Source of the DNA: Trueperaceae bacterium
GTDB taxonomy: Bacteria > Deinococcota > Deinococci > Deinococcales > Trueperaceae
Assembly (NCBI GenBank): GCA_036381035.1
Contig: DASVDQ010000104.1
Span: 1-46,993 of the forward strand
Length of the DNA: 46,993 bases
Direction of reading: 5' to 3'
The position numbers were made by a program, and so were the translations under genes. Shown in pieces: positions 1 to 46,993 of this stretch. Positions within the stretch are counted from its first letter, which is position 1; every line of letters starts with the position of its first letter. The notes under the pieces were generated by a model. The model searched no databases. It saw nothing but the letters and a program-made list of their open reading frames with translations, and was not told where the DNA came from.

Positions 1-2159
1 CCGCCGCCGCCGCCGCGGGAGCCGCGCGGCGCGACCTTGCCCTCGAGCTCGGGCCGCACCAGGTCGATCTTGCCGCGCTCGTCGATGTTGTGCACCTTGA
101 CCCTGATGAGGTCGCCCTCCTTGAGGTAGTCCTCGACGCGCTGGACGCGCCCCTCGGCGATCTGGCTGATGTGCAGCAGGCCGTCGGTGCCGGGGAAGAG
201 GGTGACGAAGGCGCCGAAGTCGGTGGTCTTGGCGACCCGGCCGAAGTACTCCTTGCCGACCTCGGCGGTGGCCGTGAGCCCCTCGATCTGTGACTTGACG
301 GAGTTCGCCGCCGCGGAGTCCTCCGAGTAGATCCGCACGGTGCCGTCCTCGAGGACCTCGATCGTGGCGCCCAGTGCCTCGAGCTCGCGGATCTGCTTGC
401 CGCCGGGGCCGATGACCACGCCGATCTTGTCGACGGGGATCTTGACCTGGATGATGCGCGGCGCGCGGGGGGAGAGCTCGGGGCGCGGACCGGGCAGCGC
501 CTCGGCCATCTTGGACAGGATGTGGAGACGGCCGCGCTTCGCCTGCTCTAGCGCCTCGCGCATGATCGCCGGCGTGATGCCGGAGATCTTGATGTCCATC
601 TGCAGCGCCGTCACGCCGTCGGCGGTGCCGGTGACCTTGAAGTCCATGTCGCCGAGGGCGTCCTCGCTGCCGAGGATGTCGGAGAGGATCTTGTACCTGC
701 CGCCCTCCATGACGAGGCCCATCGCGATGCCCGCGACCGGGGCCCTCACGGGGACGCCGGCGTCCATCAGCGAGAGCGAGCCGGCGCAGACCGAGGCCAT
801 CGACGAGGAGCCGTTCGACTCCAGCGTCTCCGCCACGACCCTGATCACGTAGGGGAACTCCTCCTGCGAGGGGATCGTGCCGACGAGCGCCCGCCTGGCC
901 AGGTTGCCGTGGCCCAGCTCGCGGCGCGAGGTGCCGCGCAGGCGCTTGACCTCGCCCGTCGAGAACGGCGGGAAGTTGTAGTGGAGCATGAACTCCTCGG
1001 TCTGCTCGAGGCCGAGGTCGTCGACCAGCCTGTTGCTGCGGCCCGTGCCGAGCGTCGTCACGCCCAGCACCTGCGTCTCGCCGCGCGTGAAGACGGCCGA
1101 GCCGTGCGCCATGGGCAGCACGCCCGTCTCGATCCAGATGGGCCTGATCTCGTCGGGCCGGCGTCCGTCGGTGCGGAGGTCCTCCTCGAGGACCATGCGC
1201 CGCAGCTCGGCCTGCTCGGCCTTGTCGAAGGCGGCCTTGAGCTGCTCGACGAGCTCGGCCGCGCCGGGGGCCTCGGGGTCGGGCACGCGGGCGGCTATGA
1301 GCCTGTCGCGCAGCGCCTTCACGGCGTCGGCGCGCTCGTGCTTGCCCTTCGTGAGCAGCGCGTCCCTCAGGCCCGCCTCGCGAGCGGCGCGCGTGACCTC
1401 CTCGACCAGGGCGTCCTCGAGCTCCACGGCCGGCGTGAACTCGCGCTTCGGCAGGCCGACCTCCTCGCGCATCTCGGCGATGAGGGAGACCACGCGGGCG
1501 AGCTCGCGCTGGGCGAACTCGATCGCCCCGACCATCACGTCCTCGGGCAGCTCGTCGGCGGCGGCCTCGACCATCAGCACGGCGTCGGCGCTGGCGGCGA
1601 CCGTCAGCTCGAGCTGGCTGAGCCCATCGTGGAGGTCCTTCATGCTCGGGTTGAGCACGTAACGGCCGTCCTGGTAGCCCACCGTGCAGCAGGCCGTGGG
1701 TCCCGCCCAGGGGATGTCGGAGATCGACAGCGCCGCCGAGGCGCCGATCGCGGCCAGCGGCGCCGGGTCGTTGACCTGGTCGGCCGAGAGGATCGTCGCG
1801 ATGACCTGGACCTCGTTGCGGAGCTGCTTGGGGAACAGCGGCCTGATCTGCCTGTCGATGAGGCGGGCGTTGAGCGTGGCCTGCGTGCCGGGACGTCCCT
1901 CGCGGCGGAGGAACGAGCCCGGGATCTTGCCGACGGCGTAGTGCCGCTCCTCGTACTCCACGGTGAGCGGCAGGAACGGCATGGGCGACGTCGCGTCGCT
2001 CATGGCGGCCGTGACGAGGACCAGCGTGTCTCCGCAGCGCACCGTCACGCTGCCGTGGAGCTGCTTGGCGTACTTGCCCGTCTCGATGATCAGCTCGCGG
2101 CCACCCAGCTCGGTCCGGTACACCCTGTGGCCCGCTAGTCCGTGTCCTTGTGAGTCCAC
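1..2159 (-). CDS. pnp: Polynucleotide phosphorylase (3' end outside window)
   Basis: Phosphorolytic 3'-5' exoribonuclease of the RNA degradation machinery. The reading frame is open from a GTG at 2159 to the window edge, giving 719 codons. It shows two RNase PH-like halves: the first contains [10 protein letters not shown], and the second contains the phosphate-binding SNGSSSMAS near residue 448 and the catalytic region [10 protein letters not shown]. These are followed by a KH domain (IGPGGKQI, about residue 582) and an S1 domain (about 632-700). The visible C-terminus enters a Gly/Arg-rich tail encoded by a GCC/GGC triplet run at 1-16. The GTG is chosen because AAGGAG lies five bases upstream. 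rpsO lies directly upstream, the common rpsO-pnp arrangement. The stop codon is outside the window. Confidence 0.97.
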
Positions 2160-2234
2160 TCTCTCTCCTTCTGCTCCCGCTCCGCCGCCGCTCCGCGGAC
2201 CGCGCCGCGGGCGGTCACCGCCGGCCCAACCTCA

Positions 2235-2263
2235 GGCGGCGAGGCGCGTAGCGCCCCGCCGCC
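2235..2263 (-). promoter_or_regulatory. Long hairpin in the rpsO-pnp spacer
   Basis: On the transcribed minus strand the two arms pair over 13 positions around a 3-base loop (UAC). The only non-Watson-Crick pair is a G-U wobble; on the plus strand the same position is an A-C mismatch, so the stem is complete only in the minus-strand RNA. It lies about 75 bases upstream of the pnp GTG and about 70 bases past the rpsO stop. There is no T-tract, so a processing or autoregulatory role, as for the RNase III-cleaved hairpin upstream of E. coli pnp, fits better than simple termination. Confidence 0.6.
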
Positions 2264-2331
2264 CGGGATCGTGGCGTTCCCCTCGCCCGCGGCGGCCGCG
2301 GGGAGGCGTCGTCCGTATGTGACCCCGGCGT

Positions 2332-2601
2332 TCAGCGCCGCAGGCCCAGACGGCCGATAAGGTCCTTGTAGGCCTCGTAGTCGGTCTTCTCGAGGTACGA
2401 CAGCAGGCGCTTGCGCTTGCCGACCATCATGAGCAGGCCGCGACGCGAGTGGTGGTCCTTCTTGTGCGTCTGGAGGTGCTGCGAGAGCTCCTCGATGCGC
2501 TTGGTCAGCAGCGCGACCTGGACGGCCGTCGAGCCCGTGTCGTTGGCGTCCCTGCCGAAGGCCTTCACGACCTCGGACTTCTGTTCGGCGGTGAGTGGCA
2601 T
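2332..2601 (-). CDS. rpsO: 30S ribosomal protein S15
   Basis: Small-subunit protein that binds the central domain of 16S rRNA and nucleates platform assembly. At 89 residues it has the normal family length, with the characteristic segments [29 protein letters not shown] and the C-terminal [20 protein letters not shown]. An AGGAGAGAGG stretch directly precedes the ATG. It is followed by pnp. The roughly 90-base leader between the putative promoter and the ATG would suit S15 autoregulation, but I did not identify a specific fold there. Confidence 0.97.
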
Positions 2602-2693
2602 CCTCTCTCCTCGTGCGTAAGATCCCTCTCCGGCGCGGATCCAGACCTAGACGTCGATGCCGAGCCAGAGGCGTCCTTCCGGACAACCGTGAG

Positions 2694-2702
2694 AGTCTAG
2701 CA
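2694..2702 (-). promoter_or_regulatory. Extended -10 promoter for rpsO-pnp
   Basis: Minus strand reads TGC-TAGACT, an extended -10 element matching TANNNT, about 92 bases upstream of the rpsO ATG and past the S9 peptidase stop. No convincing -35 hexamer is seen. Confidence 0.5.
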
Positions 2703-2830
2703 CGGGGACGGTCCCTGGGCCGAGGGCCGTGACACCGTCGCTCGCGTCCCGTGGACCGCCGCCGCGAGATCCCGGCGCGTCGCCGCGGCGGGACGGCCCG
2801 TCGAGCGTCCGGGACGCCGTGGGGCGCCCT

Positions 2831-4852
2831 TCAGGGGTGGTCCTCGAACCAGCCGACGATCGCCTCGAGGCGCAGCACGCGCCGGTCGGGGCGCCCGGAG
2901 CGCGAGAGCTCGTGGCACTCGCCGGGGAAGCGCAGGAGCTCCACCTCGGCCCGGCCCAGGCGCTTGAGCGCCGCGAAGAGCTGCTCGGCCTGCTCGATGG
3001 GGCAGCGCCAGTCCTCCTCCGAGTGGACGAGCAGCAGCGGCGTGCGCACGTTCGCCGCGTTGCGCACGGGGCTCTGCCGCCACAGGGTGTCGAGGTCGGC
3101 CCAGGGTCGTCCGCCCAGCTCGCGCTCCACGAACGCCGGGCCGATGTCGGACGTGCCGTACATGCTCGTCCAGTTGCTTATCGAGCGCTGGCTGACGGCG
3201 CTGCGGAAGCGGTCGGTGACGCCCACGAGCCAGTTCGTCATGAACCCGCCGTACGAGCCGCCCGTGAGGTGCAGGGGCGCGTCCGTCGCGCCCAGGGTCG
3301 CCAGGGCGGCGTCGGCGATGTCGAGCACGTCCCGCGCGTCGTCGCCGCCGTAGTCGCCGAGGACGTGGGCCGCGAACCCGTGGCCCAGGCCGGCGCTCCC
3401 GCGCGGGTTGCCGTAGACGACGGCGTAGCCGCGGGAGGCCAGGAGCTGGAACTCGAACATGAACCCGGCGCCGTAGGCCGTGTGGGGACCGCCGTGCACC
3501 TCGAGGACCGCGGCGCGGTCGGCGCGGGGCCGGCGCGGCCTCATCACCCAGTAGCGCACCCCGTGGCCGTTGGCCGCGAAGGGCCCCTCGGGCCGGTGCA
3601 GGTGCAGCCCGGCACACCACTCGTCGTTGAGCCCGGAGAGGCGCGTCTCGGCGCCCCGCGCGTCGCGGAACCAGAGCTCGCCGGGATGCACCGGCGACTC
3701 GGCGACGAACACGGCCGCGCCGCCGCCCAGCGAGGCGAAGGACGTGACCGCCCGCGGCTTGGCGCCGTCCTGCAGGCGCTCGAACGACCCGTCGAGGCCC
3801 AGGAGCCCCAGGCCCGTGACGCCGTCCGCGAACGCGTTCACGAGCAGCACCGGCTCGCCGCTCGCCAGGCTCGTCCAGGCCGGCCGGTTCGGGTGCGCGC
3901 CGTGGCGCGAGTCGCTCGCCTCGGCGGGGCTGACGTCGAGGTCGCCGGAGACCAGGCGCCTGGCGTTCGGCACGTCGCCGTCGCCGCCGGCGTCGAAGAG
4001 GAACACGCCGGTGTGGCTCACCAGGTCGTCGCGGTGCGACGCGGCCACGGCCAGGTAGCGTCCGTCGGGGGAGGGGGAGACGCTCTCGACGCTGCAGAGG
4101 CCGGCGGCGACGACGCGCTCACTGCCGCGGCGCAGGTCGACGGCGACGACGTCGGCGCGGAAGTCGGCCTCGGCCCGCTCGTCCCCCGGGCGTATCAGGT
4201 AGACGACGTCGGGGTCCGGACCCACCGCGAGCCCGTGGGCGCGCTCGGGGAGGCTCAGCACGAGCCGACCGTCGCCCGCCAGCGTGACGGCGTGCAGGTC
4301 GGGGGCTCCGGGCGGGTAGAAGCCCTCGCCGTCGCCGCGGTAGCGCAGGCGCCTCACGCGCAGCGGCAGGCCCTTCTCGGCGCGGTCGTCCTCCTCCTCG
4401 CCGCGCGAGAGGTAGAGGAGCTCCTCGCCGGACGGGTGCCAGACGAACTCCTTGACCCCGGCCGCGTGCTCGGTGAGGCGGCGCGGCTCGCCTCCGGAGA
4501 GCGGCATCACGTAGAGCTGGGGCGGCTCCTTCTCGGCCCGCACGGACAGGAACGCCAGGTGGCGGCCGTCGGGGCTGAAGCGCGGCGAGAGGTCGCGGTG
4601 CTCGGACCGCGTGAAGACCACCCCCTCGCCGAGCGCGGCCCGCGGCCAGCCGTCCTTGCCCCTGCGACCCGGACGCGCCGACGCGGGCAGCGCGAAGAGG
4701 TGGACGCGGGCGCGGTAGCGCGGCGGCGCGTCCCCCTCGCCCCGCACGATCTCGGTCACGACCGCGGCGGCGGTGCGGCCGTCTGGCGACACCTGCGGGT
4801 CGGAAACGAACCTAAGGCCGTGGAGGTCCTCGGTCTTCAGTCTGCGCGCCAT
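2831..4852 (-). CDS. S9-family prolyl oligopeptidase-type serine peptidase
   Basis: A 673-residue serine peptidase of the acylaminoacyl-peptidase/dipeptidyl-peptidase group, expected to cleave short peptides in the cytoplasm since no signal peptide is seen. The N-terminal half carries SPDGR-type beta-propeller repeats (VSPDGRTAA, FSPDGRHLAFLS, PSPDGRYLAVAA). The C-terminal alpha/beta-hydrolase domain has the nucleophile motif GGSYGGF (Ser about 532), Asp in SEEDWRCPIEQ (about 614) and His in GECHELSR (about 647), so the catalytic triad is intact. It starts 9 bases after the rlmB stop, with GGGGAG before the ATG, and is probably cotranscribed with rlmB and ribF. The exact substrate cannot be read from sequence. 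Confidence 0.9.
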   Translation of the reverse strand: MARRLKTEDLHGLRFVSDPQVSPDGRTAAAVVTEIVRGEGDAPPRYRARVHLFALPASARPGRRGKDGWPRAALGEGVVFTRSEHRDLSPRFSPDGRHLAFLSVRAEKEPPQLYVMPLSGGEPRRLTEHAAGVKEFVWHPSGEELLYLSRGEEEDDRAEKGLPLRVRRLRYRGDGEGFYPPGAPDLHAVTLAGDGRLVLSLPERAHGLAVGPDPDVVYLIRPGDERAEADFRADVVAVDLRRGSERVVAAGLCSVESVSPSPDGRYLAVAASHRDDLVSHTGVFLFDAGGDGDVPNARRLVSGDLDVSPAEASDSRHGAHPNRPAWTSLASGEPVLLVNAFADGVTGLGLLGLDGSFERLQDGAKPRAVTSFASLGGGAAVFVAESPVHPGELWFRDARGAETRLSGLNDEWCAGLHLHRPEGPFAANGHGVRYWVMRPRRPRADRAAVLEVHGGPHTAYGAGFMFEFQLLASRGYAVVYGNPRGSAGLGHGFAAHVLGDYGGDDARDVLDIADAALATLGATDAPLHLTGGSYGGFMTNWLVGVTDRFRSAVSQRSISNWTSMYGTSDIGPAFVERELGGRPWADLDTLWRQSPVRNAANVRTPLLLVHSEEDWRCPIEQAEQLFAALKRLGRAEVELLRFPGECHELSRSGRPDRRVLRLEAIVGWFEDHP

Positions 4853-4861
4853 GCTCTCCCC

Positions 4862-5611
4862 TCAGCTCCCGCGCGCCGCGGCGCGCTCGCGGCCCCTGGC
4901 GACGGCGTAGAGCAGGATGCCGGCCGCCACCGAGGCGTTCAGCGAGCCGATGCGGCCCGTCATGGGTATCGTCACGAGTCCGTCACAGCGCTCGGCCACG
5001 AGCCGGCGCATGCCGCTGCCCTCAGACCCGATCACCAGGGCGGCGTCGCGGTCCCAGTCGATCAGCTCGGGCGCCACCGCTCCCGGCCCCGACGGGGCGG
5101 CGCCGTAGACCCACACGCCGCGCTCCTTGAGCTCGTCGATCGTCCTGGCCAGGTTCTTCACGACGACGACCGGGAGCAGGCTGGTGGCCCCCGCCGACGC
5201 CTTGACGACGACGGCGGAGAGCGGCGCGCTGCGGCGCTCCTCGGTGACGACGCCATGGGCGCCGAGGGCCTCGGCGCTGCGCACGATGGCGCCGACGTTG
5301 CGGGGGTCCGTGAGGTGGTCGAGGAGCACGAGCAGCGGGCGCTCGCCGCGCGCGGCGGCCAGGTCGAACGCGTCCCGCAGGTCGCCGGTGCGGACCTCCG
5401 GCAGCTCGGCCGCCACGCCCTGGTGCTGCGTCGTGCGCAGCGCCTGGTCGAGCTGGACGCGCGGCACCTCCTCGACGTCGGCCCCGACCCTCGCGGCCTC
5501 CTTCCTGAGCTCGGCCAGGAGCTTGGGGTGGACGCCGCGCGCCACCATGACGCGCTCGGTCTGGCCCTGGCGCAGGGCCTCGAGGACGGCGTTGCGGCCG
5601 TAGATGAGCAC
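4862..5611 (-). CDS. rlmB: SpoU-family 23S rRNA 2'-O-methyltransferase (RlmB-like)
   Basis: SAM-dependent RNA ribose methyltransferase of the SPOUT superfamily, 249 residues. It has an N-terminal substrate-binding domain (LIYGRNAVLEAL) and a trefoil-knot catalytic domain with DHLTDPRNVGAIVRSA, IGSEGSGM and the C-terminal IPMTGRIGSLNASVAAG. These match the RlmB/TrmH group, whose RlmB members modify G2251 of 23S rRNA. The assignment to RlmB rather than another SpoU paralogue rests on the N-terminal domain and length. It begins with GTG one base after the ribF stop (TGAGGTG), indicating translational coupling. Confidence 0.88.
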   Translation of the reverse strand: MLIYGRNAVLEALRQGQTERVMVARGVHPKLLAELRKEAARVGADVEEVPRVQLDQALRTTQHQGVAAELPEVRTGDLRDAFDLAAARGERPLLVLLDHLTDPRNVGAIVRSAEALGAHGVVTEERRSAPLSAVVVKASAGATSLLPVVVVKNLARTIDELKERGVWVYGAAPSGPGAVAPELIDWDRDAALVIGSEGSGMRRLVAERCDGLVTIPMTGRIGSLNASVAAGILLYAVARGRERAAARGS

Positions 5612-5612
5612 C

Positions 5613-6533
5613 TCAGGGAGTATACGTACGCTCCGGCAGGGCGAGACGCCGCAGCGCGCGCCGCGCCTCCGCCTCGTCGCGGGCCAGGGCCTCCCTCAGC
5701 TCGTCGAGCCCCGCGAAGGGCCGCTGTTCGCGCAGGAAGGCGTGGAAGAGCACCGTGACCACGCTGCCGTAGAGGTCGCCGGCGAACCCGAACAGGTGCA
5801 CCTCGAGGGTCGGCGGCTCGTCGGGGAACATCGGCTTGGTACCCGAGCTGGCCATGCCGCCGTAGGTGCCGGAGGGCGTCTCGACGGTCACCGCGAAGAC
5901 GCCGGGCGGCAGCGCCTTGCGCTCGCCCGTCGAGACGTTCGCCGTGGGGTAGCCGATCGTCCGGCCGCGCTCCTCGCCGTGCACGACCTCGCCGGTGGCG
6001 CGGTAGGGGGCGCCGAGCAGCTCGTTCGCGCGCTCGACGTCGCCCCTCCCCAGGTGCTCGCGCACGCGCGAGGAGCTGACGACCTCGCCGCCGTGCGTCA
6101 CGAGCCCGAACGCCTCGAGGCGCGTGGCGATGGGGGAGAGGTCGTTGAGGTTCCCCTGCCGTCCGTGGCCGAAGCGGAAGTCCTCGCCCACGACGATCGT
6201 GTGGGGCTTGAGGCGCCGGAGCTCGTCGACGAACGCGGCCTTGTCGGTCTTGGCGTACTCGCGGCTGAACGGCAGCATCACCACGGCCGTGGGGCCGAAC
6301 CCCGCCAGCAGGTCGAGCTTCTCGCGCTCGCTGGAGAGGTAGGTGGCGTTCCCGAACACGACGCGCGCCGGGGGGAAGAACGTGACGACCACCGACGGCG
6401 CGCCGTGGCGCTCGGCGAGCTCGCGCAGGCGCCCGAGGAGCAGCCGGTGGCCGCGGTGCACGCCGTCGAAGTTGCCTATCGAGAGCATCACGCCCTTGAG
6501 GTCGAGCTCGCCGAGCGCCCGCACGACGCGCAT
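5613..6533 (-). CDS. ribF: Bifunctional riboflavin kinase / FAD synthetase
   Basis: Converts riboflavin to FMN and then FAD in the cytoplasm; 306 residues, the usual family length. The N-terminal FAD synthetase nucleotidyltransferase domain shows GNFDGVHRGH, VVGEDFRFGHGRQGN and SSSRVREHL. The C-terminal riboflavin kinase domain shows GRTIGYPTANV, PPGVFAVTVE and PTLEVHLFGF. The ATG at 6533 is chosen because it begins the conserved N-terminus two bases after the Nudix stop; the longer open frame upstream overlaps the Nudix gene in another frame and looks like arginine-rich shadow sequence. Probably transcribed with the Nudix gene, rlmB and the S9 peptidase. Confidence 0.95.
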   Translation of the reverse strand: MRVVRALGELDLKGVMLSIGNFDGVHRGHRLLLGRLRELAERHGAPSVVVTFFPPARVVFGNATYLSSEREKLDLLAGFGPTAVVMLPFSREYAKTDKAAFVDELRRLKPHTIVVGEDFRFGHGRQGNLNDLSPIATRLEAFGLVTHGGEVVSSSRVREHLGRGDVERANELLGAPYRATGEVVHGEERGRTIGYPTANVSTGERKALPPGVFAVTVETPSGTYGGMASSGTKPMFPDEPPTLEVHLFGFAGDLYGSVVTVLFHAFLREQRPFAGLDELREALARDEAEARRALRRLALPERTYTP

Positions 6534-6535
6534 GG

Positions 6536-7027
6536 TCAGGGCAGCTCCCCCCTGGCGCCGAGGAGCACGGCGAGCGCCAGCAGCGTGGTGGCGCTGGTGA
6601 CCTCGTCCCCGGCGGCCACCGCGCGCCACGCCTCCAGCGCGTCGCGCCACTCCGGCTCGAGGTCCTCGTCGTCGTCGCCCTGCAGGCGCAGCGGCGAGGT
6701 GCCCTCGGCACGGAACAGGTGGGCGCGCTCGTCGGTGAAGCCGGGGGAGACGTAGCACGAGGTAAGCGGCGTCAGCTCGCCGGTGAGGCCGACCTCCTCG
6801 GCCAGCTCCCGCGCGGCCGCCTCCGCGGGCGTCTCGCCCGGCTCGACGAGCCCGGCCGGCACCTCCCAGGTGACCCGCCCGATGGCCACGCGGCGCTGCC
6901 TCACCCCCAGCACCCGCCGACCCTCGGCGACCAGCACGGCGACGGAGTCGGCGTGCCTCACGACCTCGTAGCGTCCGTCCAGCCTCTCGAGGGTGACGAT
7001 GCGCCCCGCGTGGATGACCTCGCGCAC
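6536..7027 (-). CDS. Nudix hydrolase (ADP-ribose pyrophosphatase-like)
   Basis: A 163-residue Nudix protein with a perfect Nudix box G-x5-E-x7-REUXEEXGU: GLVEPGE followed by RELAEEVGL, about residues 62-84. The preceding beta-rich segment ([17 protein letters not shown]) and the following [16 protein letters not shown] resemble ADP-sugar pyrophosphatases, which split ADP-ribose to AMP and ribose 5-phosphate. Substrate is inferred from the family only. The GTG start has no Shine-Dalgarno but has TAGTCT eight bases upstream, suggesting a leaderless mRNA. It heads a ribF-rlmB-peptidase run directly after the ftsZ terminator. Confidence 0.88.
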
Positions 7028-7035
7028 GGTCTCGC

Positions 7036-7041
7036 AGACTA
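7036..7041 (-). promoter_or_regulatory. TANNNT -10 element for Nudix-ribF operon
   Basis: Minus strand TAGTCT, eight bases before the GTG at 7027. It abuts the T-rich tail of the ftsZ terminator, so transcription of the dcw cluster stops where this promoter begins. Confidence 0.5.
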
Positions 7042-7047
7042 ACAGAA

Positions 7048-7074
7048 CGCCCGGGCGCGCTCAGCGCCCGGGCG
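7048..7074 (-). terminator. Rho-independent terminator of the dcw cluster
   Basis: Downstream of ftsZ the minus strand forms an 11-bp stem, CGCCCGGGCGC-type arms around the 5-base loop TGAGC, followed by TTCTGTT. The stem is perfect and the tail is T-rich for this genome. Confidence 0.8.
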
Positions 7075-7100
7075 CGGGTGTCGGAGCGGGAGCGGCCCCG

Positions 7101-8171
7101 TCAGTTCTCGTTCAGGTCGGGGTTGTAGCGGAGGAACGCCGGGATGTCGTAGTTGCTGGGGTCGTAGGTGCGGTTCGTGATCGTCGTGCGCAGGTGGGTG
7201 GGCCTGAGCACGCGGGTCTGCGGCGCCGAGTCGAAGCCGGCGGCGATGACGGTGACGCGCACCTCGTCGGCCGCGTCCTCGTCGTAGGTGACGCCGAAGA
7301 GGACGTTGACGTCGTCGACCTCGGTGGCCTCCGAGATCTTCTCGACGATCTCGGTGGCGTCGGCGAGCGTGAGCTCCTCGGAGCCGGTGACGTTGATGAG
7401 CAGGTTGCGGGCGCCCTCGACGCCGCGCGCCAGCAGGGGGCTGTGCGTGGCCGAGTTGGCGGCCTCCTCGGCGACGTTCTCCCCGCGGCCGGCGCCGATG
7501 CCCATGAGCACGGTGCCGGCGCCCTGCAGCAGCGCCTTTACGTCGGCGAAGTCGACGTTGATCATGCCGGGCACGTTGATCACGTCGGAGATGCCGCGCA
7601 CGCCGTGGTAGAGCACGCGGTCGGCGACGCGGAAGGCGTCGTTCAGCCTGACCTTGCGGTCGAGGGCGGAGAGCAGCCGTTGGTTCTCGACGACGATGAG
7701 CGCGTCGACCTTGTCCTCGAGCCGGCGCAGGCCCTCCTCGGCCTGGCGCATGCGGCGCGGGCCCTCGAAGGAGAACGGCGTGGTCACGACGGCGATGGCC
7801 AAGGCGCCCAGCTCGCGCGCGACCTCGGCGACGACGGGCGCGCTGCCGGTGCCGGTGCCGCCGCCCATGCCGGCGGTGATGAAGACGAGGTCGGCGCCGC
7901 GCAGCGCCTCGGCGATGCGGTCCCGGTCCTCGATCGCGGCCTTCTCGCCGATCTCGGGGTTCGCCCCAGCGCCCAGGCCCTTGGTGATGTGGTCGCCCAT
8001 CTGGATGCGGACGTCGGCGAGGCTGGTGGCCAGCACCTGCGCGTCCGTGTTGGCGGCGACGAACTCGACGCCCTGGAGACCAGTCTCGATCATGCGGTTG
8101 ACGGCGTTGTTGCCGCCACCGCCGAGGCCTATGACGCGGATGACCGCGTTCTCACTGAAGCTCATCGCCAT
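7101..8171 (-). CDS. ftsZ: Cell division protein FtsZ
   Basis: Tubulin-like GTPase that polymerises into the Z-ring at the division site; 356 residues. It has the GTP-binding GLGGGGNNAVNRM, the tubulin signature GGGTGTG (GMGGGTGTGSAP), and the T7-loop region INVDFADVKALL that completes the GTPase site. The short C-terminal linker ends in DIPAFLRYNPDLNEN, containing the conserved C-terminal peptide (DIPAFLR) that binds FtsA and other partners. The first ATG at 8171 and a second at 8165 are both possible. It is the last gene of the dcw cluster, 21 bases after ftsA, and is followed by a strong terminator. Confidence 0.98.
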   Translation of the reverse strand: MAMSFSENAVIRVIGLGGGGNNAVNRMIETGLQGVEFVAANTDAQVLATSLADVRIQMGDHITKGLGAGANPEIGEKAAIEDRDRIAEALRGADLVFITAGMGGGTGTGSAPVVAEVARELGALAIAVVTTPFSFEGPRRMRQAEEGLRRLEDKVDALIVVENQRLLSALDRKVRLNDAFRVADRVLYHGVRGISDVINVPGMINVDFADVKALLQGAGTVLMGIGAGRGENVAEEAANSATHSPLLARGVEGARNLLINVTGSEELTLADATEIVEKISEATEVDDVNVLFGVTYDEDAADEVRVTVIAAGFDSAPQTRVLRPTHLRTTITNRTYDPSNYDIPAFLRYNPDLNEN

Positions 8172-8192
8172 GCGCTCACGCTCCCCTGACCG

Positions 8193-9428
8193 TCAGAAGA
8201 AGTCCTTGATGACGTTCCGCACCCTGTCGAACCAGCCTCCGCCCAAGCTGCCCTCCCTCTTCTGGCGCCGCGTGGCGCCCGCCGGGCCCGTCTGCGCCAT
8301 GCCGTAGCGCACCAGCCCGACGGCCGTGGCGTGGGCCGGGCTGGCGACGACGTCGGACAGGCCGGAGACGCCGTCCGGCTTGCCGATGCGCACGGGCAGC
8401 CGGAAGCGCTCGTTGGCGACCTGGTCGATGCCGGGCATCAGCGAGGCGCCGCCGGTGATGACGACGTTGCCGGCCAGCAGCTCGAGGGCGCCCATCTTCT
8501 GCTCGATGTTCCTCTTCACGAGGTCGAGGATCTCGACCACGCGCGGCTTGATCACCTGCGCCAGCTCGAAGGTGGAGATCGACGCGGTGTAGTTCGGGTT
8601 CGCGACCTCCAGCTCGACGTCGCGGTCGGCGAGCTCCGGCAGGGCGACGCCGTAGCGGCGCTTCACGCGCTCGGCCTCGTCGGACTGGATGCGCAACAGC
8701 TGGCTGATGTCCTGGGTGACGTGGTCGCCGCCGACCGGGATCACGGCCGAGTGGGCGAGGGTGCCGCGGCGGAACACGCCGATGTCGGTGGTGCCGCCGC
8801 CGATGTCGATGAGCACCGTCGTCAGCTCCTGCTCGCCGGGCGTCAGCACCGCCAGGCCGGAGGCCAGCGACTGCACGACGAGGCCCTCGACCTCCACGCC
8901 GGCGTCGACGGCGCAGCGGCGCAGGTTCTGCAGCGGCCCCTGCGCGCCGGCGACGATGTGGACGTCGACCTCGAGCCGCACGCCGGACATGCCGACCGGG
9001 TCCTTGATGCCGTCGTTGCCGTCCACCACGTACTCCTGCGGGATGACGTGGAGGACCTCCATGTTCTGCTCCAGGGGCACGGCGCGCGCGTTCTCGATCG
9101 TGCGCTCGATGTCCTGGCGCGTGATCTCCTGGCCGCGGCGTATGGCGGCCATGCCGTGGCTCGTGAGCGCCTTGAGGTGGCTGCCCGCCACGCCGACCCA
9201 GGCGGACCTTACCTCCACGCCGGCCATGCGCTGGGCCTCGGCGACGGACTGCTTGACGGCGACGATCGTCCGCTCGAGGTTGACGACGACCCCCTTGCGT
9301 AGGCCGTCGGAAGGCACCGTCCCCTCGCCGATGATGTCGAGCACGCCGTCCTTGGCCACCTCGCCTATGACCGTGCAGATCTTGGTGGTACCGATGTCGA
9401 GCCCGACGATGATCCGCTCGTCGCTCAT
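8193..9428 (-). CDS. ftsA: Cell division protein FtsA
   Basis: Actin-like ATPase that tethers FtsZ to the membrane; 411 residues. The N-terminal phosphate-1 motif GLDIGTTKICT, the phosphate-2 motif DIGGGTTDIGVF and the adenosine motif TGGASLMPG of the actin/Hsp70 fold are present, with the FtsA-specific 1C domain between them. The C-terminus WFDRVRNVIKDFF is the amphipathic membrane-targeting helix. ATG 9428 is chosen because GGAGG lies seven bases upstream; a TTG at 9443 would place the ribosome-binding site inside the gene. It is 21 bases after ftsQ and 21 before ftsZ. Confidence 0.97.
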   Translation of the reverse strand: MSDERIIVGLDIGTTKICTVIGEVAKDGVLDIIGEGTVPSDGLRKGVVVNLERTIVAVKQSVAEAQRMAGVEVRSAWVGVAGSHLKALTSHGMAAIRRGQEITRQDIERTIENARAVPLEQNMEVLHVIPQEYVVDGNDGIKDPVGMSGVRLEVDVHIVAGAQGPLQNLRRCAVDAGVEVEGLVVQSLASGLAVLTPGEQELTTVLIDIGGGTTDIGVFRRGTLAHSAVIPVGGDHVTQDISQLLRIQSDEAERVKRRYGVALPELADRDVELEVANPNYTASISTFELAQVIKPRVVEILDLVKRNIEQKMGALELLAGNVVITGGASLMPGIDQVANERFRLPVRIGKPDGVSGLSDVVASPAHATAVGLVRYGMAQTGPAGATRRQKREGSLGGGWFDRVRNVIKDFF

Positions 9429-9449
9429 GCAGGGGCCCTCCAAGGCAGG

Positions 9450-10049
9450 TCACTCATCGCTGGTCGCCACCCCCCAGGGGTAGACCGACACGGTACCGCC
9501 GCGGTGGTTGACGAAGGCCGACCATTGCTCACGCAAGGCCTCGGCGCTCGGGGTGTGAAGCGTTGTGCCTATCAACTGGATCTCGAATCCTTCTGGCGAG
9601 TAGCTTATCACCTGCACTCCGAAGGGCCTGAGGAGCCTCACGAGCTCCAGCGCCTCGGAGGTGCGGTCCTCGCCCCACCCCCTGAGCACAGGCAACGCTG
9701 CGGCCTCGTCGGCCGGGACGCCGGGAAGGACTGTACCATCGGCCGACCAGGTCGTGACGCCGTCCGTCAGCGCCGGCGTCCGCTCGGTCACGTGCACCGA
9801 GACCGTGTCCGGCCAGCGGCGCACGACGGTGGCGGAGAGCACCCACGGCTCGGCCCCGAGCCTGTCCACGTTGCGGCGGGTCACCCACAGGAAGGGGTCG
9901 CCCGGGTGCACGCCGGCCATGTCCATCACCTGTTCGGCGGTGAAGCGCTCGTTGCCCGTCACGACCACGTGCTCGACGCGCGGCCAGAAGCGGCTCGCCA
10001 CGACGAGGGCGCAGGCCAGCACGAGCAGGGCGAGGAGGAGGCCGCGCAC
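9450..10049 (-). CDS. ftsQ: Cell division protein FtsQ/DivIB
   Basis: Bitopic division protein linking FtsL and FtsB-type partners to the septal synthase. At 199 residues it is short for the family. It shows one N-terminal membrane segment (LLLALLVLACALVVAS, about 3-18) followed immediately by a POTRA domain (VEHVVVTGNERFTAEQVMDM) and the beta domain (VRRWPDTVSVHVTERTPA). There is almost no cytoplasmic tail. The GTG start directly abuts the murB stop (TGA-GTG), so translation is probably coupled. Identity rests on the domain order and the position between murB and ftsA. Confidence 0.88.
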   Translation of the reverse strand: MRGLLLALLVLACALVVASRFWPRVEHVVVTGNERFTAEQVMDMAGVHPGDPFLWVTRRNVDRLGAEPWVLSATVVRRWPDTVSVHVTERTPALTDGVTTWSADGTVLPGVPADEAAALPVLRGWGEDRTSEALELVRLLRPFGVQVISYSPEGFEIQLIGTTLHTPSAEALREQWSAFVNHRGGTVSVYPWGVATSDE

Positions 10050-10895
10050 TCAGAACCCCCACAGGCGCCACTCGAGCTCGAGGTCCACGCCGCGGGAGCG
10101 CATCTCGGCGCGCACCTCCTCGACGAGCGCCAGCACGTCGGCGGCGGTGGCGGCGCCGAGGTTGAGCACGAAGTTGCCGTGCTCGAAGGCGACCATCGCG
10201 TCGCCCACGCGCCGGCCCTTGAGGCCGGCGCGGTCGATCAGGCGCCCCGCCGAGTCCCCGGGCGGGTTCTTGAACGCGCAGCCGGCCGACTTCACCTTCG
10301 GCTGGCCGGCGCGCGCCGCGTCGACCTTCTCCATGTACGCCTGCACGGCCTCGGGCGTGGAGGGCGTGAGCCGCAGGCGCGCGCGCGTGACGATCGCGCC
10401 GTCGGGCAGCTCGGCGCGGCGGTAGGAGAGGCCCAGCTCGTGGGCGGGCACGCGCTCGAGCGCGCCGCCGACGAACAGCTCGACCTCCTTCAGGGTGTCG
10501 GACATCTCGCCGAAGCGCGTGCCGGCGTTCATCGCGACGGCTCCCCCCAGGACGGCGGGGACGCCCAGGAGGCCCTCGAGGCCGGACAGGCCGGCCCGCT
10601 GCGCGCGCCTGACTAGGCCGGGCAGTGGCGTGGCGGCGCCGAGCCAGACGTCGGCGCGCCCGTCGAAGGCGCGCACGTCGTTGAAGGCGCGCCCGAGGCG
10701 TATCACCCGCTCTGGTACGCCCGCGTCGGCCACCAGGAGGTTCGAGCCGCCGCCCAGCACCCGGTACGGCGCGCTCGCCGCCTCCCGCAGGTCGTCCTCG
10801 TCCTCGACCTCCCACAGCTCGGCCGGACCGCCCACCTTCAGGGTCGTGTAGGCGGAGAGGAGGACCGTGCGCGCCGGGGCGGTGCGCTCAGGCAC
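10050..10895 (-). CDS. murB: UDP-N-acetylenolpyruvoylglucosamine reductase
   Basis: FAD- and NADPH-dependent reductase that makes UDP-MurNAc from enolpyruvyl-UDP-GlcNAc; 281 residues. FAD-binding motifs are YTTLKVGGPA, LGGGSNLLVAD and LLGVPAVLGGAVAMNAG. The protonating residue lies in GCAFKNPPGDSAG, where a Cys stands at the position that is Ser in the E. coli enzyme; Cys is known in other MurB proteins. The GTG start overlaps the end of murC by 8 bases. The overall length and the lack of extra loops suggest the shorter type II form. Confidence 0.96.
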   Translation of the reverse strand: MPERTAPARTVLLSAYTTLKVGGPAELWEVEDEDDLREAASAPYRVLGGGSNLLVADAGVPERVIRLGRAFNDVRAFDGRADVWLGAATPLPGLVRRAQRAGLSGLEGLLGVPAVLGGAVAMNAGTRFGEMSDTLKEVELFVGGALERVPAHELGLSYRRAELPDGAIVTRARLRLTPSTPEAVQAYMEKVDAARAGQPKVKSAGCAFKNPPGDSAGRLIDRAGLKGRRVGDAMVAFEHGNFVLNLGAATAADVLALVEEVRAEMRSRGVDLELEWRLWGF

Positions 10896-12315
10896 CGTCG
10901 TCCCCCGCCACCAGCGCCTCGGCCACGCGCCAGACGTCGCCCGCGCCGAGCGTGATCACGAGGTCGCCGGCGGCGGCGTCGCCCCTCAGGTAGCGCGTCG
11001 CCGAGGCGAGGTCGTGCCGCGACGCCCTGACGCCGAGCTCCGTGAGCCTGTCGACGATGAGGTCGGGCGAGACGCCGGGGATCGGGGCCTCGCCGGCCGC
11101 GTAGACCTCGAGGACCAGCACCTCGTCGGCCGCGGCCGCCGCCTCGGCGAGCTGCTTCCACTGCCTGGCCGTGCGCACCCACCTGTGCGGCTGCAGCACC
11201 GCCCGCACCCGCCTGCCCGTGGCTCGCGCCACCGAGAGCACGGTGCTGACCTCGGTCACGTGGACGGCGTAGTCGTCGACGACGAGCGCGCCCCTCAGCT
11301 CCCCCCACACCTGCCAGCGGCGCCCCACGCCCCCGAAGGCCGCCAGGCTCTCCAGCGCCGGCTCGGGGTCGAAGCCGGCCTGCGTGAGCGCCGCGACGGC
11401 CGCGGCGGCGTTGAGGGCGTTGTGCCGGCCCGGCACCTGCAGGCGCACCTCCAGCGGGGCGCCCTCGGGGCGCAGCAGGGTGAAGCGGCTGCCGCCCGCC
11501 TCGACCTCGAGGTCCGTGACCCTGAAGCCGGCCCCCTCCGACACGCCGAACGTCACGGCGGCGGGGTGCCCGGCGACGACGCGCCCGAGGTCGGGCCAGT
11601 CGGCGCTGTAGACCAGGGCTCGCGCGGAGAGGGCGTAGCGCCTGGCGGCCGCCTCGAGGTCGGCGACGCTGGCGTGGTAGTTGCGCCGCTCCAGGAAGTC
11701 GCCGGCGATGTGGTCGTCCTCGAGGTTCGTGATCACGGCGACCTCGGGCGTCAGGTCGGCGAAGCCGGAGTCGGACTCGTCGACCTCGGCGACCAGCCAC
11801 TCCCCGGCGCCGTAGCGGTGGCTGCCGCCGATGCTGGGCAGCCTCGCGCCGAGCTGCACCGAGGTGCCGTCGTCGAGGGCCACGAGCATCGTGGCGAGCA
11901 TGCCGGTGGTCGTGCTCTTGCCGTGCGAGCCCGTGACGCCGATCGCGCGGCGTCGCCTGAACAGCTCGCCGAGGAGCTCGATGCGCCTGACGACGAGCGC
12001 CCCCGCGTCGCGCGCGGCGACGAGCTCGGGGTGGTCGGCGGGCACGGCCATGCTGTGCACGACGACCTCGGCCTCGCCGGCGTGGCTCACGTCGTGGCCG
12101 CCCATGACCTCCACGCCGGCGGCGGCCAGGGCGTCGCGGGCGGAGTCGAGGCGCGGGTCGCAGCCGCTCACGGCGAAGCCGTCCTGGCGGCACCAGAGGG
12201 CGAGGGCCTGCATGCTCACGCCGCCCACGCCCACGAAGTGCAGGCGCGTGGTGGCAGGGTGGATCCGCGACAGGTTCTCCGGCGCGCGGAGCGCCTCGGT
12301 CTGCGGTGTGGTCAC
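10888..12315 (-). CDS. murC: UDP-N-acetylmuramate--L-alanine ligase
   Basis: ATP-dependent ligase adding L-Ala to UDP-MurNAc; 475 residues. It carries the N-terminal Rossmann motif FVGVGGVSMQALA, the ATP P-loop GVTGSHGKSTTTGM, the metal/substrate motif NLEDDHIAGDF and the C-terminal QPHRWVRTARQW and EVYAAGEAPIPG typical of MurC. The GTG at 12315 is chosen: it forms a 4-base GTGA overlap with the murG stop, and upstream frame extension is arginine-rich shadow of murG. MurC N-terminal GVGGVSMQA departs slightly from the usual GIGGIGMSG. Confidence 0.96.
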   Translation of the reverse strand: MTTPQTEALRAPENLSRIHPATTRLHFVGVGGVSMQALALWCRQDGFAVSGCDPRLDSARDALAAAGVEVMGGHDVSHAGEAEVVVHSMAVPADHPELVAARDAGALVVRRIELLGELFRRRRAIGVTGSHGKSTTTGMLATMLVALDDGTSVQLGARLPSIGGSHRYGAGEWLVAEVDESDSGFADLTPEVAVITNLEDDHIAGDFLERRNYHASVADLEAAARRYALSARALVYSADWPDLGRVVAGHPAAVTFGVSEGAGFRVTDLEVEAGGSRFTLLRPEGAPLEVRLQVPGRHNALNAAAAVAALTQAGFDPEPALESLAAFGGVGRRWQVWGELRGALVVDDYAVHVTEVSTVLSVARATGRRVRAVLQPHRWVRTARQWKQLAEAAAAADEVLVLEVYAAGEAPIPGVSPDLIVDRLTELGVRASRHDLASATRYLRGDAAAGDLVITLGAGDVWRVAEALVAGDDGA

Positions 12316-13400
12316 GCCAGCTCCATGACGGCGCACAAGATACGTCGGGCCGCGCCGGCGGGCGTCCGGGCCGCGGCGGCCTCCGCCGCGGACGCCCTGG
12401 CCGCCGGCTCGAGGAGCGAGCGCCACGCGTTCCCCAGGCCGGAGACCTCCCTCTCCTCGACGACGACGCCGGCGCCCGCCGCGGCGAAGGCGCGGGCGTT
12501 GTGCAGCTGGTGGTCCTCGGCGCTGGAGGGCAGCGGGACCATGACCAGCGGCACGCCGTGGTACGCGGCCTCCGAGAGCGTGCCCATGCCGGCGCGCGTC
12601 ACGGCCAGGTCGGCCGCCGACCACGCGGTCGCGGCGTCGACGAACTCGTGGACGTGGTAGCGGGGCAGGCCCGCGGCGTCGACCTCGCCGGCGCGGCCGC
12701 GCCCGGCGGCGTGGACGACGTGGTGCTCCCTTCCGCCGGGCGCCGCGCAGCCGAGCGCCCGGTAGGCGGCGGGCGCCTCGCGGTTCAGCGTCGCCGAGCC
12801 CTGCGAGCCGCCCATCACCAGGGTGACGACGGCTTCCCGCGGCAGCCCCAGGGACGCGCGGGCCTCCTCGCGCGGGCGACGCTCCTCGCGCACGGGGAAC
12901 GGGGCGACGACGGACCGCCTCACGCCCCTCAGGTGGCGCAGCGCCTCCTCCTGCGCGACGACGACGAGGTCGGCGCGGCGCGACAGCCAGCGGTTCACGA
13001 CCGAGGGGTAGGCGTTGCCCTCGTGCAGGGCCAGCGGCAGGCCGAGGAGCGCCGCCGCGGCCGCCCCGGGGAACGAGGCGTAGCCGCCGAAGCCGACCAC
13101 GACCCGGGGGCGCAGGCGGCGCAGCACGGCGACCGCCTCCGCGGCGCCGGCCGCGGCGCGCAGCGCCTGCAGCGGGCTCGGCCGGCCGCGCTCCCACTTG
13201 CCGGCGCTCACGCCGACGAACGGCACTCCCGCCTGCTCCGCCAGGCGCTCCTCGACGCCGCCCTCGGCGCCGAGGACGGCGACCGCTAGCCCTCGGGCGG
13301 CGGCCTCGCGAGCGACCGCCAGGGCGGGGAAGGCGTGGCCGCCCGTGCCGCCCGTGGCCAGCACGAGGTCCACCCCCGCGGACCTGCCGGCGCCGCTCAC
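12312..13400 (-). CDS. murG: UDP-GlcNAc:lipid I N-acetylglucosaminyltransferase
   Basis: Converts lipid I to lipid II at the inner face of the membrane; GT28 family, 362 residues. It has the N-terminal glycine-rich ATGGTGGHAFPALA, VVGFGGYASFPG, the second glycine-rich loop VMGGSQGSATLN and the UDP-sugar site TRAGMGTLSE with LPSSAEDHQLHNA. Met replaces the usual Ala in the RAGA motif, a mild change. The GTG at 13400 overlaps the ftsW stop as GTGA. The open frame extends far upstream, but that part is a shadow of ftsW. Confidence 0.96.
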   Translation of the reverse strand: MSGAGRSAGVDLVLATGGTGGHAFPALAVAREAAARGLAVAVLGAEGGVEERLAEQAGVPFVGVSAGKWERGRPSPLQALRAAAGAAEAVAVLRRLRPRVVVGFGGYASFPGAAAAALLGLPLALHEGNAYPSVVNRWLSRRADLVVVAQEEALRHLRGVRRSVVAPFPVREERRPREEARASLGLPREAVVTLVMGGSQGSATLNREAPAAYRALGCAAPGGREHHVVHAAGRGRAGEVDAAGLPRYHVHEFVDAATAWSAADLAVTRAGMGTLSEAAYHGVPLVMVPLPSSAEDHQLHNARAFAAAGAGVVVEEREVSGLGNAWRSLLEPAARASAAEAAAARTPAGAARRILCAVMELA

Positions 13401-14482
13401 CGCGCCGCCCCCGCGAGCGCGGCGGGCCGCTGTCGCTCCGCCGCCTCGGCCGTGGCCTGGCGGTAGGCGACGTGTACGAAGCCGAAGGCGACGGCCACGG
13501 AGAGCAGGCTGTTGAAGCCGTAGCTGACGCCGGGCAGCGGCATGCCCGTGACGGGGAAGAGGCCGCAGGCGACGAGGAGGTTGATGGCCGCCTGGCCGCA
13601 GACGTAGGCGACGGCGCCCCCGGCGAGCAGCGCCGGCGGGCCGGTCACGGCCCGGGCGATCGCGATGCCGCGCGAGGCGAGGACGAGGTAGAGGGTCACC
13701 AGCGCCGCCACGCCGAACAGGCCCAGCGACTGGGCGATCGCGACGGCGACGAAGTCGGTCTCCACCTCCGGCACGGCCACGGCGCGCCCGGGGCCGATGC
13801 CGGTGAGGCCGCCCCTGGCCATCGCCTCGCGCGCCTGCGAGGCCTGGTAGGCCTCGTCCTGAGCGCGCTCCTGGGCGCCCCACAGGTCGGCGTAGCCCAC
13901 CAGGCGGTCCTTCATGTAGCTGAACTGGCTGAGGTAGGAGCCGCCCAGCAGCAGGCCGATCAGCGCGGCCGCCAGCGAGATCGAGACGAGGCGGGTCGTG
14001 GAGATGCCGGCCATGACCATCACGGCGAAGGCCAGCACGAAGATGAACAGGCCCGTGGAGAGGTTCGGCTGGGCGACGATCGCGGCGACGGCCAGGCCGA
14101 TCACGAGCATCGGTCGCCAGATCTGCCAGTCGCCGAGGTGGTTGTGGAAGAAGGCCGTCAGGTAGGCGATCACGGCGATCTTCATGAACTCGGATGGCTG
14201 CAGCGTGAAGCCCCCGACGTCCAGCCAGCGACGGCTCTCCGAGCCCTCCGGCGTGATGCCGAAGGCGAGCACGCCGAGCAGGAGCAGAAGCGTGCCGACG
14301 AAGAGGTAGGGCGAGAGCCGCGTGACCGCCCGCGGGCGCAGGCGCGAGACGGCCACGGTGAGCGCGACGGCCAGCGCCACGCGCGAGGCGTGCTCCAGCG
14401 CCGCCGACGGCTCGCCGGCCGCGACCCCGACGACGCCGAGCGCCCCCAGGGCGAGCTGCACGAAGAGCAGGGTCCTGTCCAT
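13397..14482 (-). CDS. ftsW: SEDS-family septal peptidoglycan polymerase FtsW
   Basis: Multi-pass membrane glycosyltransferase that polymerises lipid II with the class B PBP encoded nearby (ftsI); 361 residues with about ten hydrophobic segments. Family landmarks include SRRWLDVGGFTLQPSEFMK, QPNLSTGLFIF, GGLTGIGPG, TDFVAVAIAQSLG (containing the Asp corresponding to the catalytic Asp of RodA) and FPVTGMPLPGVSYGFNSLL. Two deviations are visible: the usual SYGGSS signature reads SYGFNS, and the usual QPDLGT reads QPNLST. The ATG overlaps the murD stop by one base (TGATG). Position between murD and murG supports FtsW rather than RodA. Confidence 0.93.
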   Translation of the reverse strand: MDRTLLFVQLALGALGVVGVAAGEPSAALEHASRVALAVALTVAVSRLRPRAVTRLSPYLFVGTLLLLLGVLAFGITPEGSESRRWLDVGGFTLQPSEFMKIAVIAYLTAFFHNHLGDWQIWRPMLVIGLAVAAIVAQPNLSTGLFIFVLAFAVMVMAGISTTRLVSISLAAALIGLLLGGSYLSQFSYMKDRLVGYADLWGAQERAQDEAYQASQAREAMARGGLTGIGPGRAVAVPEVETDFVAVAIAQSLGLFGVAALVTLYLVLASRGIAIARAVTGPPALLAGGAVAYVCGQAAINLLVACGLFPVTGMPLPGVSYGFNSLLSVAVAFGFVHVAYRQATAEAAERQRPAALAGAAR

Positions 14483-15981
14483 CAGCCGCGCCCCCTCGCG
14501 GACGAGACGGACGCGCCCTCCGCGCCGGCGTCGCCCGCGCCGACGGACCCCGCGCCGCCGCCGTCCTCGCCCGGCGCGCCGCCGTCAGCGCCGCCCTCCA
14601 GCTCGGCGACCACGGCGGCGACGACCTCGCGGTAGACCCGCGCGCGGTGGGCGTAGTCGCGGAACTGGTCGAACGAGGCGGCCAGCGGGGCGAGCAGCAC
14701 GGTGCCGCCGCCGTGGCGCTCGCGCAGGTGGTCGACCGCCAGGCGCACCGCGCTCTCCAGCGCCTCGCGGCCGTCCTCCTGGCGGCACTCGCGCACCTCG
14801 GTCACGGGCGCGAACTCGCGCGCCAGGTCGGGGCCGGAGGCGCCGTAGGCGACGAGCAGGTCGACGCGCTCGGCCACGAGAGGGACGAGCGAGGAGTTGT
14901 CGGCGCCCTTGGCCTGGCCCCCGGCGAGCCAGACGAGCGGCCGCCGCGAGGCTCGCAGCGCCGCCGTCACCGCGAGCGGCCTGGTGGCTATCGAGTCCTC
15001 GACGAACGTCACGCCGCCGGCCGTGGCCACCTCGGCGTAGCGGCCAGGCAGGCCGGCGAAGGTCGGCAGCCCGGCGGCGACCTGCTCGCGCTCGAGGCCA
15101 AGGGCGGCGGCGGCGAGCGCCACGGCCAGCGCGTTGCCCACCTGGTGCTCGCCCTTCACGGCCAGCTCGCCCGCGGGCAGCAGCGGTGCGCCGAACAGGC
15201 GCAGGGTGCCGTCGCGGCCCAGGTGGGCGTCGGCCTCGCGGTGGAGCGAGTAGGCGAGGGTCCGCGCGGGGGTGTCCTCCGCCCAGCCGCGCAGCAGCGG
15301 GTCGTCGGCGTTGTAGACGAAGGTCTCTCGCGGCGTGAGGTTGTCTATCAGCGCGCGCTTGGCGCGGTGGTACGCCGCCACGCTGCCGTGCCTGTCGAGG
15401 TGGTCCTCGCCGAGGTTCAGCGCCACGGCCACGTCGGGCCTGAAGGTGGGGCAGCGCTCGAGCTGGAACGAGGAGAGCTCGACGACGTGCGTGGCGCCGG
15501 GCCGCGCGACGGCCGCGAGGGCGGGGTCGTTGTTGCCGCCGGCGACGGCGTCCACGCCGGACGCCCGCAGCACCGCGGTCAGCCACAGCGTCGTCGAGCC
15601 CTTGCCGGCCGTGCCCGTGACGCCCGCGTAGCGCCCCGGCACGAGGAGGTAGGTCCACTCGACCTCGCCGATCACGGACACGCCGCGGGACCTGAGGGAC
15701 GCCAGGTCGGGGTGGTCGATCCTCACGCCGGGGGCGGCGACGCAGGTGGGGAAGGCCGCGGGGTCCACCGCGGACACGTCCTCGACCCTCGTCGCGCCGA
15801 GCGACAGCGCCTCCTCGACGTCCTCCCCGTCGCGCCTGGCCTCGCAGAACGCCACGCGCGCGCCGATGCTCGCGGCCCGCCTGAGCACGGCCGTGCCGCT
15901 GCGCCCGAGGCCGTAGACCAGGAGGCCCGCCTCGGCCGGCGCCGGACCGCCCACGGCCATGGGGCCGCCGCCGGACGTCAC
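14482..15981 (-). CDS. murD: UDP-N-acetylmuramoylalanine--D-glutamate ligase
   Basis: Adds D-Glu to UDP-MurNAc-L-Ala; 499 residues from GTG 15981, which overlaps the mraY stop as GTGA. An ATG at 15960 is the alternative. Motifs are the N-terminal YGLGRSGTAVL, the P-loop GVTGTAGKGSTT (Lys about 127), VVELSSFQLER, NLGEDHLDRHGS with the carbamylated-Lys region AYHRAKRAL, and the C-terminal AGGQAKGAD and LLAPLAASFDQF. The P-loop has an additional Gly (GKGST), as in folylpolyglutamate synthases, rather than GK(S/T)T. The last 45 or so residues are a Gly/Ala/Asp-rich tail beyond the usual end. Confidence 0.94.
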   Translation of the reverse strand: MTSGGGPMAVGGPAPAEAGLLVYGLGRSGTAVLRRAASIGARVAFCEARRDGEDVEEALSLGATRVEDVSAVDPAAFPTCVAAPGVRIDHPDLASLRSRGVSVIGEVEWTYLLVPGRYAGVTGTAGKGSTTLWLTAVLRASGVDAVAGGNNDPALAAVARPGATHVVELSSFQLERCPTFRPDVAVALNLGEDHLDRHGSVAAYHRAKRALIDNLTPRETFVYNADDPLLRGWAEDTPARTLAYSLHREADAHLGRDGTLRLFGAPLLPAGELAVKGEHQVGNALAVALAAAALGLEREQVAAGLPTFAGLPGRYAEVATAGGVTFVEDSIATRPLAVTAALRASRRPLVWLAGGQAKGADNSSLVPLVAERVDLLVAYGASGPDLAREFAPVTEVRECRQEDGREALESAVRLAVDHLRERHGGGTVLLAPLAASFDQFRDYAHRARVYREVVAAVVAELEGGADGGAPGEDGGGAGSVGAGDAGAEGASVSSARGRG

Positions 15982-16898
15982 CACGGCGCCCTCCCCGTCA
16001 CGGCCAGGCCGGCCGCGACGCACAGCGCGGTGACGATCCAGAAGCGCATCGCGACCTGCTGCTCGGAGAGGCCCGCCAGCTCGAAGTGGTGGTGGAACGG
16101 GCTCATCCTGAAGAGCCGGCGCCCGCCCGTCGCCCTGAAGTACGCGACCTGGAGGACCACTGACACGACCTCGAGCACGGGTATCAGCGCGACGAGCGGG
16201 AGCGCCAGGACGGTCCCGCTGGTGATCGCCAGCCCGGCGACGGCCGCGCCCAGCGCCTCGGCGCCCACGCCGCCCATGAACACGCGGGCGGGGTGTGAGT
16301 TGTACCAGAGGAACGCCAGCAGCGACCCCAGCAGCGCGGCGGCGAGCGGCGAGCCCACGAAGAAGAGGAGCACGATCGCCGTGACGCCGGCGGCGAGGCC
16401 GTCGAGCCCGTCGGTGAAGTTGAAGGCGTTGATGCTGCCGGCCACGGCCAGCGTGTAGAGCGCGATGTCGGCCCACTCGGCCGCGAGCGTGCGGTGGCCG
16501 GCGTTCACGGACCAGACGGCGAAGCCGGCGCCGATCACGAGGTGGCCGAGGATGCGGTAGCGCGCCAGCAGGCCGGTGGCGGCGTCGACGTCCTCGCCCT
16601 CCAGGCGCCGGCGCTTGCGCGCCAGCGAGACGACGTCGTCGTAGAGGCCGAGCAGGGCCGCGGACGCCGTGGTGGCGAGCAGGGCCAGGGTCGTCTGGTC
16701 GCGCGGGCCCAGCAGGAGCACCGCGGCGGCGGCGGCGAGCAGGAAGGCGGCGCCGCCCATCGTCGGCGTGCCGGCCTTGCCGAGGTGGCTCCTGGGGCCG
16801 GACTCGCGCACGACCTTGCCCCAGCCGCGGGCGCGGGCCAGCTGCACGAAGGACCCGGTGGCGACGAGGCCCAGCGCGGCGGCGAGGAGCAGCGTCAT
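15978..16898 (-). CDS. mraY: Phospho-N-acetylmuramoyl-pentapeptide transferase
   Basis: Transfers phospho-MurNAc-pentapeptide to undecaprenyl phosphate, making lipid I; 306 residues with about ten transmembrane segments. Signatures include KAGTPTMGG, LLGLYDDVVSL, the catalytic NAFNFTDGLDGLAAG, FMGGVGAEALG and the MraY-specific MSPFHHHFELAGLSE. The ATG at 16898 gives a 4-base ATGA overlap with the murF stop, matching the coupling seen across the cluster. At 306 residues it is somewhat shorter than the E. coli enzyme. Confidence 0.96.
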   Translation of the reverse strand: MTLLLAAALGLVATGSFVQLARARGWGKVVRESGPRSHLGKAGTPTMGGAAFLLAAAAAVLLLGPRDQTTLALLATTASAALLGLYDDVVSLARKRRRLEGEDVDAATGLLARYRILGHLVIGAGFAVWSVNAGHRTLAAEWADIALYTLAVAGSINAFNFTDGLDGLAAGVTAIVLLFFVGSPLAAALLGSLLAFLWYNSHPARVFMGGVGAEALGAAVAGLAITSGTVLALPLVALIPVLEVVSVVLQVAYFRATGGRRLFRMSPFHHHFELAGLSEQQVAMRFWIVTALCVAAGLAVTGRAPW

Positions 16899-18394
16899 CG
16901 CCGGCCCCCGTCGCGCGCGGCCGCGCCGCCGCTGGCCTCGCCGGCCTCGTCCCCCGCGCCCGCCTCCGGGCCGAAGCGCTCGGTCAGCGCCGCGACGAGG
17001 TTCTCGAGCTCCAGCGACCTCGACCCCTTGACCAGCACGGTCGCGCCGGGGGGCACGAGGTCGAGCAGCCCCGCGGCCTCGCGCCAGGTGGGGACGTGCC
17101 GCGCGCGCGGGTTCGCCTCGGCGAGCGCGGCGGCCTCCTCGCCGATCGCGACGACGAGGTCGAGGTCCCGGGTGGCGGCGCCCAGCTCGAGGTGGCGCGG
17201 CCGGCTGACCTCGCCCAGCTCGCGCATGTCGCCGAGGAAGGCCGCGCGCGGCGGCGGCGAGGAGGCGAGGACCTCGAGCGCGAGGGCGGCGGAGAGCGGG
17301 TTCGAGTTGTAGCTGTCGTCGATCACGGTGACCTCGCGCAGGCGCAGCCGGCGCAGGCGCCCCTTCTCGAGCCGCGCCGCGGCCATGGCGGGGAACGCCG
17401 CCGCCGGAGGCACGCCGAGGAGCCGGGCGGTCGTGAGCGCCAGGAGGGCGTTCTCCGCCATCGCTCGCCCCGGCCAGGGCAGGTCGAAGGCGAGCCCGAA
17501 CGCCCGCAGGGTGAGGCCCTGGAGCCTGCCGGCGACCTCGCCGAGCGGAGGGCACGCCCGCGGCCCCGGCTCGCCGTCGCCGTCCGCGGGCGGCAGGAGC
17601 CGCGTCACGTGCGTGCGGCGGAGCACGTCGGGCGGCAGGTGCCGGGACGCCGCCTCGCCGGCCACCCGCGCGCCCGGCGCGGCGGCCAGCAGAGCGGCCT
17701 TCTCGCGCGCCACGGACGCGACGTCGCCGAGGCGGCTCAGGTGCGACTCGCCCACCGTCGTCAGCACGGCGTGGTCGGGCCGCGTGATGGCCACCAGCTC
17801 GTCCATCTCGCCCGGGTGGTCGACGCCGAGCTCGAGCACCAGCGGCGAGCCGGGCGCGCCGGCGCCGGCCAGGTCCCCGCCCGGCACGTCGAGGCCGGCC
17901 TCGGTGCGGGCCGCCTCGACGAGCGCCGCGGCCAGCGCGGGCACGGTGTTGAGGTTCCCCGGCGTCGAGCGACCGCCGAGGGCGGCGGTGAGGAGCGTCT
18001 TCACGGTCGTCTTGCCGGCCGACCCGGTGACCCCGACGACGGGCGACGCGAGCAGCCCGCGGGCGGCGGAGGCCAGCGCGGCGAGCGCGGCCCAGGTGTC
18101 CTCGACGAGCACGGCGCGGGGGTGGGGGACGTCGGAGACGACGAAGGCGGCGCCGTCCGCGAGCGCCTCGTCGGCGTGCTCGATCCCGTGGCCGGAGCTG
18201 CCGCCGCGCGCGAAGAAGACGTCGCCGGGGCGCACCCGGCGCGAGTCGTAGGCGACGCCGGTGCCGGCGGGGAGCGGCCCGGCCGGCAGGCGCCCACCCA
18301 GCAGGTCGGCCAGCGCCTCGGGGCGCAGCAGGTCCTCCGCTCCCGCGGCTCCTACCCGCCTCCCGCTGACGCGACCGTCACCCACGCCCACCAT
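16895..18394 (-). CDS. murF: UDP-N-acetylmuramoyl-tripeptide--D-Ala-D-Ala ligase
   Basis: Completes the UDP-MurNAc-pentapeptide by adding D-Ala-D-Ala; 499 residues. It shows the N-terminal substrate motif GVAYDSRRVRPGDVFFA, the P-loop GVTGSAGKTTVKTLL, LELGVDHPGEMDEL and the MurF-specific VIDDSYNSNPLSAALA. The start is uncertain: GTG 18403 lies inside a putative -10 region, so ATG 18394 is preferred. In most dcw clusters murE sits between ftsI and murF; here there is only a gap of about 90 bases containing a palindrome, so murF may start its own transcript. Confidence 0.93.
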   Translation of the reverse strand: MVGVGDGRVSGRRVGAAGAEDLLRPEALADLLGGRLPAGPLPAGTGVAYDSRRVRPGDVFFARGGSSGHGIEHADEALADGAAFVVSDVPHPRAVLVEDTWAALAALASAARGLLASPVVGVTGSAGKTTVKTLLTAALGGRSTPGNLNTVPALAAALVEAARTEAGLDVPGGDLAGAGAPGSPLVLELGVDHPGEMDELVAITRPDHAVLTTVGESHLSRLGDVASVAREKAALLAAAPGARVAGEAASRHLPPDVLRRTHVTRLLPPADGDGEPGPRACPPLGEVAGRLQGLTLRAFGLAFDLPWPGRAMAENALLALTTARLLGVPPAAAFPAMAAARLEKGRLRRLRLREVTVIDDSYNSNPLSAALALEVLASSPPPRAAFLGDMRELGEVSRPRHLELGAATRDLDLVVAIGEEAAALAEANPRARHVPTWREAAGLLDLVPPGATVLVKGSRSLELENLVAALTERFGPEAGAGDEAGEASGGAAARDGGRR

Positions 18395-18400
18395 CCTATC

Positions 18401-18420
18401 CACACGTTACACAACGTGTG
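18401..18420. promoter_or_regulatory. Palindrome over putative murF -10 element
   Basis: A 20-base inverted repeat, CACACGTT-N4-AACGTGTG, with perfect 8-base arms. On the minus strand it contains TAACGT (18404-18409), a TANNNT -10 candidate nine bases before the preferred murF ATG. A further direct repeat TGTGCAT occurs twice just to the right (from 18417). Overlap of a dyad with a -10 is the usual layout of a repressor operator; the regulator is unknown. Confidence 0.45.
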
Positions 18421-18486
18421 CATCATGTGCATGGACCGCATGGCCGGCGGCGGCCACCGCCCCCAGGGTCGCCGGGTCGGGGGCGC

Positions 18487-19929
18487 TCACGGACGCGCGG
18501 CCAGCGCCTCGGGGCGGGGCGCGGCGCCCCACGACGCGACGACGTCGGTGACGATGTCCTTGAACAGTCCCCCCGTCGCCACGGTGCTCGTGGCGCCCTC
18601 CTGCGGCTTGTGCAGCGTGACGACGACGACGACGCGCGGGCGCTCGGCCGGCACCATGCCGGCGACGGAGAGGGAGTACTCGCCGGGCACGTAGCGGCCG
18701 AGCTCGGGGTCGAAGACGTCGGCGGTGCCGGTCTTCGCGGCCATGCTCACGCCGTTCACCTTGGCGTTCCTCAGCCCGCTCGCCTCCGTGACGTGGCTCA
18801 GGAGCGCCCGCATCGTGGCGGCGACCTCGGGGGAGAGGACGCGGTGCGGCGGCGGCGTCTCCGCGCCCTCGATCAGCACGGGGGGCACGTAGAGCCCGTC
18901 GTTCGCGAACACGGAGTAGGCCACGGCGAGCTGCAGCGCCGTCGTCGAGTGGTTCTGGCCGATCGTGTTCGACGCGTGGTCCTGCGGCACCCACTGGTAC
19001 CAGGGGTTGAGCTGGCCCGAGCTCGTGTAGGTGCCGCTGACGGGCAGGTCCTGGCCGATGCCGAAGCGCATCAGCCAGTCGTGGAGCTCGGCGTCGGTGA
19101 AGCGCTGGCCGAGGTGGATGGCGCCCGAGTTGCTCGAGTAGGCGAGCACGTCGGCGACGGTGAGCTGGGGGTCGTGGTAGACGACGTCCCTGAACGTCTG
19201 CTCCCCGACCCGCAGCGTCATCGGCGCCTCGACCACCTCGTCGGGACGCAGGCGGCCGGACTCGAGCAGGCCGGCGACGACCAGGGGCTTGATCACGGAG
19301 CCGGGCTCGTAGGTCTCCTGGAACGGCCTGTTGCGCATCTGGTCGCGGCCCGCCGCGGACCAGTCGTTGGCGTCGAACGCCGGGTAGCTGGCGGCCGCGA
19401 GTATCCTCCCCGTACCGGCCTCCAGAACGACCGCGGAGCCGCTCTCGGCCCCGTAGGCCTCGGCCGCCTCGGCGAGGTGGCGCTCGGCCGCCGCCTGGTA
19501 CGTGGCGTCGATCGTCAGCCGGACGTCCTCGCCGGCGGCGAGGACATCGTCGAGGGTGTACTCGAGTCCCTCGAGCCCGTACCTGCCGTCGGGCTGCACG
19601 GCGCCGGTGAAGCCGACGAGCGGTCCGGCGACCCCGAGCGGGTAGCTGCGGGCCTCCACGGGACCCGTGGCCAGGACCTCGCCGGAGGACGCGACGATGT
19701 CGCCCCGCACCGCGGGCTCCGTCGGCGGGGCCGGGAACGAGGCGGGCCCGAGCTGGTGGACGGCGAAGCCGAGGAGGGCCGCGAGCAGCGGCACCGCCAG
19801 GCCGACGCGCACGAGCCAGACGCGCCGCAGCGCGAGCTCGCTGGGCTCGCGCAGCGCCACGCGCAGCGCCGACGAGCGCCGAGGGGCCGCCTGGGCGCGC
19901 GGGAAGACGGTGGAGGTGCTCAGCGCCAT
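18487..19929 (-). CDS. ftsI: Class B penicillin-binding protein FtsI/PBP3
   Basis: Septal transpeptidase that cross-links peptidoglycan made by FtsW; 480 residues. A short cytoplasmic segment is followed by one membrane span (VGLAVPLLAALLGFAV), a PBP dimerisation domain (PAVRGDIVASSGEVLAT) and the transpeptidase domain with SxxK (PGSVIKPL), SxN (AYSSNSGA) and KTG (AAKTGTAD), so all active-site motifs are present. ATG 19929 overlaps the upstream ftsL-like gene by 10 bases; the longer upstream frame is shadow. No PASTA domain is seen. It is shorter than the E. coli protein. Confidence 0.95.
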   Translation of the reverse strand: MALSTSTVFPRAQAAPRRSSALRVALREPSELALRRVWLVRVGLAVPLLAALLGFAVHQLGPASFPAPPTEPAVRGDIVASSGEVLATGPVEARSYPLGVAGPLVGFTGAVQPDGRYGLEGLEYTLDDVLAAGEDVRLTIDATYQAAAERHLAEAAEAYGAESGSAVVLEAGTGRILAAASYPAFDANDWSAAGRDQMRNRPFQETYEPGSVIKPLVVAGLLESGRLRPDEVVEAPMTLRVGEQTFRDVVYHDPQLTVADVLAYSSNSGAIHLGQRFTDAELHDWLMRFGIGQDLPVSGTYTSSGQLNPWYQWVPQDHASNTIGQNHSTTALQLAVAYSVFANDGLYVPPVLIEGAETPPPHRVLSPEVAATMRALLSHVTEASGLRNAKVNGVSMAAKTGTADVFDPELGRYVPGEYSLSVAGMVPAERPRVVVVVTLHKPQEGATSTVATGGLFKDIVTDVVASWGAAPRPEALAARP

Positions 19930-20312
19930 ACGGTCCTCAGTTCCAGTGACCCCGCGGGCGGTGCGTCCTCGGGGGCGGGCTCGGGGGCGACCACGGCGGC
20001 GACGCGGCCCTCGGGGAGCGGCACCATGCCGGCCGTGGCGGACCACCTGGCCACGGCCAGGGGGCCCTCGACGGCGGCGGCCCTGACCTCGGCGCGCGCG
20101 ACGCTCTGGAGCAGCGCCTCCTTCCGCGCGACGAGCGCGGCCCTCCTCTCGACCAGCTCCTGGTTGTTCGCGCCCAGCGCGGCGAGCATGAGCAGGAGCA
20201 CGAGGTAGAGCGGCAGGGCGAGGCGGAACGCGCCGCCGGCGACGCGCCCCTCGGCGGCGGGGGCGGCGGGGCGCTCGTCCCGGGGACGCTCCTTCACGGC
20301 GTAGTCGGTCAC
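19920..20312 (-). CDS. ftsL: Small bitopic protein in the ftsL position
   Basis: A 130-residue protein with a charged N-terminus, one membrane segment (about 30-48, ALPLYLVLLLMLAALGAN) and an Ala/Arg/Glu-rich stretch (QELVERRAALVARKEALLQ) with coiled-coil character, followed by a short Pro-rich tail. This architecture and its place between rsmH and ftsI are those of FtsL, which recruits FtsW/FtsI through a coiled coil with its partner. FtsL sequences diverge strongly, so the call rests on topology and context. GTG overlaps the rsmH stop as GTGA. Confidence 0.75.
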   Translation of the reverse strand: MTDYAVKERPRDERPAAPAAEGRVAGGAFRLALPLYLVLLLMLAALGANNQELVERRAALVARKEALLQSVARAEVRAAAVEGPLAVARWSATAGMVPLPEGRVAAVVAPEPAPEDAPPAGSLELRTVWR

Positions 20313-21199
20313 GGCTCCACCTTCCTGCCGGCGCGGAGCTTCGCGGACCTGGCCCTGGGGTTGCGCGCGACCTCCTCCTCGGAGGCGGTGACGGGCTTCT
20401 TGGTCAGGACCTCGAAGCGCGGGCTGTCGAGGAGGAAGCGCTTGACGATGCGGTCCTCGAGGGAGTGGTAGGAGAGCACGACGAGCCGCCCCCCGGGGAC
20501 GAGCAGGCGCGAGGCCCCCTCTAGGCCCTCGCGCAGCGCGCCGAGCTCGTCGTTGACGTGGATCCGCAGCGCCTGGAACGTGCGCCGCGCCGGGTGCTCG
20601 CGGCGCGGGCCCGGGGGGTAGGCGCCGGCGACGACGTCGGCGAGCTGCTTCGTCGTGAGGATGGGTGCGGAGGCGCGCGCCTCGGCGATGCGCCTAGCGA
20701 TGCGGCGGCTGTGGCGCTCCTCGCCGTACCTGAAGATGAGCGCGGCGAGCTCCTCGACCGGGTAGGTGTTGACGACGTCGGCCGCGCTCTCGCCCTCGCC
20801 CTGCATGCGCATGTCGAGGGGCCCGTCGTGGCGGAAGGCGAAGCCGCGCCCCTCCTCGTCGAGCTGCATCGAGGAGACGCCGAGGTCCATGAGGACGCCG
20901 TCGGCGGCGCGCACGCCCTGCTCGTACGCGAGGCGCTCGACCTCCCTGAAGTTGCCGGCGGCGAAGCGCAGGTCGCCCGCGGCGAGCGCGCGCTGCCAGT
21001 AGGGGTCGCGCCGCAGGTCCTCGGCGACGCGCGGGTCCTGGTCGATCGCCAGCACCCTGCCGCCCAGCTCGATGACCCTCCTGGCGTGGCCGCCCGCGCC
21101 GAAGGTGCAGTCGACGTACCAGCCGCCCGGCGTCACCGCCAGGTGGTCCATGACCTCCTGCGGCATGACGCTGACGTGGCGCTCCGTCACCGCGTTCAC
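20309..21199 (-). CDS. rsmH: 16S rRNA (cytosine-1402-N4)-methyltransferase
   Basis: SAM-dependent enzyme (formerly MraW) that N4-methylates C1402 in the ribosomal P site; 296 residues. Motifs are HVSVMPQEVMDHL, the SAM-binding DCTFGAGGHARRV, MDLGVSSMQLDEEGRGFAF, RTFQALRIHVNDELGAL and the C-terminal LSYHSLEDRIVKRF. GTG 21199 overlaps the mraZ stop as GTGA and places the conserved HVSVMPQE about 8 residues in. Upstream frame extension overlaps mraZ and is rejected. Confidence 0.96.
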   Translation of the reverse strand: MNAVTERHVSVMPQEVMDHLAVTPGGWYVDCTFGAGGHARRVIELGGRVLAIDQDPRVAEDLRRDPYWQRALAAGDLRFAAGNFREVERLAYEQGVRAADGVLMDLGVSSMQLDEEGRGFAFRHDGPLDMRMQGEGESAADVVNTYPVEELAALIFRYGEERHSRRIARRIAEARASAPILTTKQLADVVAGAYPPGPRREHPARRTFQALRIHVNDELGALREGLEGASRLLVPGGRLVVLSYHSLEDRIVKRFLLDSPRFEVLTKKPVTASEEEVARNPRARSAKLRAGRKVEP

Positions 21200-21624
21200 C
21201 CGATCAGCTCTCTCAGCAGCTCGGGCGCCGGTGGCGCCTCCTGGACGGCCTCGAGGTTCGCGAGCCAGCGCTGTTCGTTCCATATCTCCAGCCTGTTGGG
21301 GGCGCCGACGAACATGACGTTCCCCTCCAGCGCGGCGAACTTGCGGAGGGGGGCCGGGAGGCTTATGCGCCCTGCCGAGTCGAGCTTCGTCTTCGCCGCG
21401 CCCGAGTAGAAGAAGCGGACGAAGTTGCGGGAGCTCGGGTCGGTGAGCGGCAGGTCGGTGAGGTGGGCCTCGATGTGCTGCCAGGCGCCGAGGGGGAAGA
21501 CGAAGAGGCAGCCGTCCATGCCCCTGGTGACCACCATGCCGCCGTCGACGAACTCGCGGAAGGCGGGCGGCACGATCACCCTTCCCTTGTCGTCGACGCT
21601 GTACTGGTACTCGCCGAACGGCAT
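21196..21624 (-). CDS. mraZ: Transcriptional regulator MraZ
   Basis: First gene of the dcw cluster and, in other bacteria, a DNA-binding regulator of that cluster's own promoter; 142 residues. It contains two AbrB/SpoVT-type half-domains, each with the DxxGR motif: YSVDDKGRVIVPPAFR near the N-terminus and LDSAGRISLPAPLRKF about residue 81. AAGGAG lies five bases before the ATG. Three phased TGTGG repeats upstream are probable MraZ-binding sites, implying autoregulation. Confidence 0.96.
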   Translation of the reverse strand: MPFGEYQYSVDDKGRVIVPPAFREFVDGGMVVTRGMDGCLFVFPLGAWQHIEAHLTDLPLTDPSSRNFVRFFYSGAAKTKLDSAGRISLPAPLRKFAALEGNVMFVGAPNRLEIWNEQRWLANLEAVQEAPPAPELLRELIG

Positions 21625-21702
21625 CTGGCTCCTTGGCGGCGTGGCGGCGAGGCCGCTACTCGTTACGTCGCTCTGTGGGCGTGGTCCTCACGGACAGGCC
21701 CG

Positions 21703-21711
21703 ACTCTACCA
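21703..21711 (-). promoter_or_regulatory. Extended -10 promoter of the dcw cluster
   Basis: Minus strand TGG-TAGAGT, a TANNNT -10 with upstream TG, about 80 bases before the mraZ ATG. The last MraZ-type repeat overlaps its TGG, so bound MraZ would cover the polymerase site. No good -35 is visible. Confidence 0.55.
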
Positions 21712-21733
21712 CAGTCTCCCACAATCCCCCACA
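21709..21733 (-). promoter_or_regulatory. Triple MraZ box upstream of mraZ
   Basis: Minus strand carries TGTGG at 21733-21729, 21723-21719 and 21713-21709, spaced exactly 10 bases apart (one helical turn); the first two read TGTGGG. MraZ in E. coli and Mycoplasma binds direct repeats of TGGG/GTGGG type with 5-base spacers, and this array matches that layout directly in front of mraZ. Confidence 0.75.
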
Positions 21734-21875
21734 CTGCTACCCCGGAGCGGCCCCCGCTGTGGCATCTCTCCCACCCGCGCCGACGGCGCGGGCGTGCCCG
21801 TGCTGCACGCGAACCGCGGAATGTGACGGGGAGAACGTTCCGGCCGGGACGGGGTCTCGAGCCGCCGCCGGACTG
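21734..21875. other. Spacer between mraZ promoter and rnpB terminator
   Basis: About 140 bases with no supported gene. Short frames on both strands here are GC-biased shadow frames. A GC-rich dyad (CCGCGCC/GGCGCGG type) lies near 21775-21790. I see no further signal. Confidence 0.5.
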
Positions 21876-21893
21876 TCTCATCTGCAGATGAGA
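21876..21893. repeat. 18-bp perfect palindrome next to rnpB terminator
   Basis: TCTCATCTG followed by CAGATGAGA forms a perfect 18-base palindrome centred on a PstI-like CTGCAG core, immediately distal to the rnpB terminator. It has no loop bases, so a protein-binding dyad is as likely as a second hairpin. Confidence 0.6.
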
Positions 21894-21894
21894 A

Positions 21895-21922
21895 AGGCGA
21901 CCTTCCGGTGAGAAGGTCGCCT
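21895..21922 (-). terminator. Rho-independent terminator of rnpB
   Basis: Minus strand arms AGGCGACCTTC and GAAGGTCGCCT pair over 11 bases around the loop TCACCG, followed by TTCTCATCT. It sits just past the 3' end of RNase P RNA. Confidence 0.85.
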
Positions 21923-21931
21923 CCTGCGGAA

Positions 21932-22299
<368 letters not shown>

Positions 22300-22306
22300 A
22301 CCAAGG

Positions 22307-22315
22307 ATGATACCA
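22307..22315 (-). promoter_or_regulatory. Extended -10 promoter of rnpB
   Basis: Minus strand TGG-TATCAT lies about 7 bases before the inferred RNA 5' end. No -35 at 16-18 bases is convincing. Confidence 0.65.
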
Positions 22316-22336
22316 CGCGGGGAGGCGCCAAGGGTA

Positions 22337-22361
22337 GGCCGGCCCCCGGAAGGAGCCGGCC
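22337..22361 (-). terminator. Hairpin after the BMP protein gene
   Basis: Minus strand arms GGCCGGC and GCCGGCC pair around an 11-base loop, about 25 bases past the stop of the BMP-family gene and upstream of the rnpB promoter. The T-tract is lacking, so this is a weak terminator call. Confidence 0.4.
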
Positions 22362-22385
22362 GCCGGCGGTGCTAGGCCCCGCGCG

Positions 22386-23498
22386 TCAGAGCTGGCGGTA
22401 GTCGGTGACGACGATCTCGCCGTCGATGATCCGCTGCTTGATGTCGTTGACCTCGTCGACTACGTCCTGCGGGATCAGCGCCTGGTTGTACTCGTCGAGC
22501 GCGTAGTCGACGCCCTCCTCGGCCAGGCCGAGGTTCAGGACCCCGCCCTCGAACTCGCCGTTCACGACGTCCATGATCGCGTCGTAGGCGGCCACGTCGA
22601 CGCGCTTGAGCATGCTCGTCAGGCCGTGGTTGAGGGTCGCGGGGTCGCGGTCGGTGTCGCCGAGCGGGTTCTGGTTGCTGTCGACGCCGATGAAGAAGAC
22701 GGGCGTCGTGCCCTCGCCGCAGCTCGCCTCGTCGGCGGGCCGCGGGACGTTCGCGAGCTGGGCGACGAGCGGGGAGTCGCGCAGCGGGACGGTGGGCTCG
22801 AAGCACTTGGTCTGGTTGGCGAAGTCGATGACGCCGTTGCCGGAGGCGCCGGCGGCGGCGAAGATGATGTCGGCGCCCTGGGCGTTCTGCGTCGACGCCA
22901 GCTCGCGGGCGCGCGCCGGGTCGTTCCAGGCGTCGGGCGTCACGCCGACGTAGTTGCTGATCACCGTGCAGTCGGGGCAGGCGGCCTTCACGCCCTCCTG
23001 GTAGCCGAGGTCGAAGGCGTGGATCAGGGGGATGTCCATGCCGCCGACGAACCCGAGCACGCCCGTGCGGGTGAGCTTGCCGGCGATGTAGCCCACGAGG
23101 AAGCTGCCCTCGTGCTCCTTGAAGAGCACGCTGCGCACGTTCGGGTTCTCCGCCACGGCGTCGATGAGCACGAACGCGGTGTCGGTGAACTCGGTCGACA
23201 CGGTCTGGATCGCGTCGGCCTGCAGGAAGCCGGGGGCGATCACGATGTCGGCGCCGGCGCCGGCGATGCGGCGCTGGCCCTCGGCGGCGGTGTCCGGCGT
23301 GCCCTCGAACTCGACGATCTCGACCTCGTAGCCCTCCGCCTGGAGGTCCTGCTGGGCGCGCTGGACGCCGCGCCACGTGCCCTCGTTGAACGAGCCGTCG
23401 AACTTGCCGCCGGCGTCGTACACGATGCCGAGCACGTAGTCCTGGGCGTACGCCCCCGTCAGGACGAGGGCGGCGAGCAGGATGAGCAGTTTGCGCAT
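22386..23498 (-). CDS. BMP-family ABC substrate-binding protein
   Basis: Extracytoplasmic solute-binding protein of the BMP/PnrA family, whose studied members bind purine nucleosides for ABC import; 370 residues. It has a signal peptide (MRKLLILLAALVLTGAYAQ) with an AYA cleavage site instead of a lipobox Cys, then YDAGGKFDGSFNEGTWRGVQ, matching the family's D-x-GG-x-x-D-x-SFN motif, and later INVPLIHAF-like and GVDSNQNP segments. ATG 23498 is chosen for its GAGAGGAAG site and the signal peptide; the longer frame is rejected. No permease or ATPase genes adjoin it within the window, so the transporter is encoded elsewhere. Confidence 0.88.
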   Translation of the reverse strand: MRKLLILLAALVLTGAYAQDYVLGIVYDAGGKFDGSFNEGTWRGVQRAQQDLQAEGYEVEIVEFEGTPDTAAEGQRRIAGAGADIVIAPGFLQADAIQTVSTEFTDTAFVLIDAVAENPNVRSVLFKEHEGSFLVGYIAGKLTRTGVLGFVGGMDIPLIHAFDLGYQEGVKAACPDCTVISNYVGVTPDAWNDPARARELASTQNAQGADIIFAAAGASGNGVIDFANQTKCFEPTVPLRDSPLVAQLANVPRPADEASCGEGTTPVFFIGVDSNQNPLGDTDRDPATLNHGLTSMLKRVDVAAYDAIMDVVNGEFEGGVLNLGLAEEGVDYALDEYNQALIPQDVVDEVNDIKQRIIDGEIVVTDYRQL

Positions 23499-23551
23499 GT
23501 GTCTTCCTCTCGACAACCAGTGAGGTTCTTCACCTACGCGGTGACGCTCGG

Positions 23552-23560
23552 ACTATAGCA
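23552..23560 (-). promoter_or_regulatory. Extended -10 promoter for the BMP gene
   Basis: Minus strand TGC-TATAGT, close to the extended -10 consensus, about 55 bases upstream of the ATG at 23498. A TTGGCG further upstream is only 14 bases away and so is not a standard -35. Confidence 0.6.
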
Positions 23561-23627
23561 AGCGTCAGGCGCGCCAACGCGGCCCCTGACCGGCGGGGGG
23601 TTAACCGCCGCTTCAGCGTCCGGGGGC

Positions 23628-24251
23628 TCAGAACAGGATGCGGGTCCAGTCGAGCTCGTCGAGGGCCTGGAACACGTCGACGTGCTCGAGGAGGATGCCC
23701 GCCGACTGGTCGCGGAACATCGCGCACTCCACGTGCTTGCCCATGCGCTTGATCGCCTCGACGAGCTCGACGTAGTCGCCGTCGCCCGACACTAGCAGGG
23801 CCGTGTCGTAGGCGTCCTGGTAGGCCAGCGACAGCGCCTCGACGGCGATCGCGACGTCGATGCCCTTCTCGACGAGCGTGCCGTCGTTGCGGCGGTGCAG
23901 CGTGCCGAGCCGCACCGTCACGTAGGGGATGCGGCGCAGCGACTCGAAGAAGCGCTGCTGGCCCTCGCGCAGCTCCTCGTCGTAGTCGTCGGTGAGGATG
24001 GAGTTGTAGTAGTACGTGCGGAACACCGGCCTGTCGCGCAGCAGCTGCTGGATCAGCTCGGCGAAGTTCACGCGCGTGCTGCGCAGGTTCTCGCGCATGC
24101 CGTTGTAGAGGTTGCTGCCGTCGATGAAGATGGCGACCCGCTCGCCCTGGGCGAGGCTGCGGGCGTGAGCGAAGCGCCGCGCCGCCGCCGGGTCGCGCGG
24201 CTCTGGTCGGCGGGGGCGGGGCGGGCGTCCGTTCGAGTCGTTCTGGTCCAT
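23628..24251 (-). CDS. NYN domain protein (LabA/DUF88 family)
   Basis: A 207-residue member of the PIN-like NYN superfamily, whose members are thought to be metal-dependent RNases. The acidic motifs are FIDGSNLYNG (about 42-51), KGIDVAIAVEAL and LVSGDGDYVELVEAIK, i.e. the conserved Asp residues of the fold are all present. The N-terminal 30 residues are Pro/Arg-rich. ATG 24251 precedes the conserved core; the longer upstream frame is the reverse of luxS. A GC-rich hairpin (arms 23591-23596 and 23605-23610) follows the stop. It is divergent from luxS with only 27 bases between the start codons. RNA target unknown. Confidence 0.85.
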   Translation of the reverse strand: MDQNDSNGRPPRPRRPEPRDPAAARRFAHARSLAQGERVAIFIDGSNLYNGMRENLRSTRVNFAELIQQLLRDRPVFRTYYYNSILTDDYDEELREGQQRFFESLRRIPYVTVRLGTLHRRNDGTLVEKGIDVAIAVEALSLAYQDAYDTALLVSGDGDYVELVEAIKRMGKHVECAMFRDQSAGILLEHVDVFQALDELDWTRILF

Positions 24252-24262
24252 GACCGCTGGCA

Positions 24263-24268
24263 AGTGTA
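24263..24268 (-). promoter_or_regulatory. -10 element for the NYN gene
   Basis: Minus strand TACACT, 11 bases before the ATG at 24251. It overlaps the luxS -10 on the other strand, so the two promoters should exclude each other. Confidence 0.4.
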
Positions 24269-24272
24269 ACCT
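24267..24272 (+). promoter_or_regulatory. -10 element for leaderless luxS
   Basis: TAACCT ends six bases before the luxS GTG at 24279. There is no Shine-Dalgarno sequence, and the remaining space is too short for a leader. Confidence 0.55.
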
Positions 24273-24278
24273 TGGCGG

Positions 24279-24770
24279 GTGAAGGCACCGAGCCGGCTCG
24301 AGTCGTTCGAGCTCGACCACACGAGGGTCAGGGCACCGTACGTGCGGCTCGCCGCCCGCTACGTCGGCGACCGCGGCGACGTCGTGACCAAGTACGACCT
24401 GCGCCTCGTCCAGCCGAACCGCGCCGAGCTGCCCACCGCGGCCCTGCACACGATGGAGCACCTGCTGGCCGGCTACCTGCGCCAGGAGCTCGAGCCGCGC
24501 GCGGGGGTGACGGTCGTCGACCTCTCGCCGATGGGTTGCCGCACCGGCTTCTACCTCACGCTCCTCGGCGAGCCGCGCCACGAGGACGTGCGCCAGGCCA
24601 CCGAGGCGGCGCTCCGGCGGGTGGCGGCGCACGAGGGCGAGGTGCCCGGCTGCAGCGAGCTCTCCTGCGGCAACTGGCGCGACCACTCCCTGCCGGGGGC
24701 GCGCGCCTGGGCGTCCGAGGTCCTGCGGCCCGGCTTCATCGTGCAGGAGACCGTTCCCATCTCGCGCTAA
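24279..24770 (+). CDS. luxS: S-ribosylhomocysteine lyase
   Basis: Cleaves S-ribosylhomocysteine to homocysteine and DPD, the precursor of autoinducer-2, in the activated methyl cycle; 163 residues. The metal site HTMEH (His57, Glu60, His61) and the third ligand Cys130 in [10 protein letters not shown] are present, as is Arg/substrate-loop [10 protein letters not shown] with the catalytic Cys. The GTG at 24279 is followed at once by the conserved N-terminus ([16 protein letters not shown]). No pfs gene adjoins it in this window. Downstream are a response regulator and kinase, but a functional link is only suggested by proximity. Confidence 0.96.
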
Positions 24771-24837
24771 CGGCCCGCGGGTACAGCGACCAGCACGGGC
24801 AGAACTCTCTCATGAGAACGCGTGCCAAGATGCCGCC

Positions 24838-25515
24838 ATGGAGAGGAAACCGCTTATCCTCATCGTCGAGGACGAGAAGGAGATCGCCAAGTTCATCGAC
24901 CTCGAGCTCCAGGCCGAGAACTACGAGACCGTCGTCAGCTACGACGGCGTCACCGGCCTGTCGAAGTTCCGCGAGCTGAACCCCGACCTCGTCGTGCTCG
25001 ACCTCATGCTGCCCGTGCTGGACGGCCTGGAGGTCGCCAGGCGCATCAGGAAGACTAGCAACACCCCGATCATCATCCTCACGGCCAAGGACTCGGTCGA
25101 CGACAAGGTCACCGGCCTCGACTCCGGCGCCGACGACTACCTCGTCAAGCCGTTCTCCATCGAGGAGCTGCTGGCCCGCGTGCGCGCCCACCTCAGGCGC
25201 GTGAACCCGGCCGTCACCGGCGAGGTGCGGGTCGCCGACCTCGTCATCAACCTCGAGGGGCGCGAGGTGTTCCGGGACGGACGGCGCATCGAGCTGTCGG
25301 CGAAGGAGTTCGAGCTGCTCGAGCTCTTCGCGCGCAACCCCGGCAAGGTCTTCAACCGCTTCGAGATCGAGGAGAAGGTGTGGCCCGAGTACACCGGCGG
25401 CAGCAACGTCGTCGACGTCTACGTGGGCTACCTGAGGCGCAAGCTGGAGGGGGAGGGGGAGCGGCGCCTGATACACACCGTCCGCGGCGTGGGGTACGTG
25501 CTGCGCGAGGAGTGA
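24838..25515 (+). CDS. OmpR-family response regulator
   Basis: Two-component DNA-binding regulator, 225 residues. The receiver domain has the acidic pair VEDE (11-13), the phospho-acceptor Asp55 in VVLDLMLP, the Thr/Ser switch in ILTAKD and the Lys in YLVKPF. The C-terminal winged helix (about 130-225) shows [20 protein letters not shown] and [12 protein letters not shown]. It is followed after 71 bases by a histidine kinase, the expected partner. The target genes are unknown. The region from the luxS stop to the ATG holds no clear promoter hexamer. Confidence 0.95.
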
Positions 25516-25553
25516 GCGTCAGCGCGCCCACCGTGGAGCCTGCGCGCCGGCGC

Positions 25554-25559
25554 TACCAT
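25554..25559 (+). promoter_or_regulatory. Possible -10 upstream of the kinase gene
   Basis: TACCAT lies 27 bases before the kinase GTG, followed by a GGAGG-type site. It could give the kinase its own transcript besides readthrough from the regulator gene. No -35 supports it. Confidence 0.25.
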
Positions 25560-25586
25560 CGCGGGACCGTGGAGGGTGAGGCCTAG

Positions 25587-27050
25587 GTGGGTCTGCGGCT
25601 CCAGCTGACGCTCGTCTTCGGGGTCCTCATCGCGATGATCCTGGGCGGCGTCGCCGTGTCGGTGTACCTGCTCACGGAGCGCTCGCTGGCCGCCGGCCTC
25701 GACGAGCGCGCTGCCTCGGCGCTGGCCGAGCTCGTGAACGGGCGCAACGACGTGGAGGCCGCCGTCCAGCGCCTGCCCAGCGACGCCAGCAGCCTGGTGC
25801 TGCTGGTGGGGCAGGAGGGGACGCGGCCCCGCTCGATCGACAGCATCAAGAGCGGCGTGTGGCACGAGGCGAGGGACCTCTACATCCTCAACCGGCTGCC
25901 CGACTCGGCCCTGCAGCGGCTGATCGACGAGGGCCGGATCGCCGTCACGGTCGGCTCCGGTGACACCAGGCTGCGCATCCACGGTCAGCTCGGCACCGTG
26001 CCGCTGCCCTTCTCGCGCCCGTTCAGCGCGGCGTTCTTCGTGGCCGTGCCGGCCGGGCTGATGGCCTCGACCCTCGACCAGCTGGCCCGCGACCTCGTGA
26101 TGACCGTGGTCCTGGCGTTCATCGCCTTCGGGCTGGGCATCTGGGTGCTGTCGCAGCGCGTGCTGGGGCCGCTGAAGCGGGTGACGGACGCCGCGGCCCA
26201 CGTCTCCGGCTCCGACCTGTCGCTGCGCGTGCCCGTGCCGGACACGAAGGACGAGATCCACGACCTGGCGATGGCGATCAACAACATGCTGGGCCGGCTC
26301 CAGGAGTCGTTCGAGACGCAGAGGCGCTTCACGGCCGACGCCAGCCACGAGCTCCGCACGCCGGTGACGGCGATCGCGGGCCACGCCAGCTACCTGGTGA
26401 GGCGCACGAACCCCACGCCGGCGCAGCAGGAGTCGCTGATGGTGATCCAGCGCGAGGCCGAGCGCATGGGCAAGCTCGTCAACGACCTCCTCGAGCTCGC
26501 CCGCGCCGACGCCGGCTTCACGGTCACGCGGGCGCCGATGAACCTCGTCGAGGTGGCGGAGGCGGTGAGCGAGGAGATCGCGCGCGTCTCTCCGGGCGCC
26601 GAGGTCAGCGTCAGCTCCCGCCGCCCGCTGGTGGAGGTGCTGGGCGACGCCGAGCGTCTCAAGCAGGTCGTGCTGAACCTCGTCACGAACGCGATCAACG
26701 CCGGCGCCAGCCGCGTGACCGTGAGCGTGGCGCAGGAGGGCAAGCAGGTCCGCCTCGAGGTCCTCGACGACGGCGCCGGGATACCGCCGGAGGCGCTGCC
26801 GCACATCTTCGAGCGCTTCTACCGCGTCGACGGCGCGCGCAGCACGCGCGGCAACGGCAGCGGCCTGGGCCTGGCCATCGTCAAGTGGATCGTGCAGCAG
26901 CACGAGGGGACCGTCAGCGTCGAGTCGCGCCTCGGCGAGGGCACGGTGTTCACGATCATGCTGCCGGCCCTCGACCCGAAGAAGACGGGCGAGACGCCGG
27001 CCCTGGCGCGCGCCGGCGGCGGCGAGCGGCGCGCCGTCGGCCGCTCGTAG
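25587..27050 (+). CDS. Membrane sensor histidine kinase
   Basis: A 487-residue sensor kinase. Membrane segments lie at about 7-28 and 172-192, enclosing an extracytoplasmic sensor of about 140 residues. A HAMP domain follows (RVLGPLKRVTDAA, about 192-245). The H-box is FTADASHELRTP with His254, then N-box NLVTNAINAG, G1 DDGAGIPPE, F-box IFERFYR and G2 GNGSGLGLAIV, so the kinase core is complete. GTG 25587 begins the first hydrophobic segment. Pairs with the upstream response regulator; the signal is not evident. A short Ala/Gly/Arg-rich tail follows the ATPase domain. Confidence 0.93.
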   Translation: MGLRLQLTLVFGVLIAMILGGVAVSVYLLTERSLAAGLDERAASALAELVNGRNDVEAAVQRLPSDASSLVLLVGQEGTRPRSIDSIKSGVWHEARDLYILNRLPDSALQRLIDEGRIAVTVGSGDTRLRIHGQLGTVPLPFSRPFSAAFFVAVPAGLMASTLDQLARDLVMTVVLAFIAFGLGIWVLSQRVLGPLKRVTDAAAHVSGSDLSLRVPVPDTKDEIHDLAMAINNMLGRLQESFETQRRFTADASHELRTPVTAIAGHASYLVRRTNPTPAQQESLMVIQREAERMGKLVNDLLELARADAGFTVTRAPMNLVEVAEAVSEEIARVSPGAEVSVSSRRPLVEVLGDAERLKQVVLNLVTNAINAGASRVTVSVAQEGKQVRLEVLDDGAGIPPEALPHIFERFYRVDGARSTRGNGSGLGLAIVKWIVQQHEGTVSVESRLGEGTVFTIMLPALDPKKTGETPALARAGGGERRAVGRS

Positions 27051-27123
27051 GGCGGGCCCGGTAGGTTCGTCACGCCGGGGTGCGCCGCGCGCGGGGGCTC
27101 GTGCGGTCCGTCGTCGGGGCCCG

Positions 27124-28143
27124 CTAGGCCAGCTCCACGCCAGAGCCCGCCACGACCTCGCCGACCGGCAGCGCTCCCGGCGCCAGCGCCAGCGCCTCGC
27201 TGAGGTCGGCGGCGCCGACGACGACGACGAACCCCAGGCCCATGTTGAAGACGTCCCACATCTCGGCCTCGCTCACGCCCCCGGCCGCGGCGATGAGGCC
27301 GAACACCTCCGGCACGTCCCAAGCGCCGCGGCGGAGCCTGACGCCGACGCCCGCCGGCAGGCTGCGGGGCAGGTTGCCGGGCAGGCCGCCGCCGGTGACG
27401 TGGGCCATCGCCCGCGCCAGGCCGCGCTCCAGGAGCGCGCGCACGGGCGACAGGAAGCTCCTGTGCTCGGCGAGCAGCGCCCGCCACACCGGCGTGCCGT
27501 CGGAGAGGGCCTCGCCGAGGCGCCCCTCCAGGGCGCGGCGCGCCAGGCTGAAGCCGTTCGTCTGCAGGCCGCCCGAGGGGAAGCCGAGCACGGCGTCGCC
27601 GGGGGCGACGCGCGAGCCGTCGACGACCCTGCCGCGCTCGACGACCCCGACGATCGTGCCCGCCAGGTCGAACTCGCCCTCGCGGTAGACGCCGGGCATC
27701 TCGGCCGTCTCGCCGCCCAGCAGGGCCATGCCGGCCTCGCGGCAGGCCGACGCCACCCCCGACACGAGCCGGGCCGTGACCTCCGGCTCCAGCCGCTCGC
27801 CGGCGACGTAGTCGAGGAAGAAGAGCGGCGTCGCGCCCTGCACCAGCACGTCGTTCACGCAGTGGTTCACGAGGTCGCGGCCGATGCCCTCGAGCACGCC
27901 GGGCTCGCCGGCGTAGCGCCGCGCCAGCACGGTCTTCGTGCCGACGCCGTCGGTGGAGGCGACGAGCACGGGCCGCTCGAGGCCCGGGGGCAGCTCGAAC
28001 AGCCCGCCGAACGCGCCGAGGCCGCGCAGTACGCCCGGCGTGTAGGTCGACTCGACCTCACGAGTTATCAAATCGAGGGTGCGCGCCGCCGCCTCGAGGT
28101 CGACGCCCGCCCGCTCGTACGCCCGCCCTTCCGTCCGGCCCAT
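27124..28143 (-). CDS. purM: Phosphoribosylformylglycinamidine cyclo-ligase
   Basis: AIR synthetase of de novo purine synthesis, ATP-dependent ring closure of FGAM; 339 residues. Signatures include VASTDGVGTKTVLA, LVNHCVNDVLVQGATPLFFLDY, LLGGETAEMPGVY, GLQTNGFSLAR and HVTGGGLPGNLPR. ATG 28143 is chosen over ATG 28152 because a TAGCAT -10 overlaps the latter. It converges with the kinase gene; the 73-base spacer between them has a distant inverted repeat (GCGGGCCC near 27050, GGGCCCGC near 27115). Divergent from priA across a tandem repeat. No other pur gene is in the window. Confidence 0.96.
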   Translation of the reverse strand: MGRTEGRAYERAGVDLEAAARTLDLITREVESTYTPGVLRGLGAFGGLFELPPGLERPVLVASTDGVGTKTVLARRYAGEPGVLEGIGRDLVNHCVNDVLVQGATPLFFLDYVAGERLEPEVTARLVSGVASACREAGMALLGGETAEMPGVYREGEFDLAGTIVGVVERGRVVDGSRVAPGDAVLGFPSGGLQTNGFSLARRALEGRLGEALSDGTPVWRALLAEHRSFLSPVRALLERGLARAMAHVTGGGLPGNLPRSLPAGVGVRLRRGAWDVPEVFGLIAAAGGVSEAEMWDVFNMGLGFVVVVGAADLSEALALAPGALPVGEVVAGSGVELA

Positions 28144-28150
28144 GGCGGCC

Positions 28151-28156
28151 ATGCTA
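28151..28156 (-). promoter_or_regulatory. TANNNT -10 element for purM
   Basis: Minus strand TAGCAT, seven bases before the ATG at 28143; no Shine-Dalgarno. Confidence 0.5.
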
Positions 28157-28171
28157 ACCGCGTCCGGCGCC

Positions 28172-28276
28172 GTCGGCGGGGCGGCCGAGCCGGCGCCGCC
28201 GGCGGAGCGGCCGAGCCGGGGCCGTCGGCGGGGCGGCCGAGCGGGCCGCCGCCTGCGGGGCGGCCGAGCTCGCGCC
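28172..28276. repeat. Four-copy 26-bp tandem repeat between purM and priA
   Basis: Four imperfect units begin at 28172, 28198, 28224 and 28151+100 (28251), lengths 26, 26, 27 and 26. Each contains the invariant core GCGGCCGAGC, at 28181, 28207, 28233 and 28260. Flanking bases vary (GTCGGCGGG versus GCCTGCGGG). The array lies between the divergent purM and priA promoters. The frames across it are Gly/Ala/Arg shadow. Confidence 0.75.
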
Positions 28277-28328
28277 GCCGACGGGACGCTTGCCGCGCCC
28301 CCGACGCCGGCGCGGCGGGCCCCTCGGC

Positions 28329-28334
28329 TACACT
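28329..28334 (+). promoter_or_regulatory. TANNNT -10 element for priA
   Basis: TACACT ends eight bases before the GTG at 28343, consistent with a leaderless transcript. Confidence 0.5.
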
Positions 28335-28342
28335 CGAGGGAC

Positions 28343-30613
28343 GTGCTGGGCGCGATAGACGTGCTCTTCCCGCTGCCGCTCGGCCCTCTCACCTACCTGG
28401 CGCCGCTGCGGTCCGGGGCGGGGGAGGGCGTCGTCGGCCGCCGCGTCGTCGTGCCGTGGCAGGCCGGCGTGCGGGTGGGCCTCGTGGCCCGCTCGCGCCC
28501 CGTCGACGCCGGCAGGGGCCTGGAGCTGAGGCACGCCCTGCGCTACCTCGACGAGGCGCCGTTCCTCGGACCCGACCAGCTGCGCGCCGTCGACTCGATC
28601 GCCAGGGGGACGGGCCTGCCGCCGGGGCTGGTCCTCGCCACGCTCGGGGTGCCGGGGCTGACCCTCGAGCTGGACCACCAGGTGAGGCTGCACGAGACGC
28701 CCGCGGCCGCCGAGCTGTTCGGCGACCTCACGCCGGGCGCGTGGCTGCCGGCGGAGCGCCTGGGCGCCAAGGAGCTCGACCACCTCCGCGCCCAGGGGCT
28801 CGTCGACGAGGCCGTGCGGGTGGTGAAGCCGACGCGGCGGGTGCTGGTGCCGCGCCGGCGACCGGACGAGGGCCTCGCTGGTCCCAGGCAGGCGAACCAG
28901 CGCGGCGCCATGGAGCGGCTGCTGGAGCTGGGGGAGGTCGAGAGCGCCGCGGCGCTGGCGCGCGACGCCGAGGTGCCGGAGAGCGCGGTCAGGGCGCTGG
29001 TCGAGAAGGGCTACGCGGCCTACGAGGAGGTCGAGGCGCCCGTCCCGCCGCTGCCCGGCCCGCCGCTGCGCGACGACCGCCTCGAGGACCCGCCGCCGGG
29101 CGCCGCGGCCGCGCCGGCCGGGGGCTACGTGGCGGGCGGCTCGCGGCGCGCCCGCCTCTCCGCGCTGCTGCCGACCCTGGCCGACGACCTCGCGGCGGGC
29201 CGCAGCGCGATCGTCGTCGCCCCCGAGAACACGCTGGCGCGTGAGGCAGCGGGCCTGCTGGCGACGCGCCTGCCGGTCCGCTACCTGACGGGCGAGGCGA
29301 CGGACGACCAGCGCGAGGCGCTGTTCGCCGAGCTGCCGTCGTCCGGCCCGGTCGTGCTCGTGGGCAGCCACGTGGCGCTGCTGGCGCCCGTGCCCGAGCT
29401 CGGCCGTGTCGTGGTGCTCGAGGCCGGCAACCAGGCGCACAAGCTGAGGTCGGGCGGCCGGCTCTACGTGCCGAAGGCCGCGCAGCGCGTCGCGGCGGCT
29501 GCCGGCGCCGGCCTCACGCTCACGGACGTCGTGCCGAGCCCCGAGCTCCTGGCCCTCGGCGGGGAGGGCGGCGGCACGCTCCTCCCGCTGCCGCGCCTGC
29601 GCGTCCACGTGGCCGACATGTCGGGCGGGGCCGGCTGGCCGCTCCACCCCGACCTGCAGCTCACGTTCAGGCAGGTCGTCCAGCGCGACCGCCAGGCCGT
29701 CGTGCTGGCGCCCCGCCGCGGCTTCTCCGGCGCCTACGGCTGCCTCAACTGCGGCTGGCAGGCGCCGTGCCCGAACTGCGACCTCACGCTCCGCTACCAC
29801 CGCGACGAGGGGCGGCTGCGTTGCCACCAGTGCGGCCACGACGCGCCCCTGCCGACCGTCTGCCCCCAGTGCGGCAGCGAGGACCTCGGCGCCCTCAAGG
29901 GGGCGGGTACGCAGTGGGTGCTCTCGCAGCTCGCGCGCCTCGCGCCGGGGTTCCCTGGGTACCGCTACGACTCCGACAGGCGCGACGACCTGAGCCCCCT
30001 CTACGCCGGCGAGCCGGGCGTGGTCGTGGGCACGACGGCCGTGCTCCGCCTGCCGCCCCTGCCCGAGCTCTCCCTCGTGGCCGTCACGCTGTTCGACGTC
30101 CACCTGGCCCTCGCGGACTTCCGCGCCGAGCAGGAGGCCCTGCGGATGCTCTTCCAGGTCGCCGAGCTCTCCGCGGGACGCCGCCCCCTGGTGCTGGTCC
30201 AGACGTTCGCCCCCGGTTCGCCGGCGCTGCGCGCCGCGTCCTCCGACGCGCCCGAGGTGGCGGTGGAGACGCTGCTGGCCGCGCAGCTCGAGCGCCGGCG
30301 GCGCTTCGGCTACCCGCCGTTCGCGACGCTCGCGAAGGTGCAGGTCACGGCGCGCGACCGCGCCAGCGCGCACGCCGGCGCCCACGCGGCCGCCGACAGG
30401 TTGCGCGTCGCCGGGGCCCTCGACGGCGAGCTGCTCGGGCCCGAGGCCGCGCCGGTCGCGCGCGTCAAGGGGCGCTACACCTTCCAGCTCCTGCTCCGCG
30501 TGGCCGACGAGTCCCGCCTCGAGGGGTTGCTGGCCGCCCTGCCCGACAGGCTGTCGGGCGCGCGCGTGGCCGTCGACGTCGACCCCGTGGACGTCGGGGA
30601 GCTCCTCGAGTGA
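28343..30613 (+). CDS. priA: PriA replication-restart protein, helicase motifs lost
   Basis: Primosomal protein N', which recognises stalled forks and directs reloading of the replicative helicase; 756 residues from GTG. The N-terminal 3'-DNA-binding domain (VLFPLPLGPLTYLAPL) and winged helix are recognisable. The zinc region is complete with four C-x2-C pairs (GCLNC, CPNC, CHQC, CPQC, about 465-510). The helicase lobes are degenerate: the Walker A region reads VAGGSRRARLS where GVTGSGKT is usual, the DEEH box reads LEAGNQAH, and the AGRAGR arginine-finger region reads AELSAGR. ATP hydrolysis is therefore not expected. D. radiodurans PriA is known to be a pseudohelicase, so this is probably ancestral, not decay. 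Confidence 0.92.
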   Translation: MLGAIDVLFPLPLGPLTYLAPLRSGAGEGVVGRRVVVPWQAGVRVGLVARSRPVDAGRGLELRHALRYLDEAPFLGPDQLRAVDSIARGTGLPPGLVLATLGVPGLTLELDHQVRLHETPAAAELFGDLTPGAWLPAERLGAKELDHLRAQGLVDEAVRVVKPTRRVLVPRRRPDEGLAGPRQANQRGAMERLLELGEVESAAALARDAEVPESAVRALVEKGYAAYEEVEAPVPPLPGPPLRDDRLEDPPPGAAAAPAGGYVAGGSRRARLSALLPTLADDLAAGRSAIVVAPENTLAREAAGLLATRLPVRYLTGEATDDQREALFAELPSSGPVVLVGSHVALLAPVPELGRVVVLEAGNQAHKLRSGGRLYVPKAAQRVAAAAGAGLTLTDVVPSPELLALGGEGGGTLLPLPRLRVHVADMSGGAGWPLHPDLQLTFRQVVQRDRQAVVLAPRRGFSGAYGCLNCGWQAPCPNCDLTLRYHRDEGRLRCHQCGHDAPLPTVCPQCGSEDLGALKGAGTQWVLSQLARLAPGFPGYRYDSDRRDDLSPLYAGEPGVVVGTTAVLRLPPLPELSLVAVTLFDVHLALADFRAEQEALRMLFQVAELSAGRRPLVLVQTFAPGSPALRAASSDAPEVAVETLLAAQLERRRRFGYPPFATLAKVQVTARDRASAHAGAHAAADRLRVAGALDGELLGPEAAPVARVKGRYTFQLLLRVADESRLEGLLAALPDRLSGARVAVDVDPVDVGELLE

Positions 30614-30628
30614 GCCCGCGCGGGGCGG

Positions 30629-30634
30629 TAACAT
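30629..30634 (+). promoter_or_regulatory. -10 element for smpB
   Basis: TAACAT, ten bases before the smpB ATG and just past the priA stop. Spacing is longer than in the clearest leaderless cases. Confidence 0.4.
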
Positions 30635-30644
30635 CGGCGTCGTC

Positions 30645-31088
30645 ATGCTGGTCAACAGGCGGGCCTCCCACGAGTTCGAGCTGCTCGAGCGCTACACCGC
30701 GGGCATCGAGCTCACCGGCAGCGAGGTGAAGTCGCTCCGCCAGGGCGGCGGCTCCATCGCCGAGGCGTTCGCCGTCGTCAAGGGGGGCGAGGTGTTCGTC
30801 GAGGGCATGAACATCCCGCCCTACAAGGACGCCAGCTACAACAACCACGAGCCGCGGCGGCCTCGCAAGCTGCTCCTCAAGCGCAAGGAGATCGCGGAGC
30901 TGGAACGGGCCGTGAGCCGCAAGGGCCTCACGATCGTGCCGCTCAGGCTCTACTTCAAGGACGGCTGGGCGAAGCTCGACATCGCCGTCGGGCGCGGCAA
31001 GAAGCTGCACGACAAGCGGCGCGACGCGGCCGCGCGCGACGCCAAGCGCGAGATCGAGCGCGCGCTGAAGGGCTCGTTCGACGGATGA
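30645..31088 (+). CDS. smpB: SsrA-binding protein SmpB
   Basis: Binds tmRNA and delivers it to stalled ribosomes for trans-translation; 147 residues. Family features are NRRASHEFELLERYTAGIELTGSEVKSLR (in part), AEAFAVVKGGEVFVEGMNI, the IPPYKDASYNNHEPRR region and the basic C-terminal tail GRGKKLHDKRRDAAARDAKR that reaches the ribosomal A site. The tmRNA gene itself was not found in this window. It overlaps the amidase gene by four bases (ATGA). Confidence 0.97.
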   Translation: MLVNRRASHEFELLERYTAGIELTGSEVKSLRQGGGSIAEAFAVVKGGEVFVEGMNIPPYKDASYNNHEPRRPRKLLLKRKEIAELERAVSRKGLTIVPLRLYFKDGWAKLDIAVGRGKKLHDKRRDAAARDAKREIERALKGSFDG

Positions 31089-32473
31089 GGGCGCGGCTCC
31101 GCGGCGCCGGACCAGCCCTGCAGCTCGTCGCGCTCCTCACGGCGCTGCAGGCGGCGCTGGCCCAGCCGGCGCTGGTCGTGAACGGGCGCGAGGTGGCGGG
31201 CAACACCACGGCCCTGGTGAGCGGGGCCAGCTACGCCCCGGCGGCGCCACTAGCGGCCGCTCTCGGCGCCACGGCCGCCGTCGACCTCGGACGGGGCCTG
31301 GTGGTCCTCGACGCCGGCGGGCGCCTGCTGCAGGTCCTGGTGGCGCCCTCGCCGCAGGAGGCGAGCGCGCTGCCAGGGGCGCTGCGCCTCGACGGCGTCG
31401 CCGTGCCGGGACCCGCCGCCGTCGTCTCCGGCAGCGAGGTCTACCTCCCCGTGAAGCAGGTGGCCGAGGCTCTGGGCGCCAGCGTGACCTACCTCGAGGA
31501 GCAGGGGACGGTGGTCGTCGTGCAGCCGCGAGCCCGCCTCACGGGCATGCGGCGCCTGACGAACCCGGAGCGCATCGAGCTCGACCTCAGCGCCCCGGTG
31601 CGGTACAGCGCCTTCTACAACGAGCCCGTCCAGACGCTGCAGGTCCACTTCGAGCGCACCGACGTCGAGGTGCGTCTGTCGCCGGTGGAGGGCGAGAGGT
31701 TCATCGTGGCCACCGCCATGGCGGCGGGCGGCGGCGCCGACGTGCGCGTGCAGCTCGCCGAGGACGCGACCTACGACGTCTACCAGCTCCCCGACGGGCG
31801 CGGCTTCCGCCTCGTGATCGCCCTGGGCGACGCCGGCGAGAACCCGCTCGCCGCCGGCCTGCGGGTCGTCATCGACGCCGGCCACGGCGGGCAGGACACG
31901 GGCCTGGTCGGGCCGGAGGGCAGCGAGAGCAGCCTGACGCTGGCCGCCGCCCAGCGCTTGGCCAGCGCCCTGCGCCAGCGCGGCTTCGAGGTCGTGATGA
32001 CCCGCGACGGCGACTTCTCCGTGCCCGTCGGCACGCGCTCGGCGGCCGGGATCGGCGCCGACCTCTTCGTCTCCCTCCACGCCGCCGACCTGCCGCCGGG
32101 CACGTACAACGCCTACTACCTCGGCGAGGCCGGCGACGTGGCCAGCCTCGAGATGGCCATCAGGAGCAACGCCGGCGCGGCCGCCGAGCGCGAGACCGAC
32201 AGGCTGCGCCGCGAGCTGCTGCTGGGCCTGGTGCCCGACCTCGAGGCCGGGCGGGAGTTCGCCGAGGGCATCGGCGCCACGCTGTTCACGCTCGGCGACT
32301 ACCGGGCGGGGGAGGTGGGCCCGGCGCCGCTGCAGGTGCTCGGCGGAGCGGCCGGCAGGGGCGTGCTCCTCGAGTTCTCCCCGGCCGACCTCGCCTCGGA
32401 CGCGCTCGGCCTCCACCTGGCCGCGTCCGTGGCCGACGTGCTGGCGCGGGAAGTGGCGCGGGAGGGCCGATGA
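31085..32473 (+). CDS. N-acetylmuramoyl-L-alanine amidase, exported
   Basis: Zinc amidase that cleaves the MurNAc-L-Ala bond of peptidoglycan; 462 residues. A signal peptide ends about residue 26 (ALQAALAQ). A copper-amine-oxidase-N-like domain follows (about 28-130, NGREVAGN, YLPVKQVAEALGA), then an AMIN-type domain (RIELDLSAPVRYSAFY, LPDGRGFRLVIAL) and the Amidase_3 domain. Its ligands are His267 in DAGHGG, Glu in SESSLTL, His in SLHAADLP and the catalytic Glu in LLEFSPADL, so it looks active. The AMIN domain suggests envelope targeting. Translationally coupled to smpB upstream and to the GerMN-like gene downstream. Confidence 0.9.
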   Translation: MRARLRGAGPALQLVALLTALQAALAQPALVVNGREVAGNTTALVSGASYAPAAPLAAALGATAAVDLGRGLVVLDAGGRLLQVLVAPSPQEASALPGALRLDGVAVPGPAAVVSGSEVYLPVKQVAEALGASVTYLEEQGTVVVVQPRARLTGMRRLTNPERIELDLSAPVRYSAFYNEPVQTLQVHFERTDVEVRLSPVEGERFIVATAMAAGGGADVRVQLAEDATYDVYQLPDGRGFRLVIALGDAGENPLAAGLRVVIDAGHGGQDTGLVGPEGSESSLTLAAAQRLASALRQRGFEVVMTRDGDFSVPVGTRSAAGIGADLFVSLHAADLPPGTYNAYYLGEAGDVASLEMAIRSNAGAAAERETDRLRRELLLGLVPDLEAGREFAEGIGATLFTLGDYRAGEVGPAPLQVLGGAAGRGVLLEFSPADLASDALGLHLAASVADVLAREVAREGR

Positions 32474-33021
32474 GCCCGGCGCTCGGGCGCAAGGTACTGG
32501 CCGCGCTCCTCACCCCGCAGGTGCTGGTCGCGGCGCTCGCCTTCGTGGGGTCGCTGGTCCTGTTCCTATCCACCAGGCCGCCCGCGGTGCCCCCGCCGCC
32601 CACGGTCGACATCGCCGCCGAGGACGACCGCCTCGTCGCGGCCGACGTGAGGCTCCTGCTCGTCGACGCCACCGGCCTCGAGTGGCAGCGGGCGGAGCGG
32701 GTGCAGTCGCCGCCGGGCGCCTCGGCCCGCCTCACGGCGGTGCTGGCGGCGCTGCGCGACGCCCTCGTCGCCGAGGGGGTGTGGCCAGGGGACCTGCCGG
32801 CCCCGCGCGCGTTCCTCGAGACGATCGAGGGCGGGAGGGTCGCCGTGGTAGACGTGCGCCCGCCGCCGGGGCTCGGCGTCAGCGTCGCCCAGGAGAGGGC
32901 GATCTACCGGGCGATCGTCGGCACCGCCGAGCTCGCCGGCGCCGACGAGGTCGTGTTCCTCAGGGACGGCCAGCCGGCCGCCACGCTGCTCGGCCACGTC
33001 GCCGTGCCGTCGGGCCTGTAG
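32470..33021 (+). CDS. Membrane-anchored GerMN-like domain protein
   Basis: A 183-residue protein with one N-terminal membrane segment (about 17-35, VLVAALAFVGSLVLFLS), a Pro-rich linker and a compact domain with DVRLLLVDATGLEWQRAERV, a helix RLTAVLAALRDALV and a final AGADEVVFLRDGQPAATLLGH. This order resembles the GerMN domain found in GerM and in the LpqB-type lipoproteins. Function is not established for the domain; a link to peptidoglycan is suggested by its ATGA overlap with the amidase gene. The similarity is moderate, so a different alpha/beta domain is possible. Confidence 0.65.
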   Translation: MSPALGRKVLAALLTPQVLVAALAFVGSLVLFLSTRPPAVPPPPTVDIAAEDDRLVAADVRLLLVDATGLEWQRAERVQSPPGASARLTAVLAALRDALVAEGVWPGDLPAPRAFLETIEGGRVAVVDVRPPPGLGVSVAQERAIYRAIVGTAELAGADEVVFLRDGQPAATLLGHVAVPSGL

Positions 33022-33105
33022 TGCCGGGACGCGAGCGGCGCTCGGGGGAGGACCACCACCGGCTCAGGGCGACCGCTGTCCACGGCGCGTCTCTCCTGGC
33101 CGCCC

Positions 33106-34404
33106 TCACGGGTACATGCGCGTGAGCATGCGCGGGAACGGGATGACCTCGCGCAGGTGGTGCCCGCCGACGAGCCAGGTCAGCAGCCTCTCGAGGCCGA
33201 TCCCGAAGCCCGAGTGCGGCACGCTGCCGTGCCGCCTGAGGTCGAGGTACCAGCCGAACGCCTCCTTGGGCAGGCCGTGCTCCTCGATGCGCCTCTCGAG
33301 CAGGGCCGCGTCGTGGATCCGCTGCGAGCCGCCTATCAGCTCGCCGTAGCCCTCCGGCAGGATCAGGTCGGCGGCGAGGACCCGCGTGGGGTCGCCCGGC
33401 ACCGGCTCCATGTAGAACGCCTTCGCCTGGGTGGGCCACAGCTCGACGAAGACGGGCTTGTCCGACCTCTCGCCGATCATCGTCTCGTGCGGCGCGCCGA
33501 AGTCCTCGCCCCACGTCAGCTCCTCGCCGCGCTCGCGCAGGTAGGCCAGGGCCTCGTCGTAGGTGATGCGCTCGTAGCCGCCCTCGGCCGCGGGGCGCAG
33601 CTTGGAGACGTCGCGCCCGAGCATCTCCAGCTCCTGCGCGCGCTCCTCCAGCACGCGGCCCACGAGGTACGAGACGAGCTCCTCCTGCAGCCGCATGTTC
33701 CCCTCGTGGTCGAGGAAAGCGACCTCCGGCTCGACCATCCAGAACTCGAGCAGGTGCCGCCTGGTCTTGCTCTTCTCGGCCCTGAACGTCGGCCCGAAGG
33801 TGTAGACCTTGCCGAACGCCATCGCGCCCGCCTCGGCGTAGAGCTGGCCAGACTGGGAGAGGTAGGCCTTGTCCTCGTCGAAGAGGTCGATCTCGAACAG
33901 GTTCGTCGTGCCCTCGACGGCCGTGGGCATGAACAGCGGCGCGTCGAAGCGCAGGAAGCCGCGCGCGCCGAAGAAGTCGTGGATCGCCCGCTCGACGAGG
34001 TCGCGGACGCGCATCACGGCCCACGGCCCGCGGTGGCGGAGGTAGAGGTGGCGGTGCTCGAAGAGGAAGTCGACGCCGTGCTCCTTGGGCGTGATCGGGT
34101 AGTCGTTCCCAGGGGCGACGAGCTCGAGGCCCTTCAGGCCGAGCTCGACGCCGCTGGGCGCGCGCGCGTCGGCGCGGACCACGCCGCGCAGGCGCACGCT
34201 CGACTCCTGGGTGAGCCCCTTGGCCAGGTCGAAGGCGTCGTCTGGCACCTCGCCCTTGACGACGACGCCCTGCACGAACCCGCTGCCGTCACGCAGCTGC
34301 AGGAAGGCGATCTTCCCGCTCGACCTCACGCCCGTCACCCAGCCCGCGACGGCGACCTCCTCGCCGACGTGGGCACCGAGCTCAGCGATGGGTGTATGCG
34401 ACAT
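33106..34404 (-). CDS. asnS: Asparaginyl-tRNA synthetase
   Basis: Class IIb synthetase charging tRNA-Asn; 432 residues. The N-terminal OB-fold anticodon-binding domain ([21 protein letters not shown]) is followed by the catalytic core with motif 2 [16 protein letters not shown] and motif 3 [13 protein letters not shown]. The C-terminal [12 protein letters not shown] is of AsnRS type (AspRS2 enzymes end in LFPRDPxR). The whole protein is close to Thermus AsnRS as I recall it. It has TAGACT seven bases before its ATG and no Shine-Dalgarno. It converges with the GerMN-like gene; the 84-base gap holds a small hairpin near 33030-33041. Confidence 0.95.
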
Positions 34405-34411
34405 GAGGGGC

Positions 34412-34417
34412 AGTCTA
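34412..34417 (-). promoter_or_regulatory. TANNNT -10 element for asnS
   Basis: Minus strand TAGACT, seven bases before the ATG at 34404. Confidence 0.5.
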
Positions 34418-34438
34418 CGACGCCCCCTCGGGCGCGGA

Positions 34439-35248
34439 TCAGGCGATGGGGAGGCCGATGGCCTCGTCGAGCGCCTCGGCCGCCCCGCACTCCTCGACGG
34501 AGGGCAGCGCGGGCTGGAAGCGCGCCAGCAGCGCGGGCGAGGCGTTGGCGACGACGCGCGGGTGGCCGACGATCTCGAGCATGGGGAGGTCGTTCTCGCT
34601 GTCCCCGACGGCCATGATGTCGCCCAGCGGGACGCGCAGGTGCTTGGCGAGGTGGGCGACGGCGCTGGCCTTCGACGTGCCGGCGCGCGTCAGGTTCACG
34701 AACGCGATGCCGGGGAGCGCCGGGCTCGTCGCCGTGGCCGCCGTGATCCCCTCGGGCGTGAACGGCAGCAGCTCCTCGTGCTCCTGGTACGGCACGACCC
34801 ACTGGGCGCGGACCACGGGCTCGTGCGCGGCCACGTCCTCCAGGTCGCGGACGATCGCCGTGACGCCGAGGAGCTTGGCGTGGCGCTCGGAGAGCTGGGT
34901 GCGCCGCTCGACGAAGAGCTCGCTGGGCGTGTACAGCTCGAGCACGGCGCCGCGCTGACGGGCCGTGGCGATGAGCGCGCGCACGTCGGCCTCCTTGAGC
35001 GCCGTCACCTGGATCGAGCGACCGTCAGGGTAGCCGACGTGGGCCCCGCTCTGGAACACGTGCGGGTTGTCGGGGCCGATGCGCTCGGCGATCCTCAGGG
35101 CGGTGCCGAAGGCCGGCCGGCCCGTGCACAGCGCGACCTTCATGCCGGCGTCGCGGGCGCGCTGAGCCGCCTCCCAGACGCAGTCGCGCACCTGCGCGTC
35201 GGCGCCGATCACGGTCCCGTCGAGGTCGAGGACCACCAGCGGTATCAC
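34439..35248 (-). CDS. Cof-type HAD-superfamily phosphatase
   Basis: A 269-residue member of HAD subfamily IIB, which usually dephosphorylates sugar phosphates or other small metabolites. Motif I is [11 protein letters not shown] with the nucleophile and acid/base Asp, motif II is ALCTGRPA, the Lys of motif III lies in [11 protein letters not shown] and motif IV is [14 protein letters not shown]. The cap domain lies between motifs II and III. It starts with GTG 34 bases after the aspS stop, probably in the hisS-aspS transcript. Substrate unknown. Confidence 0.88.
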
Positions 35249-35282
35249 CGCGCACCGCCCCCCGTCGCTGCGGGCGCCGGGG

Positions 35283-37045
<1,763 letters not shown>

Positions 37046-37049
<4 letters not shown>

Positions 37050-38305
37050 GCGGGAGACTCTAGCAGGGCCGACAGGTCCGCCTCCGACGCGGCCCGCTGC
37101 TCGCCGGAGGCCAGGTCCTTGAGCTGCCACACGCCCTGGGCGCGCTCGCTCTCGCCCCGCAGCGCGGCGTGCGTGGCGCCCCGCCTGTCGGCCTCGGAGA
37201 GGCCCTTGCCGGGCGCGCGGCGCTGGTAGGCGTACTCGACGCGACCGCGCCGGCGGAGCCGCACGGCGAGGGCGGCGGCCTCGCCCACGGCCTCGTCGTC
37301 GAGCGGGACGATGAACAGGTGCGGCGCGCGCTCACCCGGGCTCGTCGCGCCCTCCTCGCCCAGGGCGTCGAGCACGCGCTCGACGCCGAAAGCCCAGCCC
37401 GTCGCCGGCAGGTCGGGCCCGCCCAGCAGCTTCAGCAGCCCGTCGTAGCGACCGCCGCCCCCCAGGGCCGACTGCGCGCCGATGCCCTCGTGGTGCGCCT
37501 CCCACGCCGTGCGGCGGTAGTAGTCGAGCCCGCGCACGAGGCCCTTGTCCACCCGGTAGGGCACGCCCCAGTCGTCGAGGTAGCGCCGCACCTGCTCGAA
37601 GTGCGCCCGCGACGCCTCGCCCAGGCGGTCGAGGGGCCTCTCCAGCTCGGCGATCAGGCGCTGGTCGCCCTCGTCCTTGCTGTCCAGCACCCGCATCGGG
37701 TTCAGGCGCAGCCTCTCGCGGCTCACCGGCGACAGCTCGGCGCGGTGCGGCTCCAGCCGCTCCCGCAGGTAGGCGTTGTAGGCGGCGCGGTCCTCGGGGT
37801 CGCCCACCGAGCCGACCAGCATCACGTGACGCGTGAGCCCGCACGCCGAGAGGACCTCGTACATCAGGTGCACGGCCTCGGCGTCGGCGAGGGGCGAGTC
37901 GCTGCCCACGACCTCGTAGTCGACCTGGTGGAACTGCCGGTACCGCCCCCGCTGCACGTTCTCGGCGCGGAAGGCGGCGCCCGTGCCCCACAGCTTCACG
38001 GGCAGGGGCCTGGTGTGCATGCCGTGCTCGACGAACGCGCGCATGATCCCGGCCGTGAGCTCGGGCCGCAGCGCCAGCACGCGCCCGCCGCGGTCCTCGA
38101 AGACGTACATCTCCTTCTGCACGACGATGTCGGACGACTCGCCGACGCTCTTCTCGAACACCTCGGCGTACTCGAAGAGGGGCACGGTCACCCGCCCCGC
38201 GCCGGCGTTGCCCAGGACGCGCTCGGCGGCCGCCTCGACGCGGCGCCACGCCTCCTGCTGCTCCGGCAGGACGTCGCTCGTGCCCTTGACGGACCTAGCC
38301 TTCAT
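37046..38305 (-). CDS. hisS: Histidyl-tRNA synthetase
   Basis: Class IIa synthetase, 419 residues. Features: N-terminal [16 protein letters not shown], motif 2 [20 protein letters not shown], the HisA loop [15 protein letters not shown], His[13 protein letters not shown], motif 3 [12 protein letters not shown] and a C-terminal anticodon-binding domain. ATG 38305 is chosen because it starts the conserved N-terminus and follows TACACT by eight bases; the long upstream frame is not conserved-looking. Its last codons (CTA GAG TCT) are unusual here and contain the aspS -10 candidate. Confidence 0.96.
37057..37062 (-). promoter_or_regulatory. TANNNT -10 for aspS inside the hisS 3' end
   Basis: Minus strand TAGAGT, seven bases before the aspS ATG, formed by the hisS codons CTA-GAG-TCT. 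These AT-richer codons stand out in this genome. Confidence 0.45.
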
Positions 38306-38313
38306 GACGTGCG

Positions 38314-38319
38314 AGTGTA
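38314..38319 (-). promoter_or_regulatory. TANNNT -10 element for hisS
   Basis: Minus strand TACACT, eight bases before the hisS ATG at 38305; no Shine-Dalgarno. Confidence 0.5.
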
Positions 38320-38421
38320 CGCCGACGAGGGCAGGTGCGGCTGCCGTGCGGAGGTCAGGGGGAACGAGCGGCCGGGGTCGGCTGTGGAAGCGAACGGGGG
38401 GCCGAGGAAAGGTCTCGCATA

Positions 38422-38445
38422 GGGACTGGCGAGCGCTCGCGTCCC
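38422..38445. repeat. Inverted repeat between hisS promoter and lipoprotein gene
   Basis: GGGAC-TG-GCGAGC is followed directly by GCTCGC-GTCCC: a 12-base perfect palindrome (38429-38440) extended by five more paired bases on each side past a 2-base bulge. It lies in a roughly 170-base stretch without genes and could be a hairpin or a dyad site. Confidence 0.5.
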
Positions 38446-38478
38446 GCCGACGAGGGGCCGCCGCGCGGCCCACGAAGG

Positions 38479-38506
38479 GAGCGGGCGGCCGAGAGGCCGC
38501 CCGCTC
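38479..38506 (-). terminator. Terminator of the IPT/TIG-like lipoprotein gene
   Basis: Minus strand arms GAGCGGGCGGCC and GGCCGCCCGCTC form a perfect 12-bp stem with loop TCTC, about 20 bases past the stop codon. The trailing CCTTCG is only weakly T-rich. Confidence 0.75.
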
Positions 38507-38527
38507 GCGCTCGCTAAGGCTAGGAGA

Positions 38528-38890
38528 TCAGGGGAGGCTGGCCGGCAGGCCGTTGCTCCTCACGCCGCCGACGACGACGAACACGAAGCCGGAGCCGGCG
38601 CGCTCGGGGGCCACGAACTCGATGCGCGTGGGCGACCACATGGTCACCTCGGCCTGCACGCCGCCCTCGCCGTTCATGTTCGCGCCCACCAGGACGTAGG
38701 AGTCGTCGGCCTCGCCGCCGAAGCCGTCGCCGAAGTAGCGGCCCTGCAGCACGACGGTCCCGCCCGGTTCGTTCGGCACCGTCACGGAGATGAGCGTGGG
38801 CATCACGTCGTTGCGGACGGTGGCTTGCGGTGCGCAGGCGCTCACGGCCAGGGCCACTAGGCCGATGGTCAACCAGGCGAGACGCTTCAC
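38528..38890 (-). CDS. Small lipoprotein with IPT/TIG-like domain
   Basis: A 120-residue secreted protein. The N-terminus MKRLAWLTIGLVALAVSAC is a lipoprotein signal with lipobox VSAC, predicting acylation at Cys19. The remaining 100 residues form one immunoglobulin-like beta domain: VMPTLISVTVPNEPGGTVVLQGRYFGDG, then VTMWSPTRIEFVAPE and FVFVVVGGVRSN, the pattern of IPT/TIG domains. GTG 38890 is preceded by AGGAGG. It stands alone with its own -35/-10 promoter and terminator. Role unknown; probably a monocistronic surface protein. Confidence 0.8.
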   Translation of the reverse strand: MKRLAWLTIGLVALAVSACAPQATVRNDVMPTLISVTVPNEPGGTVVLQGRYFGDGFGGEADDSYVLVGANMNGEGGVQAEVTMWSPTRIEFVAPERAGSGFVFVVVGGVRSNGLPASLP

Positions 38891-38909
38891 TATGTCCTCC
38901 TAAGCGCAG

Positions 38910-38938
38910 AGGGTATGAACGCCCTCGCTGCGGGTCAA
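38910..38938 (-). promoter_or_regulatory. -35/-10 promoter of the lipoprotein gene
   Basis: Minus strand TTGACC (38938-38933), 17-base spacer, TACCCT (38915-38910), then AGGAGG and the GTG. It is the best full -35/-10 pair seen in the window. An 8-base palindrome AATGCATT overlaps the -35 side. Confidence 0.7.
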
Positions 38939-39065
38939 TGCATTGTTTCATAGCCCCGTACGGGCGTGCCGCGCCCCGCGGGGCTCACGGCGAGGGCAGC
39001 GGCGCTGTCCTCGGGCGCCCGCGAGCGCCGACGCGGGCGAGGGCGGCCGGCGGGGGCGGCGGCGT

Positions 39066-39071
39066 TACCAT
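39066..39071 (+). promoter_or_regulatory. -10 element for mgtE
   Basis: TACCAT, ten bases before the ATG at 39082; no Shine-Dalgarno. No magnesium riboswitch was recognised between 38940 and 39081. Confidence 0.4.
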
Positions 39072-39081
39072 ACCCGTCGGC

Positions 39082-40479
39082 ATGCCGGAGGACGTGACCG
39101 TCGACCCACGCGCGCTCGCCGACGAGGTGAGGGACGTCGTCGCCGCCAGGCGCCTGGCGGCGGTGCGCGGCCTCCTCGCCGACCTCACCGTGCACGACGT
39201 GGCGGAGGTGTTCCGCCACCTCGACCACGACGTCGAGGCCGTCGCGTTCCGCGTCCTGCCCCGCGAGCTGGCGCGCCAGGTGTTCGAGTACCTCGAGATC
39301 GACGACCAGGAGGCGCTCATGCGGAGCATGGCGGAGAGCGAGGTCGCCGAGGTGCTCAACGGCATGTCGCCCGACGACCGCACGGCCCTGCTCGAGGAGC
39401 TGCCCGGCGCGGTCACGAAGCGCCTGCTCAACCTCCTCGACGAGCGCGAGCGCCGCGTGGCCAAGCAGCTCCTCGGCTACCCGGAGGAGTCGATCGGCCG
39501 CCTGATGACCCCGGACTACGTGGCCGTGAAGCCGCACTGGACGGTCGCCCGCGCCCTCGAGCACGTGCGGGTCTACGGCAAGGACTCGGAGACGCTGAAC
39601 GTCGTCTACGTCACCGGGCCAGGCGGCGTGCTCGTCGACGACCTGCGCATGCGCGAGCTGCTGCTGGTCGACCCGGAGACGCGGATCTCCGACCTGATGG
39701 ACCAGCGCTTCGTCGCGCTGCGGGCCTCCGACGACCAGGAGGTCGCCGTCGCCGAGTTCCGCAAGCTCGACCGCTCGGCGCTGCCCGTCACCGACAGCCA
39801 GGGCGTCCTGGTGGGGATCGTCACCGTCGACGACGTGCTCGACGTGGCCGCCGAGGAGGCCACAGAGGACATCCAGATGCTCGGCGGCGTGTCCGCGCTC
39901 GACGAGCCCTACCTGAAGACGTCGCTGGGCGGGATCATCAGGAAGCGCGCCTTCTGGCTGGTGCTCTTGTTCCTCGGCCAGACGCTCACGGCCACGGCCA
40001 TGGGGCTGTTCGAGTCGGAGATCGCCGACGCGGTCGTGCTGGCGCTGTTCCTGCCGCTGATCATCTCCTCGGGGGGCAACTCGGGCTCGCAGGCCGCGGC
40101 CCTGGTCACGCGCGCGATGGCCCTCGGCGAGGTGACGGTGCGCGACTGGTGGCGCATCGCTCGACGCGAGCTCGTCGCCGGCCTGACGCTCGGCGTGCTC
40201 CTCGGCGGGCTCGGCTTCCTGCGCGTGGCGATATGGGGCGCGCTCCTCGACGCCTACGGGCCGCTGTGGCCGCTGATCGGGCTCGTCGTCTTCCTGGCGC
40301 TGGTGGGCGTCGTGATGTGGGGCTCCCTCGTCGGGTCGCTGCTGCCCATCTTCCTCAAGCGTCTCGGCGCCGACCCGGCCGCGTCCTCGACGCCGTTCGT
40401 GGCCACGATCGTCGACGTCGTCGGCATCGTCGTCTTCTTCTTCATCGCCAAGGCCGTGCTCACCGGCACGCTGCTCTGA
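39082..40479 (+). CDS. mgtE: Magnesium transporter MgtE
   Basis: Mg2+-gated Mg2+ channel of the inner membrane; 465 residues. The cytoplasmic N domain (about 10-125; LADLTVHDVAEVFRHLDHDV, LEELPGAVTKRLLNLL) and paired CBS domains (about 130-255; IGRLMTPDYVAV, ISDLMDQRFVAL, VDDVLDVAAEEATEDIQ) act as the Mg sensor. Five membrane helices follow, with the signature GGNSGSQAAALV and the pore Asp in ATIVDVVGIVVFF. ATG 39082 starts the N domain. It is divergent from the lipoprotein gene and convergent with the small membrane protein gene. Confidence 0.95.
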   Translation: MPEDVTVDPRALADEVRDVVAARRLAAVRGLLADLTVHDVAEVFRHLDHDVEAVAFRVLPRELARQVFEYLEIDDQEALMRSMAESEVAEVLNGMSPDDRTALLEELPGAVTKRLLNLLDERERRVAKQLLGYPEESIGRLMTPDYVAVKPHWTVARALEHVRVYGKDSETLNVVYVTGPGGVLVDDLRMRELLLVDPETRISDLMDQRFVALRASDDQEVAVAEFRKLDRSALPVTDSQGVLVGIVTVDDVLDVAAEEATEDIQMLGGVSALDEPYLKTSLGGIIRKRAFWLVLLFLGQTLTATAMGLFESEIADAVVLALFLPLIISSGGNSGSQAAALVTRAMALGEVTVRDWWRIARRELVAGLTLGVLLGGLGFLRVAIWGALLDAYGPLWPLIGLVVFLALVGVVMWGSLVGSLLPIFLKRLGADPAASSTPFVATIVDVVGIVVFFFIAKAVLTGTLL

Positions 40480-40489
40480 GCCGGGCTGG

Positions 40490-40669
40490 TCAGTACGGCC
40501 CCGGCGGGCGCCTGCGCCCCCCGCCGAACAGCCGCATCAGGAGCAGCACGACGACGGCGATCGCCAGCAGCCCGAGCAGCACGCGCAGGACGAAGCCGCC
40601 GACGATGAACGCCAGGTAGATGAGGGCGGCCGTGACGACGACGCCCAGCAGGGTCTGCAGGAAACGCAT
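40490..40669 (-). CDS. 59-residue membrane protein
   Basis: Short gene read directly from the minus strand: ATG 40669 to TGA 40490, preceded by GGAGGAG. The product begins MRFLQTLLGVVVTAALIY and has two closely spaced hydrophobic stretches (about 5-25 and 29-46) and a basic Gly/Arg/Pro-rich end (GGGRRRPPGPY), suggesting a small two-pass or hairpin inner-membrane protein. It starts 10 bases after the stop of the NTF2-like gene, so the two form an operon. I do not recognise the family. Strength of the ribosome-binding site and the composition argue that it is real. Confidence 0.7.
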   Translation of the reverse strand: MRFLQTLLGVVVTAALIYLAFIVGGFVLRVLLGLLAIAVVVLLLMRLFGGGRRRPPGPY

Positions 40670-40679
40670 CCGCTCCTCC

Positions 40680-41051
40680 TCAGCCGACGATCTTCCAGAA
40701 CGAGTCCTTGCGCACGACCTTGCCTCCCTCGAACTCGAGGAGGTCGACCCCGCGCACCTCGACCCTCCCCGACGCGGACGTGCCGGTGAGCGTCCACTCC
40801 GACACGCCGAGGCGCCCGCAGGCCCAGTGCGTGTCGTCGCCGTAGCGCACGTCGGGTATGCCCTCGAAGCGCTGGGCCAGCCCGGCCCTCACCGCCGCCT
40901 TGCCGCTGTACCTGTCTCCGCGCGGACCGGCGCCGCGCGGCATGTACAGGACGCAGTCGTCGGCGAAGTAGCCCATGATCGCGTCGAGGTCGTGGCGGTT
41001 GAACGCCTCGAGTAGCTCCTTGAGGACCCGCTCCGACACGTGCTCCGGCAT
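40680..41051 (-). CDS. NTF2-like (SnoaL/ketosteroid isomerase-type) protein
   Basis: A 123-residue single-domain protein of the NTF2-like cone fold. The N-terminal helix and strand (LKELLEAFNRHDLDAIMGYFADDCVLYMP) are typical, followed by GKAAVRAGLAQRFEGIPDVRY and a curved sheet ending LEFEGGKVVRKDSFWKIV. Such domains serve as enzymes or binding modules; no reaction can be assigned. ATG 41051 follows GGAGG by seven bases. It shares an operon with a 59-residue membrane protein. About 195 bases upstream, to the decarboxylase gene, hold no recognised feature. Confidence 0.82.
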   Translation of the reverse strand: MPEHVSERVLKELLEAFNRHDLDAIMGYFADDCVLYMPRGAGPRGDRYSGKAAVRAGLAQRFEGIPDVRYGDDTHWACGRLGVSEWTLTGTSASGRVEVRGVDLLEFEGGKVVRKDSFWKIVG

Positions 41052-41246
41052 GGCGCCACCTCCGCGGTCCCACGGGGCGCGGTACGCGCCCGTGCCCCCA
41101 TCATGCGCGCCCTCCCGGCCCAGGTGCACGCGCGGCCAGCGCCCGCCCCGCCACGGCGTGGCCGCTGTCTCGCGGCGCGCCACCCCCTGCACAGGGTCGA
41201 GGGCGACGAGCCCGCGGTGCCAGGTGGCGCCGCCCGTGACCACGCC

Positions 41247-42734
41247 CTAGGACGCCTGGCCGGCGGTGAGCTCGGCGCCGATGCGCAGCACGTCCTCGAC
41301 GAGCGAGTCGGCCTGCGCGGGGCCCGTGCGGGCGCCGATGAAGCAGGGCCTGATGGCCAGCTTGCCGTTCACCCGCGTGGTGGACGGGATGTTCACGTTC
41401 TCCCTCACGAGGCGCCTGTGCAGGCGCCTGTTCAGCGCGTCGAGGTCCGCGACGCCGGGCGCCACGTAGCGGAAGCAGCAGATCGACAGCGTGGGCTCGA
41501 GGAGGAGCTCGAGGTTCGGGTGCTCGCGGGCCGCCGCCGCGACGCGGGCGGCCATGTCGTTGTGGCGGCGCACCCGGTCGCGCAGGCCGCTCACCCCCAC
41601 CTCCAGCAGCAGGGCCCACACCACCACGCCGCGCGGCGGGGCGCTCAGCTCGACGCCGTAGTCGTAGTAGGGGATGCCGAAGTCGTCCATCGAGTGGCCG
41701 AGGCCGGGCTCGGGGTCCTCGTCCGCGACGTTGCCCTCGAGGTAGTCGGCCGGCGTCTGCGTGAACCCGCGGGCCAGCAGCTCCCTGTCGCGCACGAACG
41801 TCGCGGCCACGCCCACCGAGGCGCCGAGCCACTTGTGCGGGTCGACGATCACGGAGTCGGCGCGCTCGACGCCGCGGAAGAGGTGCGCCTTCCTCTCGTC
41901 GAGGACGCCGGGCAGGCCGTAGGCGCCGTCCACGTGCAGCCACACGCCGTGCTCGGCGGCGACGTCGGCGATCTCTCCGAGCGGGTCCACGGCGCCCGTG
42001 TTCGTGGTGCCGGCCGTGGCCACCACGGCCACGGGCAGCACGCCCTCGTCGGCGGCCCGCGCCAGGGCGCGGCGCAGGTCGGCCACGTCCATGCGCCCGG
42101 ACTCGTCGGTGGCCACCAGGCGCACGGCCCGCCGGCCCAGGCCCAGCACGCCCGCCGCGCGCTGGACCGTGTGGTGGGCCTCGGCGGTGGCGAAGACGGC
42201 CGTGGGCCCGTCGACGCCCTCCAGGCCCGGGTCCCGCCCGACGGACTCGAACGCGTGCTGCCGCGCCGCCCCCAGGGCGACGAGGTTCGCCGTGGAGCCG
42301 CCGCTGCTGTAGACCCCCTTCAGGTGGGCGATGCCGTGCATCTCGGCCAGCCACTCGAGGCTCAGCTCCTCGAGGAGGTTGAAGGCGTTCAGCCCGTAGC
42401 GCTGGGGCGCCGCCACGCTGGCGGCGGTGGAGGCCAGGGTGGACGCGGTCACGCCGCCGGTCGTGATGAACCCGGTGAAGCCGGGTCGCGGCACCGCGGA
42501 CCCGTTGGGGATCACGGTCGCGGCGAGCTCCTCAGCCACCGCCGCGATGCCGACACCGCGCTCGGGCAGTGGCCTGCTCAGGCGCCGACGCCAGTCGTCG
42601 GCGGTGACGAGGGCGTCGGGGCGCTCGAACCTCAGGTAGTCGTCGAGGGCCTCGCCGATGCGACCGAGCAGCGGCGTCAGCGCCCCGGTCTCGGCGGCGT
42701 CGCGGACCTGGTGGTCTGTGGCAGCGGGTCTCAA
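41247..42734 (-). CDS. Group II PLP-dependent amino-acid decarboxylase
   Basis: A 495-residue fold-type I PLP enzyme of the aromatic-L-amino-acid/diaminobutyrate/glutamate decarboxylase group. Motifs: GFITTGGVTAST, YSSGGSTANLVAL (PLP phosphate), AEAHHTVQRAAGVLG, ATAGTTNTGAVDPL, the Asp in HVDGAYGLP and the Schiff-base Lys in VDPHKWLGAS. The C-terminal ENVNIPSTTRVNGKLAIRPC also fits. Substrate cannot be settled, since the group acts on Tyr, Trp, DOPA, diaminobutyrate or Glu. The TTG start is chosen for AGGAGG four bases upstream. It stands apart from an obvious pathway. Confidence 0.88.
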   Translation of the reverse strand: MRPAATDHQVRDAAETGALTPLLGRIGEALDDYLRFERPDALVTADDWRRRLSRPLPERGVGIAAVAEELAATVIPNGSAVPRPGFTGFITTGGVTASTLASTAASVAAPQRYGLNAFNLLEELSLEWLAEMHGIAHLKGVYSSGGSTANLVALGAARQHAFESVGRDPGLEGVDGPTAVFATAEAHHTVQRAAGVLGLGRRAVRLVATDESGRMDVADLRRALARAADEGVLPVAVVATAGTTNTGAVDPLGEIADVAAEHGVWLHVDGAYGLPGVLDERKAHLFRGVERADSVIVDPHKWLGASVGVAATFVRDRELLARGFTQTPADYLEGNVADEDPEPGLGHSMDDFGIPYYDYGVELSAPPRGVVVWALLLEVGVSGLRDRVRRHNDMAARVAAAAREHPNLELLLEPTLSICCFRYVAPGVADLDALNRRLHRRLVRENVNIPSTTRVNGKLAIRPCFIGARTGPAQADSLVEDVLRIGAELTAGQAS

Positions 42735-42759
42735 GTTCCCTCCTAGGTGGTGTGGCGTC

Positions 42760-42970
42760 TCAGGCCCACTCGGGCCCCTCGACGGTGCGCTCGTCGCGCG
42801 CGTTCCCCCGTGTTCGGCGTCCCGACGGGCTCGAAGAGCGGGACGTGCCCCTCCTCGTCGCTGGCGGGCCGGTGCTCCGCGCCGCGCGGGACGACGACGC
42901 GCGGGCTCCGGTGCTCGGTGATGCCCGCGAGCTTCTCCCGCAGGTCGACCTCGATGGGCAGCGCGCCCAT
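42760..42970 (-). pseudogene. Cupin gene remnant: internal deletion and frameshift
   Basis: The frame starting at ATG 42970 encodes IEVDLREKLAGITEHRSPRV, then VPRGAEHRPASDEEG and HVPLFEPVGTPNTG. In small cupins of this type these are the two ends of a roughly 115-residue protein; the middle, with the metal-binding HHH and E/D-E residues, is missing by an in-frame deletion of about 50 codons. The expected end NARDERTVEGPEWA continues in the next frame, so one extra base lies in the run of five C at 42805-42809 (G on the coding strand). The product cannot bind metal as intact cupins do. Comparison is from memory of the family. Confidence 0.65.
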
Positions 42971-43245
42971 GGACGCATGAGACAGCCGGGGAGCGCGGTA
43001 GCGCAAGAGCCGAAGGTAGGAGCTCGGGCGAGTTATCAAATCGTGCGGTCGCCAGGTGGCCTCGGGGAGCTCGATCGAGTCGCTCATGCCCTCATGCGCC
43101 GCGCCTGTGGCAGAGGAGTCGCTCGCCGCCCGGCTCGGCCCCGGGCGCGGCTTGACCTTGCGCTGGTTGCCGGTCGCTCCCTGGTGGGGACTTCCGTCTC
43201 GGTCGCCTCGGACCGGGCCCGCGTGCGCCATGCTGTGCGGAGCGC
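42971..43245. other. Spacer with no supported gene
   Basis: About 275 bases between the cupin remnant and the methyltransferase. A minus-strand frame from ATG 43086 (MSDSIELPEATWRPH) runs into the cupin remnant but resembles nothing I know. It contains a 15-base AT-rich word shared with purM (43029-43043). No promoter hexamer is clear ahead of the methyltransferase. Confidence 0.4.
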
Positions 43246-43782
43246 ATGGAGACGTCCGACGCCGTCGACCTCATCCGCGGTGCCGTCAGCGGCACGGGCG
43301 GCACGTGGGCCGACCTCGGCGCCGGCACGGGCACGTTCACGCGCGCTCTGGCCGAGCTCGTCGGCGCGGAGGGCACCGTCTACGCGGTCGACAGGGACCC
43401 CTACGCGCTGGCCTGGCTGACCGGCCCGGCGCGCCCCGGACCAGGCGGTGCCCGTCTCGTCCCGCTGGTCGCCGACATCAGGAGTCCGCTGCCCCTCGAG
43501 GGTCTCGACGGGGTGGTCGTGGCGAACGCCCTGCACTTCGTGCCGCGGGGTGACCAGGAGCGCGTCCTGGGGCTCGTGGCCTCCTACCTCCGACCCGGCG
43601 GGGCGCTCGTGCTCGTCGAGTACGACCAGCGTCTGGGGAGCCCGTGGGTGCCGCACCCCGTGCCGCCGCGACGCTTCGCCGACCTGGCGAGGGCGGCCGG
43701 GCTCGGAGCTCCTCGCGAGGTGGGCAGGCGGCGCTCCCGCTACGGACCCCGGGACATCTACGCCGCGGTCGCGCTCACCTGA
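43246..43782 (+). CDS. Class I SAM-dependent methyltransferase
   Basis: A 178-residue single-domain Rossmann methyltransferase. Motif I is WADLGAGTGTFTRALAEL, motif II is VYAVDRDPYAL, then the acidic PLVADIRSPLPL, motif IV-like LDGVVVANALHFV and motif VI-like YLRPGGALVLVEYDQ. The C-terminal third (FADLARAAGLGAPREVGRRRSRYG) is typical of small-molecule methyltransferases. The methyl acceptor is unknown. It lies among accessory genes with no clear partner, followed by a convergent small gene. Confidence 0.85.
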   Translation: METSDAVDLIRGAVSGTGGTWADLGAGTGTFTRALAELVGAEGTVYAVDRDPYALAWLTGPARPGPGGARLVPLVADIRSPLPLEGLDGVVVANALHFVPRGDQERVLGLVASYLRPGGALVLVEYDQRLGSPWVPHPVPPRRFADLARAAGLGAPREVGRRRSRYGPRDIYAAVALT

Positions 43783-43810
43783 GCCGGTCCGTGCGAAGAC
43801 ACCAGCCTCG

Positions 43811-43999
43811 TCAGTCGCCCGGCGAGCAGAGGTCGATGCCGAGCCGTCCGTCCGGGCCCGCGCTGACCACGTAGAACGCGTGCTCGCCGCCCAGGGAGCC
43901 GCCGTCCGGGGCGGGGTGGTCCCAGCGGACGTCGCCGCTCGACAGCGCCCGGGTGTAGCCCTCGAGGAAGCGGCGTACCTGACCCTCCTGGATGGCCAT
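43811..43999 (-). CDS. 62-residue hypothetical protein
   Basis: Small gene from ATG 43999 to TGA 43811 with a strong AAGGAGG seven bases upstream. The product MAIQEGQVRRFLEGYTRAL is followed by a stretch with SSGDVRWDHPAPDGGS and HAFYVVSAGPDGRLGIDL. It is soluble, acidic overall and has no membrane segment. The family is not recognised. Convergent with the methyltransferase gene, and followed on the right by about 200 bases (44000-44200) in which I see nothing before the next promoter. Confidence 0.55.
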   Translation of the reverse strand: MAIQEGQVRRFLEGYTRALSSGDVRWDHPAPDGGSLGGEHAFYVVSAGPDGRLGIDLCSPGD

Positions 44000-44200
44000 C
44001 AGAACGCCTCCTTGAAGGTGTCACCGCGGCCCGCCCGGCGCGGGACTGGAGTGGAACGCCACCCTGCGACGAGGGCCGCGTGGAACGCGTGTCTCGCGCC
44101 ACATGGCCTCGAGCGACCGCCCAGCCGTACGGTGCGGCGCGCCGTGCCGGGAGGCGCAGTCCGCCCCCCTCGGGTGACGGGAAGGCGAGGGCACCCGGGC

Positions 44201-44206
44201 TATATT
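44201..44206 (+). promoter_or_regulatory. TANNNT -10 element for the CsgG-like gene
   Basis: TATATT, the closest to a consensus -10 in the window, seven bases before the GTG at 44214. Confidence 0.6.
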
Positions 44207-44213
44207 CCACCCC

Positions 44214-44951
44214 GTGAGGACCGGCCTCCCCGCCCTGCTGGCACTGCTCCTGCTCTCGGCGTGCGCTCCCGCCGTCACGGTGGAGGACACGGGCGTGCAC
44301 CTCGTGGAGTTCACCATGGAACCGGTGCCGCGCGAGGAGCGCTGGATCATCGCCGTGCCGAGCTTCGAGGTCGGCGCGGGGAGCGTGAGGATCGGCTCCG
44401 TCGACCTCTCCCGCGAGGGCGAGGACTTCTACCGCGAGCTCGGCTCCGGCGTCGCCGACATCTTCATAGCCGAGGCCTACGAGAGCCAGCAGTTCCGCAT
44501 CACCGAGCGCGCCCAGATCGACAAGATCCTCTACGAACAAGACCTGGCGCGGTCGGGGCGCATCAACCCGGACACCGCCGCCGCGGTCGGCCGCATCGAG
44601 GGCGCCGAGCTGATGGTCCTCGGCAGCGTCAGCGAGTTCGGCGTGCAGACCACCGGCGGCGGGGGCAGGGTGCTGGGAGTGTTCGGCGGACGGTCGGAGA
44701 CGGTGACGGCGCGCGTGGCCGTGGAGATCCGCTTCGTCGACACGAACACCGCCGAGATCCTGGCGATCGGTCGGGGCGTGTCCCAGGTGTCTCAGCGCAA
44801 CGTGTCGGTGGACATCGCGAACGTGATGACCGACCTGCGCGTGGGACGCACCGGCACGACGATCGTCGACTACGCCGTGCGCAACGCGATCCGCTCGGCC
44901 ATCGAGAACGCCGCGCGGTCGCTGCCGCCGAAGCCGGCCGCCAAGGGCTGA
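44214..44951 (+). CDS. CsgG-like lipoprotein
   Basis: A 245-residue protein with a lipoprotein signal (LLALLLLSAC, Cys about 17) and a CsgG/FlgO-type domain: WIIAVPSFEVGAGS, LGSGVADIFIAEAYESQQF, ITERAQIDKILYEQDLARSG, AELMVLGSVSEFG and VRFVDTNTAEILA-like segments. CsgG forms the curli secretion pore, but many CsgG-domain lipoproteins occur without curli genes and have unknown roles. No csgA, csgE or csgF gene is nearby, so curli export is not supported. A 6-bp hairpin (44996-45012) after the stop is a weak terminator candidate. Leaderless start likely. Confidence 0.82.
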   Translation: MRTGLPALLALLLLSACAPAVTVEDTGVHLVEFTMEPVPREERWIIAVPSFEVGAGSVRIGSVDLSREGEDFYRELGSGVADIFIAEAYESQQFRITERAQIDKILYEQDLARSGRINPDTAAAVGRIEGAELMVLGSVSEFGVQTTGGGGRVLGVFGGRSETVTARVAVEIRFVDTNTAEILAIGRGVSQVSQRNVSVDIANVMTDLRVGRTGTTIVDYAVRNAIRSAIENAARSLPPKPAAKG

Positions 44952-45041
44952 GCCGCCGGCGCGACCGTCCTCTACAGGGGGCGGCGAGGAGCCTGCCCGC
45001 CAGCGAGGCGGGATCAGGTGGCGCATAGGGCCCGGCGGCGC

Positions 45042-45401
45042 CTACAGCGGAGAGGTGAGCAGCCGGCCGGCCAGCAGACCGGTGGCCGCCTCCAGGTCGA
45101 GGTCGGCCACGAGGAGCCCCTCCCGACCGTAGGGCTGGTAACAGAGGAGGCCGCCGTCGGGTGCCGCGATCGCCGACGTGGTCCCCGACCCCTCGCTGGC
45201 GTAGTTCACCGAGGCGAAGTAGCAGGTGTTCTCGGCCGCGCGGCACAGGATGGCCTTCTCGTGGAAGGTGTTGGCCGGGTCGCCGAACGTCGTGGGGCGG
45301 TAGCTGCCGGGCTCGGCGACGGCGGCGGTGGCGAGGCTCACCGCGTCGTCGACGGACGTCGGCTGGCGTAGGTTGGCGAGCGCGACCCTGACGGTGGTCA
45401 T
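45042..45401 (-). pseudogene. Nitrilase-family remnant with in-frame internal deletion
   Basis: A 119-residue open frame joins the two ends of a carbon-nitrogen hydrolase. The first 27 residues (MTTVRVALANLRQPTSVDDA) are a typical N-terminus. The sequence then jumps at about residue 28-30 to the C-terminal third: PGSYRPTTFGDPANTFHEKA, ILCRAAENTCYFASVNYAS, TSAIAAPDGGLLCYQPYGREG and LLVADLDLEAATGLLAGR. The catalytic Glu, Lys and Cys regions are all missing, about 140 residues. Yet frame, start and the TACGAT element seven bases upstream are intact, so a short protein may still be made. Judged a remnant; comparison is from memory of the family. Confidence 0.65.
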
Positions 45402-45408
45402 GGCGACG

Positions 45409-45414
45409 ATCGTA
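45409..45414 (-). promoter_or_regulatory. TANNNT -10 element for the nitrilase remnant
   Basis: Minus strand TACGAT, seven bases before the ATG at 45401. Confidence 0.4.
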
Positions 45415-45440
45415 CTGAGCGGGGCGGCGCTAGCCCACCG

Positions 45441-45884
45441 TCACTTCCGCAGGTCCTCGGCCAGCGCGACGATGATGTCGGCCGGTCCCCGCAGGTAGCA
45501 GAGCCGGTAGGTGTCCTCGTACTGGGCCACCTCGCCCATAAGCACGCCGCCGTGCCTCCGGGCGATGTCGAGGGCGTCGTCGAGGCTGTCGACCTCGAAC
45601 ATGATGCTGCGCAGGCCGAGCGCGTTCGGGGGCTGGACCGCCGGCTGCACCGGGACGAGGTCGGGGCTGCGGAACCGCGTCAGCTCCAGGCGCCCGTGGC
45701 CGTCCGGCGTGCGCAGCAGCACGATGTTCACGCGCACGTCGTCCATGCCGTTGACGCGGTCGATCCAGTCGCCCTCGAGCTGCCCCTCGCCCTCGACCGT
45801 CATGCCCAGCGCCGAGAAGAACGCGACGGCCGACTCGAGGTCATCGACGACGACTACCGTGTGGTCCAGCCTCTTGATCGTCAT
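45441..45884 (-). CDS. VOC-superfamily (glyoxalase/dioxygenase-like) protein
   Basis: A 147-residue two-module VOC protein. The first module begins IKRLDHTVVVVDDLESAVAFF with His8, the second with LGLRSIMFEVDSLDDALDIA and ends CYLRGPADIIVALAEDL. In metal-binding members four ligands occur: His8 and the Glu in RLELTRF are kept, but the His of the second module is Ser (LRSIMF) and the final Glu is Ala (IIVALAE). Catalysis by metal is therefore doubtful; a binding role is possible. A GATACT sequence lies five bases before the ATG, a weak promoter candidate. Divergent from a GNAT-like gene. Confidence 0.85.
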   Translation of the reverse strand: MTIKRLDHTVVVVDDLESAVAFFSALGMTVEGEGQLEGDWIDRVNGMDDVRVNIVLLRTPDGHGRLELTRFRSPDLVPVQPAVQPPNALGLRSIMFEVDSLDDALDIARRHGGVLMGEVAQYEDTYRLCYLRGPADIIVALAEDLRK

Positions 45885-45928
45885 GGGCCAGTATCCCGGT
45901 CCGGCGCGCGGTTCCTCGCGGCTCCCGC

Positions 45929-45934
45929 TACAGT
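45929..45934 (+). promoter_or_regulatory. TANNNT -10 element for the GNAT-like gene
   Basis: TACAGT, six bases before the ATG at 45941. Confidence 0.5.
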
Positions 45935-45940
45935 GCGGTC

Positions 45941-46399
45941 ATGGCCGACGCGCCGTTCGTACCTCCCGACTTCGACCCTCCCACCTCGCTGGTGACGGAC
46001 CGCTTCCGGCTCGAACCGCTCGGGCCGCAGCACAACCAGTCCGACCACAGGGCCTGGACGAGCAGCATCGAGCACATCAGGTCGACGCCCGGCTACCCTG
46101 ACGGCCGCTGGCCGCCGGAGGGCGGCATGTCGCTGGAGCGGAACCGCCAAGACCTCGAGCGCCACGCCGCCGACTTCGCCGCCCGGCGGGGGTTCACGTT
46201 CACCGTCCTCGACCCATCTGACGGCGACGTGATCGGCTGCGTCTACATCTACCCGAGCAGGTCGCCCGACCACGACGCCGACGTCCGCTCGTGGGTCCGC
46301 GCCGACCGCGCCCAGCTCGACCAGCCCCTCGCCGAGGCGGTCTCCGTCTGGCTGAGGGAGGCGTGGCCGTGGGAGAGGGTCGACTACAGAGGGCGGTGA
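45941..46399 (+). CDS. GNAT-like N-acetyltransferase
   Basis: A 152-residue protein with the outline of a GNAT domain: TDRFRLEPLGPQHNQSDHRAW at the N-terminus, a long helix LERNRQDLERHAADFAARRG, the strand FTFTVLDPSDGDVIGCVYIYP and DADVRSWVRADRAQLDQPLAEAV (in part). The usual Q/RxxGxG/A acetyl-CoA loop is not evident; ADRAQLDQPL takes its place. Similar short proteins are annotated as acetyltransferases, but the reaction is unproven. Start set by TACAGT six bases upstream. Confidence 0.65.
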   Translation: MADAPFVPPDFDPPTSLVTDRFRLEPLGPQHNQSDHRAWTSSIEHIRSTPGYPDGRWPPEGGMSLERNRQDLERHAADFAARRGFTFTVLDPSDGDVIGCVYIYPSRSPDHDADVRSWVRADRAQLDQPLAEAVSVWLREAWPWERVDYRGR

Positions 46400-46421
46400 G
46401 CGCGGGCGCCGGGCCTACGGC

Positions 46422-46492
46422 GTCCTGCCATCCGGGGCCCGCGGCGCGTCCTTCGACGTCCTCGCATCCGGGCCCGCGGCGCGTCGGTCGAC
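46422..46492. repeat. Two-copy 36-bp tandem duplication
   Basis: Copies at 46422-46457 and 46458-46492 share GCATCCGGG-type and CCCGCGGCGCGTC blocks and both begin GTCCT and end TCGAC. One base is lost from the GGGG run in the second copy and a few bases differ. It lies between two convergent acetyltransferase genes. Confidence 0.65.
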
Positions 46493-46494
46493 GC

Positions 46495-46947
46495 CTAGCC
46501 GGCCTGCTCCTCGGCGCCGAGCTCGTAGGTGAAGATCACGACGCGCTCCTCCAGAGAGGGGCTCGTCGACCTGTAGAGCGCGAGGGCGGCCTCGTTCTCC
46601 GCCTCGGTGCCCACCCACGCCTCAGTGCAGCCGAGGCGTCGCCCGTGGTCGAGCACCGCCGCCATGAGTCGCTTACCGATGCCCCGGCGCCGGTGCGCGG
46701 CGGCCACGCCGACCTCGTTCACGAAGAGCTGGAGCGGCTTGTCGGGGTGCACGTAGCTGATCGCGGAGGCCATGCCGATCACGGTGCCTTCGTCCACCGC
46801 GACGACGAGGTGGTTCATCGGGTTGGCGAGGAACTCGCGCAGCAGCTCGGGCCGGACGTCGTGGTCGAAGACGTTCGGCGCCACCCTGTCAAGCAGGTGG
46901 GCGTTCACGGCCGTCACGAGGTGGAGGGTCACGGAGGGGTCGCTCAT
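46495..46947 (-). CDS. GNAT-family N-acetyltransferase
   Basis: A 150-residue GNAT acetyltransferase using acetyl-CoA; acceptor unknown. Core: LVVAVDEGTVIGMASAISYV (strands 2-4), FVNEVGVAAAHRRRGIGKRLM, which is motif A with the pyrophosphate loop RRRGIG, then LGCTEAWVGTEAENEAALALY with the conserved Asn and Tyr of motif B. ATG 46947 is chosen because TATCGT lies seven bases upstream and overlaps the alternative GTG at 46956. The last bases of the window hold nothing recognisable. Confidence 0.9.
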   Translation of the reverse strand: MSDPSVTLHLVTAVNAHLLDRVAPNVFDHDVRPELLREFLANPMNHLVVAVDEGTVIGMASAISYVHPDKPLQLFVNEVGVAAAHRRRGIGKRLMAAVLDHGRRLGCTEAWVGTEAENEAALALYRSTSPSLEERVVIFTYELGAEEQAG

Positions 46948-46954
46948 CGCGGCC

Positions 46955-46960
46955 ACGATA
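46955..46960 (-). promoter_or_regulatory. TANNNT -10 element for the GNAT gene
   Basis: Minus strand TATCGT, seven bases before the ATG at 46947. Confidence 0.5.
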
Positions 46961-46993
46961 GGGGCCGAGCGCGCCGGCCGTGTGACGTCGTGC

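Follow-up and report, generated by a model that had tools for sequence, protein, structure and literature searches.

The PriA protein of Deinococcus radiodurans neither hydrolyses ATP nor unwinds DNA, and it binds single-stranded DNA, forks and the replicative helicase DnaB (Lopper, Boone and Morrow, 2015; PMC4504706). The same authors aligned 17 Deinococcus-Thermus PriA proteins and found helicase motifs I and II to be poorly conserved, with arginine in place of the Walker A lysine. The PriA helicases of Escherichia coli and Klebsiella (8fak, 6dcr, 4nl4) carry the ATPase motifs. For E. coli, the passages on restart in PMC10175261 employ the K230A variant of PriA in DnaB-loading assays and describe PriA-PriB restart in vivo as independent of the PriA ATPase. 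As for a possible loader, DciA genes are recorded in Thermus-Deinococcus by Brezellec et al. (PMC5109545), and in Caulobacter DciA is suggested, according to a section of PMC9825169, to act with PriA. The motor-less state of PriA is therefore already known for Deinococcus-Thermus, and the protein described here adds one member. New are the tight conservation of the dead site and a similar change in three genomes of another phylum.

The window, by which we mean the whole analysed stretch of 46,993 nucleotides, contains a priA frame that is uninterrupted from its GTG start codon to its stop codon and in which all domains are colinear (Table 1). Their order is the same as in the E. coli and Klebsiella helicases, and identity to E. 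coli PriA is 25.6% over 669 aligned columns. The Pfam models PF17764 (PriA_3primeBD), PF18319 (Zn_ribbon_PriA) and PF18074 (PriA_C) all score above their gathering thresholds; with its 3'-binding, zinc and C-terminal domains the window PriA thus has the domain set of a PriA orthologue. All eight zinc-site cysteines announced in the earlier note are present (residues 467, 470, 476, 479, 494, 497, 507 and 510). The protein reaches 217.3 bits (218.7 in the genome search) with the NCBIfam priA equivalog model TIGR00595, just under the cut-off of 230.35 bits, presumably because the helicase motifs form part of that model. No second intact PriA was found in the source genome, a draft of 170 contigs that is 96.46% complete: the priA model gives a single near-full match there, and its four other matches cover only short parts of frames that are 690-1140 aa long.

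Table 1. Features of the priA locus; nucleotide positions refer to the window, and residues to the window PriA unless E. coli is named.
Feature	Positions	Strand	Basis or remark
priA, pseudohelicase PriA, 756 aa, GTG start	28343..30613	+	stop codon within range
-10-like element TACACT, ends 8 nt 5' of GTG	28329..28334	+	sequence scan
3' DNA-binding domain, PF17764, residues 7-100	28361..28642	+	Pfam
Former Walker A (motif I), GGSRRARL, residues 265-272, E. coli Lys230 replaced by Arg271	29135..29158	+	alignment
Former Walker B (motif II), LEAG, residues 359-362, acid Glu360 retained at E. coli Glu321	29417..29428	+	alignment
Former motif III, TDVVP, residues 394-398	29522..29536	+	alignment
Cysteine-rich region, eight zinc-ligand Cys, residues 467-510	29741..29872	+	Pfam, alignment
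Former motif V, VGTTAVLRLP, residues 562-571	30026..30055	+	alignment
Former motif VI, QVAELSA, residues 605-611, arginine-finger segment shorter by two residues, E. coli Arg584 replaced by Leu	30155..30175	+	alignment
PriA C-terminal domain, PF18074, residues 659-748	30317..30586	+	Pfam

Alignment to E. coli PriA and the Pfam matches bear out that the helicase motifs are replaced while the DNA-binding domain is kept, as had been noticed from the DNA. The earlier note was right that the Walker A motif is gone; its register, VAGGSRRA, lay two residues too far N-terminal, since GVTGSGKT (224-231) of E. coli aligns with GGSRRARL. At DEEH (320-323) the window PriA has LEAG, which opens the LEAGNQAH of the note; phmmer gives the identical register for both cells. 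Furthermore, GSATP aligns with TDVVP and QVAGRAGRA with QVAELS--A. A scan of the whole window PriA for a GK dipeptide, a Walker A pattern, DExH/D and GRxGR gives no match, and therefore no displaced copy exists; this rules out a displaced but intact Walker A, which the earlier note had named as a refuting outcome. No Pfam match to DEAD, ResIII or Helicase_C is obtained even at E 0.1. At E 0.001, control PriA proteins of E. coli and locus L037 match all three models, and two other PriA proteins of the window's phylum (L036, L043) match none. Lacking Walker A, DEEH and the motif VI arginines, the window PriA does not qualify as an active SF2 helicase.

It does have the sequence hallmarks of a Deinococcus-Thermus pseudohelicase: phylum membership, the Lys-to-Arg change in Walker A and a poor Walker B. 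The resemblance to the D. radiodurans pseudohelicase pointed out beforehand holds against its published description (PMC4504706): both proteins have lost Walker A and B, with arginine for lysine, and both have kept the DNA-binding parts and the zinc region. In this comparison the D. radiodurans sequence is represented by other PriA proteins from the window's phylum, and every one that covers the motifs agrees. The published biochemistry is that of the D. radiodurans protein; the window PriA is a Trueperaceae-type protein read from sequence. The taxonomic placement likewise stands, the best named match being that of an uncultured Trueperaceae MAG (L036, 58% identity), which looks identical to a genome assigned to the window's family (G093). 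From this match and the shared published motif losses we take the window's phylum to be Deinococcus-Thermus (Deinococcota).

We mapped the loss by alignment, as the earlier note had advised. A PriA search (query P0002) matches 102 of 111 phylum genomes and 83 of the 85 good ones (at least 90% complete, at most 5% contaminated), and no listed match has an internal stop. The matched genomes yield 101 rows, some partial (L107 and L109 are without the motif V-VI region); the counts omit a 75-aa frame (G101), L036, apparently identical to L009, and the window's own duplicates L001 and L006. This widens the published picture from 17 to 101 PriA rows, and the motor is lost in all that cover the motifs. 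In E. coli numbering, Arg occupies position 230 in 97 of the 98 rows that have a residue there, Gly occupies position 225 in 96/97, position 321 is acidic (Glu or Asp) in 100/100, Asp at position 320 is found in 0/100, and Arg587 of motif VI is gapped in 99/99 covering rows; each zinc cysteine is kept in 100/100. The one exception at position 230 is an Ala in L032 (GGTPEQAIKR), with an Arg three residues downstream. Three of the 101 rows (L014, L015, L097) contain a Walker A-like string elsewhere and read GGYRAERL, GGYRAERL and GGKPRERF in the P-loop cells. GRxGR occurs somewhere in seven rows, yet Arg587 is gapped in every one.

By comparison, Lys230, Asp320, Glu321, Arg584 and Arg587 are intact in 60/60 active-type outgroup rows, which come from 58 genomes (one genome underlies both L037 and L111, another both L038 and L112) and exclude the motor-less class described below. 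On the Clostridia side 21 of 41 genomes were read (the 20 best-scoring and G112), and on the L037 side 37 of 41 plus two motor-less ones, two further genomes having no PriA match. A tree built from 58 rows groups all 30 that belong to the window's phylum, the window PriA among them, in one clade with support of 100/100. No intermediate between active and motor-less PriA was found. The alignment thus indicates that the losses in the window PriA are not due to chance, since they recur in the other PriA proteins of the phylum, and the motor was probably lost once, ahead of the split into the families now known. This phylum, noted for its DNA repair, would restart replication with a motor-less PriA.

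The motifs are lost, as the earlier note had it, but not simply lost, for the Arg at the lysine position and the acid at Glu321 are conserved throughout the phylum. Among 735 columns, columns 224, 225, 230 and 321 rank 38, 39, 60 and 86 in conservation, while columns 227, 228 and 357 rank 585, 651 and 712, and neighbouring catalytic positions drift; these ranks are based on one representative for each of 30 out of 31 genera, one genus being without a full-length PriA. The dead site has a signature of its own: GG(x4)R together with the acid at 321. With Arg271 and Glu360 among the 90 most conserved columns, the 'lost motif' becomes a testable claim. In the 25 closest pairs with dS > 0.05, dN/dS is 0.064-0.319, so that purifying selection is evident. 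The median for the full set of 2994 pairs (dS of 0.05-1.2) is 0.592, and the window PriA gives about 0.39-0.65 against members of genus g8 (L007-L012, L036). By segment, the median is highest in lobe 1 (0.691) and stands at 0.445 in the zinc region. We read the high values of distant pairs as saturation in GC-rich DNA, and constraint is therefore claimed for close pairs only. Mean conservation in the phylum versus active-type PriA, indicative only as taxon sampling differs, is 0.393 versus 0.518 for lobe 1, 0.467 versus 0.574 for lobe 2 and 0.502 versus 0.503 for the zinc region; in the 3'-binding, winged-helix and C-terminal parts the phylum has the higher values.

The predicted structure keeps the helicase fold, and the nine best Foldseek matches are all PriA. 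The model was built from 4 sequences and has a mean pLDDT of 67.7 and a pTM of 0.50, with residues 1-112 below 50. At the former P-loop it places a strand (261-264) and a helix from residue 268, in a block with pLDDT of 82-89. Sequence and model together are compatible with a former P-loop that is retained as a structural latch, perhaps through a salt bridge between the Arg and the acid in an empty nucleotide site.

The conserved loop and acid could also be an altered nucleotide site that binds nucleotide without hydrolysing it and serves as a switch, which we regard as improbable. The published assays on D. radiodurans PriA covered hydrolysis and unwinding, not nucleotide binding (PMC4504706), and such a switch would fit with GG, Arg230 and acid 321 being near-invariant amid catalytic positions that otherwise drift. 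Against it speaks the shortened motif VI segment in every covering row. Moreover, Gly229, Thr231 and Asp320 of PriA are phosphate or Mg2+ ligands, and in the window PriA they are replaced by Ala270, Leu272 and Leu359.

Far less probable still is a gene that is merely decaying and has no role in restart, which other proteins would carry out. The lower conservation of lobe 1 than in active-type PriA and the high dN/dS of distant pairs point in that direction; they are countered by the presence of PriA in nearly all good phylum genomes without internal stops in the listed matches, by the invariant cysteines, by the low dN/dS of close pairs and by the binding of forks and DnaB by the D. radiodurans protein (PMC4504706). 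That frameshifts or assembly errors only mimic motif loss is the least credible reading: the draft state of the source genome leaves room for it, and it is refuted by orthologues with the same losses, as well as by a frame that is open and colinear over all domains.

The reading that we favour is a PriA that works without a motor. The window protein would be the chromosomal PriA of a Trueperaceae-type bacterium and a pseudohelicase. With its inactive RecA-like lobes and the 3'-binding, zinc and C-terminal domains it would recognise D-loops or forks that have been abandoned, and it would recruit DnaB without ATP hydrolysis or unwinding; DciA would probably join this step at PriA-bound forks. 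The old P-loop, a predicted strand-loop-helix that keeps GG(x4)R, would act as the latch together with the conserved acid at 321. While function, DciA step and latch are all inferred, we hold it highly probable, taken together, that this is an ATP-independent fork-recognition pseudohelicase that recruits DnaB, probably with DciA, and that lost its motor early and kept the P-loop as a latch. The earlier idea that restart would rely on structure recognition and protein contacts fits the published biochemistry of both E. coli and D. radiodurans.

Candidate partners are encoded in the source genome. DnaB scores over the cut-off, with a further DnaB piece on another contig, and DciA is found in 105 of 111 phylum genomes, the source genome among them. 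Five partial matches to the IstB/DnaC-type loader model PF01695, three of them over cut-off, make a DnaC-type loader possible in the source genome. The PriB model is over cut-off in 0/111 phylum genomes and has sub-cut-off matches in 106/111. In many genomes a single frame of about 270-300 aa carries two PriB/SSB-type OB-fold matches in tandem, probably the two-OB-fold SSB of the phylum, and we read the sub-cut-off PriB matches as SSB. In keeping with the absence of a PriB over cut-off, three PriB-docking residues of E. coli PriA differ in the window PriA (Asp438 to Asn, Thr482 to Glu, His483 to Asp), while Ser481 is kept.

A second group of motor-less PriA proteins was found in one class of the phylum of L037, in 3/3 genomes (G180, G166 and G193; loci L154, L155 and L173). 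This phylum is probably Armatimonadota, where NCBI places Zipacnadia, the class of L037. The three proteins are single open frames of 678-687 aa that share GG(x4)R with the window PriA (Walker A cells GGDRTKRL, GGNRMKRL and GGNRLRRL), have Arg at Lys230 and contain neither DEEH nor GRxGR. All eight zinc cysteines align in L154 and L155, the two that were counted. Position 321, in contrast to the acid of the window's phylum, is Gly. Of 41 genomes taken from the L037 phylum, two have a low-scoring PriA, and it is their class that holds the three motor-less proteins; two more have none. When 221 genomes from that phylum were screened by score, 202 were over cut-off (including the motor-less G193), 207 matched at E 1e-20 and 14 were unmatched. 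No further full-length motor-less PriA was seen by score; motifs were read in the fetched rows only, the mid-scoring G216, G344, G360 and G363 being covered by score alone. The scores of G228, G296 and G323 (under cut-off) and of G301 and G304 (low) reflect a match to only part of the gene.

L154 and L155 are closer to active-type PriA (mean identity 25.8-26.5%) than to PriA of the window's phylum (21.5-21.9%), which suggests that their motor loss is separate from that in Deinococcus-Thermus. The stem of the class is long (2.3 changes per column), and trees that hold the class with the window's phylum or with its own are equally good when compared with the quick tree (p-AU 0.907 and 0.94). Our literature search, made in open-licence papers, brought up no PriA pseudohelicase from any group but Deinococcus-Thermus. 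Actinobacterial PriA may likewise lack the helicase motifs, and the search found nothing on this. Tentatively, and with more doubt than confidence, we consider that PriA lost its motor at least twice, each time with the Lys turned into a fixed Arg in GG(x4)R, so that the dead P-loop would be no relic but a reused part, an arginine latch by which the lobes stay fork-bound and competent to recruit DnaB. If the second lineage is independent, one may ask which genome context makes the PriA motor dispensable.

Finally, the spacing of the -10-like TACACT from the GTG codon supports the start at 28343 and suggests, as far as the sequence can tell, a leaderless priA mRNA. The motif TAGACT ends 5-9 nt upstream of the start in 6/6 relatives that belong to one genus (L007-L012), and a lax scan, with no control for chance, finds that in 67 of the 92 phylum loci TANNNT ends 4-11 nt upstream of a candidate start. 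Between positions 27124 and 32473 the window shows a four-gene order in which priA (+) is preceded by one gene on the minus strand and followed by two on the plus strand; we take these neighbours to be purM (-), smpB (+) and an amidase gene (+). In L036, the lengths and strands of the reading frames flanking priA agree with those in the window.
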